This document shows positions 1-64,000 of a stretch of 64,000 nt of DNA, one piece after another (the first letter of the stretch is position 1; each line of letters begins with the position of its first letter). The stretch is from contig CP126123.1 of assembly GCA_030123605.1 (NCBI GenBank), positions 1,302,001-1,366,000 of the forward strand. The letters run 5' to 3'. The translations under genes were made by a program, and so were the position numbers. The notes beneath the pieces are model-generated. The model searched no databases, had not been told where the DNA came from, and saw only the letters and a list, made by a program, of their open reading frames with translations. The stretch comes from Nitrospira sp. Its GTDB lineage: Bacteria > Nitrospirota > Nitrospiria > Nitrospirales > Nitrospiraceae.

Positions 1-1
1 T

Positions 2-403
2 TTTCCCTATTGCGTGGCGGCGGCGTTGCTGGACGGTCGCGTGACCTTGCAGTCGTTCAGCCGGAAACGGTTACGGAACTCCACGTTGCAAGGAGTGATG
101 AAACGGGTCCGCGTCGTGCGTCAACCGGAATTCGTGGGCCGTTACCCTGCGACGATGCCGACCCGCGTCACGGCCAGGACCGCGCAGGGCGGCCTCTACA
201 TGAAGCAGGTGGACCTGCCGTTGGGCCATCCCGCCCATCCGATGTCGGATCGGGACGTGGAAAACAAAGTACGCCGGCTCGCGTCGAAACGAATCGGTCG
301 CGTACGAGTCGACAGGCTCATCGAATTCGTGTGGAACCTGGAACAAGAAAAGGACATCGGCCGATTGATGCCGCTGTTGAGGGTGACGCACCATGACAGC
401 TGA
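2..403 (+). CDS. prpD: 2-methylcitrate dehydratase PrpD, C-terminal part (cut by window edge)
   Basis: The frame is open from base 2, so this is the last 133 codons of a gene starting outside the window. The peptide has the look of the C-terminal MmgE/PrpD domain: an FPYCVAAALLDGRV-type helix followed by a strand reading TARTAQGG and a loop with HPAHPMS before the closing helices. In the family this enzyme dehydrates 2-methylcitrate to 2-methyl-cis-aconitate in propionate breakdown. Its stop overlaps the prpB start by 11 bases, so the two are translated from one message. Only the C-terminus is visible, so the call rests partly on the prpB and prpC neighbours. Confidence 0.82.
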   Translation, partial: FPYCVAAALLDGRVTLQSFSRKRLRNSTLQGVMKRVRVVRQPEFVGRYPATMPTRVTARTAQGGLYMKQVDLPLGHPAHPMSDRDVENKVRRLASKRIGRVRVDRLIEFVWNLEQEKDIGRLMPLLRVTHHDS

Positions 404-1313
404 GTCATCCGCTCGCTCCACCGCGCAAAGCCTTCGTGAACTGCTGGCTTCACGCACGGTGGCCATCCCGGGAGCGTTCAACGCGCTGACGGCACTCCAA
501 ATCGAACGGGCCGGCTATGAGACCCTGTACCTGTCTGGGGCGGCTGTCTCGGCGGCCCGCGGCCTGCCGGACATCGGGCTGATCTCGCTGACAGAGATGG
601 CGAGGGAAGCGGCGACCATCGCCAAGGCGGTCGCCATTCCGGCCATCGTCGATGCCGACACCGGTTATGGTCCCCCTTCGGCGGTGGGAGATGCGGTCCG
701 GGAATTCGAACGAGCCGGGTTGGCAGGCATGCAGATCGAAGACCAGGAAGCGGACAAGAAATGCGGACACCTGTCGGGGAAACGGTTGGTCCCTGTCACT
801 GAAATGGTCGCCAAGGTCAGGACCGCAGTCCGGGCGAAACGCGATCCGGATTTCCTGCTCGTGGCTCGCACGGACGCCAGGAGCGTGGAAGGGCTGGAAG
901 CGGTCATCCAACGGGCCCTGGCCTATGTCGAAGCAGGTGCGGACGCCTTGTTTCCCGAAGCCTTGCCGTCCGCCGAAGAGTTCGGCACCTTTGCACGCCG
1001 GATGAAAACAGCCGGTGTTCAGGTGCCGTTGATCGCCAACATGACGGAATTCGGCAAGACGCCCTACCTGAGCGTGGGCGAGTTCGAATCGCTGGGATAC
1101 CGCGGCGTGCTGTTTCCCGTCAGTACGTTGCGGGTTGCGGCGCGGGCCGTCGAAACCCTGCTGGCGGAACTGAAGAAGGGCGGCTCTCAACGGGATTGGC
1201 TCGACCACATGATGACAAGGCAGGAACTCTACGCACTGCTTCGATATGAACCGGATACAGACCGGCTGTGGAGGCCCTATGAACCAGGCGCTGCGGGAAC
1301 AGCCCGCGACTAA
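393..1313 (+). CDS. prpB: 2-methylisocitrate lyase PrpB
   Basis: Cytoplasmic member of the isocitrate lyase/PEP mutase family that splits 2-methylisocitrate into pyruvate and succinate, the last step of the methylcitrate cycle. The 306-residue length is normal. The sequence shows the Mg-binding DADTGYG stretch near residues 87-93 and the catalytic KKCGH loop near 122-126, with Cys124 as the expected acid/base, and the KRLVP continuation typical of PrpB rather than PEP mutase. The ATG overlaps the end of prpD, and prpC overlaps its end by 35 bases. Confidence is high because motif, length and context agree. Confidence 0.93.
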   Translation: MTAESSARSTAQSLRELLASRTVAIPGAFNALTALQIERAGYETLYLSGAAVSAARGLPDIGLISLTEMAREAATIAKAVAIPAIVDADTGYGPPSAVGDAVREFERAGLAGMQIEDQEADKKCGHLSGKRLVPVTEMVAKVRTAVRAKRDPDFLLVARTDARSVEGLEAVIQRALAYVEAGADALFPEALPSAEEFGTFARRMKTAGVQVPLIANMTEFGKTPYLSVGEFESLGYRGVLFPVSTLRVAARAVETLLAELKKGGSQRDWLDHMMTRQELYALLRYEPDTDRLWRPYEPGAAGTARD

Positions 1314-2454
1314 GGCGGATCATTCCTCTTACAGCCCCGGACTGGAAGGGGTGATCGCCGGAGAATCAGCCCTCTGTCAGGTGGATGAAGGAGAAGCAGG
1401 ACTTCGCTATCGAGGTTATGCGATCGGAGACTTGGCGGAACGGAGCAGCTTCGAGGAGGTCGCCTATCTGCTGCTCTTCGGCCGGCTCCCGACAGGGACG
1501 GAGTTGAAGGAATTCTCCGAGCAGCTGGCGCGTAATCGCTCCCTGCCGGATCCGGTTCAACGTTTCGTGGAACAGGTGCGGCCGGGCATGCATCCCATGG
1601 ATGTCTTACGGAGCGGGATTTCGCTGCTGGGACTGAGCGATCCCGACGCGCAGGACGGATCGCGCGACGCGAACCTCAGAAAATCCATGCGCCTGCTCAG
1701 TCAGATCCCCCTGCTGGTTGCCGACAGCCATCGTGTGATGGCGGGAGGGAAGCCGATGAGGCCGGACCGGGCCGAAGGCTTCGCGCAAGACCTCCTGCAC
1801 CTCACGGCAGGGCGAAAAACCGGTGAAGCAGGCGTTGCCATGGCGCAGGCACTGAATGTGTCGCTGATTCTATATGCGGAACATGAATTCAATGCCTCCA
1901 CGTTTTCCGCCCGGGTCACGGCCTCCACCATGACCGATCTTCATGGCACCATTACGGCGGCCGTCGCGACGTTGAAGGGACCGCTCCACGGCGGCGCCAA
2001 CGAGGCGGTGGCGACGATGTTGCTCGACATCGGCAACCCGGATCGTGCGGAGCCTTGGCTGCGCGGGGCGCTCGCTCAAAAACGACGGGTGATGGGATTC
2101 GGACATCGCGTGCTCCGGCGGGGCGACGCGCGATCGACGATCATTCAGCGCCATGCCGAACGACTCAGCGACCTCTGCGACGACCGCCGCTGGTATGCGA
2201 TGGCCTCCACCATCGAGCGGATCATGCGGGAGGAAAAGGGCCTCCACCCCAATCTCGATTTCTACACGGCGGTGGCGTATCTGCTGATGGGTATCCCGCG
2301 TGAACTATCCACTCCATTGTTCGTCTGTTCGCGCATCACCGGTTGGTGTGCGCATGTCATGGAACAGCAGGAACACAACCGGCTGATCAGACCGCGAGCC
2401 CTGTACACGGGGCCCGCGCCGAGGACTTATGAGCCTCTTGACCGGCGTGCATGA
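1279..2454 (+). CDS. prpC: 2-methylcitrate synthase / citrate synthase PrpC
   Basis: Citrate-synthase-fold enzyme of 391 residues, predicted to condense propionyl-CoA with oxaloacetate. Family landmarks are visible: GPLHGGANEAV with the catalytic His near residue 236, GFGHRVL with the second active-site His near 270, the NLDFYTAV segment carrying the catalytic Asp, and the closing PRALYTGP loop. An ATG 33 bases further upstream is in frame, but the chosen one has a GGAGG four bases before it, at 1270-1274. Context with prpDB favours methylcitrate synthase over a housekeeping citrate synthase; sequence alone does not separate them. The end overlaps the next gene by 26 bases. Confidence 0.85.
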   Translation: MNQALREQPATKADHSSYSPGLEGVIAGESALCQVDEGEAGLRYRGYAIGDLAERSSFEEVAYLLLFGRLPTGTELKEFSEQLARNRSLPDPVQRFVEQVRPGMHPMDVLRSGISLLGLSDPDAQDGSRDANLRKSMRLLSQIPLLVADSHRVMAGGKPMRPDRAEGFAQDLLHLTAGRKTGEAGVAMAQALNVSLILYAEHEFNASTFSARVTASTMTDLHGTITAAVATLKGPLHGGANEAVATMLLDIGNPDRAEPWLRGALAQKRRVMGFGHRVLRRGDARSTIIQRHAERLSDLCDDRRWYAMASTIERIMREEKGLHPNLDFYTAVAYLLMGIPRELSTPLFVCSRITGWCAHVMEQQEHNRLIRPRALYTGPAPRTYEPLDRRA

Positions 2455-4156
2455 CCGAATCGAGCAGGCCAGGGACGCATCAGGGCGGCCGGCACTGCTC
2501 CCCTGGACTTCGTTTGAAGAATTTTTTCGCTCACGGGCCTACGACTCGCGCCTCGTCACCAGGAATTTCCTGACCTACTGCGACGACGAGCGCCGCCTGC
2601 GCCGGACCTATACCTATGCGGAATTCGGCGCTGTGGTCGAACGGATGGCGGATGGCCTCCATACCAATCTCGGTCTGAGTCGCGGCGACCGGATCGCGAC
2701 GGTCCTCTTCAACCATGACCTGACGCTGCTGACCTACTTCGCCGCCTGGACGTTGGGGATCACCGTCGTGCCGATCAACATCGAGGAAACGACCAACAGG
2801 AAACGCTACATCCTTGAACATTCTGAAGTGTCGGCCGCTCTGTGCTGGGAGGATGCTTATGAGGAAATCAAAGACCTCCAATCAACCGTGCCTTCATTAC
2901 GTGAGGTCGTCGCGATCGGCGACGGCGGAATCCTTGAGAGCAGGAGTCAGAAACCGACCGGAAAGGCCCGAAAAAACGGCAGCCCCTTCCCTGCCCATCC
3001 CACGTCCTCGACCTCACGGCTCGACGACCCTGCGTTGATCATCTACACGTCCGGCACCACCGGTCCGCCGAAAGGCGTGATCCTGACGATGGCCAATCTC
3101 CTGATCGATGCGGATGCCATCGCGGACTGGCACGGATTCGGCACCCGCGACCGGTTGATGTGTGTCTTGCCCATTCACCATGTCAACGGCATCGTCGTCA
3201 CGCTGATGACGCCGTTCTACTGCAGGGGAAGCCTCGTACTGAACCGGCGGTTCAAGAGCGGCAGCTTCTGGCGCCGAATCCATGAAGAAGAGGTCACGTG
3301 CGTCAGCGTCGTCCCGACGTTGCTCGAATTTCTCCTCGATGCCGATGAAGACATCGCCGCCTATCGCCTGGACCGTTTCGGCGGCATGATCTGCGGGGCC
3401 GGGCCGCTGTTGAAGGACACGGCGACGCGCTTCGAGGATCGGTTCGGCTTCCGGATCCGTCATGGATACGGGCTGTCGGAGGCGACCTGTTATTCGTCCT
3501 TTCTGCCGAACGATCTGACGCAGGAGCAACATCGTCGCTGGCTGGCAGGCCATGAGTTTCCGTCGATCGGTCCGGCGATACGGCACAACTTGATGGCGAT
3601 TCTGGACGAGTGCGGGAAATCGGTCCCGGAAGGGGTTCGTGGGGAAATCTGCATCCGCGGCCGCACGGTCTGTGCCGGGTATTTCAAACGGAACGATGCC
3701 AATGAGGACGCGTTTCAATGGGGATGGTTCCGGTCGGGAGACGAAGGCTTTTATGTCGCCGACGAACGGGGACGCCCGTTCTTTTTCATTTCTGGCCGCC
3801 TCAAGGAACTCATCATTCGCGGCGGTCTGAATATTTCTCCGCTGGAGATCGACAACGTGTTGAAGGGGCATCCGGCCGTGAAGTTCGCCATGGCCCTGCC
3901 CTTCGAGAATCGCTACTACGGCGAGGAGATCGCCGCCTATGTCGTGCCGAACGATCCTGCGTCGCCCCCGACGGAAACGGATCTCCTGGCCTATTGTCGT
4001 GGCCGCTTGCCGTTTGCCAAGCAACCCAAGGTCGTGCTCATGGGCGAGGACGTGCCCTACACCTCCACAGGCAAACCCAAGAGGCTGGAACTGAAGGTCC
4101 GTCTCGCGACGACCCTCGCGGCCTATCGAGAACGACAGTTCAGAGAACAACGGTGA
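2429..4156 (+). CDS. Acyl-CoA synthetase (AMP-forming)
   Basis: Class I adenylate-forming ligase of 575 residues. Conserved blocks are clear: the P-loop YTSGTTGPPKGV near residues 203-214, GYGLSEAT in the adenylate-binding core, RSGDEGFY, the hinge GRLKELIIRGG near 456, and the C-terminal TSTGKPKR with the catalytic Lys near 549. It should activate a carboxylic acid to its CoA thioester in the cytoplasm. Acid specificity cannot be read; the prp context suggests propionate or an acid whose oxidation yields propionyl-CoA. It is not an obvious PrpE or Acs by its motifs. It overlaps prpC and sits 19 bases before the acyl-CoA dehydrogenase. Confidence 0.88.
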   Translation: MSLLTGVHDRIEQARDASGRPALLPWTSFEEFFRSRAYDSRLVTRNFLTYCDDERRLRRTYTYAEFGAVVERMADGLHTNLGLSRGDRIATVLFNHDLTLLTYFAAWTLGITVVPINIEETTNRKRYILEHSEVSAALCWEDAYEEIKDLQSTVPSLREVVAIGDGGILESRSQKPTGKARKNGSPFPAHPTSSTSRLDDPALIIYTSGTTGPPKGVILTMANLLIDADAIADWHGFGTRDRLMCVLPIHHVNGIVVTLMTPFYCRGSLVLNRRFKSGSFWRRIHEEEVTCVSVVPTLLEFLLDADEDIAAYRLDRFGGMICGAGPLLKDTATRFEDRFGFRIRHGYGLSEATCYSSFLPNDLTQEQHRRWLAGHEFPSIGPAIRHNLMAILDECGKSVPEGVRGEICIRGRTVCAGYFKRNDANEDAFQWGWFRSGDEGFYVADERGRPFFFISGRLKELIIRGGLNISPLEIDNVLKGHPAVKFAMALPFENRYYGEEIAAYVVPNDPASPPTETDLLAYCRGRLPFAKQPKVVLMGEDVPYTSTGKPKRLELKVRLATTLAAYRERQFREQR

Positions 4157-4175
4157 TTCATTCGAGAGGCGACAC

Positions 4176-6086
4176 ATGAGCACCCTCTTCAAGGGATTCG
4201 AACGGATCGAGGAAGCCCGCGAGCGATTCACAGGCGTGAGTTTCATGACGGGGCTCTATGACGGACGCCCGGACTTCGACCTCCTGCTGACGCCCCCCGA
4301 GCCGCCAGACGAGAAGGCCGCCGGCGAGGCCTTCTGCAAACAGGTGGAACTCTTTTTGCGCCACCAGGTGGACCCCGAGGAAATCGAACGCCACGCGAAG
4401 ATCCCCGAATCCGTCATTCAGGGGCTCTTCGCACTCGGAGCCTTCGGCATGAAGATTCCGAAAGCCTACGGCGGCCTCGGCTTCTCCTATACGAACTATG
4501 GTCGTGTCCTCACCTTGATTGCGGGCTGGAGCAACATCCTCGCACTGACGGTGGCGGTGCCGCAGTCCATCGGTATCGCCATGCCGATCCTGCTCTACGG
4601 CAACGAAGATCAGAAAAAAAAGTATCTCCCTCTGGTCGCCAAGGAGGCTCTGTCGGCTTTCGCCCTCACGGAACCGATGACCGGCTCCGACGCCGCCAAC
4701 GTACGGACCGAGGCCGTGTTGGATGCCACAGGCAGCCATTTCCTCGTGAACGGCGAAAAACTCTGGTGCACGAATGGACCGATCGCCCGCTACGCCACGC
4801 TCATCGCCCGCGTCCCGGCAAAGAAGGTGGAGCGCGACGGCACGATGACATGGGTGCCTGTTCCGAACGGACAAGGGGCGAATGACCGCGTCCACACGGC
4901 CTTCATCCTGGACATGTCCACCCCAGGCGCGCTCGTTCGCCACCGTTGCCGATTCGAAGGCTGTCGCGGAATCGAAAACGCCCACCTGACCTTGGAGAAC
5001 GTGCGGATTCCGGTCGAGCATGTGATCGGGGACATCGGAAAGGGACTGAAGTATGCGTTGACGATCCTGAACGTGGGTCGCGGCATCAGTATCCCGGCCA
5101 TTTGCCTGGGCATGGCAAAGCAAGCTTGGCAGCCGACGTTGGACCGGACGAATACGAGGCTCACGTTTCAAAAACCCTTGGCCGAACGGCAGACGCAACA
5201 GATCAGGATCGGGGACATGGCGGGCCACCTGTACGCAATGGAGGCGTTGTCCATGCTGGTCTGGCGAATGGCCGATCACCATCGCTACGACATCCGCATC
5301 GAGGCCGCCATGGCGAAAATATTCTGCTCCGAACATACGATCCGATTCCTCCGCGACGCCCAGATCATCTTCGGAGGCATGGGGTACGAAACCGCCGATT
5401 CCAAGAAGGCGCGGGGAGAGGCGGCGTTCGGCATCGAGCAGCTCGTTCGGGATGCGGAGATGTATCGGATCGGAGAAGGGGCCACCGATATCTTACGACC
5501 CTTCGTCGTCCGTGAAGGGTTGAACCGCCATCTTGAGCTGGCCAAAGGGTTCTATGCCGACGGCCTCTCGATCCTCGACCGGATCGGACAAACGTTGAAA
5601 TTGGTACGCTTTTACCTACCCTGGTACCTGCGGCAATGGCGGAAACGGCCCCTGCCGAACCGTTCTGAATTTGCTCATCTCCAAGTCGGACCGTTGACGC
5701 GGTATGTCGAACGAACCAGCCGGCGCCTGGCGCGCGAAGTTTTGTATGCGATGGTGCGGTTCCGTGCCTCGTTTCAAGACGAGCAGCGCCTGCAGAACAG
5801 GATCGAAGCCGTCGGCGAAGACCTGTTCGCCATGCTGGCCACGGTGCTCTATGCCGAGTCGCAAACCAGAGTCGAGGGCCGTACGACGGTATGGGAATTG
5901 GTCGATGCGTTCTGTACCTGTGCGAAACAACGGATCGAGCAACGGCTGACGGAGTTCCGGCATCACCAAGACCACCTCACGGCTGCCACCGGGACGCAAG
6001 CCCTCAAAGGCTACTACCCCACCCTGTCGGAAGGAATCATTCACCGCCGTCTTGACGACTACGTAGGCAAGCACCGCTCGTCCTGA
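4176..6086 (+). CDS. Acyl-CoA dehydrogenase, long form
   Basis: FAD enzyme of 636 residues. The N-terminal and middle domains carry the family pattern FALTEPMTGSDAAN and NGEKLWCTNG near residues 165-200. The C-terminal helical domain has QIIFGGMGYETADSKKARGEAAFGIE broken around the usual FAD contacts, followed by RIGEGATDILR. A further stretch of about 180 residues follows, longer than short-chain family members and reminiscent of the very-long-chain (ACADVL-like) group. It introduces a trans-2 double bond in an acyl-CoA and passes electrons to an ETF. It completes an activation, oxidation and methylcitrate cluster with the upstream genes. Substrate length is unknown. Confidence 0.85.
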   Translation: MSTLFKGFERIEEARERFTGVSFMTGLYDGRPDFDLLLTPPEPPDEKAAGEAFCKQVELFLRHQVDPEEIERHAKIPESVIQGLFALGAFGMKIPKAYGGLGFSYTNYGRVLTLIAGWSNILALTVAVPQSIGIAMPILLYGNEDQKKKYLPLVAKEALSAFALTEPMTGSDAANVRTEAVLDATGSHFLVNGEKLWCTNGPIARYATLIARVPAKKVERDGTMTWVPVPNGQGANDRVHTAFILDMSTPGALVRHRCRFEGCRGIENAHLTLENVRIPVEHVIGDIGKGLKYALTILNVGRGISIPAICLGMAKQAWQPTLDRTNTRLTFQKPLAERQTQQIRIGDMAGHLYAMEALSMLVWRMADHHRYDIRIEAAMAKIFCSEHTIRFLRDAQIIFGGMGYETADSKKARGEAAFGIEQLVRDAEMYRIGEGATDILRPFVVREGLNRHLELAKGFYADGLSILDRIGQTLKLVRFYLPWYLRQWRKRPLPNRSEFAHLQVGPLTRYVERTSRRLAREVLYAMVRFRASFQDEQRLQNRIEAVGEDLFAMLATVLYAESQTRVEGRTTVWELVDAFCTCAKQRIEQRLTEFRHHQDHLTAATGTQALKGYYPTLSEGIIHRRLDDYVGKHRSS

Positions 6087-6101
6087 CGACGTCCCGGCGG
6101 A

Positions 6102-7031
6102 TTAGGCCCTTGCCAGGCGTGATCCTTCGACAACTTCAACCTTGAAGGGATGACCGGATTCCCCCATGTAGAGGGTGCGGTGCGGAAACGGCATCTCGAT
6201 GCCGTGCGCGTCGAAGGCCTTCTTGAGACGGCGCCGATATTCGCGTCCGACTTTCCACTGCTCGAGCGGCTTGGTTTTGATGCGCGCGCGAAGCGTCACG
6301 GCCGAATCGGCAAAATTCTCCACCCCCACCACTTCGATCGGCTCGATTATCAGCGGAGCGAAGTCCTGGTCGTGGCGCAATGCCTCACCGACTGCCTGCA
6401 TGACCTGGACGACGCGATCGGTATCTTCTTTGTACGCCACCCCCACGTCGAGGACGAAGGCCGACCAGTCCTTGCTCATATTGGACAGGGTCGTGATCGC
6501 ACCGTTGGGAAAGATGTGCACCACACCTGAGAAGTCTCGGAGCGAGATGGTCCGAAACGTGATCGTCTCCACCAGGCCTCCGGTTCCGTTGATGACGGCC
6601 ACATCCCCCAACCTGATGTGATCTTCCAGGATGATGAAGAAACCGCTGATGAGGTCCCGCACAAGATTCTGCGCACCGAACCCGACGGCCAGCCCGATGA
6701 TGCCGGCGCCGGCCAAGATCGGGGCGACGTCCAATCCGACGAACTGCAGCGATTCGATGAGGACGATCGCCCAAATCGCGGTGAGGGCGATGGTCCTGAG
6801 GATACCGGTCAAGGTCGCGGCACGCTTGTGCGCCGTGCCGGACTGCTGATCCGCCGCGTCGCTCGCAGCCACCATCACGCGCTCCATTTGTCGGAGTCCC
6901 ATGCGCGAGAAGCGCACGGCCACATACCCGATCACCACAACCAGCCCCACGCGCAACAGAGCCACGCTCACGGTCGTGGCCATGTTGATCAGCCACGGCC
7001 AAACTGCCTCGATCGAGAGTCCGGTCATCAT
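6102..7031 (-). CDS. MscS-family mechanosensitive channel / small-conductance transporter
   Basis: Inner-membrane protein of 309 residues with an N-terminal hydrophobic segment, two further helices and the pore helix followed by the beta domain. Typical MscS wording is present: AGAGIIGLAVGFGAQNLVRDLISGFFIILEDH interrupted around the pore, then the GLVETITFRTISLRDFSG strand. Role by family: ion efflux on hypo-osmotic stress. The start is a double ATG; its first ATG overlaps the stop of the upstream LapA-like gene by four bases, and AGGAG precedes it. Convergent with the acyl-CoA dehydrogenase, with only 15 bases between the stops. Confidence 0.88.
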   Translation of the reverse strand: MMTGLSIEAVWPWLINMATTVSVALLRVGLVVVIGYVAVRFSRMGLRQMERVMVAASDAADQQSGTAHKRAATLTGILRTIALTAIWAIVLIESLQFVGLDVAPILAGAGIIGLAVGFGAQNLVRDLISGFFIILEDHIRLGDVAVINGTGGLVETITFRTISLRDFSGVVHIFPNGAITTLSNMSKDWSAFVLDVGVAYKEDTDRVVQVMQAVGEALRHDQDFAPLIIEPIEVVGVENFADSAVTLRARIKTKPLEQWKVGREYRRRLKKAFDAHGIEMPFPHRTLYMGESGHPFKVEVVEGSRLARA

Positions 7032-7366
7032 GCCTGTTCTCCTTTCATCTTGTCGGTCGAGCGGGAAGGCAGCAGAGACCCAGACTGTAGCGATGCTTCC
7101 CGATCGTGGGTTTCCAATCGTCGAATGCGTTCGGCCTGAGCGTGGACGGTCTCGGCCAAACGATTGACCTCACGAGTTCGCCGCAATCGCCCGCCCAGCG
7201 GGACGGTCGCCGCGAGGCAGGCCCCGAGCGCAGCCGATCCCAGGATGACCAGAACGAGGTCGGTCTCATAACTCCATAGGAAAAACCGCACGCTGACGGC
7301 CTCCATATTCTGAAGCGCGAATAACGCCAGCACGAACAACCCCACTAACACGATGCCTCTGCTCAC
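7028..7366 (-). CDS. LapA-domain (DUF1049) small inner-membrane protein
   Basis: Small protein of 112 residues with two hydrophobic segments around the pattern ALFALQNMEAVSVRFFLW, characteristic of the LapA/DUF1049 family, followed by a charged helical tail rich in R and E (residues about 60-95) likely to form a coiled coil. The start is a GTG at 7366 because a perfect AGGAGG lies six bases before it (7373-7378); upstream in-frame ATG or GTG starts have no comparable signal. Translationally coupled to the MscS gene. LapA relatives act with LapB in lipopolysaccharide control in enterobacteria, but that role is not shown here. Confidence 0.75.
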   Translation of the reverse strand: MSRGIVLVGLFVLALFALQNMEAVSVRFFLWSYETDLVLVILGSAALGACLAATVPLGGRLRRTREVNRLAETVHAQAERIRRLETHDREASLQSGSLLPSRSTDKMKGEQA

Positions 7367-7603
7367 CTTACGCCTCCTCTCGACCATTCCGCCTCGCTCA
7401 CCCGGCCGCCCGACTCCTGCCTCGCGACATGCCCAACCCACGATGCCGTCGACCGGCGAGGCACGAAAAACCGCGCCCTTGGTCGACACCTGCAACGAAT
7501 CGGACGGAAAGGTATCGGTCCTCATCCGCCCATCGTAGGGGCAGGGTCCCGTCGATGCAAGCGGCGACGCCGCAATCCTGTGTGTACTACGGGGAAAAGC
7601 GGC

Positions 7604-8857
7604 TTACTTGGCGATGGTGATGGAAGGTGTGGGTGTCTTGGAAAGATCCGTGACGGTCATCTGAAAGAGCTGCGCGAGCACACGAAACGTCCCCAGGTTC
7701 CACGGGTCCAACGTGCTGTCCTCGTTGGAGACCTTGGCGATCGAGTACCAACGGTTCTCGAATTTTACGGCAAAGGCGGCATTGTCCGGCCGGGAATCGG
7801 TCTCGATGATGTTGAGTGTCTGTACAGGATTGAGGACGATTTCCCCTGTGCGTTCGTCTGGCGAGACCTGGAATTCGGGGTCGGCGGCGATGCCGCTGGC
7901 GAGAAACCGCATGATCTTGTTGAAGCTGCGAATGACGAGAAAGCCGTGGAGAGGATAGTCCCCGCCGGGACCGTCAGGCCGGATGTCGATGAGGATATAG
8001 TTGCGCGGATACCGTTGCGCTTCCTCGTGCAACAGGCGGCGCTCTTCATTCGGCAATTGCATGGGATCGTAGTTCGTAATGATCGTCCGCCCCGTCACAC
8101 GCCGTCGGACGGTGAGGGACGGCTCCTCGCTTACGCCGCCGATGGCGTACCCACGATCCAGCGCGTCGATGATCTTGTCGAGGCCTCGGACCACGTCGCC
8201 CGATCCTGCGCGCGCGGAGAGCGGCAGCGCCACGGTCTGCTCGAAGATCAGCGGCATGGCTTGAAGCCCCCGCGAGAGGTTCAGCGACGACAGGTGCATG
8301 ACGCGCCGGCGAAACTCCCGGTACTCATCCTCGAAATACGGCATGTTGCGGTAGAAGGCCGACTCGCCGTACCCGTTGACCTGAATCCCGCTCGCCATCA
8401 GGCGCAGGATGATCGCCGGTTCGATCCCCTGCTGAAACATGAAGGCCACGCGGCTTTCGTCGAAAGGGGTGAGGATGCGGCTGGTGAACTCCTCGCCTTG
8501 AATCGGCACGATCGTCATGGTCGGGCGCTCGGCCATGCTGCCGCCGAACGCGAGGGCGAGGGAATCCGCACCAGGTGAGACGAACGTCTGCGTCAAACCG
8601 GCGGTCGCCTGGAATTCGAACGTCGCTGCCACACTGGACACACCCGTGAAGTGCTGGGGAAAGAAGTGGCGGGACCGGGCGATGTTGAGGAGGAGCATTT
8701 CCGCTTCGACCCGCCCCACCGCTCGATCATATTCGAGGACGGCTTGATGCAGCGCGATCGGCGAGAGACAACCCGTCGACAGGAGACACAAAAGACCGAG
8801 TACTGCGGCACTGATCCCTGCACGCCGCATCGGCGGCTGCACCTCGCCACTCACCAT
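7604..8857 (-). CDS. Uncharacterised lipoprotein
   Basis: Predicted outer-membrane or periplasmic lipoprotein: hydrophobic N-terminus ending in the lipobox LLSTGC, then about 390 residues without a family I recognise. The text is rich in mixed alpha/beta sequence with repeated FENRW and FEFQ type strands. The start at 8857 puts a short AGGA before the ATG; the ATG at 8830 would give a more classical 21-residue lipoprotein signal and is an equal alternative. The gene starts just beyond the stop of the TPR gene on the same strand, so both are probably one transcript. Function unknown. Confidence 0.7.
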   Translation of the reverse strand: MVSGEVQPPMRRAGISAAVLGLLCLLSTGCLSPIALHQAVLEYDRAVGRVEAEMLLLNIARSRHFFPQHFTGVSSVAATFEFQATAGLTQTFVSPGADSLALAFGGSMAERPTMTIVPIQGEEFTSRILTPFDESRVAFMFQQGIEPAIILRLMASGIQVNGYGESAFYRNMPYFEDEYREFRRRVMHLSSLNLSRGLQAMPLIFEQTVALPLSARAGSGDVVRGLDKIIDALDRGYAIGGVSEEPSLTVRRRVTGRTIITNYDPMQLPNEERRLLHEEAQRYPRNYILIDIRPDGPGGDYPLHGFLVIRSFNKIMRFLASGIAADPEFQVSPDERTGEIVLNPVQTLNIIETDSRPDNAAFAVKFENRWYSIAKVSNEDSTLDPWNLGTFRVLAQLFQMTVTDLSKTPTPSITIAK

Positions 8858-8864
8858 CCGAATC

Positions 8865-10238
8865 CTATCGTTCCAACGCCGCGAGTTGCTTCCGCACCGC
8901 GTCGACCTTCTCACGGTGATCCGGCTGGGCCTCGGCCAGCTTCACATAACTGCGGTAGGCCTGAATCGCTTCCGCACGCTGATTTTGGGCGCTGAACGCC
9001 TCACCAAGGTTGAAGTAGGCGACGGGGTCATTGGGCTGCAGAGACGCCGCCGTGCGAAACGCCGTCAATGCCTCTCCCACCTGACCCTTGCTTAACAACG
9101 CCACGCCCAGGTTATTTTGGGCCGCCACACTCTTCGGAGCCGACTGCAAGGCCGCCCGGTAGGCCGCAAGCGCGCCGTCGAGATCGCCCGTTTTCTGCAA
9201 CAGAACGCCCAGGGCTTCCTGCGAGGGCGCATGGGCGGACCGGTAGGCCAACATGGCGCGATACTCGGCGATGGCTCCATCGGTATCCCCGGCTCGGTCA
9301 AGCAACTGGGCGACATCGTAATGGGCCGCCCCCTGTCCGGGGTCCAACTTCAACACCTCACGGAACGCCGCCAGCGCGCCGTCGAACTCCCCCTTGGCCT
9401 TCAACGCCAACCCAAGGTTGTAATGGGCATCCGCATTCTGAGGCTGTAGGCGAACGGCCGTCCGGCCGGAGCCGATCGCGCCGTCGAGGTCCCCCTTTGC
9501 CAAGAGGGCGGCACTCAGATTCAGGCTATAGAGGGCGGCCACGGGACCGGCTTGGAGCCGCAAAGCCGCGCGATATTCGCCGATCGCCTCGTCGAGCATC
9601 CCCCTGCGCTGCAACACCAGGCCGAGATTATTATGGGCGGTGGCGTTGTTCGGCTGCAGACGGAGGGTCTCACGATATTCCCCGACCGCCCCGTCCAGAT
9701 CGCCCTTCGCCTCCAAGGCCAACGCGAGGTTGTGATGAGGCGCGGCATTGCCGGGTTGCAATCGAATGGCCTGACGGTAGGCTTCGATGGCCTCGTCGAG
9801 CTGCCCCTTTTCGCTGAGCGCCACGCCGAGGTTGTTATGAATGGCGGCGAACTCCGGTTGCACATTCAACGCGGCTCGATATTCACCGATGGCGTCGTCC
9901 AACGCGCCCTGTGCCGCCAGCGAAAGTCCCATGGCGTGACGGGCCTCGGGGAAGTCCGGCCGTTTCTGGAGCGCCGCCTTGAACTTCTCCACCGCTTCGG
10001 TGTAGTTGCCCTTTGCGTGGAGGGCGACACCGGCGTAATAGAGGTTCTCAGCTTCGCCGGTTTGCACAACGGGTCGTGGCTTCTGCGGGATGATTTGCGG
10101 GCTGGAGGCCTGCTGGTGCTGCGACGCAGATGCCTTCACCCTGTCGTTCTGCTCATCGGCCCAGACCACGGTCAGTTGACCGGTGAGACAGAGAATCACG
10201 AGTACGCGTACCGAAGAACGATCGATAAACCAGGCCAT
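8865..10238 (-). CDS. Secreted TPR-repeat protein
   Basis: 457 residues: a hydrophobic signal-like segment up to VVWADEQ, a linker rich in Q, S and P, then about eleven consecutive 34-residue tetratricopeptide repeats with the usual A-x-x-NLG-x-AL and DEAI-x-x-YR-x-A-L-x-L-x-P pattern. Likely a periplasmic scaffold or glycosyltransferase-associated TPR protein; the partner is not visible. A longer form beginning at a GTG at 10313 is possible, but the ATG at 10238 places the signal sequence at the N-terminus. The repeats make the DNA internally repetitive. It probably heads the transcript with the lipoprotein downstream. Confidence 0.85.
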   Translation of the reverse strand: MAWFIDRSSVRVLVILCLTGQLTVVWADEQNDRVKASASQHQQASSPQIIPQKPRPVVQTGEAENLYYAGVALHAKGNYTEAVEKFKAALQKRPDFPEARHAMGLSLAAQGALDDAIGEYRAALNVQPEFAAIHNNLGVALSEKGQLDEAIEAYRQAIRLQPGNAAPHHNLALALEAKGDLDGAVGEYRETLRLQPNNATAHNNLGLVLQRRGMLDEAIGEYRAALRLQAGPVAALYSLNLSAALLAKGDLDGAIGSGRTAVRLQPQNADAHYNLGLALKAKGEFDGALAAFREVLKLDPGQGAAHYDVAQLLDRAGDTDGAIAEYRAMLAYRSAHAPSQEALGVLLQKTGDLDGALAAYRAALQSAPKSVAAQNNLGVALLSKGQVGEALTAFRTAASLQPNDPVAYFNLGEAFSAQNQRAEAIQAYRSYVKLAEAQPDHREKVDAVRKQLAALER

Positions 10239-10371
10239 TGTCACCAACGCGGTAAGGTCGAAAGGTGCGCTATCTTGCCGATGGAACCGAAACAAATCAA
10301 GCCCGGTAGACACCTTAAGGCGTCTTCGGCTAATATGACGATCCGTTTCGTGCGAATCTCCAGCTCAACGT

Positions 10372-10447
10372 GGCGGTGTAGCTCAGTTGGCAGAGCAGCG
10401 GACTCATAAGCCGCGGGTCACCCGTTCAATCCGGGTCACCGCCACCA
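10372..10447 (+). tRNA. tRNA-Met (anticodon CAT)
   Basis: Cloverleaf read directly. The acceptor GGCGGTG (10372-10378) pairs with CACCGCC (10437-10443), the D arm runs from GCTC to GAGC, the anticodon CAT is at 10405-10407, the T arm is ACCCG-TTCAATC-CGGGT, and discriminator A is followed by an encoded CCA. The anticodon stem has one A/G mismatch next to the loop. CAT is shared by elongator Met, initiator Met and Ile2; the acceptor is fully paired, so it is not an initiator. Elongator Met is most likely, Ile2 possible. An accessory region follows directly. Confidence 0.93.
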
Positions 10448-10587
10448 ACCTCCAAACAATCCAACACTTCCTTCACGACCTCTCGGTTCAGCCGACTCCG
10501 GCCACACTGGTCCGGAGGCTTTCGCTCCCGCATGGGCAAATGATTTTCGAGTGAGAACCAGGTATTCTTTGGCCCGCCTGTTCTTCA

Positions 10588-10607
10588 CTAGGTTCTGTTG
10601 ACATTCA
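10588..10607. repeat. IS terminal inverted repeat, transposase 3' side
   Basis: Perfect reverse complement of 11419-11438; begins CTAGGTTCTGTTG. Confidence 0.9.
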
Positions 10608-11359
10608 TTTCAACCAGAGCATGGAAGCGGCAAGATAGATGAGACTGGCGAAGTTGCGAGTGCGCTTGGCGGAGCGGGTCGCGACGGCGCGGTAGTGCTT
10701 GAGCTTGTTGAAGCAGCATTCGATACGGTAGCGTTCGGCGTACATGGCGAAGTCGGTGTCGCGAGGGTTCTTGAGGCAGGAGCGTGGTGGGATGACGGCC
10801 TGTGCCCCCGAACGTCCAACGGCCTCGACGATCTTTGGGCTGTCGTAGCCCTTGTCGGCAATGACGTGTTGCGCGGGAAATCCCGCCAGTAACGGCTCGG
10901 CCTGCGTATAATCCGAGGCCTGCCCCGGCGTCAAGATGAAGCGGAGCGGATTGCCAAGACCATCAACAGCGGTGTGGATTGTGGTGGTCAACCCGCCCTT
11001 CGAACGACCAAGGGCCTCCGTCTCTTGAGTCCCCCTTTTGCGCCAGCGGAATGCTGGTGAGCACGGACGCTGGTGGAGTCGATCATCACGTACGCAACGT
11101 CCGGATCACCGGACAGCTGGCGAAACATCCGCTCCCACACGCCCGCCCTCGACCACCGGTTATACCGCTGGAATACGCTGTTCCATACCCCGAACTGCTT
11201 CGGCAACTCACGCCCGGGCGCACCGGTCCGTGCGATCCATAGCACGGCATCCACACATGTTCGGTTATCCGTCGCCGTCCGCCCCGGATCGCTCGCCTTG
11301 CCAGGTAACAAGTCCTTGATGGGCCTCCATTGATCATCCCGTAACTCGCGTCTCGCCAT
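10605..11359 (-). CDS. IS5-family transposase, made by -1 frameshift from two frames
   Basis: Two overlapping frames on the minus strand: 11359-10988 (123 codons, N-terminal DUF4096-type region ending with IDSTSVRAHQHS, first catalytic Asp) and the following frame to 10605 (DKGYDS with the second Asp, YRIECCFNKLKH with the Glu). The frames join at the slippery run AAAAGGGGG (plus positions 11031-11039). Stepping back one base there turns the reading into AKGGTQETEALGRSKGG, the usual family sequence. A GGGAGGGG ribosome site precedes the ATG. Programmed -1 shifting is known for this IS group; that it happens here is inferred. Confidence 0.88.
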
Positions 11360-11418
11360 TCACAACCCCTCCCTTGGGCGTTGAACAGTGAAGCACAAGT
11401 CACAGCGCGAGGGAAGCT

Positions 11419-11438
11419 TGAATGTCAACAGAACCTAG
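11419..11438. repeat. IS terminal inverted repeat, transposase 5' side
   Basis: Perfect reverse complement of 10588-10607. Confidence 0.9.
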
Positions 11439-11452
11439 ATCTCTACGACAAT

Positions 11453-13948
11453 ATGGCCATCAAAAAATCAGATCTCTACTCCTCCCTCTGGGCCTCCTGC
11501 GACGAACTCCGGGGCGGCATGGACGCCAGTCAGTACAAGGACTACGTCCTGTTCATGTTGTTCATCAAGTACATCTCGGACAAATATGCCGACTCCGATG
11601 ACTTCGCGCCGCCGGTCGTCATTCCGAAGGGCGCGAGCTTCAAGGACATGATTGCCCTGAAGGGCAAGCCCAACATCGGCGAGAAGATCAACACCCAGGT
11701 GATCCAACCGCTGATCGAAGCCAACCAGCGACTCGCCCGCAGCGACTTCCCGGACTTCAACGACCCGAACAAACTCGGCGAAGGCGACGCAATGGTGCAG
11801 CGTCTGACCAACCTGATCGCCATCTTCGAGAGCCAAGCGCTCGATTTCTCAAAGCACCGCGCTGAGCACGATGACATCCTTGGTGACGCCTACGAATACC
11901 TCATACGTCACTTCGCCACGGAGAGCGGCAAGAGCAAGGGGCAGTTTTACACGCCCGCCGAGGTCAGCCGCGTCATCGCCAAGGTAATCGGCATCGCGCC
12001 GGGCAACACCAGAGCCGCCACCACCGCCTACGACCCGACCTGCGGCTCCGGCTCGCTGCTGCTCAAGGTCGCCGCCGAAGCAGGCAAACACATCACGCTG
12101 GAAGGGCAGGAGAAGGATGTGACCACGGTGGGTCTCGCCCGCATGAACATGATCCTGCACAATTTCCCCGGGGCGCACATCCTCTCCGGCAACACCCTTG
12201 CGGCGCCGAAGTTCAAAGACCCGGCGCCCAACGGCAAGGAACGGCTCCGAACCTACGACTATGTCATCGCCAATCCCCCGTTTTCGGACAAGACCTGGAG
12301 CACGGGCCTGATTCCCGCGCAGGATGCTTTCCAGCGCTTTGCCTGAGGCGAGCCGCCGAAAAAGCAGGGGGACTATGCCTATCTGCTGCACATCATTCGC
12401 AGCATGAAGGGCACCGGTAAAGCCGCCTGCATCCTACCCCACGGCGTGCTGTTTCGTGGCGGGGCGGAGGCGGTCATTCGCCGCAAGCTCGTCGAGAGCG
12501 GCATCCTCAAAGGCATCATCGGGCTACCCGCGAACCTGTTCTACGGCACCGGCATTCCCGCCTGCATCCTCGTGCTGGATAAAGACAACGCGGTCGGACG
12601 CAAGGGCATCTTCTTCATCGACGCCAGCCGCGGCTTCATCAAAGACGGCAACAAGAACCGTCTGCGCGAGCAGGACATCCATCGCATCGTGGACATCTTT
12701 CGCAAGCAAACCGACGTGCCGCGTTACGCCCGCATGGTCGGCATGGATGAAATCGCGGACGCCAAAAACGACTGGAACCTCAACCTGCCGCGCTACATCG
12801 ACGCGACCGAACCGGAAGACCTGCAAGACATCGACGGCCACCTGCGCGGCGGCATCCCCGAACGCGACCTCGAAGCCCTCGGCAACTATTGGCAAGTGAT
12901 TCCCGGTGTGCGCTCGACGCTGTTCCAATCAGCCGGCCGTCGCGGCTACGCGCACGTGAAACTCCCCCTCACAGAGGTCAAGGCTGCGATCTTCGGCCAC
13001 GCCGAGTTCACCGCCTTCGTGGCGAAGGTCAACCGGATCTTCAATCGCTGGAAGGCCGGTAACCTCCCACGCCTCAAGGGCTTCGACCGGGACGGCCATC
13101 CCAAGCCACTCATCGAGCAGATCGCCGAAGACCTGCTTGCCGCCTTCCGCACTGCGCCGCTGCTCGACGCCTACGACGTTTATCAGCACCTGATGGACTA
13201 TTGGCACGCCACGATGCAGGACGACTGCTATCTCATCGCCGGCGACGGCTGGAAAGCCGGCGCGCAGCTCCGCGAAATCGTCAAGGTCAAGGACAAGAAC
13301 AACAAGCTCACCTGGCCGGAGCCACACGACTATGAGATCGGCAAGCGCCGGTTCAAGGCGGACCTCATTCCTGTGGCACTGATGATCGCCCGCTACTTCG
13401 AAGCCGAACGGAAGGCCATCGAGGACCTGGAAGCCACACTCGCCGCCACAGAGCAGCAGCTCGACGAACTGAGGGAGGAACAGGGCGGCGAAGAAGGCCT
13501 GCTGGCCGAGGTGATCGAGGGCGAAGGCGACAAGCAGAAGATCACGGCCAAGGCCATCAAGGCGCGGCTCAAGGAAATCGGCAAAGACCCGGACTATGCC
13601 GACGAGGTTAAGGCGCTGAAGGACTATGACGCGTTGCTCGACAGGCAGACTGAGATCAAGAGCAAGTTCAAAGCTGCGCGGGAGGAGTTGGACAAGAAGC
13701 TGCACGCCAAATATCCAAAGCTCTCCCCGGACGAGATCAAGGCGCTGGTCGTGGATGACAAGTGGCTGGCCGCGCTCGCCGTCTCTGTGCAAAGCGAACT
13801 CGATCGTGTTTCACAAACCCTCACCAGCCGCATCCGGCAATTGGCTGAACGCTATGCCGCGCCGATGCCCAAACTCGTCGATGACGTGGCAGCCCTCGCC
13901 GCGCGGGTGGAGAAACATCTCAAGAAGATGGGAGCGGTATCGAAGTGA
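11453..13948 (+). pseudogene. hsdM: Type I restriction-modification methyltransferase HsdM, interrupted by in-frame TGA
   Basis: Would encode about 830 residues. The N-terminal helical HsdM_N domain starts MAIKKSDLYSSLW, the SAM motif is DPTCGSGSLLLK, the catalytic NPPF motif is near residue 285, and a C-terminal charged coiled-coil region has runs of E, K and Q around 480-620. An in-frame TGA at 12344-12346 replaces what should be TGG (after FQRFA, before GEPPKKQGDYAYLL). The frame then continues, with a possible restart ATG at 12404 (514 codons). No ribosome site precedes the start because the IS ends 14 bases upstream. The end overlaps hsdS by four bases. Unless the stop is read through, no full methylase is made. 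Confidence 0.88.
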
Positions 13949-15209
13949 GGGCGGCCTACAAGCAGACGGAGGTTGGAATCATCCCAGAAGAATGGGAGGT
14001 TTGCCCTGTTCGTCAGAAAGGTGCGGTCGTGACTGGAAAGGCATTAGCAGTAAATGCGCCTGGACAGCAGCGGCCCTATCTTCGAACCAAGAACGTCTTT
14101 GATGGCCGAATTGAAATTGATGATGTCCTGACGATGCCAATGACTGAGGAGCAATTCGCGCAATTTCGAATCCGAAATGGTGACGTGCTCCTTAACGAAG
14201 GGCAGAGCCTGGAGCTTGTTGGTCGCTGCGCCATTTATCAGGACGAATACCCAGAACCATGTGCCATTCAGAATGCGCTTTTGCGTTTCAGGGCACACGC
14301 AGGAGTCTCTAACAAATTTGCCTCTTACCTATTCCGACACTGCCAGCAGACCGGCGTGTTCGCTCGGATTGCACTTCAAACCACGTCCGTAGCCATCTCG
14401 GCGGTTCAAGATTCGAGCGACTTTGCCTCGCGTGGCCAACTGAGGCCGAACAGCGCGTCATCGCTACAGCACTGAGCGATGTGGATGCGCTGCTGGGCGC
14501 GCTGGACCGGCTCATCGCCAAGAAGCGCAACCTCAAACAGGCAACCATGCAGCAACTCCTCACCGGCCAAACCCGCCTGCCCGGCTTCAACGGGGAGTGG
14601 GAGACGAAGCGGTTGGGGGCTTGCCTCCTTTCACGGCCAGACTATGGCATCAACGCGCCTGCCGTTCCATACTCCGACCAGCTCCCAACATACATTCGCA
14701 TCACCGACATATCCGAGAATGGACAGTTTAGTCCGAATCCACGATTCTCGGTCGAGGCATCGAATGCCAACCGGTACTACTTGCATGCGGGAGACGTTGT
14801 CTTTGCAAGAACGGGAGCAAGCGTCGGGAAGTCCTATCTGTATCAACCTAATGACGGAGATCTGGTATTCGCTGGATTCTTGATTCGAGCTCGACCAAAC
14901 CCTGAAATCCTCCTTCCCGCTTTCTTGACCACATATGCAGCAACGAAACCGTACTGGGATTGGGTGCGATTTATGTCGATGCGGAGCGGGCAGCCCGGCA
15001 TCAATGGCAGTGAATATGCACAACTAACGCTATTGCTCCCGCCCACATCTGAGCAAACCGCCATCGCTGCCGTCCTTTCCGACATGGACGCCGAGATCGA
15101 CGCCCTCGAAGCCCGCCGCGCAAAGACCCGCGACCTGAAGCAGGCCATGATGCAAGAACTGCTCACCGGCAGGACACGACTCGTGCAACCGGAGGCCACC
15201 GATGCCTGA
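13945..15209 (+). pseudogene. hsdS: Type I specificity subunit HsdS, single-base frameshift
   Basis: Target-recognition subunit with two variable domains and two conserved helical spacers. The first half (from 13945) begins AYKQTEVGIIPEEWEV, and the second (open to 15209) contains LPGFNGEWETKRLG and ends with the spacer [17 protein letters not shown]. The frames are displaced by one base: after TTSVA near 14391-14395 the true continuation HLGGSRFERLRLAWP is found one base earlier, meaning one base has been lost. As written, translation stops at 14475 after a nonsense tail. Overlaps hsdM by four bases and hsdR by eight, so it is one operon. Confidence 0.87.
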
Positions 15210-18200
15210 ACAGCCCCGCTCCGAGCGCCGCACCCAGAGCCGCGTAGTTGCGCTGTTCACCGACAAGGCGCGCCCCGACTGCCTGGGCTACCGCTATCTC
15301 GGCGACTGGAGCGACCGGCCCAACAATCGCGCCATCGAGACGGCGCTGCTGCGTGACAATCTGAAGAGGTGTGGTTATACCGACGGACAGATTGCTGCCG
15401 CCCTGCAGAAGCTGGAAACGGCGGCCGATCCGACCGGCATCACGCCTTATCAGGCGAACATGCGCACCTACCAGCTCCTGCGCTACGGCGTAGCGGTTCA
15501 GACGGCGGCCGGGCAGGCGCATCAGACGGTGCATCTGGTTGATTGGGATCATCCCGAGAAGAACGACTTCGCGCTGGCCGAGGAAGTCATGCTCAAGGGC
15601 GGCCATGAGCGGCGACCCGATCTTGTGCTGTATCTCAACGACCTCGCGATCGCTGTGATCGAGCTCAAGCGTGGCTCGGTGGAGGTCGGCGACGGCGTGC
15701 GCCAGCTCATCACTAACCAGGAAGCGATCTTCAACCTGCCGTTCTTCAGCACGGTGCAGCTCCTCTTCGCCGGAAGCGATTCCCAGGGCTTGCGTTACGG
15801 CACCACCGGCACGCCTGAACAATTCTTCGTCGAATGGAAGGATGAGATCGCGCATGTGATGAATGGGGCGGCGGTAGAGCCCGGGTGCCTGCTGGACCGC
15901 CCGCTGGCGCAGATGTGCGGCAAGGAGAGGCTGCTGGATGTGATTCGCAACGGCATCATCTTCGACGCCGGTCAGAAGAAGGTGCCGCGCCCGCACCAGT
16001 ACGCGGGCCTGAAAGCGGCACAGGAACGCATCCGCCGCCGCGAGGGCGGCGTGATCTGGCATACCCAGGGCAGCGGCAAGAGCATCCTGATGGTGATGTT
16101 GGCGAAGTGGATTCTGGAGCACGATTCCGAAGCCCGTATCCTCATCGTGACCGACCGCGATGAACTGGACCGGCAGATCGAAGGCGTCATGAAGAACGCC
16201 GGCGTGATGGGGCCGGAGGCGTCGTCCCCTCGCATTACCTCGCGCGCGGAGTTCGTGGCGAAGCTGGGCGCCACCACGCCGCGCCTCTTATGCGCGCTGG
16301 TGCACAAGTTCGACCCGGCCGATCTCGACGGTGAGCCGCCGCCCGTGCATGGACGGTTCTATGTGTTCGTGGACGAGTGCCACCGCACGCAGGGCGACGA
16401 CATGAACCGGCAGATGAAGCGGTGGCTCGGCGGCGCCCTGTTCGTCGGGTTCACCGGCACGCCGCTCCTACGCAAGGACAAGCAGACCACGCGGGAGGTC
16501 TTCGGAACCTATATCCACACTTATAAGTTTCACGAGGGGGTGGCCGACGACGTCATTCTCGATCTCAAATACGAGGCTCGCGATGTCCCCAGCGGCTTGG
16601 CTCGCGCAGGGCCATCGATGCCTGGTTTGAGCAGAAGACCAAAGGGCTCAACAACTTCCAGAAGGCCATGGTGCGCAAGCGCTGGGCTACGCTGGAGGAG
16701 CTGATGAGCGCCCAGGAACGCAAGCAACGCATCATCGAAGACTTCAGCCTCAGGCCGAGGCTCAACAATGACCGTGGCACCGCGATTCTTGTGGCCGCCG
16801 GCATTTACGACGCCTGCCACTATTTCCGGCTCTTTCAGAATACTTCCTTCGGACCGCATGTCGGCATCGTCACCTCGTTCGAGCCGAACCACAATGCGAT
16901 CTCGCGCGAGACGGCCGACAGCGATGCCTGCTACAAGTACGACACATATACGCAGTATGTGCTGAAGAAGTTTCCGACCACTGAAAAATACGAGACGGAG
17001 ATCAAGCACCGCTTCATCGAGGAACCGGCCTCGACCAAGCTGCTGATCGTGGTGAGCAAGCTGCTCACCGGCTTCGATGCGCCAAGCTGCACCTACATCT
17101 ACCTCGACAACGAACTGTACGACCACAACCTGTTTCAGGCCATCTGCCGTACGAACCGCCTGGACGGTGACGACAAGGACTACGGGCACATCGTGGACTT
17201 CAAGGGGCTGTTCAAGGACGTACAGGAGGCCATCGCCGTCTATAGCTCCGACGAACTGGACATCGATGAAGGTGGCACGGACAACAACATCGAGTTGAAG
17301 GACTGGATCAAGGAGGGACGCAAGCGGCTCGATCAGGCGCGTGAGGTGCTGCGACATTTGTGCGAGCCGGTTCCGCCGCCTCGGGAGGTTGAGCACTATC
17401 TACGTTATTTCTGCGGGGACTCCGCCAATCCACAGGCGCTGGGCGATACCGAGCCGTTGCGCATCTCGTTCTATAAAGCCGTGGCACGTTTCGTACGGGC
17501 TTACTCTGAAATAGCCGGTGAGCTGGCTCAGGCCGGCTACACCGAGGCCCACTCAACGGCTCTTGAAGACGAGGTGACAAACTACAGCGACATCCGCACG
17601 GCCATTAAGAAGCACTCGGGCGAGGAGCTGGACATCAAGCCCTACGAGGCGGACATGCGGCATCTCCTCAACACCTATGTGCAGGCCGATTCCGCGTCGC
17701 CACAGGGAAATCTCGGCGATCTCTCCCTGACCGAGCTGATCATCCAAACCGGCATCCACGACGCGATCGCGAAAAAATTCAACGCAAAGGGAACTCTCTC
17801 GAAGAACGCCATCGCCGAAGGCATCATCAATAATGTGCGTAAGACCATCATCCGCGATCAGCTCACAGACCCTCGCTTCTATGCTGAAATGTCGGCGCTG
17901 CTCGATGACCTTATCACGCAGAGCCGGGAGGGCGCGGCGGCATATGAGGAGTTCCTGCGCAAGATGGAGGCGCTGGTGAAACGGCTGGCGCCGAAGCAAC
18001 CGGAGGCAGACGTTCCCGCGATGCTCCATGGCAACCGGGAAGCCATCGTGATCTTTCGCAACCTGCCCACGATCCTTGCGGCCAGTCAAGCAGCCGCCGA
18101 CGTCGCCGCTGAATCTCAAGCCGAATACCAGGGCTGTCTTGCCAGACTGGCGCTGGACATCGACCGTGTGATGCGTGAACAGGCACCGGCGGGCTGGAAG

Positions 18201-18317
18201 GGAGGCCATGCGCGTGAGGCGCAGGTGGTCAATGCGCTGTTTCCGCTGCTCAATCGCAATCGCCAGGCCACGCAGGCCCTGTTCGACTTGTTGAAAAACC
18301 AGCCTGGATACGGATGA
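15202..18317 (+). pseudogene. hsdR: Type I restriction endonuclease HsdR, single-base frameshift
   Basis: About 1038 codons when repaired. The first part carries the PD-(D/E)xK-type nuclease pattern ([10 protein letters not shown] then IELK, residues about 130-155), the P-loop TQGSGKS near 290, DECHRT near 394 and GFTGTP near 420. At the CCCC run 16587-16590 a base is missing: one extra C restores [19 protein letters not shown] and joins the second frame, which contains KLLIVVSKLLTGFDAP and runs to 18317. As written the product ends at 16704 after a wrong-frame tail. The last four bases overlap the metallopeptidase start. Confidence 0.88.
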
Positions 18318-19081
18318 CTGAAATCATACGACTCGGTGGAATCCCTATCTTGCTGACCCGCAAGATGGTCAAACACATTCACTTGTCCGTCCATCCGCCG
18401 GAAGGCCGCGTGAGCCTCGTGGCTCCTACCGACACGCGAACGGAAGTCGCGCGCGCCTATGCGATTTCCAAGCTGGCGTGGATTCTGGCCCGGCAGGCCC
18501 AATTCGCGGAACAACCCCGCGAAAGCCCCCGCCGGTACATCACCCGGGAAACGCATTGGCTGTGGGGACAGCGCTATCTGCTCAAAGTGGAGCACCGAGT
18601 GGTCACGCCGCTGGTCAAGCTCGATCATCGGCGGATCACCCTCGTGGTGAGGCCAGGCAGCACCGAAGCAGTCCGTGCGAAGGTCATGCACGAATGGCAC
18701 AAATCACTGCTGCATCAGATCGTTCCTCGGCTGATCACCAAGTGGGAGCCACTCCTCGGTGGGCGCGTTGTTGCCTACTTTCTGCAACGCATGAAGACCA
18801 AGTGGGGAAGCTGCAATCACCGGGCAGGTCATATTCGGCTGAACACGGAACTGGTGAAAAAGCCGAAGGACCTGCTGGAATACGTGGTGGTGCATGAGAT
18901 GTTGCACCTGATCGAACCCGTCCATAACGAGCGGTTTCTTGCACTGATGAGCAAGCATTACCCGGCGTGGCGAGAGGCCAGGATGGAGCTGAATGAGTTG
19001 CCTCTGGGTGCAGAGACGTGGCGGTCACACGGCCAGGTCTCTCAAACTTGGCGCCCGTCCAAAACAAGCGCCGGAGATTAG
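18314..19081 (+). CDS. YgjP/DUF45-type zinc metallopeptidase
   Basis: 255 residues with the zinc-binding HEMLH motif followed by the third ligand region EPVHNERF near residues 195-215, and the family pattern KTKWGSCN. This SprT-like DUF45 group is often encoded after type I restriction genes, as here, where the ATG overlaps the hsdR stop. Unlike hsdM, hsdS and hsdR, it has no visible lesion. Its substrate is not known; a role with the Hsd proteins is suggested only by this recurrent linkage. The C-terminus is tryptophan-rich (TWRSHGQVSQTWRPS). Confidence 0.82.
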   Translation: MTEIIRLGGIPILLTRKMVKHIHLSVHPPEGRVSLVAPTDTRTEVARAYAISKLAWILARQAQFAEQPRESPRRYITRETHWLWGQRYLLKVEHRVVTPLVKLDHRRITLVVRPGSTEAVRAKVMHEWHKSLLHQIVPRLITKWEPLLGGRVVAYFLQRMKTKWGSCNHRAGHIRLNTELVKKPKDLLEYVVVHEMLHLIEPVHNERFLALMSKHYPAWREARMELNELPLGAETWRSHGQVSQTWRPSKTSAGD

Positions 19082-19192
19082 CCCACACCTGGTTTCCCGC
19101 ACGCATCAAAGCTGCTCGATGACGCACCGGAAGTGTGGTTCATCTTTACTTCATGCCGGCACGGACCTTCACCACCCAGACGAAGTCCTCTC

Positions 19193-19375
19193 TCACCCGC
19201 AACAACCGCTTTCGAACTGTCGCCGCTGATAGTCGAACACCAAACAACGGATACAGACCTCGCGCACGATCTTCGCCCGCTCATCAACCACCGGCGTCCG
19301 CCGCATGACGTACTGACCGCAATCGGCGCAGCGCCCCTCCGTTACGACATGCCAATCAGAAGAGACAGTGCTCAT
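19193..19375 (-). CDS. Small zinc-ribbon protein
   Basis: 60 residues beginning MSTVSSDWHVVTEG with two CxxC pairs (CADC, then CIRC about 23 residues later) and a terminal GCCG. The ATG at 19375 has AGGAGG ten bases upstream (19386-19391); a longer reading in the same frame has no such support. It overlaps the end of the coiled-coil gene by 20 bases in another frame and follows the LexA-like gene on the same strand. Probably a nucleic-acid or protein-binding accessory; no named family is recognised. Confidence 0.55.
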   Translation of the reverse strand: MSTVSSDWHVVTEGRCADCGQYVMRRTPVVDERAKIVREVCIRCLVFDYQRRQFESGCCG

Positions 19376-19598
19376 GGCGTTCGACCCTCCTGTTTTCCCG
19401 CACGGGAGTGCGGTTGGGTGTGACCGGCTTGATCCCTCCGAAAAGCGTGCGGAGACACGATCCCCCCGACCACGCCTGGAGTAGCCCCTGCTTCGTGTGC
19501 ATGAGTTCGCGTCGCAAGACCCCAATCTGCCCATTCAGCTGGGCTACCATGCGCTCCAATTCTTTCACACGATCGACCATGGCTTGTTGTGCACTCAT
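19356..19598 (-). CDS. Small coiled-coil protein
   Basis: 80 residues. Residues 8-36 (VDRVKELERMVAQLNGQI and on) form a heptad-like amphipathic helix, followed by an unstructured basic tail. The ATG has AGGAGG with eight bases of spacing, and the gene begins 18 bases after the LexA-like stop, which supports co-transcription. No homologous family recognised. The overlap with the following zinc-ribbon gene suggests coupled translation. Confidence 0.5.
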   Translation of the reverse strand: MSAQQAMVDRVKELERMVAQLNGQIGVLRRELMHTKQGLLQAWSGGSCLRTLFGGIKPVTPNRTPVRENRRVERHEHCLF

Positions 19599-19616
19599 CG
19601 TTCACCCCTCCTTGGC

Positions 19617-20165
19617 TTACGCATTGTCACAATGGCGAATCACGCCCACGAGCACCCCTTCGATGGCGAACTCATCTTCCGGTGTCACCATAATCGGTGT
19701 CATGGCCGCATTAGCCGGGTGGAGTTCGATATGGCGGGTGCGTTTGTGATAGGTCTTGATGGTCGCTTCACGGTTGACCATGGCCAGAACCGTCTGACCG
19801 TTTTGCGCGGTCGATTGTTTGCGAATCACGACAAGATCACCTGGGAGAATGCCGTCCTCGATCATCGACTCCCCTTTCACGCGGAGCGCGAAGGTCTCTC
19901 CCTGCCTCACCATGCTCGGCGGAACCTCCACCCATTCCGATTGCGTCACGGGCTCGACCGGCAGACCGGCGGCCACCACCCCCGCCATAGGAACCTGAGT
20001 TCGGCGAGCCAGTTGAATAATGGCCACCTGAACCGCTCCACTGATGCGCCGCGCACCTGTCTCGTAGCGGGCGATCGATACCCGCGTCGTACGAAGCGAC
20101 TCGGCAAGTTGCTCTTGCGTCAGTCCTAATTGTTCTCGACAGCGGCGAAACTCGTCACCAGTCAT
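19617..20165 (-). CDS. LexA-like self-cleaving repressor (XRE HTH + S24 peptidase)
   Basis: 182 residues. Residues 1-55 form a Cro/CI-type helix-turn-helix (LGLTQEQLAESLRTTRVSIARYE). A linker with the Ala-Gly bond VVAAGLP at about 64-70 is a likely self-cleavage site. The S24 domain follows, with the serine in GESMIEDGILPGD and the lysine region QTVLAMVNREATIKTY. Architecture matches phage CI-type or alternative SOS repressors rather than classical LexA, whose HTH is winged. Predicted to repress until RecA-stimulated cleavage. A palindrome directly before the start codon is a likely autoregulatory operator. Two tiny genes follow in the same direction. Confidence 0.85.
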   Translation of the reverse strand: MTGDEFRRCREQLGLTQEQLAESLRTTRVSIARYETGARRISGAVQVAIIQLARRTQVPMAGVVAAGLPVEPVTQSEWVEVPPSMVRQGETFALRVKGESMIEDGILPGDLVVIRKQSTAQNGQTVLAMVNREATIKTYHKRTRHIELHPANAAMTPIMVTPEDEFAIEGVLVGVIRHCDNA

Positions 20166-20167
20166 CG

Positions 20168-20184
20168 TGTAACCAATGGTTACA
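20168..20184. promoter_or_regulatory. Candidate operator of the LexA-like repressor
   Basis: Perfect 7-bp inverted repeat TGTAACC-AAT-GGTTACA starting three bases before the repressor ATG (minus strand). A TTGACA on the minus strand (20199-20204) sits where a -35 would be, so the palindrome would cover the -10 and start region. Autoregulation is inferred. Confidence 0.6.
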
Positions 20185-20221
20185 TATCAAGCACCGATTG
20201 TCAAGGTATCCCCCGCCCAGC

Positions 20222-20262
20222 TTGACAAGCTTTCGGAATATGTGATATTGAGAACCATACTC
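20222..20262 (+). promoter_or_regulatory. Sigma-70 promoter overlapped by a Fur box
   Basis: TTGACA (20222-20227), 16-base spacer, extended -10 TGT-GATATT (20241-20249). A 19-base Fur-box-like sequence GATATTGAGAACCATACTC (20244-20262) matches the classical GATAATGATAATCATTATC at 14 of 19 positions and contains the inverted repeat TTGAG/CTCAA. It covers the -10 and start point, the usual place for iron repression. A Fur gene is encoded at 26706-27200. Confidence 0.65.
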
Positions 20263-20356
20263 AATTAAGAAATTCGTCTCTGCGGGTTTTTTCGGCAGAG
20301 GCCCGAGGAATCCAATTCCCAGAGCCCACGGTCGCACGATCGTGGGCTCTTTTTTT
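20256..20356 (+). ncRNA. Candidate iron-responsive small RNA or terminated leader
   Basis: From the predicted start of the Fur-box promoter to the T-run of an intrinsic terminator there are about 100 bases with no good reading frame. Two hairpins are visible: CTCTGC/GCAGAG (20278-20300) with a T-rich loop, and the terminator stem. Size, Fur control and terminator resemble RyhB/PrrF-type RNAs in organisation, not in sequence. It may instead be an attenuated leader of the AraC-TonB-sigma operon. Confidence 0.4.
20321..20356 (+). terminator. Intrinsic terminator
   Basis: Perfect 10-bp stem AGAGCCCACG / CGTGGGCTCT (20321-20330, 20341-20350) with a 10-base loop, followed by seven Ts. It stands only 28 bases before the AraC start codon and has no upstream plus-strand protein gene to terminate. 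Confidence 0.85.
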
Positions 20357-20384
20357 GATGGACACGGAAAGGAACAAGGAAACG

Positions 20385-20897
20385 ATGAATGCTCACAGCC
20401 TGTTACGCACCACCGATCCTGTCGCGCCGATTATCACTCAATCAACCATCGATAGGAAGAAGATGAGCAGGAGCCAGAGGTTGGAGGCCCCACTCACCCG
20501 CTTCGTGACAACCTTTCCACCACAGGCTGCGCCCACCCCTCACCTGTCCTCTCACAAGCCCGACACCTTGCCTGGATGCCTGCAAGCATTTCTCTCAAAG
20601 AATCTCGGCGAGCGGATCACCCTCAAAGAGCTCTCGCGTTTTCTGGGCTATTCGGAAAAATACGCTTCGGAATTCTTCCGATCGCAGATGGGAGTCTGCT
20701 TTTCTCACCATCTGAAACGGCTTCGCATTACCAAGGCGACTGGGATGTTGAGTGATCACGGACTCTCGATCTCACAGATCGCAGAATCCCTTGGATTTAG
20801 CGACGCGTTCGCGTTCAGCCACTTCTTCAAACGTGCCGTGGGATGCTCGCCTACGGAATTCCGGAAACAGCAGACCGTGCACGCAGGGGTGAGATGA
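20385..20897 (+). CDS. AraC-family regulator, DNA-binding domain only
   Basis: 170 residues. After about 60 residues of low-complexity N-terminus comes a complete AraC/XylS domain with two HTH motifs: ITLKELSRFLGYSEKYASEFF and, in the second, LSISQIAESLGFSDAFAFSHFFKR ahead of the closing SPTEFRK. No ligand-binding domain is evident, so it may respond through protein contacts or levels. The ATG at 20385 has AAGGA four bases upstream; the TTG at 20355 lies inside the terminator T-run and is unlikely. The stop overlaps the TonB start. Context suggests a regulator of iron or siderophore uptake. Confidence 0.83.
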   Translation: MNAHSLLRTTDPVAPIITQSTIDRKKMSRSQRLEAPLTRFVTTFPPQAAPTPHLSSHKPDTLPGCLQAFLSKNLGERITLKELSRFLGYSEKYASEFFRSQMGVCFSHHLKRLRITKATGMLSDHGLSISQIAESLGFSDAFAFSHFFKRAVGCSPTEFRKQQTVHAGVR

Positions 20898-21823
20898 CAG
20901 GCAGCAGTGACCGATCGGCACGGATAGGCGGATGGATGTTCTCTGTGGTCTTGCACGGTGTGAGCCTGGGCACGGCCATTGTCCTCGCGGCTGAATTCTC
21001 CGTGCTCCCCCGAGAAAATACATTTCGCTGGGATGTCTCACTGATATCCGCCGCCCAGAAGGAACCCGTCGTTTCCGATGTTCCGATCCGAACCCCCGCG
21101 TCCTCCGTCCATTCCCTCACACCCGGTGGAGCGTCGCCACAGAGCACGCCGGCCCACCCTCGTCCCCATAAGGTGGCAAATGCAAAATCTGCGAAAGGCA
21201 CCATGCCGTCCGATCGACTTTCGGATACGCCGTCTCAATCAGCCCCCCTCAAGCAACAGGCCTTGGACGAGGCCCCTGCGGTCGATGCCCGGGTAGAGGA
21301 CAATATGGCTCCGCTCGGCCCGTCGACACCAGATGAAGCGCCGCCCATGACCTCTCCGGCAACAACCGCTGTATTTCCGGTCTCGACCCAGAACCAGGCC
21401 GAAACGCCGCCACCCGATGTAGACACGACGGAACGGTCGGCCGTAACCTCCGTCCCTTCCATCCCGGAATCGATCCGCCTCATCAATCGCCCCTCGCCCC
21501 ATGGCCGGGACGCCGTGCTGTCACGGGTGCTCCATGCCGATTACGGATGGCTCGCGGAGATGCTCTTCAAACAGGTTGAAGCCACCAAGCGATATCCCTC
21601 AGTCGCCAGAAGGAATCGGTGGCAGGGGAGTGTCACCCTCCAAGCGATGGTTCACGAAGACGGTCGCATCAGCGACATTACGATCGTAGAACCATCGGGA
21701 TATTCCACACTCGACCAGGAAGCGATCGCACTGCTGGAACGTTCCTCCCCCGTCACACTCACGCATCCGCTCGGTCAATCACACGTGGTCGTGCAAATCC
21801 CCATCGGCTATCGATTGGAATAG
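20894..21823 (+). CDS. tonB: TonB protein 1
   Basis: 309 residues: N-terminal transmembrane helix (WMFSVVLHGVSLGTAIVLAA), a proline- and serine-rich periplasmic spacer of about 180 residues, and a C-terminal TonB domain with YPSVARRNRWQGSVTL and ending IGYRLE. It transmits proton-motive energy from ExbBD to outer-membrane receptors. The ATG overlaps the AraC stop (ATGA) and AGGGG precedes it. No exbBD is adjacent here; the only pair in the window is at 39343-40132 with a second tonB, and the two TonBs share a TFxWDVS segment after the membrane helix. Confidence 0.87.
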   Translation: MTGSSDRSARIGGWMFSVVLHGVSLGTAIVLAAEFSVLPRENTFRWDVSLISAAQKEPVVSDVPIRTPASSVHSLTPGGASPQSTPAHPRPHKVANAKSAKGTMPSDRLSDTPSQSAPLKQQALDEAPAVDARVEDNMAPLGPSTPDEAPPMTSPATTAVFPVSTQNQAETPPPDVDTTERSAVTSVPSIPESIRLINRPSPHGRDAVLSRVLHADYGWLAEMLFKQVEATKRYPSVARRNRWQGSVTLQAMVHEDGRISDITIVEPSGYSTLDQEAIALLERSSPVTLTHPLGQSHVVVQIPIGYRLE

Positions 21824-21833
21824 GACCAATCTC

Positions 21834-22361
21834 ATGCAGAACGAACAGATCATGCCGTGCCTTTCGGCCTTCGAACAGCATCACAACGATTTACTGAGAT
21901 TTTTCACCCGGAAACTGGGCTGCCGCCACCTCGCGGCCGATTGTACGCAAGACACCTACGTACACCTCGCCCGCATGGGGACAACCGTCGATGTGCAGAA
22001 CCCTCGCGCGTTTCTGTTTCGCGTGGCGGCTAATCTCGCAGTGGACAACCTGCGTAAAATGCGGATACGCCAGACTACGATGAGCGTCGAATCACCGCCG
22101 GATGATGCGCCCAGTTCGGCCCCCACCGCCGAAGCTGCCCTGGAGGCCAAGCAGCGGGTGGTGCAACTGGAAGCCGCCATCGATGAACTGTCGCCCAACT
22201 GTCGGAGTGCTCTGCTGCTCAACCGGTTGGAGGGCAAAACGCACAAGGAAATAGCCAGAACTCTCGGCGTATCGGAAAGCATGGTGGCGAAATACATCGT
22301 CCAGGCGTTGAAACACTGCCGTGCCCGTCTGGAACAGGGAGAAACACCGGCCCCTATCTGA
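21834..22361 (+). CDS. FecI-like ECF sigma factor 1
   Basis: 175 residues with sigma region 2 (DLLRFFTRKLGCRHLAADCTQDTY..., NPRAFLFRVAANLAVDNLR) and region 4 HTH (KTHKEIARTLGVSESMVAKYIVQAL). FecI-type factors transcribe receptor genes when a FecR partner relays ligand binding from the receptor. AGGA stands eight bases before the ATG. It follows tonB by ten bases and precedes a fecR-like gene and a receptor, so its target is probably the receptor at 23677. Confidence 0.88.
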   Translation: MQNEQIMPCLSAFEQHHNDLLRFFTRKLGCRHLAADCTQDTYVHLARMGTTVDVQNPRAFLFRVAANLAVDNLRKMRIRQTTMSVESPPDDAPSSAPTAEAALEAKQRVVQLEAAIDELSPNCRSALLLNRLEGKTHKEIARTLGVSESMVAKYIVQALKHCRARLEQGETPAPI

Positions 22362-22454
22362 CTGTTGAAAGCGCTCCTCCATTCGTCTTATAGAATAGTC
22401 GTGCCTCGGCATCGGCGGCATAGCCTGCCGAGCCTTCACGGGACAGGACGATGG

Positions 22455-23441
22455 ATGCCTGACCTCATTCCTCATGATTTTTCATCGCCGCTCATCGATG
22501 AAGCCCTAGCCTGGCTGGTTCGAATCCATTCCGGACAGGCTTCCGAAGACGACCGACACGCCTTTCAGGCATGGCAGGCTCACAGCGCCGACCACAGGCT
22601 CGCCGCACAAGAAGCAGAAACTCTCTGGCGCGAAATCGGCTCGTTGCGATCCGCCGACCGTTCCCACAATCCCACGTCCGTTCCCCCGCTCTGTCGCTCT
22701 CAACAGGTCGGTACCGGCAAGGCTACCTGGGCAATCGCCGCCTGTCTCATCCTGACCATCGGCTGGTTTGCATCCGACGGAATTGTGGAATGGTTCACCG
22801 TCACCATGGCCGATCACCATACCGTCATAGGCCAACAGCACGTGGTGACGCTCCCGGACGGCAGTCATATCCATTTGAACAGCGACAGTGCCGTGAATGT
22901 CGTGTTCACCGAGCAGGAACGGACCGTCCATCTCATGAAGGGTGAAGCCGCATTCTCTGTGAGCCCCGATGCCAACAGACCGTTTATCGTGCGGAGCAGA
23001 AACCTCCACGCCCGCGCACTCGGCACTGCCTTCATCGTTCGTCTCCATCAAGATGCGGTCACGGTGACCGTCACAGAACATACCGTCCACCTTTCGACCA
23101 CGAACAGAAACCGCTCCTCGCCGTTAATCCTGCGCGAGGGGGAACAGACGTCCTACAGCGCCGAGACAGGGTTCAGTCCTGTTCACCCGGTCAATCTCAG
23201 CCTGGTGACGGCCTGGCAGCGCGGCAAATTGATCGTTGATTCCAAACCGCTGGCCGAGGTCGTCGATGAACTCAACCGATACCGTCCCGGACGCATCATG
23301 ATCCTCAATCCGGCGCTCCGCCCCCTGAAAGTAACCGGTCTCTTCGACATCACCGACCCGGAGGCAGCGTTACGGATGATCGCGGACACCCTCCAGATTC
23401 ACGGCACGGCTCTCACCTTCTACGTCGTCCTTCTGCACTGA
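22455..23441 (+). CDS. FecR-like anti-sigma / signal transducer 1
   Basis: 328 residues: N-terminal DUF4880 region (DEALAWLVRIHSGQASEDD, residues about 12-50), one membrane helix (WAIAACLILTIGWFA, about 92-108), the FecR domain with GQQHVVTLPDGSHIHLNSDSA and the LHARALGTAFIVR block, and a C-terminal STN-contacting domain. The ATG at 22455 has AGGAC upstream; an upstream TTG at 22365 is unsupported. Works with sigma factor 1 and receptor 1. Confidence 0.88.
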   Translation: MPDLIPHDFSSPLIDEALAWLVRIHSGQASEDDRHAFQAWQAHSADHRLAAQEAETLWREIGSLRSADRSHNPTSVPPLCRSQQVGTGKATWAIAACLILTIGWFASDGIVEWFTVTMADHHTVIGQQHVVTLPDGSHIHLNSDSAVNVVFTEQERTVHLMKGEAAFSVSPDANRPFIVRSRNLHARALGTAFIVRLHQDAVTVTVTEHTVHLSTTNRNRSSPLILREGEQTSYSAETGFSPVHPVNLSLVTAWQRGKLIVDSKPLAEVVDELNRYRPGRIMILNPALRPLKVTGLFDITDPEAALRMIADTLQIHGTALTFYVVLLH

Positions 23442-23676
23442 GTCGGCTCCACTACCGTTTTCGGCCCGTGGTTGCGTTGCCTCTCGCCTCATTCTCCACG
23501 CCTCCATTCATGACCCCGCCCTCCATAGCCGATTTTTTTTGACTCACGATGATTTCGATTGCAAGTTTTTCGACCCTGTCCGTCTTTACCTAAGGGAACG
23601 TCGAACGCCATTCAGATACCGCCTGTCCCTGCGCATCTCAACAGCGTCGGCACATTCGTATTCATTGGGAGGCATG

Positions 23677-26229
23677 ATGCAGCGACCCTGGTACGTAGCG
23701 CTCACCCTGTCCGTATTCGCAATCCTCATCCACACCGACACCGGTTTTGCTTACGACGCCGACCCTCTCGTCGAAAGCCGCACCACCAATCGGATTCTCC
23801 TGGCGCAACAGGCCGCCGTAGCGGAGTCGCCGGAAGCGATGGACTTTCAGATTCCACCGCAGCCGCTGGGTTCGGCCATGACCACATTCGCCGATCAAGC
23901 CAATTACCGTCTCCTGATCCCGTCCGACATGACGGAAGGAATCGACACCAACGGCGTGACAGGCCGCCATACACCGGAGGAGGCCCTCGGTATCCTCCTG
24001 AGCGGAACCGGTCTCAGCTATCGAATGACCGAAGCCCGCACCCTGACCCTCGAACGAGCCGCACTTCCGACAACTCCGTCCATTCAAACCGAGGTCGAGC
24101 CGACACCACCAGACCGGGCCGGCACGCCCGCCCGAACGGTGTCCAAACCGGTGAAAGTTCCCGAGGTGGTGGTGAAAGACGTCGAGGAGCATGGATACGC
24201 CGTCGACGACGCCTCGACGGCGACACGCATTCCCGCGCCCATTCAAGATACGCCACGCTCCATAGAAGTCGTGACAAGGCAAGTGATCGACGATCAAAAG
24301 GTCATTCGCTTTGCCGATGCGCTTCGAAACGTCAGCGGCACGTTTCAGTCGAGCACACAGGGCGGACAAGGCGGCACCTTCATGATCCGCGGCTTCGCCT
24401 CAGATCTAAACGTCTTCAAGAACGGTTTTCGCGATGACAGTACGTTCAGTTCTCGAGTCCCACGCGACATCATCAATATCGAGAGCATCGAGGTGGTCAA
24501 AGGACCGCCTTCCTATCTCTTCGGCCGCTCCGATCCGGGCGGCGTGATCAATCAGATCACGAAGGCCCCTCTCAAGAATCCCTACTATTCCGGCGAAATG
24601 ATCATCGGCAGCTATGGCCTCTATCGACCGACGATGGACATCGGCGGACCGTTGAACGCCAGCAAGACCCTCACCTATCGATTCAACGGCATGTACGAAT
24701 CGGCCGAGAGCTATCGAGACGGCGTGAAAACGGAACGCTTCTTCCTGACCCCAACATTCGGATGGGATCTTGGGTCGCGGACGACGTTTCGATTCGAGGG
24801 CGAATACCTGTACGACAAATCTCCGATCGATCGAGGGCTCGTCGCCTTCGGCAACGGCGTCGCGCCGATTCCCATTCATCGATTTCTAGGAGACCCGACC
24901 AGGCGAGGCGAAACTCAGCAAGGCAAGGCCACCTTGACCTTGCTGCATCAGTTCAACGAGATGTTTCGCTGGCGCACGGCGTTTCGGGCGGCGGTAACCA
25001 AGAGCGGCTATTCCAGCCTGGAATCGAATGTTCTCGACGAAACCACGGGCATTCTCACACTGGCGCGTTATGAGATCCCGACGACCGTTCAAAGCCATTA
25101 TGTGCAGAATGAGTTGCACGGAGCGTTCTCTACCGGCGCGATCAAGCATCGCATGCTCCTCGGCGTCGAATTGGGACGAGAGGTCTCATCGGCGCAGGCC
25201 TTCGGGGATTTCGGCGGATTGGGCAGTTTTATCAACATCTTCAATCCGGCCGACCGCTTGTTCGTCAACGGAGCCCTCTCAAAATTCAGCGATACCAAGC
25301 AAGTCAATAACATCTTGGGCGCCTATTTCGGCGACCAGATCGATCTGCTTGGAAATCTCCACATGCATGCCGGCGGCCGCTTCGACCTGTTTGAACAGAA
25401 TCTTACCAATCGGCCGGACGATTTTACCTCGACCGGGAGCAAGGACAGTCAGACCAACACGGCGTTCAGCCCGTCGGTCGGCGTGACCTATCAACCATGG
25501 AAACCGATCGCACTCTATGCCAACTATACGGAATCCTTTGCGCCGCAAACGGCCGGGTCAAGGAGCATCACCGGACAACTCTTTGATCCGGAACGGGGCA
25601 AGGCGTTGGAAGGCGGCGTCAAATTTCAAGCGTTCGATGATCGCCTGCGATCAACCATCGCGGTGTTCGACATCCGAAAGAAAAACGTCCTGACGGCCGA
25701 CCCGCTCAACGGATTCTTTTTCTCCGTCGCTACCGGCCAGCAACGCAGCAAGGGCATCGAGTTCGACATCGCGGGGAAGATCTTGCCCGGATGGGACATC
25801 ATCGCGAACTATGCCTATACCGACGCACGTGTCACGCAGGATGTGTTGTTCCAGGTCGGTAGTCGAGTACCCAACAGCGCTCTGCACCAGGGAAGCCTCT
25901 GGACGACCTATTTCTTCCAGGAGGGTGTCGTGAAGGGACTCGGCGCCGGCATCGGCATGTACGCGCAGGGCAAACGGAACGGGATCTTCCAATGCCAAGA
26001 CCCGACCAACTGCCAGGCTCCATTTGAATTGGCCGGGTATGTCCGGATGGACGCCGCCTTGTACTATCGGAAACAGGAAGTGTTCAACAAAACGAACCTG
26101 CTCGCGGCGCTAAATTTCACCAACGTCCTCGATCATCGATATTTCAGCGGCGCGCAGAATTTCCGCGAGATCGTCTATACGGGCGCGCCCTTCACCGTGC
26201 TCGGGTCGCTCAAATTTGAGTTTCACTGA
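23677..26229 (+). CDS. TonB-dependent siderophore receptor 1 with signalling domain
   Basis: 850 residues: signal peptide, STN domain (FQIPPQPLGSAMTTFADQ, ending before ERAALP, residues about 55-125) for contact with FecR, a TonB-box-like region EVVVKD, plug domain (residues about 180-290, VVKGPPSYLFGRSDPGGVIN) and a 22-strand barrel ending LGSLKFEFH. The siderophore-receptor type is judged from the plug wording; the ligand is unknown. GGAGG lies four bases before this ATG and one base before another ATG at 23674. The 235 bases after fecR1 hold no gene. Confidence 0.9.
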   Translation: MQRPWYVALTLSVFAILIHTDTGFAYDADPLVESRTTNRILLAQQAAVAESPEAMDFQIPPQPLGSAMTTFADQANYRLLIPSDMTEGIDTNGVTGRHTPEEALGILLSGTGLSYRMTEARTLTLERAALPTTPSIQTEVEPTPPDRAGTPARTVSKPVKVPEVVVKDVEEHGYAVDDASTATRIPAPIQDTPRSIEVVTRQVIDDQKVIRFADALRNVSGTFQSSTQGGQGGTFMIRGFASDLNVFKNGFRDDSTFSSRVPRDIINIESIEVVKGPPSYLFGRSDPGGVINQITKAPLKNPYYSGEMIIGSYGLYRPTMDIGGPLNASKTLTYRFNGMYESAESYRDGVKTERFFLTPTFGWDLGSRTTFRFEGEYLYDKSPIDRGLVAFGNGVAPIPIHRFLGDPTRRGETQQGKATLTLLHQFNEMFRWRTAFRAAVTKSGYSSLESNVLDETTGILTLARYEIPTTVQSHYVQNELHGAFSTGAIKHRMLLGVELGREVSSAQAFGDFGGLGSFINIFNPADRLFVNGALSKFSDTKQVNNILGAYFGDQIDLLGNLHMHAGGRFDLFEQNLTNRPDDFTSTGSKDSQTNTAFSPSVGVTYQPWKPIALYANYTESFAPQTAGSRSITGQLFDPERGKALEGGVKFQAFDDRLRSTIAVFDIRKKNVLTADPLNGFFFSVATGQQRSKGIEFDIAGKILPGWDIIANYAYTDARVTQDVLFQVGSRVPNSALHQGSLWTTYFFQEGVVKGLGAGIGMYAQGKRNGIFQCQDPTNCQAPFELAGYVRMDAALYYRKQEVFNKTNLLAALNFTNVLDHRYFSGAQNFREIVYTGAPFTVLGSLKFEFH

Positions 26230-26295
26230 CGTCGAGCAAGAACCGGCACGAGGCTTCCGGCAGGCGTGGATGTTTCCGTTGCTCGTATGAGCAGA

Positions 26296-26469
26296 TCAAG
26301 GCTTGGAAGGATCGAGATGCTCTTTGAATTGCGTCAGGGCAATGACGACCAGTTCTCCGCAACGGTTGCATTTCACGACCACACCCCGTTTTTCAAGCCG
26401 TGCCGTCAGCTTGCCGCAGAGACAACGGACATCCTTGCCGGCTGGTGATATCAGAGCGTGATCGTTCAT
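26296..26469 (-). CDS. Com-like small zinc-ribbon protein
   Basis: 57 residues: VRCLCGKLTARLEKRGVVVKCNRCGELVVI shape (broken here as RCLCGKL ... VKCNRCGEL), two CxxC knuckles separated by about 18 residues, resembling the Com translational activator of phage Mu and its chromosomal relatives. It lies downstream of fur on the same strand with 236 empty bases between. No strong ribosome site is visible, so the start is uncertain. No phage genes are nearby, and a regulatory role in RNA or DNA binding is only possible. Confidence 0.55.
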   Translation of the reverse strand: MNDHALISPAGKDVRCLCGKLTARLEKRGVVVKCNRCGELVVIALTQFKEHLDPSKP

Positions 26470-26705
26470 GTCCGTCTCACAGATAGACCAGGAGCATGGG
26501 GCTCCTTTCTTACTAAGACGCACGAGACGGACAAAACCGCACCCCTTCCGCATTCCGGCTCCCGACCGGCCGGATCCGTTTCGAGGGCGGAGCCCACCCG
26601 CAAGGCTTGGGAGAGATCGGCAAGACCCTTGTCGCCGACTGGTTCTCCTCCGCAGCGGCGAAGCCTTCGGATTGACCGGACGCCGGATCGTGTTCGTCAC
26701 CGGCT

Positions 26706-27200
26706 TCACGCCGTAGCGGACGTAGGACTTTCTGTTCGGCAAGCGGCACACATTCCGTACAGTTCGAGGTTCCGAGCGGTGAGATGAAACCCATTGACCG
26801 CAGCGATCTGCCGACGCAACCCCTCGATGGCAGGGCTTTCAAACTCGACGATGTACCCACAGTGCGTACAGATCAGGTGGTCATGGTCCCCCTTCGCCGA
26901 GATATTGTCATAGTGCGTTTCATCGCCGAATCGCCGCGTCTGTGCAAACCCCTTTTCACACAACACGCGCATCGTCCGATAAATCGTGTTGAGAGGGGCT
27001 CGACGGCCGTTTCTGTTGAGCAAGCCGTAGAGGCGGCGGATGGTGATGTGATCCTGTTGCAAGAACGTCGTGACGATCTGTTCACGCTGCAGGCTCCATT
27101 TCAAGCCGGATCGCTCCAGGCTCGACCTGAGTCGATAGAGAGTTTTTTGGGCCGAACCGGCCCGTTTCACTGGCATTCGGTTGGGTGGCAGAGATTTCAT
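26706..27200 (-). CDS. fur: Fur-family metal-dependent repressor
   Basis: 164 residues: winged-helix N-terminal half (QREQIVTTFLQQDHITIRRLYGLL, with NTIYRTMRVLCEKGFAQ as recognition helix) and a metal-binding C-terminal half with GDHDHLICTHCG and a second CAAC pair. The two CxxC pairs form a structural zinc site. Being inside an iron-uptake cluster, Fur is more likely than Zur or PerR, but the sequence alone does not decide. A small inverted repeat TATTC-TATT-GAATA begins at the start codon (27200-27213) and could be its own operator. Confidence 0.85.
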   Translation of the reverse strand: MKSLPPNRMPVKRAGSAQKTLYRLRSSLERSGLKWSLQREQIVTTFLQQDHITIRRLYGLLNRNGRRAPLNTIYRTMRVLCEKGFAQTRRFGDETHYDNISAKGDHDHLICTHCGYIVEFESPAIEGLRRQIAAVNGFHLTARNLELYGMCAACRTESPTSATA

Positions 27201-27242
27201 ATTCTATTGAATAAGACGAACCACTCCCCCGTCCTCACACCT

Positions 27243-27313
27243 GGATATCCGGCTCCGGCCAAATGGACCTGGAAGGTGAACATTCCCGCTCGACGCTCCG
27301 CCCTGCTATATGG
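27243..27313 (+). promoter_or_regulatory. Conserved non-coding block, copy A
   Basis: About 70 bases matching a block at 33033-33105; the first 46 bases differ at about seven positions, for example the shared GGCTCCGGCC and ATGGACCTGGAA. Both copies sit upstream of an ECF sigma/FecR/receptor unit and end near an ATATG. Likely a shared regulatory site or promoter; no known consensus recognised. Confidence 0.5.
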
Positions 27314-27332
27314 ATCATGAGGGCGCCGAACG

Positions 27333-27542
27333 ATGCACCGACGCATGAGTGCCAGCCAAATCTGGGGGATGCCGATTGTGATCGGCATGCTGAGCGGCAT
27401 CGGCTTGCTCTCGGCCCTCCTGGGTGACGGCATGTGGGACGCCTTATCCTGGCTGGCACTGACCGCTCCGCTGGTGGTGACCATCTGGTGTGTGGTTCGA
27501 TCCCTGCCTCGCGGCCGACGATTCGTCGCGCCTAGCTCGTGA
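27333..27542 (+). CDS. Small two-helix membrane protein
   Basis: 69 residues, with two hydrophobic segments (WGMPIVIGMLSGIGLLSALLG and the APLVVTIWCVV helix) joined by DGMWDAL. The same type of protein is found broken at 38965-39157 after the second PepSY gene, so it is a recurrent partner of this iron-uptake arrangement. It precedes sigma factor 2. Function unknown. The ATG lacks a clear ribosome site; a second ATG at 27345 is possible. Confidence 0.6.
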   Translation: MHRRMSASQIWGMPIVIGMLSGIGLLSALLGDGMWDALSWLALTAPLVVTIWCVVRSLPRGRRFVAPSS

Positions 27543-27621
27543 ACGTGGTCGATTCCATGTTCGTGACGACGGTTCCTCCGTCTCAAACCTCGACCGTGAG
27601 GAAGGTCGTGAGCATCTCTCT

Positions 27622-28140
27622 ATGACTCCATCGTCTCGACTGGATCTCGAACGCCTGTTTCACACGCACCAACAGGAGTTGCTCGCGCGGCTGCGGCGGA
27701 TCGTCGGCTGCTGGCATACGGCGGCGGACCTGGCTCAGGACACCTATGTGCGCTTACTTCGGATCGACGATCCGCGGGAGATCGCTCACCCCCGAGCATT
27801 CCTCCATCGGACGGCGACCAATCTGGCGCTCGACCATCTGCGACAGCAAAAGCATCGCGCATCGATTCTGGCTCCCTTCGACGGCGCCGCCGCGGTTCCC
27901 AGCCGGGCGCCGGCCGCATCGGAAGCCATGTACGACAAGCAGCGCTTGGCGGCCTTTCAGACCGCTCTCGCCACATTGCCGTCCCCCACCAAAGACGTCC
28001 TGGTGCTGCGGCGGATTCATGGATGCGCGCATGACGAGATCGCACAGCGACTCGGGCTCACCAAACGACAGGTGGAAAATCACCTGGCCAAAGCGTTATA
28101 CCGTTGCCAACGGGCGCTCCCGGATGGGAGCGAGCCATGA
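27622..28140 (+). CDS. FecI-like ECF sigma factor 2
   Basis: 172 residues with region 2 (LLARLRRIVGCWHTAADLAQDTY, HPRAFLHRTATNLALDHLR) and region 4 (CAHDEIAQRLGLTKRQVENHLAKAL). The ATG at 27622 is chosen because it aligns with the start of region 2 in the other two sigma factors; the frame is open further upstream without a signal. Its stop overlaps the fecR2 ATG (ATGA). Probably drives the receptor at 29284. Confidence 0.87.
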   Translation: MTPSSRLDLERLFHTHQQELLARLRRIVGCWHTAADLAQDTYVRLLRIDDPREIAHPRAFLHRTATNLALDHLRQQKHRASILAPFDGAAAVPSRAPAASEAMYDKQRLAAFQTALATLPSPTKDVLVLRRIHGCAHDEIAQRLGLTKRQVENHLAKALYRCQRALPDGSEP

Positions 28141-29117
28141 CGGTGACGACTGTGGCGGAACGCGATGCCGATCTAGTCCGTGAAGCGAGTGAATGGTTCG
28201 CCCTTGTCGACGGAAATGATCTCACCGCCGAGGATCGGCAGCGGTTCGAAACCTGGCAGCGGCGTAGTCCCGACCATGAGCAGGCCTATCGGAATGTCGC
28301 GGCCATGTGGCAGGCGCCGACGTTTCATGCCGCCCTCTCGTCGGTCGAGCCGGCCGGCGGCGCACCGCCGTCGGCGACCCGTTGCCGGCCGCCACGCAGC
28401 CGCAGGAAGGTGCTCGCCGGCGCGGCGGCCGCCATGGTGCTCTTGAGCACCCTGTGGTTCCTGAGCGACGATCTCCTGACGATCATGGAATCCGACTATC
28501 GCACCGCCGTCGGCGAACAACGGACCGTGCGACTGCCGGATCACTCCTCCATGACGTTGAATACGAACACAGCCATCGCGGCCGAGATGGAAGGACCGAC
28601 TCGTCGAATCCGCCTCCTCAAGGGGGAAGCTCTATTCCATGTAAGCCGGGATCCCGACCGTCCTTTCACGGTCGAACACAAGGGCACGGTCGTGCGCGTG
28701 CTGGGCACCGAGTTCGTGGTGCGTGAACGGCAAGGGACCCTCACCGTCACGGTGATACTCGGAACGGTGGAAGTCACCAACGCCCGTGATTCCGCATCCA
28801 TCCTGCAACTGACCGCCGGAGAACAAGTCTCATCCGGTCCCCAGGGCCTCGGTGCTCCGAAGACCGTGACCCCGGACGACCCGACGGCATGGACGAGCAA
28901 GCGTCTAGCCGTGATGAATGCGCCGCTCGCGGAGGTCATCCAGGAAATCCAACGGTACCATCCGGGATACCTCTGGCTGTGGAATCCGGCGATCGGGCGG
29001 ATTCGCGTAACCGGCATCTATGATCTGTCCGATACGGCAGAAACGCTGAATGTGTTGGCCCGCACCCTTCCCATCCGCATGGATCGGTTGACCGATCGCT
29101 TGGTCGTCGTTCGGTAA
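28137..29117 (+). CDS. FecR-like anti-sigma / signal transducer 2
   Basis: 326 residues with the N-terminal DUF4880 segment (EASEWFALVDGNDLTAEDRQRF), a membrane helix (AGAAAAMVLLSTLWFLS), the FecR domain (VGEQRTVRLPDHSSMTLNTNT, then VVRVLGTEFVVRE) and a C-terminal domain ending RLTDRLVVVR in the same fashion as copy 3. GGGAG precedes the ATG, which overlaps the sigma-factor stop. Partner of receptor 2. Confidence 0.88.
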   Translation: MTVTTVAERDADLVREASEWFALVDGNDLTAEDRQRFETWQRRSPDHEQAYRNVAAMWQAPTFHAALSSVEPAGGAPPSATRCRPPRSRRKVLAGAAAAMVLLSTLWFLSDDLLTIMESDYRTAVGEQRTVRLPDHSSMTLNTNTAIAAEMEGPTRRIRLLKGEALFHVSRDPDRPFTVEHKGTVVRVLGTEFVVRERQGTLTVTVILGTVEVTNARDSASILQLTAGEQVSSGPQGLGAPKTVTPDDPTAWTSKRLAVMNAPLAEVIQEIQRYHPGYLWLWNPAIGRIRVTGIYDLSDTAETLNVLARTLPIRMDRLTDRLVVVR

Positions 29118-29283
29118 CAAAAACCTGCAAAAATTTTCTTCACCTTCCCGGAAACCTCTCCACCGGACGTCAATAGCATAGCGTCTGCTTTCGAGCTGCG
29201 CTGTTTCGAACGCTCGTCGGTACGGCGTTTCAATTTCGACGAAGACATGGTGCGACATCCGGCAACCACCTGGGAGGATGAAT

Positions 29284-31767
29284 GTGAGAAGAACCAGATC
29301 GACGACCGTGCGGCCCGGTCGCCCCGCGCCCAAACACCTCGCGCTGGCGATGACAGCCGTCTTGATGATGATCGTGAGCGCCGGCCCGCTGTATGCCCAA
29401 TCGGCCGAATCCTATCGTTTCGAGATTCCGCCGCAACCGTTGGATTCGGCGCTCAAGGCCTTTGCTGCGACCGCCAATTTATTGCTCAGCTACGAAGCGG
29501 ACCTGACCACCGGGCGGTTTTCACCGGGACTGTCCGGCGACTATACGCCTGAGGAGGGTTTGCACGCCTTACTTTCCGGGACCGGGCTGGAACATCGCTT
29601 CGCCAACGACAAGACCGTGACGCTTGTACGGAATTCGCCGGCAGGGCTCGCGCCGCCGGCCCACTCGCCGGAGCAGGCCCCGTCATCCTTGCCGCCGGTA
29701 CAACGCAAGAATTCCGATACGATCAAACCGGTCAAGGTACCGGAAATTGTCGTGAAAGAGGTGCACGAGCGGGACGCGGATACGACCACCTATGTCGCCG
29801 AAGACGCAACCACGGCTACGAGAACCGATACACCGCTCATTCAAGTACCGCAGTCGGTCGAAGTCGTCACCCAGAGGGTGCTGCAAGACCAACGAGGCGT
29901 TCGTGTGGAACAGGCGCTGCGGAACGTGAGCGGAATGGCGCTGGGCGATGTCGGACAATCCGGCATCGCCGCCGATGTTGCGTATTGTCGCGGGTTCCCT
30001 TGCGGATATTTCAAGAATTACCTTCGGAACGAAGATCAAAACCAGGCGCTCACATTCCGGGACATCGCCAATATCCAACGGCTCGAAGTGCTGAAAGGTC
30101 CGGCGTCGGTGCTGTATGGGCGCAGTCAACCGGGCGGGATCATCAATATTTTGACCAAACAGCCGCAAGCCGAGCGTTATGCGTCGATCGATCAGATCGT
30201 CGGCAGCTACGGATACTATCGGACCATGCTCGACGTCACCGGTCCGTTGAATGAAAGCAAGACGCTGCTCTTCCGTATCAACGGGGCCTATGAGAACACG
30301 GAAAGTTTTCGAGATAACGTGCAGGGGCAGCGGTATTTCGTCGCACCGGTGTTCACCTGGAAGGCCGGCAGCAATACGACCGTCACCATCGACGGCGAAT
30401 ACATCCGGGACCGTCGGACGGCCGATTTCGGCATCCCGGCGATCGGGCAGGCGCCGGCTGCGGTGCCTCTCAGCCGCTTCTTCGGCGAACGGTTCGATAC
30501 GCTGAGATTCGAGGAAGGACGCGCGGGCTTGACCGTCGAGCATCGGCTGAACAGCCATTGGCGTATCGAGAGTCGTTTCAGAGCCGACCGGTCCGTCGCA
30601 ACCGCGTACCGCACCGTCGGGCTGGCGGTGTTGCCGGGCAATCAATCGATCTTGCGGTTTTTTTTCGACCAGTTGGCTCCGATCTCCAGTTACTACTGGC
30701 GAAACGACCTGATCGGGAAAGCCACCACCGGGTCCATCACCCATGCCCTGCTGACCGGTGTGGAAGTCGGCCGGCAGTACGCCTCGTACGATCAAGCCGC
30801 CGTGCCGTTCGATACGATCAGCATTTTCAATCCGGTCTATGGCCAAACCGCGGCGCCGACGCTGAATCGAACCCCCTTCAGCCGGAGTTTCGCGAATGCG
30901 CTCGGAGGGTATGTCCAAGACCAGATCTCGTTACGGGAAAACCTCCATCTCCTGATCGGCGCGAGGGGCGACTACTTCTATCAACACAGCAATGTCGTCG
31001 GCGCGAACACCACGGCCGAAAACTATGCCTTCAGCCCTCGTATCGGCGTGACGTACCAGCCGGTACCGCAGGTCGCTTTCTATGCCAACGTCACTCGCTC
31101 GTTCATGCCGAACTTCGGGCCTTTTACGGCCGCCAGCAATCAGTTCAAACCGACGACCGGGACGCAATACGAAGCCGGGATCAAGACCGAGATCGTACCG
31201 GGCCGCTTGACCTCGACCCTGGCCTTCTATCGAATCCTCAAGAAGGACGTGCTTGCGGCCGATCCGACCAACCCCCTCTTTTTCGTTCAAACCGGGGCCC
31301 AACGGAGCCAAGGCATCGAATTCGACCTGACGGCGCAGTTATCGGCAGGGTGGAAGATCATCGCCACCTATGCCTATACGGACGCCCGAATCGCCGCCGA
31401 TACGACGGTTCCGGTCGGGAATCGGTTGCCGCTGATCGCCCGACATACGGGCAGTCTCTGGACGACCTATGACTTCCAAATCGACCCGTTACGGGGATTC
31501 GGAATCGGTGCCGGTCTCTTTGCCGTCGGCGAACGGGCCGGAGATCTCGCCAACACCTTCGAGCTTCCCGGCTACGTACGGACCGACATGGCGCTCTATT
31601 ATCGGAAGCCGGAAATCTTCACCCATACGAATCTGATCGCACAATTGAATGTTCAGAACCTACTCGACCAGGAGTATTTCTACAGCGGGGGGCAGAACCG
31701 CGCCTCCGCCGCGTTCCCCGGTGCGCCGTTGACCTTCCTCGGATCCGTCAAGCTGGAGTTCCATTGA
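29284..31767 (+). CDS. TonB-dependent siderophore receptor 2 with signalling domain
   Basis: 827 residues: basic N-terminus and signal peptide ending PLYAQ, STN domain (YRFEIPPQPLDSALKAF, residues about 42-110), TonB-box-like region EIVVKE, plug (RLEVLKGPASVLYGRSQPGG) and barrel ending VKLEFH. The GTG at 29284 has GGGAGG six bases upstream; the ATG at 29278 directly abuts it and is less likely. Followed 16 bases later by a PepSY gene, so the pair is probably one transcript. Substrate unknown, ferric-siderophore type by plug sequence. Confidence 0.9.
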   Translation: MRRTRSTTVRPGRPAPKHLALAMTAVLMMIVSAGPLYAQSAESYRFEIPPQPLDSALKAFAATANLLLSYEADLTTGRFSPGLSGDYTPEEGLHALLSGTGLEHRFANDKTVTLVRNSPAGLAPPAHSPEQAPSSLPPVQRKNSDTIKPVKVPEIVVKEVHERDADTTTYVAEDATTATRTDTPLIQVPQSVEVVTQRVLQDQRGVRVEQALRNVSGMALGDVGQSGIAADVAYCRGFPCGYFKNYLRNEDQNQALTFRDIANIQRLEVLKGPASVLYGRSQPGGIINILTKQPQAERYASIDQIVGSYGYYRTMLDVTGPLNESKTLLFRINGAYENTESFRDNVQGQRYFVAPVFTWKAGSNTTVTIDGEYIRDRRTADFGIPAIGQAPAAVPLSRFFGERFDTLRFEEGRAGLTVEHRLNSHWRIESRFRADRSVATAYRTVGLAVLPGNQSILRFFFDQLAPISSYYWRNDLIGKATTGSITHALLTGVEVGRQYASYDQAAVPFDTISIFNPVYGQTAAPTLNRTPFSRSFANALGGYVQDQISLRENLHLLIGARGDYFYQHSNVVGANTTAENYAFSPRIGVTYQPVPQVAFYANVTRSFMPNFGPFTAASNQFKPTTGTQYEAGIKTEIVPGRLTSTLAFYRILKKDVLAADPTNPLFFVQTGAQRSQGIEFDLTAQLSAGWKIIATYAYTDARIAADTTVPVGNRLPLIARHTGSLWTTYDFQIDPLRGFGIGAGLFAVGERAGDLANTFELPGYVRTDMALYYRKPEIFTHTNLIAQLNVQNLLDQEYFYSGGQNRASAAFPGAPLTFLGSVKLEFH

Positions 31768-31783
31768 TCCACGGAGGCCACAA

Positions 31784-32950
31784 ATGACGGTCAAGACATT
31801 CAGAATCTGGCACCTCATTCACAAATGGACGAGCCTGGTCTGCACCGTCTTTCTGCTCTTGCTCTGCCTCACCGGGCTACCGTTGATCTTTCGTGATGAA
31901 CTCTCCTTATGGCTAGGCGACGCGGTCGAGCCCCCCGAGCATGTGACGAACCTCGCCCCTGTCAGCCTGGAAACGCTCGTCGCCGACGCACGGGCAAGGC
32001 GGCCGCAAGACCACGTGAAATTTCTCATTCGGGATGAGGAGCGACCGGCCTGGTTCGTCTCGTTGGGGACCACGCCGACGGCTCCGGACAATTCCGCGCT
32101 GTTCATGTACGACGCCCGCACCGGGGCCTTCCTCCATGATCGGCCGACGAACGAGGGCGTACTGAATCTTCTCTTGAAGCTCCATGTCGAACTGTTTGCC
32201 GGGTTGCCGGGAACTCTGTTCCTCGGCGCCATGGGAATCCTCTTCCTGGCATCCATCATCTCCGGCATCGTCCTCTATGGGCCCTTCATGCGCAAACTGG
32301 CATTCGGAACGATACGGCTGGAAGGAAGCCTCCGGCTCACCTGGCTGGACCTGCATAATCTGTTGGGAATCGTGACTCTGCTGTGGGCGCTCGTCGTCGG
32401 CGCCACCGGCGTGGTGAGTTCGCTGGATCGCCCGCTCTTGGCCTATTGGCAGATGACGGAAATCGCGGGAATGCTGGCTCCTTGGAAAGATACGCCCGTT
32501 TCGATCACGGTGAGGCCCGTGGACGATGTCCTCCATGCGGCCGAAGCTGCCGACCGGGATTTGGCGGTCCGGTTCATCGCGTTTCCCGGCACGCCATTCG
32601 CCGGCCCCCATCACTATATGGTGTTCATGCGTGGGCAGACCGCCCTGACCGGACGACTGTTGAAGCCGTTACTGATCAACGCGCACACGGCGCAGGTCAA
32701 CGAAACCGGGAACCTGCCCTGGTATCTGACGGCCTTGCTTCTGTCCCAACCACTGCATTTCGGGGATTACGGAGGTATGCCCTTGAAGATCATCTGGGCC
32801 TTGCTCGATCTCCTTACGATCGCCGTGCTGGTGAGCGGCCTCTGCCTCTGGCGGAAGAGACAACCTCTGCCGGGCGACCTGTTGGTCGGAGAACAGGAAG
32901 TCGATGCGCGTGATCGACATTGGCGGGTGAATCGTATTTCCTGCCGGTGA
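31784..32950 (+). CDS. PepSY-domain inner-membrane protein 1
   Basis: 388 residues of the PepSY-associated TM family: first helix after WHLIHKWTSLVCTVFLLLLCLTG, two central helices (FLGAMGILFLASIISGIVLYG; NLLGIVTLLWALVVGATGVV), and a C-terminal helix ahead of a short charged tail. The family motif HKWTSL is present. Relatives next to siderophore receptors are proposed or shown to be ferric-siderophore reductases in the inner membrane. Here it follows receptor 2, and a close paralogue follows receptor 3. Confidence 0.85.
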   Translation: MTVKTFRIWHLIHKWTSLVCTVFLLLLCLTGLPLIFRDELSLWLGDAVEPPEHVTNLAPVSLETLVADARARRPQDHVKFLIRDEERPAWFVSLGTTPTAPDNSALFMYDARTGAFLHDRPTNEGVLNLLLKLHVELFAGLPGTLFLGAMGILFLASIISGIVLYGPFMRKLAFGTIRLEGSLRLTWLDLHNLLGIVTLLWALVVGATGVVSSLDRPLLAYWQMTEIAGMLAPWKDTPVSITVRPVDDVLHAAEAADRDLAVRFIAFPGTPFAGPHHYMVFMRGQTALTGRLLKPLLINAHTAQVNETGNLPWYLTALLLSQPLHFGDYGGMPLKIIWALLDLLTIAVLVSGLCLWRKRQPLPGDLLVGEQEVDARDRHWRVNRISCR

Positions 32951-33032
32951 GCCGTTCCCGTGGCCCCTTGCACTTTTGAATACGGATCTCCGAGCCTTTC
33001 CCTTCTCTTCGAACGGGTAGACCGGACCGTTT

Positions 33033-33105
33033 CGATATTCGGCTCCGGCCGAATGGACCTGGAAATCAAACATTCCCTTTCCACCGGTCCGACCATATGA
33101 TTCGG
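33033..33105 (+). promoter_or_regulatory. Conserved non-coding block, copy B
   Basis: Counterpart of 27243-27313, 53 bases before sigma factor 3. Both lie in gene-free gaps (132 and 207 bases). The conserved part begins GATATTCGGCTCC and ends AACATTCCC. Confidence 0.5.
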
Positions 33106-33157
33106 TCGTTACGTAGGCCTGCGACACGGCAGCACTCCCCGAACGAAACCCGACACC

Positions 33158-33676
33158 ATGTCCGAACTCACCCATGTGGAACTGTCGACACTCGTCCGTG
33201 AGCATGGACAGGACTTGCAGCAGTTCCTCGCCCGTCGCTTGGGCTGTGCGGAAACGGCCAAGGACCTGCTGCAGGACACGTTTCTCCGCCTGCTCCAAGC
33301 AGCCCCGAATCACGCCCTCGTCAACCCCCGTGCGTTTCTCTTTCGCATCGCCACGAATCTCGTCATCGACCACCACCGCCGTCAACAACATCGGGAAACA
33401 CTGGCCGTCTGCGAAACCGATGGCGCGATCGACCAGGCGGACCCCTGCCCGTCGGTCGAAACCGTCGTCTGGTCGAAGCAGCAGGTCGCGCTCTTGAAGC
33501 AGGCCGTCGCGGAACTCCCTCCCAAATGCCGGCAGGTCTTTCTGCTCATCAAATTTCACCACCTGACGCATGTCGAAGTGTCGGCGAAACTGGGCATTTC
33601 ACAAAGCACGGTCGTCAAACACATGATCAAGGCGGTGGACTATTGTAAGCGGCGCGTGCAGGAACAGGGACCATAG
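33158..33676 (+). CDS. FecI-like ECF sigma factor 3
   Basis: 172 residues with region 2 (LQQFLARRLGCAETAKDLLQ, NPRAFLFRIATNLVIDHHRR) and region 4 (LTHVEVSAKLGISQSTVVKHMIKA). Typical FecI length. No strong ribosome site. Followed 101 bases later by fecR3. Region 4 differs from the other two factors, consistent with a separate promoter set. Confidence 0.88.
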   Translation: MSELTHVELSTLVREHGQDLQQFLARRLGCAETAKDLLQDTFLRLLQAAPNHALVNPRAFLFRIATNLVIDHHRRQQHRETLAVCETDGAIDQADPCPSVETVVWSKQQVALLKQAVAELPPKCRQVFLLIKFHHLTHVEVSAKLGISQSTVVKHMIKAVDYCKRRVQEQGP

Positions 33677-33777
33677 GCGCACCTTCCGAATGGATGTTCG
33701 GCAAACCTCGCCCGTCTAAGACAAGGAAGAAGGTCGTCGCGTTGGAGAGATGACAGCCCGCCGGCCGGAGCGCTACC

Positions 33778-34776
33778 ATGACGGTCGCAATGAAAGAACC
33801 AGAAGACAAAACTGTCTCTTCCGCGGCATCCGGCTGGCTGGTACGACTGGAATCGGGCGAGGCCACAGCCGCAGACCGGCGGCGATTCGCCGAATGGATC
33901 GCCGCTGATCCGGCGCATTCCCTCGCGTATAGGGAGGCTGAACGTTTTTGGACCGGGCTGGATACCCTGAACAAGCAGGACGTCCGTGAACTCGACCGTT
34001 ACCTCACGGACACGGCATCCGCGCCTCACAAGGCCGGGCACAGGTCTCTACGACGGTTGACGGCGATGGCCGCAACGCTCTTGCTCGTGACGGCAACCGG
34101 TCTCTGGCTCGCCGCAGCCTGGTTTCCGCGCGGCGACTACCATACGGCCACCGGTGAACAGCAAACGATCACGCTGGCCGACGGGTCCACCGTACAGTTG
34201 AACACGGACAGCGCGCTGTCCGTGACATTGACCGGCGATGCTCGCCGGCTGATCCTGCACCGAGGGGAAGCCTTCTTTACCGTCGCGCCCGATGCGGCAC
34301 GGCCGTTCGAGGTCACGGCCGGGAACGGCACGATCCGCGCCTTGGGCACCGCCTTCAACGTGAGGACCGATCAGAGTCGCGTCACGGTGACCGTCACCGA
34401 GCACAGCATCGAAGTCCGAACACGACAGGACACCTCCGCGGAAATCCATGCCGGAACACGTATCACCTACCGTTCGGACGGCCGGTTCGGACAGATAGAA
34501 CCGGCCGACGTCGCTCGAACACTCGCATGGCAACGGCACCGGTTGATCTTCGAGAATCAGCCGCTGACCGACGTCCTGGAAGAACTGGCCCGTTACCGCC
34601 CGGTCTGGATTCTGCTCCGCGATCCGTCCTTGCGCACGTTGCTCGTGACCGGCTCGTTCGACACGGAACGGCTCGACCACCTGCTCCCCACGATCGAAGA
34701 AAGTCTCCCGATCCGCACCGTACAATTGACCGACCGATTGATCCTGCTCTATCGAAGCCGGATCGCACAACGCTGA
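33778..34776 (+). CDS. FecR-like anti-sigma / signal transducer 3
   Basis: 332 residues: DUF4880 segment (ASGWLVRLESGEATAADRRRF), membrane helix (MAATLLLVTATGLWLAAAW), FecR domain (TGEQQTITLADGSTVQLNTDS; GTIRALGTAFNVRTDQ) and C-terminal domain ending QLTDRLILLYRS. GGAG stands about seven bases before the ATG. Partner of sigma factor 3 and receptor 3. Confidence 0.88.
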   Translation: MTVAMKEPEDKTVSSAASGWLVRLESGEATAADRRRFAEWIAADPAHSLAYREAERFWTGLDTLNKQDVRELDRYLTDTASAPHKAGHRSLRRLTAMAATLLLVTATGLWLAAAWFPRGDYHTATGEQQTITLADGSTVQLNTDSALSVTLTGDARRLILHRGEAFFTVAPDAARPFEVTAGNGTIRALGTAFNVRTDQSRVTVTVTEHSIEVRTRQDTSAEIHAGTRITYRSDGRFGQIEPADVARTLAWQRHRLIFENQPLTDVLEELARYRPVWILLRDPSLRTLLVTGSFDTERLDHLLPTIEESLPIRTVQLTDRLILLYRSRIAQR

Positions 34777-34905
34777 TCTCACCTCGTACGATCCGCTCCG
34801 CAAAAATATTCTCGTCTCACTAGACCTCACTTACCTGCCGTCCGTCGTAATGAATGTGCCGATAACCGGCCCTCCACCCATCGAACGACGACGGAAAGGA
34901 CGCTC

Positions 34906-37458
34906 ATGTTCGGAACGAGACCTGCGACACAGCGCCGGGAAACATCCGGCCGTTCATCCCATCGCGGCACCATGCGCCTGCTCCTCTGCGCCATCCTGGT
35001 CACTCAGATCGGCTTCCTGCACCCGGCACGGGCGCAAGACTCCGCCCCCTCGGCAGTCAAGTCCTTCGCTATCGCACCGCAATCCTTATCCTCCGCCCTG
35101 CTCCAATTCTCCGAAGCCACCCACGTCGAACTCTTGTTCGATGCGGCCATGACCGAACACCTGCACACGCAGGGACTGTCGGGTGACTATGCGCCGGACG
35201 AGGCTTTACGACTGCTCTTGCGCGACACGGGCCTCACCTATCGGATGACGAGCACCGGCAGCGTCACGATCGAGAAGGATTCGATTGTCCCGATTCCGCC
35301 GACAACACCCGGACAGAGTCGGTCATCGGAGCCGACGACTGAGGACCGAACCCCTCGGATATCCGCTGCTCGAAAGACGGTCAAGGTCCCGGAGATCGTC
35401 GTCAAAGACCTGCGCGAGATCGACGACGATACGAAATCGTATGTCGCGGAAGAAGCGATGACGGCGACCAGGACCGACACGCCCATTCGTGATGTCCCGC
35501 AATCAATCCAAGTGGTCACGCGGAAGGTGATCGAGGAACAACGCACGTTTCGGTTGCAAAATTCGTTGGAAAATATTTCCGGCATCAATGCGACGGACTC
35601 CGCGGCATCACTGTACGACAACCTGATCATTCGAGGATTCGTGGCGACCGACCGAAGCTATTTTCGTAACGGGCTCCTCGACCCCTTCGCTCAATTTTCG
35701 GCGTCGGACACCTACAACATCAGACGGCTCGAAGTGCTGAAAGGACCGGCGGCGGTGCTGTACGGACAGGGAGACCCAGGCGGCATCATCAATATCGTGA
35801 CGAACAAACCCCTGTCTGAGGCGGCCTATGGGGCCAACGTCACGATCGGCAACTTCAATTTCTACCGGTCCGAACTCGACGCCACGGGTCCACTCAACGC
35901 AAACAAGACGGTTCTCTATCGGCTGAATGTGGCCGGCCAAAAGGCGAACAGTTTCATCGATTTTGCCAATCGTAATCTGGCGGCGGTCGCGCCGAGCGTG
36001 ACGTGGCTCATGAGCCCGCGCACGACGTTGACCGTCGAAGCCGATTATCTGCGTCGATGGAGCAACGATCCCTACGGTCTTCCGGCCGAAGGCACCTTCC
36101 TTCCGAACATCAACGGCCCGATCCCGCGCAATCGCGCCACAACGCTAGGCGATTTCAGCACGTTCAACCGCACGTCCTACCGTGTGGGCTACGATCTCAC
36201 GCACCAGTTCAACAACAGCTGGTCCATTCGCAATGCCTACCGGCATACGATCGTGGAGGACGACCGGAACAATTTGTACGCGTTCCCCATCTTCCTGGAT
36301 CCGGATCAGCGAACCCTCCAGCGGCTTCAATTTCTGCAACCGGCGGTGGCTCGGCGACATGCCCATTCGATGGTCACGAATCTGGTCGGCCATCTGCGCG
36401 TCCTGGATATGGACCATACCCTCTTGACCGGCATCGAGCTGCGACAAGAGAAAACCGATCAGTTTATTTTTACTTCCGCTGGTGCGCCGCCGCTGGACCT
36501 CTTCGCCCCAAATTATTCGATCCCCCCTTCGCCGTTTACCGGAAATCAGGTCAGTTTGCAGGCCGATAACAAGACCGCGGCGTTCTATATGCAGGATCAG
36601 GTAACGATCTTGCCGAATCTGAAAGCTGTGGCCGGCTTCCGATTCGACTACGTTCACCAGCTTACTCAATCCGCCTCGTCGAGCGAATCCTCGGATACCA
36701 ACGCCGTCAGCCCACGGCTGGGCCTCGTCTATCAACCGATCGAACCGGTCTCGCTCTATACGTCCTGGACCAAGGGATTTCAGCCGAGCTCGCCAGGGTC
36801 GTTCAATGCCAGCGGCCAATTGTTCGATCCGGAACGGTCCACTCAATATGAAGTGGGAACGAAGGTCTTTTTGCTCGATAATCGCATATCGGTGAATCTC
36901 GCCTGGTTTCATCTGACGCGGGAAAATGTCCTCACTCGGGATCCGACGAATCTGCTCTTCCAGATCGCAACCGGCCAACAGCGCAGTCAGGGAGTAGAGT
37001 TGGACGTGACCGCGCAGCTTACGGCCGGATGGAACGTGATCGCCGGGTATGCCTATACCGATGCCGAAGTGACAAGGGACAATGATCCGCAGTTACTCAA
37101 CAAGCGTCTGGCCAACGTGCCCTACAACAAGGTCACCTTCTGGTCGACCTATCACTTTCAGGAGGGTCCGCTCAAAGGATTCGGGCTGGGCGGCGGTCTC
37201 TTCGCCTATAGCAACCGCAACGGCTCGCTTGTCGTGGACCAACCGGCCATGCCCGGCTACATCAGGGCCGACGCGGCGCTGTACTACAATCGCGTCCTTG
37301 AGTCAGGAAACTGGCTGAGGGCCAAGGCCTTGAACGTGGCCCTCAATGTACGGAATCTTCTGGACCAACGGTACGTGGCCACGTCACAAACCGGTTCGCC
37401 GCTCTTTTTCTTCGGCGAGCCCTTCACCGTGCTTGGCACGGTGGGGGTGAGGTTCTGA
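34906..37458 (+). CDS. TonB-dependent siderophore receptor 3 with signalling domain
   Basis: 850 residues: signal peptide ending PARAQ, STN domain (FAIAPQSLSSALLQFSEATH, residues about 48-118), TonB-box-like EIVVKD, plug (RLEVLKGPAAVLYGQGDPGG) and barrel with terminal VGVRF, the classical C-terminal Phe, unlike receptors 1 and 2, which end in FH. AGGA five bases before the ATG. The C-terminal half resembles hydroxamate-siderophore receptors in wording, but the ligand is not assigned. Confidence 0.9.
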   Translation: MFGTRPATQRRETSGRSSHRGTMRLLLCAILVTQIGFLHPARAQDSAPSAVKSFAIAPQSLSSALLQFSEATHVELLFDAAMTEHLHTQGLSGDYAPDEALRLLLRDTGLTYRMTSTGSVTIEKDSIVPIPPTTPGQSRSSEPTTEDRTPRISAARKTVKVPEIVVKDLREIDDDTKSYVAEEAMTATRTDTPIRDVPQSIQVVTRKVIEEQRTFRLQNSLENISGINATDSAASLYDNLIIRGFVATDRSYFRNGLLDPFAQFSASDTYNIRRLEVLKGPAAVLYGQGDPGGIINIVTNKPLSEAAYGANVTIGNFNFYRSELDATGPLNANKTVLYRLNVAGQKANSFIDFANRNLAAVAPSVTWLMSPRTTLTVEADYLRRWSNDPYGLPAEGTFLPNINGPIPRNRATTLGDFSTFNRTSYRVGYDLTHQFNNSWSIRNAYRHTIVEDDRNNLYAFPIFLDPDQRTLQRLQFLQPAVARRHAHSMVTNLVGHLRVLDMDHTLLTGIELRQEKTDQFIFTSAGAPPLDLFAPNYSIPPSPFTGNQVSLQADNKTAAFYMQDQVTILPNLKAVAGFRFDYVHQLTQSASSSESSDTNAVSPRLGLVYQPIEPVSLYTSWTKGFQPSSPGSFNASGQLFDPERSTQYEVGTKVFLLDNRISVNLAWFHLTRENVLTRDPTNLLFQIATGQQRSQGVELDVTAQLTAGWNVIAGYAYTDAEVTRDNDPQLLNKRLANVPYNKVTFWSTYHFQEGPLKGFGLGGGLFAYSNRNGSLVVDQPAMPGYIRADAALYYNRVLESGNWLRAKALNVALNVRNLLDQRYVATSQTGSPLFFFGEPFTVLGTVGVRF

Positions 37459-37472
37459 AAGGAGAACGACCT

Positions 37473-37751
37473 GTGATGAGAGAGGAAACGATTGCGATCG
37501 GCGGCTTGATCCTCTCACTGACGCTTGCCGCGTGCAGTGAAGGTCGCTGGGTCCATCCGATCAAGACCGAGGCTCAAGCTCAGCAGGACTGGGACAGCTG
37601 CAAGATGGAGGTGCTCTCCGGCGTCGAGCATCAAAAAGAAACGCTCGCAGGAGGGGTGAACTTCACCGGTTGCATGCGCTCCAAAGGGTATGCCTACGTC
37701 GAAGGCGATGCACCGCGTGGCTCCACCGCAGATACCCCGGCGTCTCACTGA
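37473..37751 (+). CDS. Small lipoprotein
   Basis: 92 residues with a lipoprotein signal (LILSLTLAACSEG). The mature part contains two further Cys (DSCK and TGCM) that could form a disulfide, in a short alpha-helical domain. The GTG start has AAAGGAG eight bases upstream; an ATG follows one codon later. It lies between receptor 3 and PepSY 2 in the same direction. Family unknown; the FTGCMRSKGY ending is reminiscent of other short lipoproteins. Confidence 0.65.
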   Translation: MMREETIAIGGLILSLTLAACSEGRWVHPIKTEAQAQQDWDSCKMEVLSGVEHQKETLAGGVNFTGCMRSKGYAYVEGDAPRGSTADTPASH

Positions 37752-37795
37752 CCCTGCTTCGCCTGGCTCACGCTGGAATGCCAATCCCACTGCTC

Positions 37796-38968
37796 ATGCC
37801 GACCGGTACGACTCTCAAACAGTGGTATCTCATCCACAAATGGACGAGCCTATTGTGTACGCTGTTTCTGTTGCTGCTCTGCCTCACTGGTCTGCCGTTG
37901 ATCTTCGGGGATGAAATCGGCCATTGGCTCGGCACGGCAGTCGAGCCACCATCGATGGCCGACGAGATGCTACGGGTAAACCTCGATGCCATCATCGCGG
38001 ATGCCCTTGCTCGCCGACCGCAGGATGTCGTCCAATTCTTGTCCCGGGACGACGATGCACCAACCTGGTTCGTCTCGATGGGCGAGACGTCGGAAGCCCT
38101 CGACAACTCCGCCCTCTACCAGTACGACGGCCGGACCGGCGCGCTCTTGCGGGATATTCCGCTGCGCGAGGGCTTCATGCACGTCATGGTGAAGTTGCAT
38201 GTGGATCTGTTCGCAGATCTTCCCGGCACCTTGTTTCTTGGCATCATGGGCCTACTCTTTGTGGCATCCGTCATCTCCGGCATCGTGGTCTATGGACCCT
38301 TCATGCGGAAGGTGCCCTTCGGGACCGTCCGTCTGGACGGCAGTCGGCAACTCACCTGGCTTGATCTCCACAACCTCCTGGGCATCGTCACGGTTCTCTG
38401 GGTGCTGATCGTCGGAAGCACCGGCGTGGTCAATACGCTGGCCCGACCGCTGTTCGCCTATTGGCAACAGACAGAACTGGTCGAGATGACGGCGTCTCGA
38501 CAAGGCGAACCGCCGCCCGCCGCGGCCGCTTCCACTTCCGTCGATCAGGCCGTGCGCAGGGCTGAATCGATCGACCCTCGGAAAGAGACGGCCTTCGTGG
38601 CCTTGCCCGGCACCGCTTTCGCCGGTCCCCATCACTATGCTCTGTTCCTGAGGGGCAGGACCCCGCTCACAGCGCGGCTGATCGAACCGGTCTTGATCGA
38701 TGTCGCCACAGGGCACATAGCCGCCACGCGCGCCATGCCCTGGTACATCACGATCCTCTCGCTGTCGCAACCGCTGCACTTCGGCGATTATGGCGGTCTG
38801 CCGCTCAAGATCCTGTGGGCATTGCTGGACCTGGTCACGATCCTGGTGTTGCTCAGCGGATTGTACCTCTGGTGGAAGAAACGAACGCTGCCGGTGGAAT
38901 ACCTATTCAGTGAGGTCAATCCGACGCTCGACATCGTGCCGACGTCACCACAGGGAACGTCGAGATGA
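37796..38968 (+). CDS. PepSY-domain inner-membrane protein 2
   Basis: 390 residues, a paralogue of the protein at 31784-32950, sharing LIHKWTSL, CLTGLPLIF, the central helix pair and LSQPLHFGDYGG. The start at 37796 aligns with the paralogue; an ATG at 37778 is also possible, and neither has a good ribosome site. Likely a ferric-siderophore reductase or uptake partner of receptor 3. Its stop overlaps the ATG of a broken small-membrane-protein gene. Confidence 0.83.
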   Translation: MPTGTTLKQWYLIHKWTSLLCTLFLLLLCLTGLPLIFGDEIGHWLGTAVEPPSMADEMLRVNLDAIIADALARRPQDVVQFLSRDDDAPTWFVSMGETSEALDNSALYQYDGRTGALLRDIPLREGFMHVMVKLHVDLFADLPGTLFLGIMGLLFVASVISGIVVYGPFMRKVPFGTVRLDGSRQLTWLDLHNLLGIVTVLWVLIVGSTGVVNTLARPLFAYWQQTELVEMTASRQGEPPPAAAASTSVDQAVRRAESIDPRKETAFVALPGTAFAGPHHYALFLRGRTPLTARLIEPVLIDVATGHIAATRAMPWYITILSLSQPLHFGDYGGLPLKILWALLDLVTILVLLSGLYLWWKKRTLPVEYLFSEVNPTLDIVPTSPQGTSR

Positions 38969-39157
38969 ATCAGTTTCTCTCGACCAGCCGACTGTGGGGC
39001 ATGCTCATCCTCTTGGGGTTCATCAGTGCTCTCGGCGTTGCTCGGCGAGGGGCCGTGGGACGGTTTGGCCTGGATCGTGTCGGCCACTCCGATCGACGTC
39101 ATCCTCCGGGATGTCTTTCGCCCCGTTTTCCGGCACACTGTTCAAGGACACCGCTAG
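38965..39157 (+). pseudogene. Frameshifted small membrane protein (relative of 27333-27542)
   Basis: Begins MNQFLSTSRLWGMLILLGFISALG, aligning with the intact copy at 27333. After CTCTCGGCG near 39030 the correct reading LLGEGPWDGLAW continues in another frame to a TAG at 39155-39157. Compared with the intact copy, several codons are also missing, compatible with a short deletion between two CTCGGC repeats. As written the frame yields a hydrophilic tail with no second helix. Starts inside the PepSY 2 stop codon. Confidence 0.6.
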
Positions 39158-39342
39158 CCGCTCGCTCCCAATAGGCCTCCGAACAGATTGAAATCTAAAA
39201 TAAAAAAATTTATTCGTGAGGAGGTGTGGAACCGCCAAGCTCGCACGTCTTACCCAATAGGCGCCTTGCGCCAAGAGTCATGTTTCGCCACGGCAAAATC
39301 GTGGAAAACTTGTGCGCAGGCCCGTAGAGAAAGGATTTCACC

Positions 39343-39768
39343 GTGGAGGGACTCAAGGGATTTGTCGATTACGGCATCATCGGCCTCCTCATCGCATTGA
39401 GCATCTGGGCGGCGGCCGTGGCTATGGAACGTTGGATCTTTTTTCGACGTGTCGACCTGCGTCGCTTCCGCACCCTTCAAGAATTCGAAGTGGCCTTGAC
39501 CAAACGACTCGTGGTGATCGGGACCGTCGCCGCCAACGCGCCCTACATCGGATTACTCGGCACGGTGCTCGGCATCATGCTGACCTTCCACACCATGGGC
39601 ACGTCCGGCACGATGGCGGTCCAAACCATCATGGTGGGGTTGAGCCTGGCACTGAAGGCCACCGCAGTCGGCCTATTGGTCGCCATCCCTTGTGTGGTCT
39701 TGAACAACGTGTTGCGGCGGCGGGTCACGGTCCTATTGACACAATTCAAGGTGTTGCATGGAGCGTGA
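39343..39768 (+). CDS. exbB: ExbB-like proton-channel subunit
   Basis: 141 residues (short ExbB): N-terminal helix GIIGLLIALSIWAAAVAMERW, then the paired helices around APYIGLLGTVLGIMLTF and GLSLALKATAVGLLVAIPCVV, which carry the family motif GLLGTVxG. Forms the inner-membrane motor with ExbD. The GTG start has AAGGA seven bases upstream. A short AT-rich segment at 39190-39215 upstream may hold the promoter. Overlaps exbD by 11 bases. Confidence 0.88.
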   Translation: MEGLKGFVDYGIIGLLIALSIWAAAVAMERWIFFRRVDLRRFRTLQEFEVALTKRLVVIGTVAANAPYIGLLGTVLGIMLTFHTMGTSGTMAVQTIMVGLSLALKATAVGLLVAIPCVVLNNVLRRRVTVLLTQFKVLHGA

Positions 39769-40132
39769 GCTGCAGGACATCAATGTCATCCCCCTCGTCG
39801 ATGTCATGTTGGTCCTGCTGGTCATCGTCCTGACGACGGCAACCTTCATCACTACGGGACAAGTTCCGGTCGAGTTGGCGAAGGCCAAGGAAGCAGGCGA
39901 CCGGAAGGATGTGCCACTCGTGATCACGCTCACGTCCGAAGGGCAGCTCTTCATGAACGATCGACCGGTTCCGCCGGACGGCTTGAAGGTCGTCCTCACG
40001 CCGCACCCGCGCGAATCCTCGGTGCTGGTGCGAGCCGATCGGGTGACCGTGCTCGAACGGTTCGTCTCGGTGGTGGATGAAGTGCGTGGATTGGGCTTCA
40101 AGCAGGTCAATCTGGAAGTGGTGCGATCATGA
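39758..40132 (+). CDS. exbD: ExbD-like proton-channel subunit
   Basis: 124 residues: a single N-terminal helix with the motif INVIPLVDVMLVLLVI, whose Asp is the conserved proton-carrying residue, then a periplasmic domain. Sits between exbB and tonB2, overlapping both, so the three make one operon and a complete motor. Confidence 0.9.
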   Translation: MERELQDINVIPLVDVMLVLLVIVLTTATFITTGQVPVELAKAKEAGDRKDVPLVITLTSEGQLFMNDRPVPPDGLKVVLTPHPRESSVLVRADRVTVLERFVSVVDEVRGLGFKQVNLEVVRS

Positions 40133-41220
40133 GCGCATCGTCCCACGAAGAGGGTTCGCACCGGCGGCGCTCGTCGCTCTGTTGGGGACTTTCTGTGACG
40201 ACCCATACCGTGCTCGTCAGCGCCGCCATGGCGTTGGTGGCTGAATTGACCCCGCCGCCGCCGACGGACACGTTCAAATGGGATGTCTCGGTCGTGCAGG
40301 CTCCCCCCGCTCCGGCTGAACCGATCGCCCCGCCTCCTGTTGCCGAGACGCCGCCACCCCCTCAGCCGGTCACCACACCCCCACCCAGAAAAACTCAATC
40401 GGTCAAGACCGAACCGGTCATACAGGCGCAGCAACCGGTCCGGCAAGTCCAACCGGTTCAAGAAGTTCAACCGATTCAAGAAGTCCAACCGGTTCAAGAA
40501 ATTCAACCGGTTCAGGAGTCCATGCCGGTCGAAACCGCCCAACCGGTGCCGCAGCTCACCCAGCAACAGGTCGAAACCGTCACTCGTTCGATCCAGGAGG
40601 AAGTGAGGCCGACCACCGAAATCGCCCAGACCGTGACACGGGCTGAGACCTCGGTTGAGCAGGCCCAGTCGGTAGAACAACAGCTGTCGGCTGCCCCACA
40701 GGTGATGACCCAACCGGTGGTGGCGGCACACCCTGGTCAATCCTCCCAGAGCCAACCGATCATGGCCGCCCCCTCCGTCGCTGATCGCGGCCGGATCGAG
40801 GAATCGCAGGCTTCCGTCGAAGCCCCACAGCAGGTGGAACAGGCCGTCGTCGATCGCGCCGTCCCCACCGTCCAACAACGTGCCGTCCGACACCGGACGA
40901 TTCACGCCAGACCCGGCGAACGGCCCGATTACGGATGGCTGTCGCAAGCGCTCTGGTCTACCGTGGAGCAACGCAAACGATACCCGGCAGAGGCCAGGCG
41001 CAACCATTGGGAAGGCAAGGTCATTCTCCGATTGACGATCGAGCAGCGGGGCGCCTCGGTCCATCTGCTCAACCTGGTCTTGGAAGAAAGTTCCGGTCAC
41101 CATATCTTGGACCGCCATACTCTCGACATGGTACGCAACGCCTTTCCCCTCGAAGTCAAGCACCGGTTGTCACAATCGAAAGTCGAACTCGACCTGCCTT
41201 TCTCATACCGCATGGAATAG
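40129..41220 (+). CDS. tonB: TonB protein 2
   Basis: 363 residues: membrane helix after TTHTVLVSAAMALVAEL, a long periplasmic spacer rich in P, Q, V and E that includes five QPVQEV-like repeats, and a C-terminal TonB domain with QRKRYPAEARRNHWEGKV and terminal YRME. The C-terminal domain and the TFKWDVSV segment are related to TonB 1. Energises outer-membrane receptors with the adjacent ExbBD. Confidence 0.88.
   Translation: MSASSHEEGSHRRRSSLCWGLSVTTHTVLVSAAMALVAELTPPPPTDTFKWDVSVVQAPPAPAEPIAPPPVAETPPPPQPVTTPPPRKTQSVKTEPVIQAQQPVRQVQPVQEVQPIQEVQPVQEIQPVQESMPVETAQPVPQLTQQQVETVTRSIQEEVRPTTEIAQTVTRAETSVEQAQSVEQQLSAAPQVMTQPVVAAHPGQSSQSQPIMAAPSVADRGRIEESQASVEAPQQVEQAVVDRAVPTVQQRAVRHRTIHARPGERPDYGWLSQALWSTVEQRKRYPAEARRNHWEGKVILRLTIEQRGASVHLLNLVLEESSGHHILDRHTLDMVRNAFPLEVKHRLSQSKVELDLPFSYRME
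40432..40521 (+). repeat. Five 18-bp tandem repeats inside tonB2
   Basis: Units begin CAACCGGTTCAAGAAGT and encode QPVQEV-type hexapeptides; the middle units differ at one to three bases. Part of the proline/glutamine-rich periplasm-spanning spacer. Confidence 0.85.
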
Positions 41221-41253
41221 CCGAAACTTTTTATCGACCGATCGGAGGAACCC

Positions 41254-41706
41254 ATGATGCAATGTTCACAGCACATCCGACAATCCTTCACCATCCTCGC
41301 AGCGGCAGGAGCATTCTTCTGTCTCACCGGCTTGTCCGCCTGGGCACAGAACGGAGACAGGTCCTTTCACGTGGTCGCAACCGATGCGAAAGAGACGCAA
41401 ACCGACATCAAGAACGTCTCGTTTTACTGGGAGGAAAAAGTCAGCGAAACCTCGTTCATTCCTCACGAATTGAAACACCTGCCGGTCAAACGAGGCACCG
41501 CCACCGTCAATATCAAGTTCGATGGGATCAAGCAGGTCGAGGTGAAATCGGGGGCTGACAAGGCCCTTCCCACCCTGTTCATCACCCTGACCAACGGCAA
41601 GACGGGCGAATTTCCCCTCGCCATCGACGGTAGTTTCAAAGGCGACTCGGATTTCGGGCAGGTTGAGATGCCCGTGCACGGGCTCAAGAAACTCGAGTTT
41701 AAGTGA
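41254..41706 (+). CDS. Periplasmic protein of unknown function
   Basis: 150 residues: signal peptide cleaved after LSAWAQ, then a compact beta-rich domain (IKNVSFYWEEKVSETSF, TVNIKFDGIKQVEVK, GEFPLAIDGSFKGDSDFG, LKKLEFK). I do not recognise the family. GGAGG lies five bases before the ATG. It starts 33 bases after tonB2, and its stop overlaps the GTG of the RND adaptor, so it belongs to the TonB-RND transcript. Confidence 0.7.
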   Translation: MMQCSQHIRQSFTILAAAGAFFCLTGLSAWAQNGDRSFHVVATDAKETQTDIKNVSFYWEEKVSETSFIPHELKHLPVKRGTATVNIKFDGIKQVEVKSGADKALPTLFITLTNGKTGEFPLAIDGSFKGDSDFGQVEMPVHGLKKLEFK

Positions 41707-42776
41707 CCCGTCGCACCGCCTATCTGCTCGTCGTAGTGCCGCTCGCCTTGTCTACGCTGTTCCTTGCGAAGCGGATCGGCTTGACGACAGTGCCGGCCTC
41801 GGAGGTGCCGGACAGCGCGGCTCCCGAGGTCCCGGTGGTCCTTGCGCCGGTTACAATCGATACCATCCGGCAGACCATCAAGGCGGTCGGGACCCTTCGC
41901 GCCAACGAGTCGATCATGATCCGGCCCGAGATCGCCGGACGTATCCGTCACGTGCTGTTTCACGAAGGCCAAGCGGTCGAGAAGGACTCCCTGCTCATTG
42001 AGTTGGATGACTCCGAACTTCAAGCGGAGTTGGCCCAGGCCGCGGCCCAACTCAAGGTGTCCCGCCTGACCTATGAACGGCTCAAACAACTGGATCTCGA
42101 TGGGAAACGGTATGTCCCGAAGCAACAGCTCGACGAGGCGGCCGGCGCGCTGCAGGTTGCTCATGCCAACCATGCGCTCTATGCTACGCGCCTGGCCAAG
42201 ACGAAGATCCGTGCCCCGTTCGACGGGCTTCTGGGAATTCGTCGGGTGTCGCCCGGTGATTTCGTCGCCACCGGCTTGGATCTGGTGAACCTCGAAGACC
42301 TCGACACCCTCAAGATCGACTTCAAGGTTCCGGAAACCCTGCTCCGCCACCTGGCTCCCGGCCAACCCATCGACCTGACCACGGACGCGTATCCGGAGGA
42401 AACCTTCCACGGCACCGTCTACGTCATCGATCCCCAGGTGGATATGACCACGCGGGCCGTCCAGGTACGCGCTCGTATTCCGAATCCGAACCAGCGACTG
42501 CGGCCGGGGATGTTCGCACAAGTCCTCCTCGTTTTCGGCCATCAGGAACGTGCGCTCTTGATCCCGGAAGAAGCCGTCATTCCCAAGCAGGATCAGGCCT
42601 TCGTCTATCGCGCCCAGGATGGGAAAGCCCATTGGACCGAAGTGCAGCTTGGAACGCGCACGAGGGGGTTCGTGCAGGTCTTGAAGGGACTGCAGGAACA
42701 GGACCTGATCGTCCGGGTCGGCCACCACAAACTCCGAGACGGCGAATCGATCCTCGCCCTCTCGACAGCGCCCTGA
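41703..42776 (+). CDS. RND efflux periplasmic adaptor (membrane fusion protein)
   Basis: 357 residues with N-terminal membrane anchor (AYLLVVVPLALSTLFLA), beta-barrel and lipoyl half-motifs (GTLRANESIMIRPEIAGRI; APFDGLLGIRRVSPGDFV) around a helical hairpin of about 60 residues, and the C-terminal domain. GTG start overlapping the previous stop. Connects the RND pump to an outer-membrane channel, which is not in this window. The location at the end of the iron locus suggests export of a siderophore or metal-related compound, but substrate is not shown. Confidence 0.88.
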   Translation: MTRRTAYLLVVVPLALSTLFLAKRIGLTTVPASEVPDSAAPEVPVVLAPVTIDTIRQTIKAVGTLRANESIMIRPEIAGRIRHVLFHEGQAVEKDSLLIELDDSELQAELAQAAAQLKVSRLTYERLKQLDLDGKRYVPKQQLDEAAGALQVAHANHALYATRLAKTKIRAPFDGLLGIRRVSPGDFVATGLDLVNLEDLDTLKIDFKVPETLLRHLAPGQPIDLTTDAYPEETFHGTVYVIDPQVDMTTRAVQVRARIPNPNQRLRPGMFAQVLLVFGHQERALLIPEEAVIPKQDQAFVYRAQDGKAHWTEVQLGTRTRGFVQVLKGLQEQDLIVRVGHHKLRDGESILALSTAP

Positions 42777-42801
42777 TAGGACATGCAACCCAGCTGGGCC
42801 C

Positions 42802-45800
42802 ATGAAACTGTCCGAACTCTCGATTCAGCGTCCCGTTCTCGCGACCGTCGCAACCTTGCTGCTGGTGTTGTTCGGCCTTTTGTCCTTCACGCACTTGGCG
42901 GTCCGCGAGTACCCGGACATTACCTTCCCCGTCGTGTCGGTCTTGACCGTCTATCCGAGCGCGGATGCGCAATTGGTGGAAACGGACATCACGGCCGTGC
43001 TCGAAGATGCGCTCAGCGGCATCGAAGGTCTCCGCACGCTACGATCCGCCAGTCGGGAAGGACTCTCTACGATCGGGCTGGAATTCGCGTTGGCGCGCAA
43101 CCTGGACGCGGCAGCCAACGACGTCCGGGATCGGGTCACCCGGGTTCAACACCTCCTGCCTCGCGGCATCGAAGCGCCGTTGGTCATGAAGGAAGACAGC
43201 GAGGCGGACGGCATCATGTGGCTCGCCTTGATCAGCGATCGACATACCGAGTTGGAGATCACGGACTTTGCCGAACGCCAACTCAAAGACCGGCTTGCGC
43301 CCTTGCCCGGCGTCTCAAGTGTCATGCTCGACGGAGGGCGGCGTTATGCCATGCGTCTCTGGCTGGACCCGAACCGGCTCGCGTCACGGCGGCTGACGGT
43401 GCAGGATGTCGAAGATGCTCTCCTGACGCAAAACGTGTCCATGCCGACGGGACGCATCGAGAGCACGCAACGGGAGTTCAGCGTCCGTATGGGCGGAGGG
43501 TTGGAGCAGCCGGCGCAATTCAACCAACTCATTCTGGCCTATCGGGACGGCTATCCGGTCCGACTGCAGGATGTCGGCCACGCCGAAATTGGTCCGGAAG
43601 ACGACCGGAAACTCGTGCGCGTCAACGGCAAACCGGCGGTCGGGCTGGGAATCATGAAACAGTCCAAGGCCAATACGCTGGCGGCCGCCCGCGCCGTCAA
43701 ACAGACGTTGCCGTCGTTGGAAGCGCTGTTGCCGGAGGGCATGAAACTCGTCACGGCCTTCGACAGTTCCATCTATATCGAACGGTCGCTCCATGAGGTG
43801 TACCAGGCGGTCGGGCTGTCCGTCGTCCTCGTCGTGCTGGTCGTCTTCCTGTTCCTTCGAAGCGTCCGTGCCACGCTCATTCCGGCCGTCGCGATTCCCG
43901 GATCGATTCTAGGCACATTCGTCCTCTTGCAGGCGACGGGCAGCTCGATCAATACGATCACCCTGCTGGGATTCGTGCTGGCGATCGGGCTGGTCGTGGA
44001 CGATGCCATCGTGGTGGTGGAGAACGTCTACCGCCGGATCGAAAAGGGCTTGAGCCCGGTGCAAGCCGCCGTCGAGGGGAGTCGCGAAATCGGCTTTGCC
44101 GTCATCTCGACGACGCTGACGCTCGCGGCAGTCTTCCTACCGATTATTTTCCTCCCCGGCATCGTCGGCCGTTTGTTTGCCGAACTCGGGATCGCCGTGG
44201 CAGGCTCGGTTCTCCTGTCGGGATTCATTGCGCTGACCCTCACACCCGCCATGTGCGCCCGCCTGCTGGGAACAGCCGCAGGGGGCGGATCGTCTTCGGA
44301 CCGTTCCAGGCTGGATACGGCCGATTGGCTCCAATGGCTCACCCGGCTCTATCGACGCGCGCTGGAACGGGCATTGGGAATGAAAGGCGCCGTGATGGGC
44401 GTCGCCCTCGCCTCGCTGGCGATCAGCGGCCTCCTCATGTGGTGGCTTCCCGGCGAACTGGCCCCGCTGGAAGACACAGGCTGGTTCGCGGTCCATGTCA
44501 ATGCTCCCGAAGGAGCCACCCTCGACTACACCGATCGGTATGCCAGAGAGACGGAACGTGCGCTCTCTCAAATTCCCGAAATGGACTCCTACTACACCGT
44601 CGTCGCGCGAGGCTGGCGACCGACGCTCGTGAATCGTGCGGTCACCTGGGTCACGCTCAAGGACTGGTCCGACAGAAGCCGTCATCAACGGGACATCATC
44701 GACGGCGTGCAACCCGCCCTCTCGGCGATTCCAGGCGTGACCGCCTTCGCAATCAACCCTCCGCCGTTCAATCAGGAAGAGAGCAAGACGCCGGTGCAAG
44801 TGGTCGTCCGCGGGCCTTCATACGAGGTGCTGAACGAGACCGTGACCCGCATCCAACAGGATGTGGCCGGCGGCGCGACGGCGGTCAATTTTGAAAGCGA
44901 CCTGGACCTCAACAAGCCGGAGTTGCGTGTAGACATCAACCGCGACAAGGCCGCCGACTTGGGCGTCCCGATCGAGACGATCGGCCGCACCTTGGAGGTA
45001 TTCCTGGGAGGGCGCCGGGCCTCCATGTTCATGCGGGAAGGGAAAGAGTATCCCGTCATCATGCAGACGCCGCCTCATCACCGCAGCACGCGATCGGACA
45101 TCGACCAGTTGCAGGTCCGCGGCACCCAGGGGGATCTGATTCCGCTCAGCAATCTCGTGACCCTGCGTGAAACCGTGGCGCCGAAACAGCTCAATCACTA
45201 CGAGAAGCTGCGAGCCGTGACGATCAGTGCCGGCGTGGAGTCCGATTCCACGCTCAGCCGATCGCTCGCGTCGCTGGAAGCGACGGCGCGCAAGCATCTG
45301 CCGCCCGGCGCGAGCATCAGCTATGCCGGAGAATCGAAAGAGTTCAAGGAGTCGAGCGGCAACCTCCACATTACGTTCCTCCTCGCGCTGCTGGTCGTCT
45401 ATTTGATCCTGGCGGCGCAATTCGAGAGCTTCAGCCATCCGATGACCGTCTTGTTTTCGGTTCCTCCCGCGCTGGCCGGGGCTCTGGTCTCCCTGCTGCT
45501 GGTCCAAGGAACCCTCAACATCTACAGTGAAATCGGCCTCATGATCCTGATCGGCCTGGTCACCAAAAACGCCATCCTCATCGTAGAGTTCGCGAATCAA
45601 CTCCGTCACGAAGGCTTGGGGCACCACGCGAGTATCATCGAGGCCTCGGTGCTTCGCCTACGACCCATCATCATGACCACGTTGTCGACGATCCTGGCAG
45701 CTCTCCCGTTGGCCCTCGCCACGGGGGCCGGAGCGGCGGGGCGGCGGCACATCGGCCTGGTGGTGATCGGTGGACTGGTGGTCTCGACCTTGCTCACCCT

Positions 45801-45906
45801 GTTCCTCGTTCCGGTCGTCTACCAACTGCTTGCCCGAACTGCTCTCGACAGTGCCGCGAGAGAGTCGCCGGCCTGCCTGCTTCCCAAGGCACCCCATCCC
45901 CTGTAG
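42802..45906 (+). CDS. RND-family efflux pump, inner-membrane permease
   Basis: 1034 residues, the full HAE-1-type length: first helix after LSELSIQRPVLATVATLLLVL, porter domains, a helix bundle with the proton-relay GLVVDDAIVVVENVYRR near residue 400, and the second half beginning YRRALERALG and containing LMILIGLVTKNAILIVEFAN. A proton-driven exporter. It is 26 bases after the adaptor gene. No TolC-like gene follows. Type (drug, siderophore or fatty-acid export) cannot be told from sequence alone. Confidence 0.9.
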   Translation: MKLSELSIQRPVLATVATLLLVLFGLLSFTHLAVREYPDITFPVVSVLTVYPSADAQLVETDITAVLEDALSGIEGLRTLRSASREGLSTIGLEFALARNLDAAANDVRDRVTRVQHLLPRGIEAPLVMKEDSEADGIMWLALISDRHTELEITDFAERQLKDRLAPLPGVSSVMLDGGRRYAMRLWLDPNRLASRRLTVQDVEDALLTQNVSMPTGRIESTQREFSVRMGGGLEQPAQFNQLILAYRDGYPVRLQDVGHAEIGPEDDRKLVRVNGKPAVGLGIMKQSKANTLAAARAVKQTLPSLEALLPEGMKLVTAFDSSIYIERSLHEVYQAVGLSVVLVVLVVFLFLRSVRATLIPAVAIPGSILGTFVLLQATGSSINTITLLGFVLAIGLVVDDAIVVVENVYRRIEKGLSPVQAAVEGSREIGFAVISTTLTLAAVFLPIIFLPGIVGRLFAELGIAVAGSVLLSGFIALTLTPAMCARLLGTAAGGGSSSDRSRLDTADWLQWLTRLYRRALERALGMKGAVMGVALASLAISGLLMWWLPGELAPLEDTGWFAVHVNAPEGATLDYTDRYARETERALSQIPEMDSYYTVVARGWRPTLVNRAVTWVTLKDWSDRSRHQRDIIDGVQPALSAIPGVTAFAINPPPFNQEESKTPVQVVVRGPSYEVLNETVTRIQQDVAGGATAVNFESDLDLNKPELRVDINRDKAADLGVPIETIGRTLEVFLGGRRASMFMREGKEYPVIMQTPPHHRSTRSDIDQLQVRGTQGDLIPLSNLVTLRETVAPKQLNHYEKLRAVTISAGVESDSTLSRSLASLEATARKHLPPGASISYAGESKEFKESSGNLHITFLLALLVVYLILAAQFESFSHPMTVLFSVPPALAGALVSLLLVQGTLNIYSEIGLMILIGLVTKNAILIVEFANQLRHEGLGHHASIIEASVLRLRPIIMTTLSTILAALPLALATGAGAAGRRHIGLVVIGGLVVSTLLTLFLVPVVYQLLARTALDSAARESPACLLPKAPHPL

Positions 45907-46309
45907 CCGAAAATTCCCACCGAACACGAATCTTCCGCCTTGACTCTTTTGGCGACCTCTCCAGAAGCGGGTTTTGCCGGTGCAGTCATCGCGCCGTCCC
46001 CAGGACTGGAGACCTTCTGTGCATAAGTCAAGCGAGATGTTTTAGTACCGAGCAAATAACTACCCTATCCACAAGCCGACGCTCCAAAAACCGCTCATCG
46101 CTCGAAAGATGGATGCTAATACATACACTTCCATCATCACCCCCAATATCTGGTGGTTCTCAGATGTTTATCTTCTATGCCCAAAAAATAGGCAACATGG
46201 TGGCGGCCGTGGATTAGCGCGACCGTTGGCACTCAATCGAGGGACTATCAACAGGGATATCCACAGAACTTGGGGAGAGGATTTTTTTGTGAATTCATCA
46301 TTTTCTTGA
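45907..46309. other. Gene-free gap between the RND pump and TraT genes
   Basis: About 400 bases with lower GC than the surroundings and no supported gene, RNA or repeat. A 66-codon frame at 46109-46309 has no ribosome site or recognisable sequence. Confidence 0.6.
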
Positions 46310-46338
46310 TTGAAACGACCGTGCCTTTCACCTAGAAT
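46310..46338 (+). promoter_or_regulatory. Sigma-70-type promoter of the TraT-like pair
   Basis: TTGAAA (46310-46315), exactly 17 bases, TAGAAT (46333-46338): nine of twelve consensus positions, ending 52 bases before the first TraT-like start codon. Confidence 0.6.
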
Positions 46339-46390
46339 GCGCCGCGATTCTCCCGACGCAGGCGACCACATATTTTCCACGAAGACACAG

Positions 46391-47110
46391 ATGGCTGCAG
46401 GCTCTTTCCGCTGGGTCCTTGCCGGAATCTTCCTGTCGACCGGATGTGCGGCCAACGTCCGAGACACCGACCTGCTTGCCAGCAACAGCGTCATGCTCCC
46501 GCCCTCGACGGCGAAAACAGTTTTCCTTCAGAACCGCAACGCCTCCGACAATCAAGCCATGTCGTTGAACGACCTCGGGTCGCGCCTGGGTGCAAAGGGC
46601 TACCAGGTCGTGCAGGATCCTCGCGCAGCGGCCTACGTGGTGCTGACCAATATCGTCTATTGCAATCAAACCAAGGTGGAACTGCCCGTCGAGGACATGG
46701 TCGCAAGCGGGTATGGATCGGGAATCGGGTCTTCGATCATGTCCGGCCTCCATGGCCTGAGCGGCATGGCCAGTATGGCGGGACCGCAGGGGGCGGTCGC
46801 CGGCGCGGCGGCTTCAATGGGCCTGAACGCCGCAGAAGGAATCGGAAACGTCGTGGGCAATATGTTCGGAGGACCGTCCAGACCAGACGCCAACGAGAAC
46901 ATCAACTATGCCTGCGTCGCGGATCTTCAAATTACGGAACGAGAGAAAGCAGGCGGGACGCCCTCCATCGTGCAACCCGGCACACCTCCTCCTCCCGGTA
47001 TCTACCAAACGAGACTGGCGGCCAGCGTCCACCAGAAGAAACTCGATGAGCAGGAAGCCACTCCGTTGGTCCAGCAGCGATTGAGCGCCGCCGTGGCAGG
47101 TCACTTCTAG
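46391..47110 (+). CDS. TraT-family surface lipoprotein 1
   Basis: 239 residues with signal and lipobox IFLSTGC, then the TraT-family core (NVRDTDLLASNSVMLPP, TVFLQNRNASDNQAMS, LGAKGYQVVQDPRAAAYVV) and a glycine-, alanine- and methionine-rich membrane-like centre (SIMSGLHGLSGMASMAG) before LVQQRLSAAVAGHF. TraT relatives on plasmids mediate surface exclusion and complement resistance; here they are chromosomal and no conjugation genes are present, so the role is open. Start 46391 is chosen for the lipoprotein signal. Confidence 0.82.
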   Translation: MAAGSFRWVLAGIFLSTGCAANVRDTDLLASNSVMLPPSTAKTVFLQNRNASDNQAMSLNDLGSRLGAKGYQVVQDPRAAAYVVLTNIVYCNQTKVELPVEDMVASGYGSGIGSSIMSGLHGLSGMASMAGPQGAVAGAAASMGLNAAEGIGNVVGNMFGGPSRPDANENINYACVADLQITEREKAGGTPSIVQPGTPPPPGIYQTRLAASVHQKKLDEQEATPLVQQRLSAAVAGHF

Positions 47111-47133
47111 CCGCCGGTTCAAGGAGCCATCGA

Positions 47134-47868
47134 ATGAATCCTGGTGTTCCCATCGGCCTGAGGGAATTGCTCTTGGCAAGCCTGTGTCTCATCACCGGGT
47201 GCAGTAATGTGTTGCGTTCCGGCTTGGTGAACGATACCTCGATCCTGTTGCCTCCCAGCGCCGAACGCACCATCTATGTGCAGGTCCGGAACACATCAGA
47301 AAACCAGGCCGTGACGCCTGCCGACATTCCCGCGAGGCTAAGCGCCAAAGGCTATCACGTGGTCAAGGACCCTGTGGAAGCCTCCTATTGGTTGCAGGCT
47401 CAGGTGGTCTATTGCCACAAAGCCGCGGACGGGGTGAAACCGGAGATGGTCGCCAAGGCCGGCTTCGGGGCAGGCATCGGGAGCGGAGGCGCGCCGCTCG
47501 CGAATGTCGGCGACCTCGACATGAATGCCATGGCCGGAATGTTTTCCGGGATGCCGGGCGGCATGAACGTACAGGCGATGCGCGCGATGGCCATGGGGGG
47601 CGGGGCGATGCCGGATGTGAATGCCATGATGCGGATGGCGATGAGCGGCCGCGGCGGATATCCGGGGATGGCCCAACCGCAACAAAGCGAAGACGTCACC
47701 TATCTCTGCGTGGCGGATGTCCTGGTTACCGAACAGGACAAGAACAGTCAGCCTCGCATCTACAAAATGCGATCAGTGGCCCATGTCCTCCAAAAGAAAT
47801 TGAACATCGACGAAGCAACCCCCATCGTGCGCGACAAATTCGGCGTCAGCATCACCGGCGCGTTTTAG
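47134..47868 (+). CDS. TraT-family surface lipoprotein 2, methionine-rich
   Basis: 244 residues, paralogue of the previous gene in tandem: lipobox CLITGC, then the same NDTSILLPPSAERTIYVQVRN and LSAKGYHVVKDP blocks. The central glycine-rich part is replaced by a segment unusually rich in Met (residues about 128-188, around 18 Met). AAGGAG stands seven bases before the ATG. Ends before a palindromic repeat that separates it from the convergent modC gene. Confidence 0.82.
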   Translation: MNPGVPIGLRELLLASLCLITGCSNVLRSGLVNDTSILLPPSAERTIYVQVRNTSENQAVTPADIPARLSAKGYHVVKDPVEASYWLQAQVVYCHKAADGVKPEMVAKAGFGAGIGSGGAPLANVGDLDMNAMAGMFSGMPGGMNVQAMRAMAMGGGAMPDVNAMMRMAMSGRGGYPGMAQPQQSEDVTYLCVADVLVTEQDKNSQPRIYKMRSVAHVLQKKLNIDEATPIVRDKFGVSITGAF

Positions 47869-47910
47869 TCCAAATTCTCGCCGGACTTCTGAGACCACAG
47901 ATCCTCCCCC

Positions 47911-48034
47911 GCAAGATGCTCAGAAAGGCCTCCAGCAAGGCCGCAGCGAGTGACGGGCCGAGGCGTACCCTCGAGGTACATTGAGGGTCTGAACGAGGCG
48001 AGAACGCCGCTGGCGGACTTTTTCAGCATCTTGC
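47911..48034. repeat. Dispersed palindromic element, copy 1
   Basis: Terminal inverted repeats GCAAGATGCTCAGAAAG and CTTTTTCAGCATCTTGC with one mismatch, and an interior containing AAGGCCGCAGCGAG and GAGGCGAGAACGCCGCTGG, also seen in copies 2 and 3. Looks like a MITE or REP-type element. It fills the space between convergent traT2 and modC and touches the modC stop codon (48034-48036). Confidence 0.75.
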
Positions 48035-49128
48035 TAATCGCCTTGCCTCGACACGAGATGGACCGCACCGGCCTTAATTGCGGCCACCACCGGAAGGCCT
48101 GAAACCAACCCGAACTCTTCCACAGTCGAGCGCGTGACCACGGCGACGAGAGGAAAGCCGCAATCGATCGTCACCCGCGCCAAGGCTCCGAGCGCGGCGA
48201 CCACGGTGACGGTTCCGGAAAGATGATTCCGCGCGCTGCTCGCGGCGGCCGATCCCCGTTCCAGCACGACATCCTCCGCCCTGATACAGACAAAGACCTC
48301 CGGTCCTGTGGGCTCCGCTTCGATGGCCGTCAGCGTCGTGCCGTTCACGTTCACGCGCAGCATGCCGTCCGCCGAACCGACCACTCGCCCCTTGACGACC
48401 GTCTCCACTCCCACCACACGCGCCACCTCCGCATTCTGCGGGCGACTGAAGACCTCGATCGGTGCCCCGACCTGCAAGACCTCGCCCGCACTGATGACCG
48501 CCATGACATCGCCCAGGGTCAGTGATTCCGCCCAATCATGCGTCACGATGATCGACGGGAGGGCCAGCTTCTTCAAAAGACTCCGCAGTTCGTCTCTCAA
48601 ATGCAGCCGCGTCGGCGCATCCAAGGCCGAGAGGGGCTCATCCAACAGCAACAACAGGGGTCGCGGGGCCACCGCCCGGGCCAAGGCGACGCGTTGTTGC
48701 TGCCCGCCGGACAGCTCTCGCGGCTTGGCCTGCCCCAGCCCGCGCAGCTGAAACAGCTCGACCATTTCATCCACTCGGCGCTGCCGATCTGCAACCGACA
48801 AATGCCCTAGCCCATACCCGATATTCCCCGCAACCGTATAGGTAGGGAAGAGCGCATAGTCTTGCGACATGTAGCCGATATGCCGATCTTGCGGTGTTAC
48901 TCTGATCCCCGACGCGGTATCCAGCCAGGTCCTCGACACGAATCGGATGGTCCCTTCTTCCGGCCATTCCAGCCCGGCGATGGAACGGAGAATCGTCGTC
49001 TTGCCGGATCCGGAAGGGCCGAACAGGATCAAGACCGTCGAGGCTTCAACCGGATAGCTGATCCGCGCTCGAATCGATGCGCGACCGGGAAACGTCTTGA
49101 CGATATCGATGGCTAATTCTGCGGCCAT
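48034..49128 (-). CDS. modC: Molybdate ABC transporter ATPase ModC
   Basis: 364 residues: Walker A GPSGSGKTT near 37-45, Q-loop, signature LSGGQQQR near 138-145, Walker B LLLLLDEP near 158-165, H-loop THDWAE. A C-terminal TOBE/molbindin domain (about 290-355: SARNHLSGTVTVVAALGALARVTI) is the mark of ModC and allows molybdate feedback. Powers import with ModB, which it overlaps by 16 bases. Its stop lies at the border of a palindromic repeat. Confidence 0.92.
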   Translation of the reverse strand: MAAELAIDIVKTFPGRASIRARISYPVEASTVLILFGPSGSGKTTILRSIAGLEWPEEGTIRFVSRTWLDTASGIRVTPQDRHIGYMSQDYALFPTYTVAGNIGYGLGHLSVADRQRRVDEMVELFQLRGLGQAKPRELSGGQQQRVALARAVAPRPLLLLLDEPLSALDAPTRLHLRDELRSLLKKLALPSIIVTHDWAESLTLGDVMAVISAGEVLQVGAPIEVFSRPQNAEVARVVGVETVVKGRVVGSADGMLRVNVNGTTLTAIEAEPTGPEVFVCIRAEDVVLERGSAAASSARNHLSGTVTVVAALGALARVTIDCGFPLVAVVTRSTVEEFGLVSGLPVVAAIKAGAVHLVSRQGD

Positions 49129-49787
49129 GCTGCCCAGACGTTGCGATTGACCGCATAGACGGCGAGCAATACCAGGTAGGAAACGACCAGCAGAAACAGT
49201 GCCGTCTGCGAGGCTGCGTCATAGTTCAGCGCTTGCACTTCGTCGTAGATGTCGATGGAGACGGTGCGCGTCACACCTTCCAAATTGCCTCCGACCATCA
49301 ACACCACGCCGAACTCTCCCATCGTATGGGCGAAACTCAGCACGACTCCGGTCACCAACCCGGCCGTGGACAGGGGCACGATCAACTTGAAAAAGGTACG
49401 GAGTTTGGAAACCCCTAACGTCCAGGAGGCTTCGATCAGCCGCCGATCCACCTGCTCGAAGGCCGCCGAGAACGGCTGCACGGCAAAGGGCAGACTGTAG
49501 AGAACGGAGGCCAGGAGCAAGCCGTCGAAGGTAAAGGGCAGGGGGTGGCCGATCAGGTCGGCATATAACCGACCGAAGGGGCTGCGCGGACCGATCGCCA
49601 CCAGTATGTAGAAGCCGAGCACGGTCGGCGGCAGCACTAAGGGCAGTGCCACCACCGACTCAACGATGAATTTCCACCGCCACCGTGAAAAACTCAACCA
49701 ATAGGCGATGGGAAGACCGATGAGCAACAGTATCAGCGCCGTGAGACCGGCCAGCTTGAAGGTGACCCAAATCGCAACCCAGTTCAC
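49113..49787 (-). CDS. modB: Molybdate ABC transporter permease ModB
   Basis: 224 residues with five to six helices and the EAA coupling loop (EASWTLGVSKLRTFFKLIVPLS). VVALPLVLPPTVLGFYIL is typical of ModB. The frame is open far upstream, but that part overlaps the molbindin gene in another frame and reads as non-protein; the GTG at 49787 with GAGG eight bases upstream starts the first helix properly. ModA is not adjacent but lies at 55754. Confidence 0.9.
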   Translation of the reverse strand: MNWVAIWVTFKLAGLTALILLLIGLPIAYWLSFSRWRWKFIVESVVALPLVLPPTVLGFYILVAIGPRSPFGRLYADLIGHPLPFTFDGLLLASVLYSLPFAVQPFSAAFEQVDRRLIEASWTLGVSKLRTFFKLIVPLSTAGLVTGVVLSFAHTMGEFGVVLMVGGNLEGVTRTVSIDIYDEVQALNYDAASQTALFLLVVSYLVLLAVYAVNRNVWAAWPQN

Positions 49788-49867
49788 ACAGTCATCCTCG
49801 CCGCTACTCCGATCTGCCTTGAACCGGCGCCATGGTAGGAATCTCCGATCGGATAAGTCAATCGCTC

Positions 49868-50071
49868 CTATTTTCCGATCATGACCTCCGTGGCCTTGAC
49901 GGCAACGGTCACGGAGTCGTTGACCTTGAGGCCCATATTCTTGACGGAACCTTCCGTGATGGCCGCCACGACATCCAGATTGCCGACCTTGACGACGACT
50001 TCCGCCATGGCCTGGCCCTCGGTGATCTTGACGACGGTACCCTGAAATTGATTTCTCGCGCTGAGCTTCAT
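49868..50071 (-). CDS. Molbindin (Mop), stand-alone TOBE domain
   Basis: 67 residues, one complete molybdopterin-oxyanion-binding domain: MKLSARNQFQGTVVKITEG, MAEVVVKVG, VVAAITEGSVKNMGL, VTVAVKATEVMIG. Cytoplasmic hexamers of this family bind and buffer molybdate or tungstate. AAGGAGG lies six bases before the ATG. It sits between the HTH-molbindin regulator and modB, all same strand. Confidence 0.92.
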   Translation of the reverse strand: MKLSARNQFQGTVVKITEGQAMAEVVVKVGNLDVVAAITEGSVKNMGLKVNDSVTVAVKATEVMIGK

Positions 50072-50120
50072 TCCGAACCTCCTTTTCAAGTGACAAAAAG
50101 ACGACTGTGAGACCGAACGA

Positions 50121-50552
50121 TCAGTGTTCCTTGATCAACATCACATCGGTTGCCTTGATCAGCGCCACCACCATATCCCCGAGTTGAAGCCCCAACGTGT
50201 CGAGAGCGTCGCGTGTGATGACGGCCGTCACCTTTTGTTCGCCGACGTCAAGGTTGACCTGAGCCAGAATCACATCTTTCTTGATTGCCGAAACCTTACC
50301 CACCAGCTTGTTCCGCCCGCTGACATCTTCCCCTTCCGGCCTCTTTCCCAACCAACTGTCCAGCAGCGATTTCTTGAAGCGGTAACGTCCGCCGATCTTC
50401 GAGCTTTGGATCTTTCCTTCCCACATGTAGCGGTAGAAGGTCGGCAGGGCGAGGCGTAAATACTTCGCAGCCTCCCGCGCCGTCAGCACGTCGTTATTCC
50501 CGATAGCTCGTCTGGTCTGACGCTTGTTCGCCACGGATCTGTTTCCAACCAT
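50121..50552 (-). CDS. HTH-molbindin fusion, predicted molybdate regulator
   Basis: 143 residues: an excisionase/MerR-type helix-turn-helix (LTAREAAKYLRLALPTFYRYM, residues about 22-68) fused to a single TOBE/Mop domain (GRNKLVGKVSAIKKDV, TAVITRDALDTLGLQLGD, ATDVMLIKE, residues about 79-143). It unites DNA binding with an oxyanion sensor, doing in principle what ModE does but with a different HTH. It follows the periplasmic gene by 21 bases and precedes the molbindin and modBC. Start ATG 50552 has a weak ribosome site. Confidence 0.85.
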   Translation of the reverse strand: MVGNRSVANKRQTRRAIGNNDVLTAREAAKYLRLALPTFYRYMWEGKIQSSKIGGRYRFKKSLLDSWLGKRPEGEDVSGRNKLVGKVSAIKKDVILAQVNLDVGEQKVTAVITRDALDTLGLQLGDMVVALIKATDVMLIKEH

Positions 50553-50573
50553 CGCCCGGCAGCATCGCGATGC

Positions 50574-51173
50574 TCAATCCATCTCGGGTGTGATGATCAA
50601 CGAAATGACAGGGGACTCACTGCCGGAGACTTCGAGCCAATACGCACTGCCCTTCTTCAAAGGAAATTCGACGCTCTTGTGAACATGGCCGCATCGGTGC
50701 AAGCGATGGGTCGGCCTGGCCCGAGCGACCGCCTGTTCACGTTCCAGAATATCGATCCAGGTCCGGGAGCTGGAAGAAATTCGGTACACCCCGTCGCTGG
50801 GAACGGTCAGTTCCAGAAGACCGGCGAACGTCTCAGACCAATCTCCCGACCTCCCCTGTCCCTTCCGTCCGGCCATTGCGGCGAGCGATACCTGATCCGC
50901 CGGATGCAAGATCACGTCGAGACGCCTGACGTCCGGCGTCAAGGGAGTCATGTCACCCCTCTGAATCAATGCTTCGACCTTTTGTCCCGGCACATCCATG
51001 GCCGAGACGATCGCTTGGAGCTCTGCCGGCAGAGCCGCGCATTGTCCGGTGGCATCAGGTTGATGCTGATGGCCCATCTCGGCGACGCCGAGAGATGGAA
51101 GGGCCCAGATCGCGCCCATCAACGCAAGTCTTCCACCTATGCCGAAGATGTTGGATCGTAGACTCCGTGTCAT
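50574..51173 (-). CDS. Periplasmic protein leading the mod operon
   Basis: 199 residues: signal peptide (GIGGRLALMGAIWALPSLGVAEMG), then a His-rich junction GHQHQP, a helical part (PAELQAIVSAMDVPGQKVEALIQRG) and a beta-rich C-terminal half (VPSDGVYRISSSSRTWIDILE, SVEFPLKKGSAYWLEVSGSES). I do not recognise a family; the last part looks like a small beta-sandwich. GGAGG precedes the ATG. First gene of a run leading through the HTH-molbindin and molbindin to modBC, so it may bind or sense metal or oxyanion in the periplasm. Confidence 0.7.
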   Translation of the reverse strand: MTRSLRSNIFGIGGRLALMGAIWALPSLGVAEMGHQHQPDATGQCAALPAELQAIVSAMDVPGQKVEALIQRGDMTPLTPDVRRLDVILHPADQVSLAAMAGRKGQGRSGDWSETFAGLLELTVPSDGVYRISSSSRTWIDILEREQAVARARPTHRLHRCGHVHKSVEFPLKKGSAYWLEVSGSESPVISLIITPEMD

Positions 51174-51381
51174 CATCCCTCCGTTGCTCGGTGACTCCAC
51201 AACGCTCGTCCCTTGATAGGAACATGACGATACAATGATTCGAATACTAGTCATCCGTTTGATATAAAGCAAGCTGTTTTTATCTTGAAACTATCATTTG
51301 TTTATCCATTTGACGCGCCCGAACGAGGGAGTGACCGACCTTTCACAATCGCCGCGCACGATGATGACCGCCGTGGGTGGA

Positions 51382-51406
51382 ATCGGCCGACCTGAAGTCG
51401 GCCGAT
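51382..51406. other. Perfect hairpin in a 331-base gap
   Basis: Stem ATCGGCCGAC / GTCGGCCGAT with loop CTGAA, between the mosB-like stop (51505) and the start of the mod operon (51173). No T-run on either side, so not a standard intrinsic terminator; it may still end or stabilise the mosAB message. The rest of the gap shows no gene; AT-rich bases around 51235-51300 may hold the mod promoter. Confidence 0.5.
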
Positions 51407-51504
51407 CGATCGGGACAGGGAAACAACGTGAGATGTATGGGAACGATTCGCGTCGTCCCCGGAGGGAACGGAGGCTCCCTGCTCGGACTTCTCCGGTCTG
51501 CGTC

Positions 51505-52341
51505 TTATGAAGATGCGGAAATCAGGGTTCCCACCGCCTCTCCGCGAAGCGCCCCCGTGACCTGTCCTCGTTTGAGTCCGTTGACGATCCGGACTTCACG
51601 CATGTTCGTCGCGCGCTCCATATATTCCAACACGACTCGCTCGACGATGAAATCATCCTGGTCGCTTTCGAGCAGGGTTTTCGCATGGGCATGGTCGAAC
51701 AAACGCGCAGTCGGATCTTTCTTCGGGTCTGCGCTGAAGAGACCGTCTTCATCCTTGATGTACAAGACCCCCTTCGCGCCGAGAAACTCCCCCAGCAGAT
51801 AGGTGCCGGCATCCGTACGATGGCTCGGCAAACGCCCCTTGCCCGGCGTCTTTTCCCAAAATTCGAACGGCGGCATCCCCGACATGATGGGCAGACAATT
51901 CGTCGCAAGATAGAGCGGCAGTTTTTCAAGATCATCGTGGTAGACCATGATGCCGCCGTGCTTGGCCGTCAGCATCTGCAACATGCGCGCGTTCTGGACC
52001 GGGATCGAAGCTCCGACCTTCGCCAGCGCGCCGGTCGGCATGCCGAGGTCCAGCCCCAACGCGTACACATGGCGGGCGCGCGTGCCTCCGCCGACGCAGA
52101 TGACGAACTGCGTACCGGCCTTCTTGGCCGCGACGAGTTCATCGATGATCGGAAAGACGGCGCTGCGTCCGCGATCCATGATGCTTTGGCCTCCGATCTT
52201 CACGACCCACACGTCCGGAAGCACCCGAACAGGCGGTGAAGAAGGCAATCGGTCGGACAATCGAAGATTGGAGATGGACTCTCCCGAAAACACCGTCTCC
52301 AGGCCTTCGATCCAGATTCGCCCGTTCCGTTTTTCAGTCAT
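51505..52341 (-). CDS. mosB: Molybdenum storage protein, beta-type subunit (MosB-like)
   Basis: 278 residues of the amino-acid/UMP-kinase fold: VVKIGGQSIMDRG near residue 45 (phosphate-binding Lys present), VGGGTRARHVYALGLDLGMP, SGMPPFEFW, HRTDAG and KDEDGLFSADP. These are wordings of the molybdenum storage protein family, which forms a cage that stores polyoxomolybdate with ATP. AAGGA seven bases before the ATG, which overlaps the stop of the alpha-type gene. Assignment to beta follows the SGMPP and VNGL regions and is moderately sure. Confidence 0.8.
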   Translation of the reverse strand: MTEKRNGRIWIEGLETVFSGESISNLRLSDRLPSSPPVRVLPDVWVVKIGGQSIMDRGRSAVFPIIDELVAAKKAGTQFVICVGGGTRARHVYALGLDLGMPTGALAKVGASIPVQNARMLQMLTAKHGGIMVYHDDLEKLPLYLATNCLPIMSGMPPFEFWEKTPGKGRLPSHRTDAGTYLLGEFLGAKGVLYIKDEDGLFSADPKKDPTARLFDHAHAKTLLESDQDDFIVERVVLEYMERATNMREVRIVNGLKRGQVTGALRGEAVGTLISASS

Positions 52342-53186
52342 GTCGTTTTCCTTTCCCGACCGGCCTTGATGGTCGATCCAACGGCCTCGCCGTTGAAAAG
52401 TCGGAGCAGCGAGTTCGGATTGAGGCCGTTGACCAAATGCACCTCCCGCACGAGACGCGAATGTTCCAGACAAGGCAACAATTCCCGATCGAACGGCAAA
52501 TCAGGAAGATCCATCTCCATCAATCGGGACGCGGTGATCTCACAGATCAGCTCGGCATCGCGGTTCGTCCTCGGATTCGTCGAATACAATCCGTCCACGT
52601 CTTTGACATAGACCATACGCGCGGCGCCGATCAACTCCGCGATCAAATACAGCCCGACATCCGTTCCGTTTTCAGGAAGACGGCCCTTCTTCGGCGGCGG
52701 CTCCCAAAAGTGATAGGGCGGCTGTCCGATGCACACGGGGATCATGCCGCCGTCCAACCACATCGGCAGATCTTGCAGATGATCCTTGATGAAGGTCAGT
52801 CCGCCGTGCGGCGCGAGGAGGAAGACCAAGAGATCGCGGTTCTGCTCTTCAACGGCGCCCATGACGCGGGCCAAACCGCCGATCGGAAGGCCGAGGTCGA
52901 TTCCGATCGCATAAGTGTGCCGAACCCGGGCTCCGCCGCCCACGCCGATCACGAGTTTGTGACTCTTGCGCAAGGCCACGAGAGCGTCGATCAGCGGCAG
53001 GACGGCTTCTGCGCCTCGATCCATGATGCTTTGTCCGCCGATCGCAATGAAATTCACATCCGGCACCATCCGCCGGACCGGCCCGCCGTCGGTCGCCTCG
53101 TTGAGAACCCTGCTGACCAAGGACTCGCGCATGAGCCCGCTCTTGATATGAGTGCGCCCATCATCAGAAATCAACGGACTTGTCAT
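52338..53186 (-). CDS. mosA: Molybdenum storage protein, alpha-type subunit (MosA-like)
   Basis: 282 residues of the same fold: FIAIGGQSIMDRG, VGGGARVRHTYAIGIDLGLP, QPPYHFW and VKDVDGLYSTNP, with LPFDRELLPCLEHSRLV as in alpha subunits. The Lys of the usual KxGG motif is Ala here and the HR of the HRTDAG motif is absent (ENGTDVG), so this subunit may not handle ATP. Overlaps mosB and follows the EcfT-S fusion gene by 72 bases. AAAGGAAG precedes the ATG. Confidence 0.78.
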   Translation of the reverse strand: MTSPLISDDGRTHIKSGLMRESLVSRVLNEATDGGPVRRMVPDVNFIAIGGQSIMDRGAEAVLPLIDALVALRKSHKLVIGVGGGARVRHTYAIGIDLGLPIGGLARVMGAVEEQNRDLLVFLLAPHGGLTFIKDHLQDLPMWLDGGMIPVCIGQPPYHFWEPPPKKGRLPENGTDVGLYLIAELIGAARMVYVKDVDGLYSTNPRTNRDAELICEITASRLMEMDLPDLPFDRELLPCLEHSRLVREVHLVNGLNPNSLLRLFNGEAVGSTIKAGRERKTT

Positions 53187-53258
53187 CGTGCTCTTCCTTT
53201 CTTGATGGTGGGGAACGTGTCACGTCGCCGGCACAGCTTCTCGGTTACATGGTACGGA

Positions 53259-54545
53259 TCAGGGTGACGCACGGCGGTGATGTCCTCTCCCGCTGCCGCC
53301 TCCTGCATGGGGCTCGTCGCGCGGTTCTTGTGCTGCCTGCAACGGCGGCTCAACCGGGACATCGGTCGGGTTCACTGAGATTCGGCGCGAGGCGATGTCG
53401 AGCACCGCCATGCTCACAAAGGCGCTGATCGCACCGAAGAAGACCTGTGACGCCAACATGGGGAGGTACAGCACAAACGCCATCCCCGGCCCCCCGGCCA
53501 GCAGTATCACGAGGATATTCGCTGTGAAACGGCCGACTCCCAGAAGTCCGCCGACCAGTCCGAATTCAATGAATCGTAACCATTTGGGATGGCTCGGGCG
53601 AACAATGGGCAGGAGAAGATCCGCCATCAGCCCCGGCATCGCGAACTGGGCGATTTCCAACACGCCGTACTGCCCGTATCCGGAGAGGACGGAAACCACT
53701 CCGGCCGTGAGTCCGGTCCAGAGACCTCCGAACCGTCGATGAGCCAGACGGGAAGCCAACAGCAAAAAAGGAATGATCACCACATTCTTATGGCCGGGAG
53801 CAATCGGAATCCCGGGAAGAATCTGCAGGAGCTTCGTCCCCATGATGGCGGTCGCCATGCCGACGATGATCGCGATATCCTTCGCCTGCTCCCTGTCCAT
53901 GTCCGGATTCGCCCGCAGCACGAATCGTTCCGCACGGTCGAGTCCGCGCTCCACCAACTCCGTGATGAACCCCAGGTTGCCGTGACGGAGCTGCTCGAAT
54001 CCAAGCGCGATTTTCTCCCGCCGCTCCATTCCTCCTTGCCCTTGCCCCCGTCCTCCGCCTCCGCCCATTCCACCCCCCCCACCGCCGGAAGCGAGTCGAA
54101 TGGTGCCGTCGATCGAGGCTGCGATAAATCGGGGGACACCGAATCGTTCGAAGGCTCGCACCAAATCCCCAGGGCTCCCGCTCGCCTGCACCCAGACACT
54201 CGCCATGACCAGCACGAGCACCCGTAGGCACATCATGAACGCCGCAGAGACCCCGGCCAGATTGATCGCGATTGTCCAAGGACCGATCTTCAGGTCCGCC
54301 CATCGATCGACGTGAGCATCTCCGCTTGAAATGAAGGCGTACGAAATTCCGATGACCAGAAAAAAGATCCCCAATCGCTTCATAATCCTGACAAGGGGAC
54401 GCCACCCCACCGGAAAAAGCGACCAAAGAACTGCCTGCACGGTCAGCAGAATCACCGTCGTCGAGGGAGAGGGAACCACCAATAACGCCAGCACCACGGC
54501 GATCAGATAACCGAGCTTGACCTCCGGAGAGGGCGAATGAACCAT
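53259..54545 (-). CDS. ECF-transporter-like fusion: EcfT-like domain plus S-component-like domain
   Basis: 428 residues. Residues 1-150 look like the CbiQ/EcfT transmembrane coupling protein (KLGYLIAVVLALLVVPSPSTTV, helices through LRVLVLVMASVWVQASGSPGDLV). A glycine-rich hydrophilic insert (about 151-175) and an amphipathic region with three R-A pairs (RAF, DRAER, LRAN) follow. The C-terminal 190 residues have PGIPIAPGHKNVVIIPFL and about five helices as in S-components. No ATPase (EcfA) is in the window. Same direction and leading position relative to mosAB suggest a metal or oxyanion role, unproven. Start 54545 ATG; TTG at 54563 less likely. Confidence 0.6.
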   Translation of the reverse strand: MVHSPSPEVKLGYLIAVVLALLVVPSPSTTVILLTVQAVLWSLFPVGWRPLVRIMKRLGIFFLVIGISYAFISSGDAHVDRWADLKIGPWTIAINLAGVSAAFMMCLRVLVLVMASVWVQASGSPGDLVRAFERFGVPRFIAASIDGTIRLASGGGGGGMGGGGGRGQGQGGMERREKIALGFEQLRHGNLGFITELVERGLDRAERFVLRANPDMDREQAKDIAIIVGMATAIMGTKLLQILPGIPIAPGHKNVVIIPFLLLASRLAHRRFGGLWTGLTAGVVSVLSGYGQYGVLEIAQFAMPGLMADLLLPIVRPSHPKWLRFIEFGLVGGLLGVGRFTANILVILLAGGPGMAFVLYLPMLASQVFFGAISAFVSMAVLDIASRRISVNPTDVPVEPPLQAAQEPRDEPHAGGGSGRGHHRRASP

Positions 54546-54729
54546 ATACGTATTAACTCTCAACGAGATAGTACGGATACATTCCCACCATGGCTCGTCG
54601 TCAAATTCTCACTCTTATTGCGTAGTTAGCACGAGCGTGCATTGACCGAACGACGCCCACACCTTAACATAGGGTCACTGAACAAACCATCGGCGCCTCT
54701 CTGAATCAGCCGAACCAAGGAGGACGGTC

Positions 54730-55335
54730 ATGCGGACACGAGTGGTGCTCTCGTCAATGCTCGCGGTCGCGATGGGAGTCGGAGGGTGGAGCCTTCTTGC
54801 GACAGTTGTGTCTGCGGAAGAAGGAACGACTCCCGGCCACGGAACCGGTCAAGGGCAACAATCCCCCAATGTGTTCCGTCAACATGGATACAGCAAGGGC
54901 CAAGGACGCGGACAGGGACTGGGACCAGGCCTCGGTCATGGACCGATGGGACGGGTATTCGAGCAGTTCCGGTCCATGGATAAAAACGGCGACGGACTGA
55001 TCAGCCCGGACGAAGCGGCCACCCGGCGCGAGAGGATGTTCGCCGGCATGGCCGGTAAAGGGTCGAGCGATCTCACCCTCGACAAGTTTTTGCTCCCGCC
55101 CCAACCGGAAAAGGTGAGCAGGAGCGGCGACCATCAGGGCTTCCAAGACCTCCGGTATAGCGGCCTTCAAGCGAGGAGAAAACATCAGTTCAAGCTGATG
55201 GACCAGAACAACGACGGAAAAGTGACGAAGGAAGAATTTTTAGCGGGCGGCAAGAAACGATTCGAGGAAAGCGATCTCGACAAAGACGGATTTCTCTCCG
55301 CCTGGGAATACAGCCACCAGCACCATCGGTTCTAA
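54730..55335 (+). CDS. Secreted EF-hand protein
   Basis: 201 residues: signal peptide ending VVSAEEG, a glycine- and glutamine-rich stretch, then three calcium-binding EF-hand loops: DKNGDGLISPDE, DQNNDGKVTKEE and DLDKDGFLSAWE. Periplasmic calcium binder; partner unknown. AAGGAGG precedes the ATG. The only plus-strand gene inside the molybdenum region, diverging from the EcfT-S gene across 184 bases that show no clear regulatory motif. Confidence 0.85.
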   Translation: MRTRVVLSSMLAVAMGVGGWSLLATVVSAEEGTTPGHGTGQGQQSPNVFRQHGYSKGQGRGQGLGPGLGHGPMGRVFEQFRSMDKNGDGLISPDEAATRRERMFAGMAGKGSSDLTLDKFLLPPQPEKVSRSGDHQGFQDLRYSGLQARRKHQFKLMDQNNDGKVTKEEFLAGGKKRFEESDLDKDGFLSAWEYSHQHHRF

Positions 55336-55345
55336 GGGCTTGCGC

Positions 55346-55373
55346 GAGCCGGTCCTCAGTTGAGGGCCGGCTC
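55346..55373. terminator. Hairpin between convergent genes, probable terminator
   Basis: GAGCCGGTCCTC-AGTT-GAGGGCCGGCTC, a 12-bp stem with one T-G pair, centred between the EF-hand stop and the lipoprotein stop. No T-run, so termination in either direction is inferred from position. Confidence 0.5.
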
Positions 55374-55386
55374 GACATCTCGACCA

Positions 55387-55776
55387 TCATTTCTTCGAGT
55401 CTTCGGCCTGCCCTCCATGGTTGCGTCTGACGTCTCCGCCGCCCTCTTTGCATTCGAACTGAATGCCCCAACGCCTTCCCCGTTCCTCGTCTTCCGTTCC
55501 TTCTACGATGCCCATGCCGGCGCTGCTGTAGCCCCTGACTTCCCCTTCTCGAATGAACCGCGACCCGGCGTGGCACTTCGCTTGGATCATCTCCATCGCC
55601 GATTTCCTATATTGTGATCCCATCGGACCGCCTCGATCCTGCTTATAGGCGTAGGTCACCACCCCGCCGTGGTCCGATTCCTGACTCATCATGACCGCTT
55701 CGGAACAACCGGCAGCCACCATCGCCGCCGAACAAAGGACCAAGATCCAACGGTTAGTTCGGCAACGTGAATCCAT
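55387..55776 (-). CDS. Small lipoprotein after modA
   Basis: 129 residues: lipoprotein signal ending VAAGCSEA, then a small domain with two further Cys (KCHAGSRF and FECKEG) and a charged, disordered C-terminus. Overlaps the end of modA by 23 bases in another frame, so it is transcribed with it. Unknown family; EGTEDEERGRRWGIQFEC suggests a compact beta unit. Confidence 0.65.
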   Translation of the reverse strand: MDSRCRTNRWILVLCSAAMVAAGCSEAVMMSQESDHGGVVTYAYKQDRGGPMGSQYRKSAMEMIQAKCHAGSRFIREGEVRGYSSAGMGIVEGTEDEERGRRWGIQFECKEGGGDVRRNHGGQAEDSKK

Positions 55777-56554
55777 ACCGGGTCATGATCTCCTGACCTT
55801 GGGCTCCCTGCATGAATGCGAGAAATTGTCTGGCTGCGTCCTGATTCTTCGACTCTTTCACGATGACCGCTCCCTGCTCCAACGGAGGATGGGTATCGTC
55901 CGGAATCTGCCAGTAGCTGCCGGCCCTCTTCATGGTCGGAGCCAACGCCAGGGACAGGGCGATGATCCCGATATCGCAGGCACCGGACTCGATGAACTGC
56001 GCCGCTTGAGAAATGTTTTCGCCCAAGACCAATTTGTCTTTGACATCCCCGTAGACCTGCCCATGTTCCATCGCCGCGACCGCCGCCCGGCCATAGGGCG
56101 CATGTTTCGGATTGGCAATGGCGATCTTTCTGATCGTGGGCTCGCGGAGAACCGTGAGCCCCTTCGACAGATCGAGCGGAGAACTCTTCGGCGCCCACAA
56201 GACGACCCGCCCGACCGCATACCGGTACAACGACCCCGGCACGGTGAGGCCAGCCTCCTCCAATTTTTTCGGGTAGCCGATATCGGCCGAAAAATAGAGA
56301 TCGAAAGGCGCGCCCTGCTGCAATTGCGCATAAAAATTGCCGGACGAACCGAGCGACAGTTTCACCCGGTGACCGGTCTGTTTCTCATACTCCCCGATCA
56401 ATTCCTTGATGGCGAAATTCAAATCGGACGCAGCGGCCACGGCAAGCTCATCGGCAGCGGCAAGCGACCACGCACCCCCCACCGCCGCGACCAGGGTCAC
56501 GAGTAGAATCGCGCATGCAGCACCACTCATCCTCATAGAGTTCACGATAGACAC
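55754..56554 (-). CDS. modA: Molybdate-binding periplasmic protein ModA
   Basis: 266 residues: signal sequence then ELAVAAASDLNFAIKELIGEYE, SLGSSGNFYAQLQQGAPFDLYFSAD and GACDIGIIALSLALAP, all typical of ModA/WtpA-class substrate-binding proteins with the oxyanion-contacting serines of SGNF. Captures molybdate for ModBC, encoded 6 kb away. The GTG at 56554 has AAAGGAG eight bases upstream, better than any ATG. In an operon with the TOBE-like protein and porin upstream. Confidence 0.9.
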   Translation of the reverse strand: MSIVNSMRMSGAACAILLVTLVAAVGGAWSLAAADELAVAAASDLNFAIKELIGEYEKQTGHRVKLSLGSSGNFYAQLQQGAPFDLYFSADIGYPKKLEEAGLTVPGSLYRYAVGRVVLWAPKSSPLDLSKGLTVLREPTIRKIAIANPKHAPYGRAAVAAMEHGQVYGDVKDKLVLGENISQAAQFIESGACDIGIIALSLALAPTMKRAGSYWQIPDDTHPPLEQGAVIVKESKNQDAARQFLAFMQGAQGQEIMTRYGFTLPN

Positions 56555-56626
56555 GATCGATGCTCCTTTCTGTTCATGAGAGGCGCGTTCCACTCTCCTC
56601 TCGACCGACTGCGGAACCCATGTGCT

Positions 56627-57463
56627 TTACCGTGCCCCACCGAGGGCATGCTGGTCAAGATAGAGAATCCCGCATAAAACCGGCGGACAGCCGTTGCCAC
56701 TGGGTTTCAGCCACGCTTCATACCGCCCGACGTGTATCTCGATCGCCATGCCCGGAGTCCACTGGCCGAAACTGTCCGACTCCGATCCGACCAACGCCGA
56801 CACCCGTGCCGAGCCGACAAGCAACGACAACAATCTTCCCTCCGGCGCCGTCCCGACTTCCACGATCCGTGCCCTTAACCAGACACGAGAATCTGCGAGG
56901 AGGCCGTTCCGGTCCTCCTCATCGTTCTGCGACCATGCGGGAGCGGCGGTCGAAGAAGCCTCCAACGTGATCCTGGTCGGATCCACGACGACGTTGACCG
57001 TATCCCACATGTGAGGATACCGATCCGACCCCATGATCGGACCACAGCTCGTCAGCGCGAGTCGATCATTGTGAAGTCCGATCGTGATCAACCGTTCACC
57101 CGACAGCGATTCGACGCGGAGCACAGTCCCGATCCAACGATTCCACCGCCGTTTGCCTTGCCTGAAATAGCCGGCCTCCAGCTGCACGGCCTCTGATGGA
57201 ATCAGCGCCTTGACCCACTGGCCGGCCGAGAGGTCATTCGCCAGGTGATGGCCCAACGGCAACCGGACCGCGAGATTCGTCCGTTCTCCGACCCGCACTC
57301 GAATTCCTACCCTCATGAGTCCCCGATAAATCGAACCCACCTGAGCCGAAACGATGTTAAGCATCGCGTTCGGCGATGATGAGGACGGCCGAACATCCAT
57401 CCCTTCATGACTACGCTCCGACGAAATCTCCTGTCGAATCGTCTTATCGTCTGGGACCAACAT
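56627..57463 (-). CDS. Three-module TOBE-like protein
   Basis: 278 residues, cytoplasmic, no signal. Three successive beta-rich modules resemble divergent TOBE/molbindin or OB folds: residues about 35-96 (SIYRGLMRVGIRVRVGERTN ... SAGQWVKALIPSEAVQLE), 108-167 (NRWIGTVLRVESLSGERLIT ... WDTVNVVVDPTRITLE) and 192-255 (VWLRARIVEVGTAPEGRLLS ... WTPGMAIEIHVGRYEAW). Each ends in the V-x-V-x-I-x-P-x-x-V-x-L type strand of TOBE domains. Not a known family to me. Its place between the porin and modA points to molybdate or tungstate binding. Confidence 0.6.
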   Translation of the reverse strand: MLVPDDKTIRQEISSERSHEGMDVRPSSSSPNAMLNIVSAQVGSIYRGLMRVGIRVRVGERTNLAVRLPLGHHLANDLSAGQWVKALIPSEAVQLEAGYFRQGKRRWNRWIGTVLRVESLSGERLITIGLHNDRLALTSCGPIMGSDRYPHMWDTVNVVVDPTRITLEASSTAAPAWSQNDEEDRNGLLADSRVWLRARIVEVGTAPEGRLLSLLVGSARVSALVGSESDSFGQWTPGMAIEIHVGRYEAWLKPSGNGCPPVLCGILYLDQHALGGAR

Positions 57464-57516
57464 GGCATTGCTCCTCTTTTGTAGCGAGGGGAGATCTTAC
57501 GTCCCCCACAATCGTC

Positions 57517-59250
57517 CTAGAAGAAGATCTGATACTGCACACGGATCATATTTTCGATCAAAGTTCCACCTCGCTGATCGAGCGGGACCGTGCCGGATTG
57601 AGGAGGAAGCGGCGCGCTGCGGCCGATCGCATACCCACCGGTACCCATCTGGATATTGCTGTAGGTCACCATGATCTGGTGATCATAGGTGCCGCCGAGA
57701 AACCAGTTCACCGAGGCATCGGTCTGATAGACAAGGTCATTGGCTGCGTTGGTATCCGGATCCCAATAGGCGAACCGACCGGCGATTTCCAGGTAGCGGG
57801 GGATCAGATAGTACCCTGTCTGCACGTACCATCCGGTGCTGTTTCCTAGATATGACGGTGCGGTCAACGTGCAGGCGGTATTCATACAGGGCAGGCCTTT
57901 GTTGTGACGATCGATATTCTTAAAGTAAAATTCCCCTTGGAGCGAGAACCCCCGATACTTGAATACTCCGTCCACCGCCCAGGTGAGGTAATCCACGAGA
58001 CCCCAACCGAGCTGCCTCGCATTGCCGAATGCGGCGATCTGCCGTCGGAAATTGAGATTGGCAAGGTCCGTCCCGATGTAGGAACTATTGGAGCTCGCAT
58101 TCACAGAGGGGTTGTACGAAATACCGCCGCCGACGGCCATCTGCGGTCTCTCCGAATACACATTATCGCCTTCTCCATATCCGGGCCTTCCCAGAATGTT
58201 CCAGTTCAAACGTGCCGTATACATGAGTGCGTTGATATCACTCCTCAAGTTGGCGTTGATGTTCCGCTGAGGGGAGGGGCAGCCCGCCGGCGAAGGAAAC
58301 GGATTCTGCCCCGTCGTGCCTCCTCCGCAGCCTTCGGTCGGCTGCTCGCTGAAGAACCCACCGATGCGGTTGAAGCTCGGTCCGGCGCCATTGAACACCC
58401 CGAGGTAATAATTGACAGGGTACACTTCCTCATCGTTCATGAGCGTGATCCCGATATCGCGCCGATCCAGACCGCTGGCCGTGAAGGCATCCATCACCAA
58501 TGCGCGCTCGGCGAACTGCATCGACGCCGTCGAATTGATCTGCGCCCGATTGAAGTACACCTTATATTGGCCGAATTGAAGGTTGAAGAGCGGAAAATGC
58601 GTGCTCGTAAAGGCCATGTCCAGGAGTCGGACCGATCCCGGCGACTGGGAGTTCTCCGCCGTCTCCCCCGCGAGTTGGATATAGTACTTGAAGTCCGGAT
58701 TGAAGAGGTGCCCCATGAAATAGAGACGGGCGCGCCGCACGTTGAATGTGGATCCTTCGTTGTCTGAGCGGTTGGCCCGGTAATCGCCGAATACACCCAG
58801 CAGTTCCGGAAAGTTCTTCGCGTCTCCCGGATCCCGCCAGGCATCGTTGCGGAACCGCTGCGTGTACCGCAACTGGGTTCGGAAACGAATTTTAAGAAAG
58901 AAGGCGTTGTCGTTCATCGAGAGGTTGAAGCCCCGGTCGTACCAGCCTTTGAAACTCGGCTGCAACAGGTAGGTCCGCTCCTCCGATTCCCTCACCACCT
59001 GCGCATACTCTTCCTGCGTGATGATCCCCTGTTTCGCCGCGCGGTCGAGCAGCAGCTTGGTCGCAGGATCCATGCTCTCGACGAAGACGTGCTTCCCGTC
59101 CTTCTCGACCAACTTCCCCGTATCCGCCGCGAGGGCGGTTTCCGCACCGCCCAACCACGCAGACATGATGAAAAAGAGCCCGCAGAAAACTCCTTGAATA
59201 GGGATCCTCTTGCACGATGACGACGTATGACTTTGCAACGTTGCACTCAT
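57517..59250 (-). CDS. OprO/OprP-type outer-membrane porin
   Basis: 577 residues: signal peptide, a short coiled-coil-like region (ATKLLLDRAAKQGIITQEEY), then a 16-strand-type beta barrel with RGFNLSMNDNAFFLKIRFRTQLRY and RRARLYFMGHLFNPDFKYYIQLAG, landmarks of phosphate-selective porins O and P. Ends in QIFF, a proper outer-membrane C-terminus. Members pass anions. Encoded between a lipoprotein and the TOBE-like protein with modA beyond, so passage of molybdate or another oxyanion is a reasonable inference. Start 59250: AGGAG eight bases upstream. Confidence 0.78.
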   Translation of the reverse strand: MSATLQSHTSSSCKRIPIQGVFCGLFFIMSAWLGGAETALAADTGKLVEKDGKHVFVESMDPATKLLLDRAAKQGIITQEEYAQVVRESEERTYLLQPSFKGWYDRGFNLSMNDNAFFLKIRFRTQLRYTQRFRNDAWRDPGDAKNFPELLGVFGDYRANRSDNEGSTFNVRRARLYFMGHLFNPDFKYYIQLAGETAENSQSPGSVRLLDMAFTSTHFPLFNLQFGQYKVYFNRAQINSTASMQFAERALVMDAFTASGLDRRDIGITLMNDEEVYPVNYYLGVFNGAGPSFNRIGGFFSEQPTEGCGGGTTGQNPFPSPAGCPSPQRNINANLRSDINALMYTARLNWNILGRPGYGEGDNVYSERPQMAVGGGISYNPSVNASSNSSYIGTDLANLNFRRQIAAFGNARQLGWGLVDYLTWAVDGVFKYRGFSLQGEFYFKNIDRHNKGLPCMNTACTLTAPSYLGNSTGWYVQTGYYLIPRYLEIAGRFAYWDPDTNAANDLVYQTDASVNWFLGGTYDHQIMVTYSNIQMGTGGYAIGRSAPLPPQSGTVPLDQRGGTLIENMIRVQYQIFF

Positions 59251-59307
59251 GGACACTTCTCCTCTATTGATGTCCCGTTATGCGTGAAATCGTGATGCCT
59301 CCGGACG

Positions 59308-60006
59308 TTACGGTGCGACGGGAGATGGCGGTTGCGGGGCACGGCCGGGGCCGGCCTCTCCGGACCGGAGGAATTGACGGAACTCGACGCCACGGCGACC
59401 CTTGTCGTCGGTGATCCAAAAACGACCCGGCTCGAAGTAGAGGATGTAATCCCGAGGCGGAGGCGGCGTGGTGGGATAGTTGCGATCATAGAGATCGGAT
59501 TGTCGAATCGTGATCGGTGTATGGAACTGGTCGACGGTGAGATAAAGATAGGGATCACGCACGGCGATCCACCCCTCGACGATATCCTGGTCATAGGCGG
59601 TCAACCGCGGCGTTCGCACCTGAAAATGCACCCGCTCATTCGGACCGGCCTTCTGCAGAGCCTGCGAAAGGTACGGTGCCAAACGCTGCACCTCGTCTTC
59701 CCGCAACAACGGTTTCGGCGCTGTCTCCTCGGCAAACCAACGAAGCGGCAGACGTTGTTGTTCGCGTATGGAAAATCCTTTCAGAATGGCGGCCATCTCT
59801 TCGGATGTGATCTGTCCCGGGTGCGTATAGTCCCGTGGTGTGACTTCCTGCTGGATCGTCACAGCGACATGTTCGTCCTCGTGCACGGTTTCCTTCGTGT
59901 AGGGCAGCCTTGCGCAACCGGCCGCCATGGCCCCCACCCCCAATGCAAGCACGAGGGTCAGCCAGGCGGTACGTTGCACGTTCCTCTCCGACTGTCTTTT
60001 TTTCAT
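59308..60006 (-). CDS. Lipoprotein upstream of the porin
   Basis: 232 residues: signal with lipobox AAGCARL, a linker, a helical part (ITSEEMAAILKGFSIREQQRL) and a beta-rich C-terminal domain of repeated short strands (ERVHFQVRTPRLTAYD, EGWIAVRDPYLYLTVDQFH, YILYFEPGRFWI). Family not recognised. AGGAGGAGATCG precedes the ATG. The gene is 57 bases before the porin, so the pair may form an outer-membrane unit. Confidence 0.68.
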   Translation of the reverse strand: MKKRQSERNVQRTAWLTLVLALGVGAMAAGCARLPYTKETVHEDEHVAVTIQQEVTPRDYTHPGQITSEEMAAILKGFSIREQQRLPLRWFAEETAPKPLLREDEVQRLAPYLSQALQKAGPNERVHFQVRTPRLTAYDQDIVEGWIAVRDPYLYLTVDQFHTPITIRQSDLYDRNYPTTPPPPRDYILYFEPGRFWITDDKGRRGVEFRQFLRSGEAGPGRAPQPPSPVAP

Positions 60007-60093
60007 CGATCTCCTCCTCTCGGACCAACTTACGACTGATTTAATGATGTATGAAATAAAGACTTGTATTATTGACGCATGGGTAAAAAATTT

Positions 60094-60951
60094 TCAGCGA
60101 TGGTTCTTCAAATCCTCTCCGGTTCCTGGCAACCCATACCCGGCCAAGCGGACGGCGGTCTGAGCCTCGGTGCTTTGAATATAAGCGAGAAACTCCTCGC
60201 ACAGACGCCGATTGGGGCAATATCGTTCCATGGCCATCGAGTGCACCTCCGGCTGATATCCCTCCTTGATGATCGCGACCACCCGCAACCGGTCCCTCTC
60301 CTTGACCGCCTCATGCCCAAAGACGATCCCTGCATCAGCCTGCCCACCGAGTACGTGGTCCACGACTCCTCGTGAATCGGTGGCTTCATCCAGCCGCCCC
60401 GCGAACGAGGATGCAAATCCCAGCGCGCGGAGCGCTTGGTGTGTTTGCTTCCCAAGGATGGTACGGCCGGGCTCTGCAATGGCCAGGCGGGCGGTACTCC
60501 GGCTCAATGCTTCTAGGGATTCCGGTGCTTCCACCAATGATTCCGGCACGACCACGACGAGTTGGTCTTTCGCATAGGATCGTGTTGTCCCCGGTAACAC
60601 GTAGTATTTCATTTCCAACCGTGCGATCAGCTCATCGCCGCCCGGAGCGACCAGATGGATGGGCCCGGTCTCGATAAAATAACGGCCCACCATGCTGTTT
60701 TGCATTCCTGCGATGCCCTGTCTCATTGCCAATCCCGTATTGAAATGGAGCTTGACCCGCACATCGGGGTGAGAGCGCTCGAAACCGGCCGCGAGTTGCT
60801 CCAACACGCCCTTGAGGCTCGGCGAGGCCGCTATGACGAGCGGCTCACCGGCCCTTGCTGCGGCAGGACCAGCCACACTCACGACCAGAGACAAGACCGC
60901 CAAACACAACACAACTCGAGTCGAACTCCACATGAGGCCTTGCCCTCCCAT
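60094..60951 (-). CDS. Second ModA-like extracellular oxyanion-binding protein
   Basis: 285 residues: signal peptide, then PLVIAASPSLKGVLEQLAAGFE, NTGLAMRQGIAGMQNS, EPGRTILGKQTHQALRALGFAS, VLGGQADAGIVFGHEAV: a type-2 periplasmic-binding fold of the ModA/WtpA class. It differs from the main ModA in the phosphate-contacting loop (no SSGN), so ligand may be molybdate, tungstate or another. GGAGG lies five bases before the ATG at 60951. It follows the HTH-PBP regulator gene by 60 bases, same strand. Confidence 0.75.
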   Translation of the reverse strand: MGGQGLMWSSTRVVLCLAVLSLVVSVAGPAAARAGEPLVIAASPSLKGVLEQLAAGFERSHPDVRVKLHFNTGLAMRQGIAGMQNSMVGRYFIETGPIHLVAPGGDELIARLEMKYYVLPGTTRSYAKDQLVVVVPESLVEAPESLEALSRSTARLAIAEPGRTILGKQTHQALRALGFASSFAGRLDEATDSRGVVDHVLGGQADAGIVFGHEAVKERDRLRVVAIIKEGYQPEVHSMAMERYCPNRRLCEEFLAYIQSTEAQTAVRLAGYGLPGTGEDLKNHR

Positions 60952-61011
60952 CGCCACCTCCAGTACGAAAAATGATGCGCTTCTGGCAACATATTACAAG
61001 GACCGAACCGG

Positions 61012-62205
61012 TTACCCTGCCCGCAGACTGCGCACCTTTCCCGTCTCCGTCATGTCGTATCCGCCCAAAGCCTCGACTTCCGTCCGGAATTGCCGGCTGG
61101 CGATGGCATCGAGTAGGTGGGTGAGACCGGGATGGCCGGCCAAATAGCGTTTCGGAAACACAAGATCATACCGGGCCTGCTGCAGGGGAATGAAATCGAG
61201 CCCGAAAATCTGGGCGGCGGATCGTATCCCGATCCCGACATCGGCCTGGCGCTCCGCGATATGTCGCGCAACCTCGAAGTGAGAACTCACACATGACCCA
61301 TAACCCTTCAATTCAGGCCCCTTGATTCCCAAGGCCGACAACCGCTGCTCCAGGAGCATCCTCGCTCCGGCGCCCTCTTCCCGATTCACGATCATCACGT
61401 TCGGACGCGCCAGATCCTCCACCCCACGTATCCGCTTGGGATTGCCGGCCCCGACGATCAGGCCTTCTTCCCAGGCCGCAAAGGTCACCACGATATAATC
61501 ATCTCCCTGCAGGTGACGCCGCAGATAGGGCAGGTTCGATTCCCCCGTCTTGACGTCCAGGATGTGCAACCCCGCCATGTGGACTTCTTTGCGTTTGAGG
61601 GCGTCCAGCGCCGCCGCGCTTCCCATCGTCCAACCGACGACCGTCGAGGCATCTTTATGACGACGTAGGTACTCGCTCGCCAGATTGATGGCCGGATCGC
61701 AGCCTGCGACTGCGATCTCCTGCTCGATGAGCTGCCGCTCACGCAGAAGACGCACGCGTACGATTTGATCGGACTTGGACGAACGAGTGCCTCCCCCGCT
61801 TCTCCCGATGACCAATCCGTCTGCGGGAACGGTATAATTCAACACCTCTCCCAAGGCTGCGACGGGACGGACGATAAACCGGTCTTCGACCTTGGCTACC
61901 TTGACCCTCGTGCGAGGCTGGATCGTGAGAACGGCTGTGCCGTGCCGCACCCACAGGCCGTCGATCAGTTCGCCGGTCGTCTTGAGACTGAAGATATCCT
62001 CCACGTGACAACCCAGCACGCTGGCAAGCCGCAACGCGACCGCGGTCGTCGGGAGGTATTGATTGGCTTCAATGGCACAGACGGCCTGCCGCGTGACCAA
62101 GGCCCCGTCGGCAAGTTGACCTTGAGAGAGGCCCTTGGCCATCCGCAGGGCGCGCAGGGAATTGACGACGTTCGAAGTGGGCTCGGCTTTGTTTTTTTCT
62201 CCCAT
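61012..62205 (-). CDS. HTH-PBP regulator (XRE HTH + substrate-binding-like sensor)
   Basis: 397 residues: XRE-type HTH (GLSQGQLADGALVTRQAVCAIE, residues about 12-75), a middle domain of mixed structure, and a C-terminal periplasmic-binding-like domain (AGCDPAINLASEYLRRHKDA, GWTMGSAAALDALKRKEVHMAG, NREEGAGARMLLEQRL, ADVGIGIRSAAQIFGLDF) of the PBP_like type. Such fusions are predicted molybdate or tungstate sensors that read the cytoplasmic level through a ModA-type fold. ATG 62205 is the start; the longer frame lacks a signal. Upstream of the second ModA-like gene. Confidence 0.83.
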   Translation of the reverse strand: MGEKNKAEPTSNVVNSLRALRMAKGLSQGQLADGALVTRQAVCAIEANQYLPTTAVALRLASVLGCHVEDIFSLKTTGELIDGLWVRHGTAVLTIQPRTRVKVAKVEDRFIVRPVAALGEVLNYTVPADGLVIGRSGGGTRSSKSDQIVRVRLLRERQLIEQEIAVAGCDPAINLASEYLRRHKDASTVVGWTMGSAAALDALKRKEVHMAGLHILDVKTGESNLPYLRRHLQGDDYIVVTFAAWEEGLIVGAGNPKRIRGVEDLARPNVMIVNREEGAGARMLLEQRLSALGIKGPELKGYGSCVSSHFEVARHIAERQADVGIGIRSAAQIFGLDFIPLQQARYDLVFPKRYLAGHPGLTHLLDAIASRQFRTEVEALGGYDMTETGKVRSLRAG

Positions 62206-62507
62206 CGCGGTATGCCTGTACCATGATAGATTTATATGTGTCAACTATTCTGAATCATTTTCGATGCAATTTATTTCCAGACGACATATCACACCCGTGG
62301 CCGACACGCGAGAACCATGCTCCCTCTCATGCAACGGACGATGCAGGCTGAAATGCCGCGCATTCGCGTACGCCCACTTTCCATGAATCTCAACGATTGC
62401 GGTGCGGCACGCTCTCCGGAACGGAGCCCTTCTGGACCGTCCTGTCATGCGGCTGACGGAAGACGCACAAGGAGAACGCGGAATAGGAGAGAGCGTGTTC
62501 TGTATTC

Positions 62508-62537
62508 TTGACATTATTTAAAATTTCCTGATAGCAT
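62508..62537 (+). promoter_or_regulatory. Candidate sigma-70 promoter in a 396-base gap
   Basis: TTGACA (62508-62513), 18 bases, TAGCAT (62532-62537), about 65 bases before the zinc-ribbon start at 62602. The rest of the gap 62206-62601 holds no gene I can support. Confidence 0.45.
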
Positions 62538-62601
62538 CTCGATCACGCCCATACCCGAGCGAATACGGTCGGGTGGCCGATCACGGCAGAGGAGACAATC
62601 G

Positions 62602-62859
62602 ATGAAAGTCTTGCGACGCAGTCGTTTGGCGGTCAACGCCTGTCCCGGGTGCAATGAAGACAGACTGGTATCGAACGGAGCCTTCTGGATTTGCGACGTC
62701 TGTCGGTATGCCGTCACCTCTACGGCATTGGCAATGGATCGCGCGATGAGAGATGCGCCCCTTCGACATTCCCCTCGCACCCTCCCTCGTGACATCGAGA
62801 TTCGTGCAGGCATCCGGGAAGCCCAATTGGCTGTCGAGCCGGCATGGAGCGGGCGCTAG
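62602..62859 (+). CDS. Small zinc-ribbon protein
   Basis: 85 residues: LAVNACPGCNEDRL and FWICDVCRYA, two CxxC pairs spaced for a zinc ribbon, then a basic and disordered C-terminus. AGGAG precedes the ATG with seven bases of spacing. Not assigned to a family. Followed immediately by the second palindromic repeat; opposite in direction to the molybdenum operon. Confidence 0.6.
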   Translation: MKVLRRSRLAVNACPGCNEDRLVSNGAFWICDVCRYAVTSTALAMDRAMRDAPLRHSPRTLPRDIEIRAGIREAQLAVEPAWSGR

Positions 62860-63066
62860 CAGGATGTGGAAAAACTCATTTGGGGTCCTGTAGCCGCCAC
62901 AGATATCGAGATGTGAGGCGGATACTGAACAGCCATGCAGGATGCGCAAAAAGACCGTCCGGCAAAGCCGCAGCGAGCGAAGAGGCGAATCGTACTCTGG
63001 GCCGTACGGTGAGCCTCCGAGCGAGGCGAGAACGCCGCTGGCGGCCATTTTCCGCATCTTGTTAGG
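62858..63066. repeat. Dispersed palindromic element, copy 2
   Basis: A leader unit (from AGCAGGATGTGGAAAAACTC) is followed by a core matching copy 1: GCAGGATGCGCAAAAAGACC at 62938, AAAGCCGCAGCGAG, GAGGCGAGAACGCCGCTGG and TTCCGCATCTTGTT at the end. Ends are again inverted repeats. The leader is shared with copy 3 but not copy 1. Confidence 0.75.
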
Positions 63067-63131
63067 AGAGAGCGGAACAACGATGGCTGCATAGACAACC
63101 GGAAGCGGACATTCGCGCAAGGAGGTCGCCC

Positions 63132-63746
63132 ATGACGATGACGGCATCTCTCCCCTACAGAAAACCGGCCGCTGAAGATCGACGCACGCCTTCTGTTCTC
63201 TTCAAGAACAAGGTGGTCGGAACGGTCATCGCCTACCACCGATCGCAACTACACCGGATACGATACCGCGCACGCATGGCCGACGGCTCCACCATCACAT
63301 TTCTCTCCTGCACACTCTCCGTCCGGCCCGACTCTCTGGATATCGGCCAACAGGTCACTCTCGATATCCCACCTCGCGATGTCATCTTGGCCCCTCCTCG
63401 GTGGGTGAGTCCGCTGGAGAACAATTGCTGGCCCGCCCGCGTCGTCCTTTCGGCTGACCACGGCCTCAGTTCCTTGCTGGTGGTGAAGATCCTCGGCAGC
63501 CCATGGACATTGACGAGCACAAAACAAGTGTTTTGGTTGAATCGTCGGCTGCATGCGTGGGATCGAGTGACCGTCTACATTGCTCCGGAGTCCTGTTCCG
63601 TCGTGCGCCGTTATCCCGGCGATCTCCGCCTCCGCCCGCGTCTCCTCACCGAGGCATTCTACAGCCCCGCAGCCGCTCCGACCGTCAAGGGGTCGGCCAG
63701 TCGCCCACCGCACGGACCTCCATTCTTCCATGCAGGTTCGAAATAG
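63132..63746 (+). CDS. Protein with two TOBE-like modules
   Basis: 204 residues, no signal sequence. Two beta-rich modules resemble those of the three-module protein at 56627: about 27-88 (KVVGTVIAYHRSQLHRIRYR ... DIGQQVTLDIPPRDVIL) and 98-160 (NNCWPARVVLSADHGLSSLL ... WDRVTVYIAPESCSVV). A disordered Pro-rich tail follows. AAGGAGG six bases before the ATG. Divergent TOBE/OB fold is my inference from strand pattern; it could also be an unrelated small beta-barrel protein. Confidence 0.5.
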   Translation: MTMTASLPYRKPAAEDRRTPSVLFKNKVVGTVIAYHRSQLHRIRYRARMADGSTITFLSCTLSVRPDSLDIGQQVTLDIPPRDVILAPPRWVSPLENNCWPARVVLSADHGLSSLLVVKILGSPWTLTSTKQVFWLNRRLHAWDRVTVYIAPESCSVVRRYPGDLRLRPRLLTEAFYSPAAAPTVKGSASRPPHGPPFFHAGSK

Positions 63747-63806
63747 GAGTACGTCCTGATCCATCACAGGTTTCGGCGGACCTTCAAATCCTCACGCCGG
63801 TCACCT

Positions 63807-64000
63807 AACAGGCTGCGGAAAAACTCATTTTGGCCCCTGAAGCAGTCGTCAACACCGAGGTTTGAGACGACTCCACATAGCCACGCAGGATGCGCAAAAA
63901 GACCATCCAGCAAGGCCGCAGCGAGGCGCACGGCGCGGGGAAGAACGAGCGCCACGCCCGTGCACGCCGCCGAGTCGGTGAAGCCGCGGTGCCTTCGAAG
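63807..64000. repeat. Dispersed palindromic element, copy 3 (continues past the window)
   Basis: Begins AACAGGCTGCGGAAAAACTC, matching the leader of copy 2, then the core GCAGGATGCGCAAAAAGACC (near 63885-63905) and AAGGCCGCAGCGAGG. The distal end is not recognised before the window stops. Confidence 0.65.

Follow-up and report, generated by a model that had tools for sequence, protein, structure and literature searches.

A conserved protein combining EcfT-like and S-component folds is encoded with molybdenum storage genes: a candidate for molybdate or tungstate transport

The molybdenum locus

The window, a stretch of 64,000 nucleotides of a Nitrospira genome, contains an ATG-started open reading frame of 428 codons (53259–54545, minus strand), with exactly the bounds given in an earlier sequence-only reading. 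Its 428-amino-acid product, called T-S here, was assigned an EcfT-like and an S-component-like half by profiles and a predicted model. The gene stops 73 bp short of a first molybdenum storage gene of the mosA/mosB type (52341–53186, minus strand), whose match to the MoSto structures scores nearer to MoSto beta. A second molybdenum storage gene follows (51508–52350, minus strand; MoSto match, the frame having been translated with its start codon within the first codons). Both genes are homologous to MoSto alpha/beta, and comparison with the MoSto structures upholds the earlier placing of mosA and mosB behind the fusion gene in the same direction.

The T-S and mos genes lie inside a modABC locus, all on the same strand. 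A modA-type gene for a molybdate-binding protein is found upstream (55754–56593, minus strand; SBP_bac_11, 225 bits). Downstream are a gene for an HTH and TOBE protein, by its domains a probable molybdate-responsive regulator (50121–50552, minus strand), the modB permease gene (core match 49143–49769, minus strand; TIGR02141, 230.8 bits, above the cut-off) and the modC ATPase gene (48034–49128, minus strand; ABC_tran and TOBE). The latter encodes the only ABC ATPase of the locus and lies about 4 kb downstream of the T-S gene, on the same strand. The suggestion that no ATPase stands beside the fusion is thus right for the adjacent genes and wrong for the locus as a whole.

Other genes were noticed in the window. 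Directly upstream of the T-S gene, a divergent gene (54730–55335, plus strand) encodes a secreted EF-hand protein whose N-terminal part is rich in Gly and Gln; no homologue of it was found in other mos loci. A second, divergent ModA-like periplasmic binding protein was recognized by eye and weak similarity (60094–60957, minus strand). A 410-aa regulator (61012–62244, minus strand), in which an HTH and a ModA-like binding domain were recognized by eye, has a homologue near mosA in another locus, L123.

Two ECF-type folds in one chain

The N-terminal half of the protein (residues 1–150, 54096–54545, minus strand) is recognized by sequence. Pfam CbiQ (PF02361) matches residues 2–142 (E 6e-9, 36.3 bits against a cut-off of 25), and TIGR02454 (ECF_T_CbiQ) matches residues 7–150 with 46.6 against 111.8, that is, below the cut-off of this stricter equivalog model. 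Across the family, TIGR02454 matches 35 of 36 members and PF02361 27 of 36 (E up to 1), and the family profile matches the EcfT chain 4hzu_T with an E-value of 4e-9. The T half is followed by a glycine-rich basic loop (residues about 151–180, 54006–54095, minus strand), visible in the sequence and as a low-confidence segment of the AlphaFold model, and by a second cytoplasmic helix (residues 192–212).

The S-component half (residues 218–391, approximate bounds; 53373–53894, minus strand) contains Lys253 and Arg339 and was assigned by AlphaFold and VIA-align. The C-terminal half of the window protein has no Pfam match of its own, and no sequence kinship of the S half to any S-component of known structure was detected; an MptD-type S-component model gives weak matches in four family members. 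The AlphaFold model of the window protein, built on an alignment of 36 homologues, reaches a pLDDT of 84.7 and a pTM of 0.80. With VIA-align, its residues 218–391 superimpose on ThiT (Z 14.3 over 163 residues), PanT (13.7) and FolT (12.9), and S-components fill all 16 best rows for this half. Residues 1–140 superimpose on EcfT (5d3m_D, Z 10.0, rmsd 2.9 over 130 residues; 7nnu_D, Z 10.6). A second model, of the Myxococcota member L120 (35% identical; pLDDT 86, pTM 0.84), gives the same picture, with Z 11.9 to ThiT for the S half and 10.7 to EcfT for the T half.

Foldseek alone returned nothing at E <= 0.001 for the window model, S-components and EcfT chains ranking high with poor E-values; the fold assignment of both halves therefore rests on VIA-align. 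Since the profile matches and the two distant models agree, the earlier proposal of EcfT-like and S-component-like halves in one protein can be regarded as confirmed at the level of predicted structure: both folds form in the models. The glycine-rich insert between the halves, also part of that proposal, is present and conserved in kind across the family.

Association with molybdenum storage genes

Homologues of the fusion first surfaced among the neighbours of mosA; a family profile then served for an independent search. Direct searches from the window protein, by short exact patterns or with the single sequence, had yielded none in genome contigs, plasmids or viral contigs and were judged too strict. 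Among 79 mosAB loci from GTDB genomes, retrieved with a MosAB alignment, 46 carry a T-S homologue, always on the mos strand (46/46), and in 42 of these the match ends at most 230 bp before mosA. The association is broader than previously supposed: by record title, the T-S-bearing loci belong to six phyla, the titles naming Alpha- and Gammaproteobacteria, Planctomycetota, Myxococcota, Nitrospirota, one Gemmatimonadales genome and one labelled Cyanobacteria. In a further 26 mosAB loci, each with 2.5 kb or more of upstream sequence, the gene is missing, from which it follows that MoSto has no local need of T-S. The gene is likewise absent from the mosAB loci of Azospirillum plasmids, and a search of viral contigs for mosAB found none. 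In a Gemmatimonadales contig (L106), three mos-type genes surround the T-S gene (4906–5709, 7001–7789 and 7940–8722).

Because the 79 loci had been selected through mosA, the search was repeated with the T-S profile. Among 284 Myxococcota genomes, 12 contain T-S, nine of them absent from the first, mosA-chosen set. Ten of the 12 homologues lie beside mos genes, another (L175) shares a gene unit with mosAB and modBC, and the last (L176) sits at a contig end; each homologue with sufficient flank is thus linked to mosAB. The unit of L175 (G536) is rearranged and is transcribed in the order modA, mos, mos, modB, modC, T-S; the link of T-S to mosAB therefore outlasts reshuffling. In Pseudomonadota, only the centre genome was positive among 349 sampled, so that T-S is rare in that phylum.

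Pairwise T-S distances correlate with those of MosA (rho 0.73) and MosB (0.77), values reached in 0 of 500 permutations, and less with those of ModB (0.40). On the MosA tree, T-S presence requires five changes, compared with 19.4 when shuffled. Genes of the mod system occur within the retrieved stretch in 32 of 46 T-S loci, against 8 of 26 loci without T-S. Beyond mosAB and modABC, no recurring neighbour was found in the T-S loci, biosynthesis genes included. This last result bears on the idea that the protein carries some other small molecule, related to molybdenum or not (a metallophore or a cofactor precursor, for instance), its link to mos having another cause. Known S-components mostly bind organic vitamins, and the weak MptD-type matches in four members would fit; with mosAB and modABC as the sole recurring neighbours we hold this to be the least probable of the readings considered.

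Loss of the ATPase contacts

The T components of ECF transporters touch their ATPases via two Ala-Arg-Gly signatures in cytoplasmic helices (PMC3246461), and among 28 canonical CbiQ proteins of the same phylum, 25 have an AMxxRG-type motif. In the T half of the fusions both coupling motifs are absent at the equivalent sites. The first is replaced by the Gly-rich loop, 24–76 residues long, with a median of 50% Gly and a net positive charge in 34 of 36 members; the second is a helix reading RAE without RG. Pairwise hhalign of the T half against CbiQ gave no information on the loop region. ARG strings occur in some members and were rejected as a coupling motif, as they belong to a LARGD segment before the second cytoplasmic helix. 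Given the outcome of this test, the T half should not be named a functional EcfT; the whole protein may still work as an ECF-type transporter.

The genomes point in the same direction. No EcfA was found above the cut-off in the window genome (TIGR04520 reaches at most 161.5 against a cut-off of 315), whose single CbiQ is the T-S protein itself, and none of 34 other host genomes has an EcfA above the curated cut-off. In 29 of these 34, no CbiQ beyond the fusion was detected; the remaining genomes contain ordinary ECF systems (G400, G408, G423 and G425, for example). These counts are approximate, since CbiQ detection is imperfect, the fusion itself being missed in several genomes, and since in one genome (G417) EcfA-like domains occur in tandem with no CbiQ detected there. 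From a first EcfA scan, ECF modules had seemed to be missing from almost every host; after the CbiQ scan and the inclusion of further regions, this was narrowed to most hosts. In G425 (L191, G425:C18:60000-64500), a single open frame of 865 codons encodes a pair of ABC ATPase domains together with a CbiQ domain, an A-A'-T fusion.

An ATPase could nevertheless come from the operon. The main rival to an ATPase-free protein is the same molybdate or tungstate transporter powered by ModC, the ATPase being shared between ModB and T-S. In many loci modC belongs to the same gene unit as T-S, and two loci (L122 and L085) have the order modA-modB-modC-TS-mosA-mosB. In one metagenomic contig (L094:2804-4876, G408), a ModC-like ATPase, a Gly-rich linker and T-S form a single ORF of 691 aa, adjoining a fused ModA-ModB ORF (1272–2804). 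This hints that T-S may draw on ModC; the case comes from a single contig and may reflect operon proximity alone. With both Ala-Arg-Gly motifs missing from the T half and several T-S loci having no modC in the retrieved stretch, we regard ModC coupling as unlikely, yet as the alternative to be taken most seriously.

Proposed function and mechanism

The leading interpretation, tentative and held with rather less than even confidence, is that T-S is a single-chain, ECF-derived membrane protein of the mos-mod unit that moves molybdate or tungstate together with MoSto. We infer its substrate, its direction of transport and its source of energy. An ATPase-free protein and one served by ModC are two forms of this best reading.

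Conservation in the S half is suggestive of a ligand site. Lys253 and Arg339 are invariant in 36 of 36 members and His252 is found in 30 of 36. Residues 252–253 lie where S helices 1 and 2 are connected, at the position of L1, within a conserved stretch of the first S loop (Pro-x-x-Pro-x-Ala-Pro-Gly-His-Lys). The Ala-x3-Ala pattern, by which S-components dock to the T unit, occurs somewhere in S helix 1 in 21 of 36 members, in a column that is not conserved. In FolT, the L1 loop gates the transporter (PMC4525288). The S half of T-S would bind an oxyanion, with the Lys253 loop at the L1-gate position. The T half would no longer recruit EcfA and would tether and orient the S half, while the former coupling region, turned into a Gly-rich basic loop, could contact MoSto or anionic cargo.

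The same features could be read as those of a membrane dock or sensor for MoSto that transports nothing: the ATPase contacts are gone, the basic cytoplasmic loop is conserved, and the S-component fold also serves receptors and MreD (PMC11109136). Against this, conservation is among the highest in the loop that connects the first S helices and at Lys253/Arg339, as expected of a ligand site, and a signalling domain is absent, which makes a dock or sensor improbable.

For the transporter that we favour, a source of energy can be proposed. MoSto loads molybdate by hydrolysing ATP (PMC6448029), and this ATP-dependent loading could serve to draw substrate through a permease that has no ATPase. Energy would then come from trapping by the storage protein and not from a motor at the membrane. 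In its strongest form, the proposal would define a new ECF-derived class, a single-chain T-S permease without EcfA that hands molybdate or tungstate to MoSto, the ATP being spent by the storage cage; we consider this stronger version somewhat unlikely.

A ModB-type permease is present in 34 of 35 host genomes, above the cut-off in 29, so that T-S would supplement ModABC and not replace it. This near-universal ModB speaks against the best reading, T-S not being the sole molybdate route, as do the 26 mosAB loci without the gene and a gene neighbourhood that gives no transport direction. The L094 fusion of ModC and T-S likewise speaks for an ATPase partner, and by sequence the S half is not detectably related to any structurally known S-component.

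With ModABC import already present in most hosts, T-S could instead be an exporter or overflow valve that expels excess molybdate or tungstate or frees metal from MoSto, much as EetB-FmnA does for FAD. Export is possible for ECF-type proteins (PMC9973259). The FAD exporter depends on EcfA/EcfA', which are absent from the window genome, and we take an export role to be decidedly improbable.

Relation to known systems

The known substrates of ECF transporters are vitamins and the cations of cobalt and nickel. In the literature searched, no paper was found that assigns an oxyanion to such a transporter or associates one with a metal storage protein. The pairing of 'molybdenum storage protein' with 'energy-coupling factor' gave no papers, subscription papers lying outside the search, which accords with the earlier impression that such a link had not been described. 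Papers pairing 'molybdate' with 'ECF transporter' appear, in the parts available, unrelated to T-S proteins. The T-S family is real and conserved, its description was not found in the literature searched, and the function given here is a proposed one.

The comparison with known proteins brings out what is shared and what is particular. With EcfT/CbiQ (PF02361), the N-terminal part of T-S shares both fold and sequence; it differs in the loss of both Ala-Arg-Gly motifs, in its Gly-rich basic cytoplasmic loop, in having no EcfA partner and in running on into an S-component. With the S-components ThiT, PanT, FolT, RibU and YkoE, residues 218–391 have a common fold (Z 11–14 in two models); this half differs from them by having no detectable sequence kinship, by standing behind the T half and by its own conserved GHK loop. 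Solitary S-components such as BioY and BtuM (PMC11109136) apparently operate, like T-S, without a dedicated EcfA module; they have no T half in the chain, whereas T-S keeps one. ModABC and MoSto (MosAB) are the gene partners of T-S and are linked to the same chemical element, ModB and EcfT belonging to different permease families.

The sequence-only reading had taken T, S and A to be separate proteins in the known ECF transporters. This does not always hold, as A-A' and EetB(S)-EcfT fusions are reported (PMC6828968, PMC9973259), and with S-T fusions already recorded in the EetB family, fusion as such is no novelty. In the EetB-EcfT fusions reported for the EetB-FmnA FAD exporter (PMC9973259), S and T stand in one chain, as in T-S, and this system illustrates an ECF-type role other than vitamin import. 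It nevertheless involves a different S family (none of 36 T-S members matches the EetB-family domain PF07456), needs EcfA/EcfA' and is linked to flavin genes, whereas T-S is linked to molybdenum genes.

The family is a strong candidate for the transfer of molybdenum into or out of storage and would provide MoSto with a conserved membrane partner. As a natural case of a T component that persists without its ATPase contacts, it also bears on the transport by solitary S-components.

Origin of the unit in Nitrospirota

Among 296 sampled Nitrospirota genomes, the window's own is the sole one with mosA and with a full-length match to T-S, and vertical inheritance within the phylum was rejected on this count. 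Weak T-S matches in two other Nitrospirota genomes (E about 1e-3, with internal stops) were set aside as chance. The MosA tree places the window gene beside Emcibacter (Alphaproteobacteria), within a group of Proteobacteria and Planctomycetota. This position and the rarity in the phylum make it likely that the T-S/mos unit of the window was acquired horizontally. The base composition of the unit is unremarkable, with 60% GC throughout.
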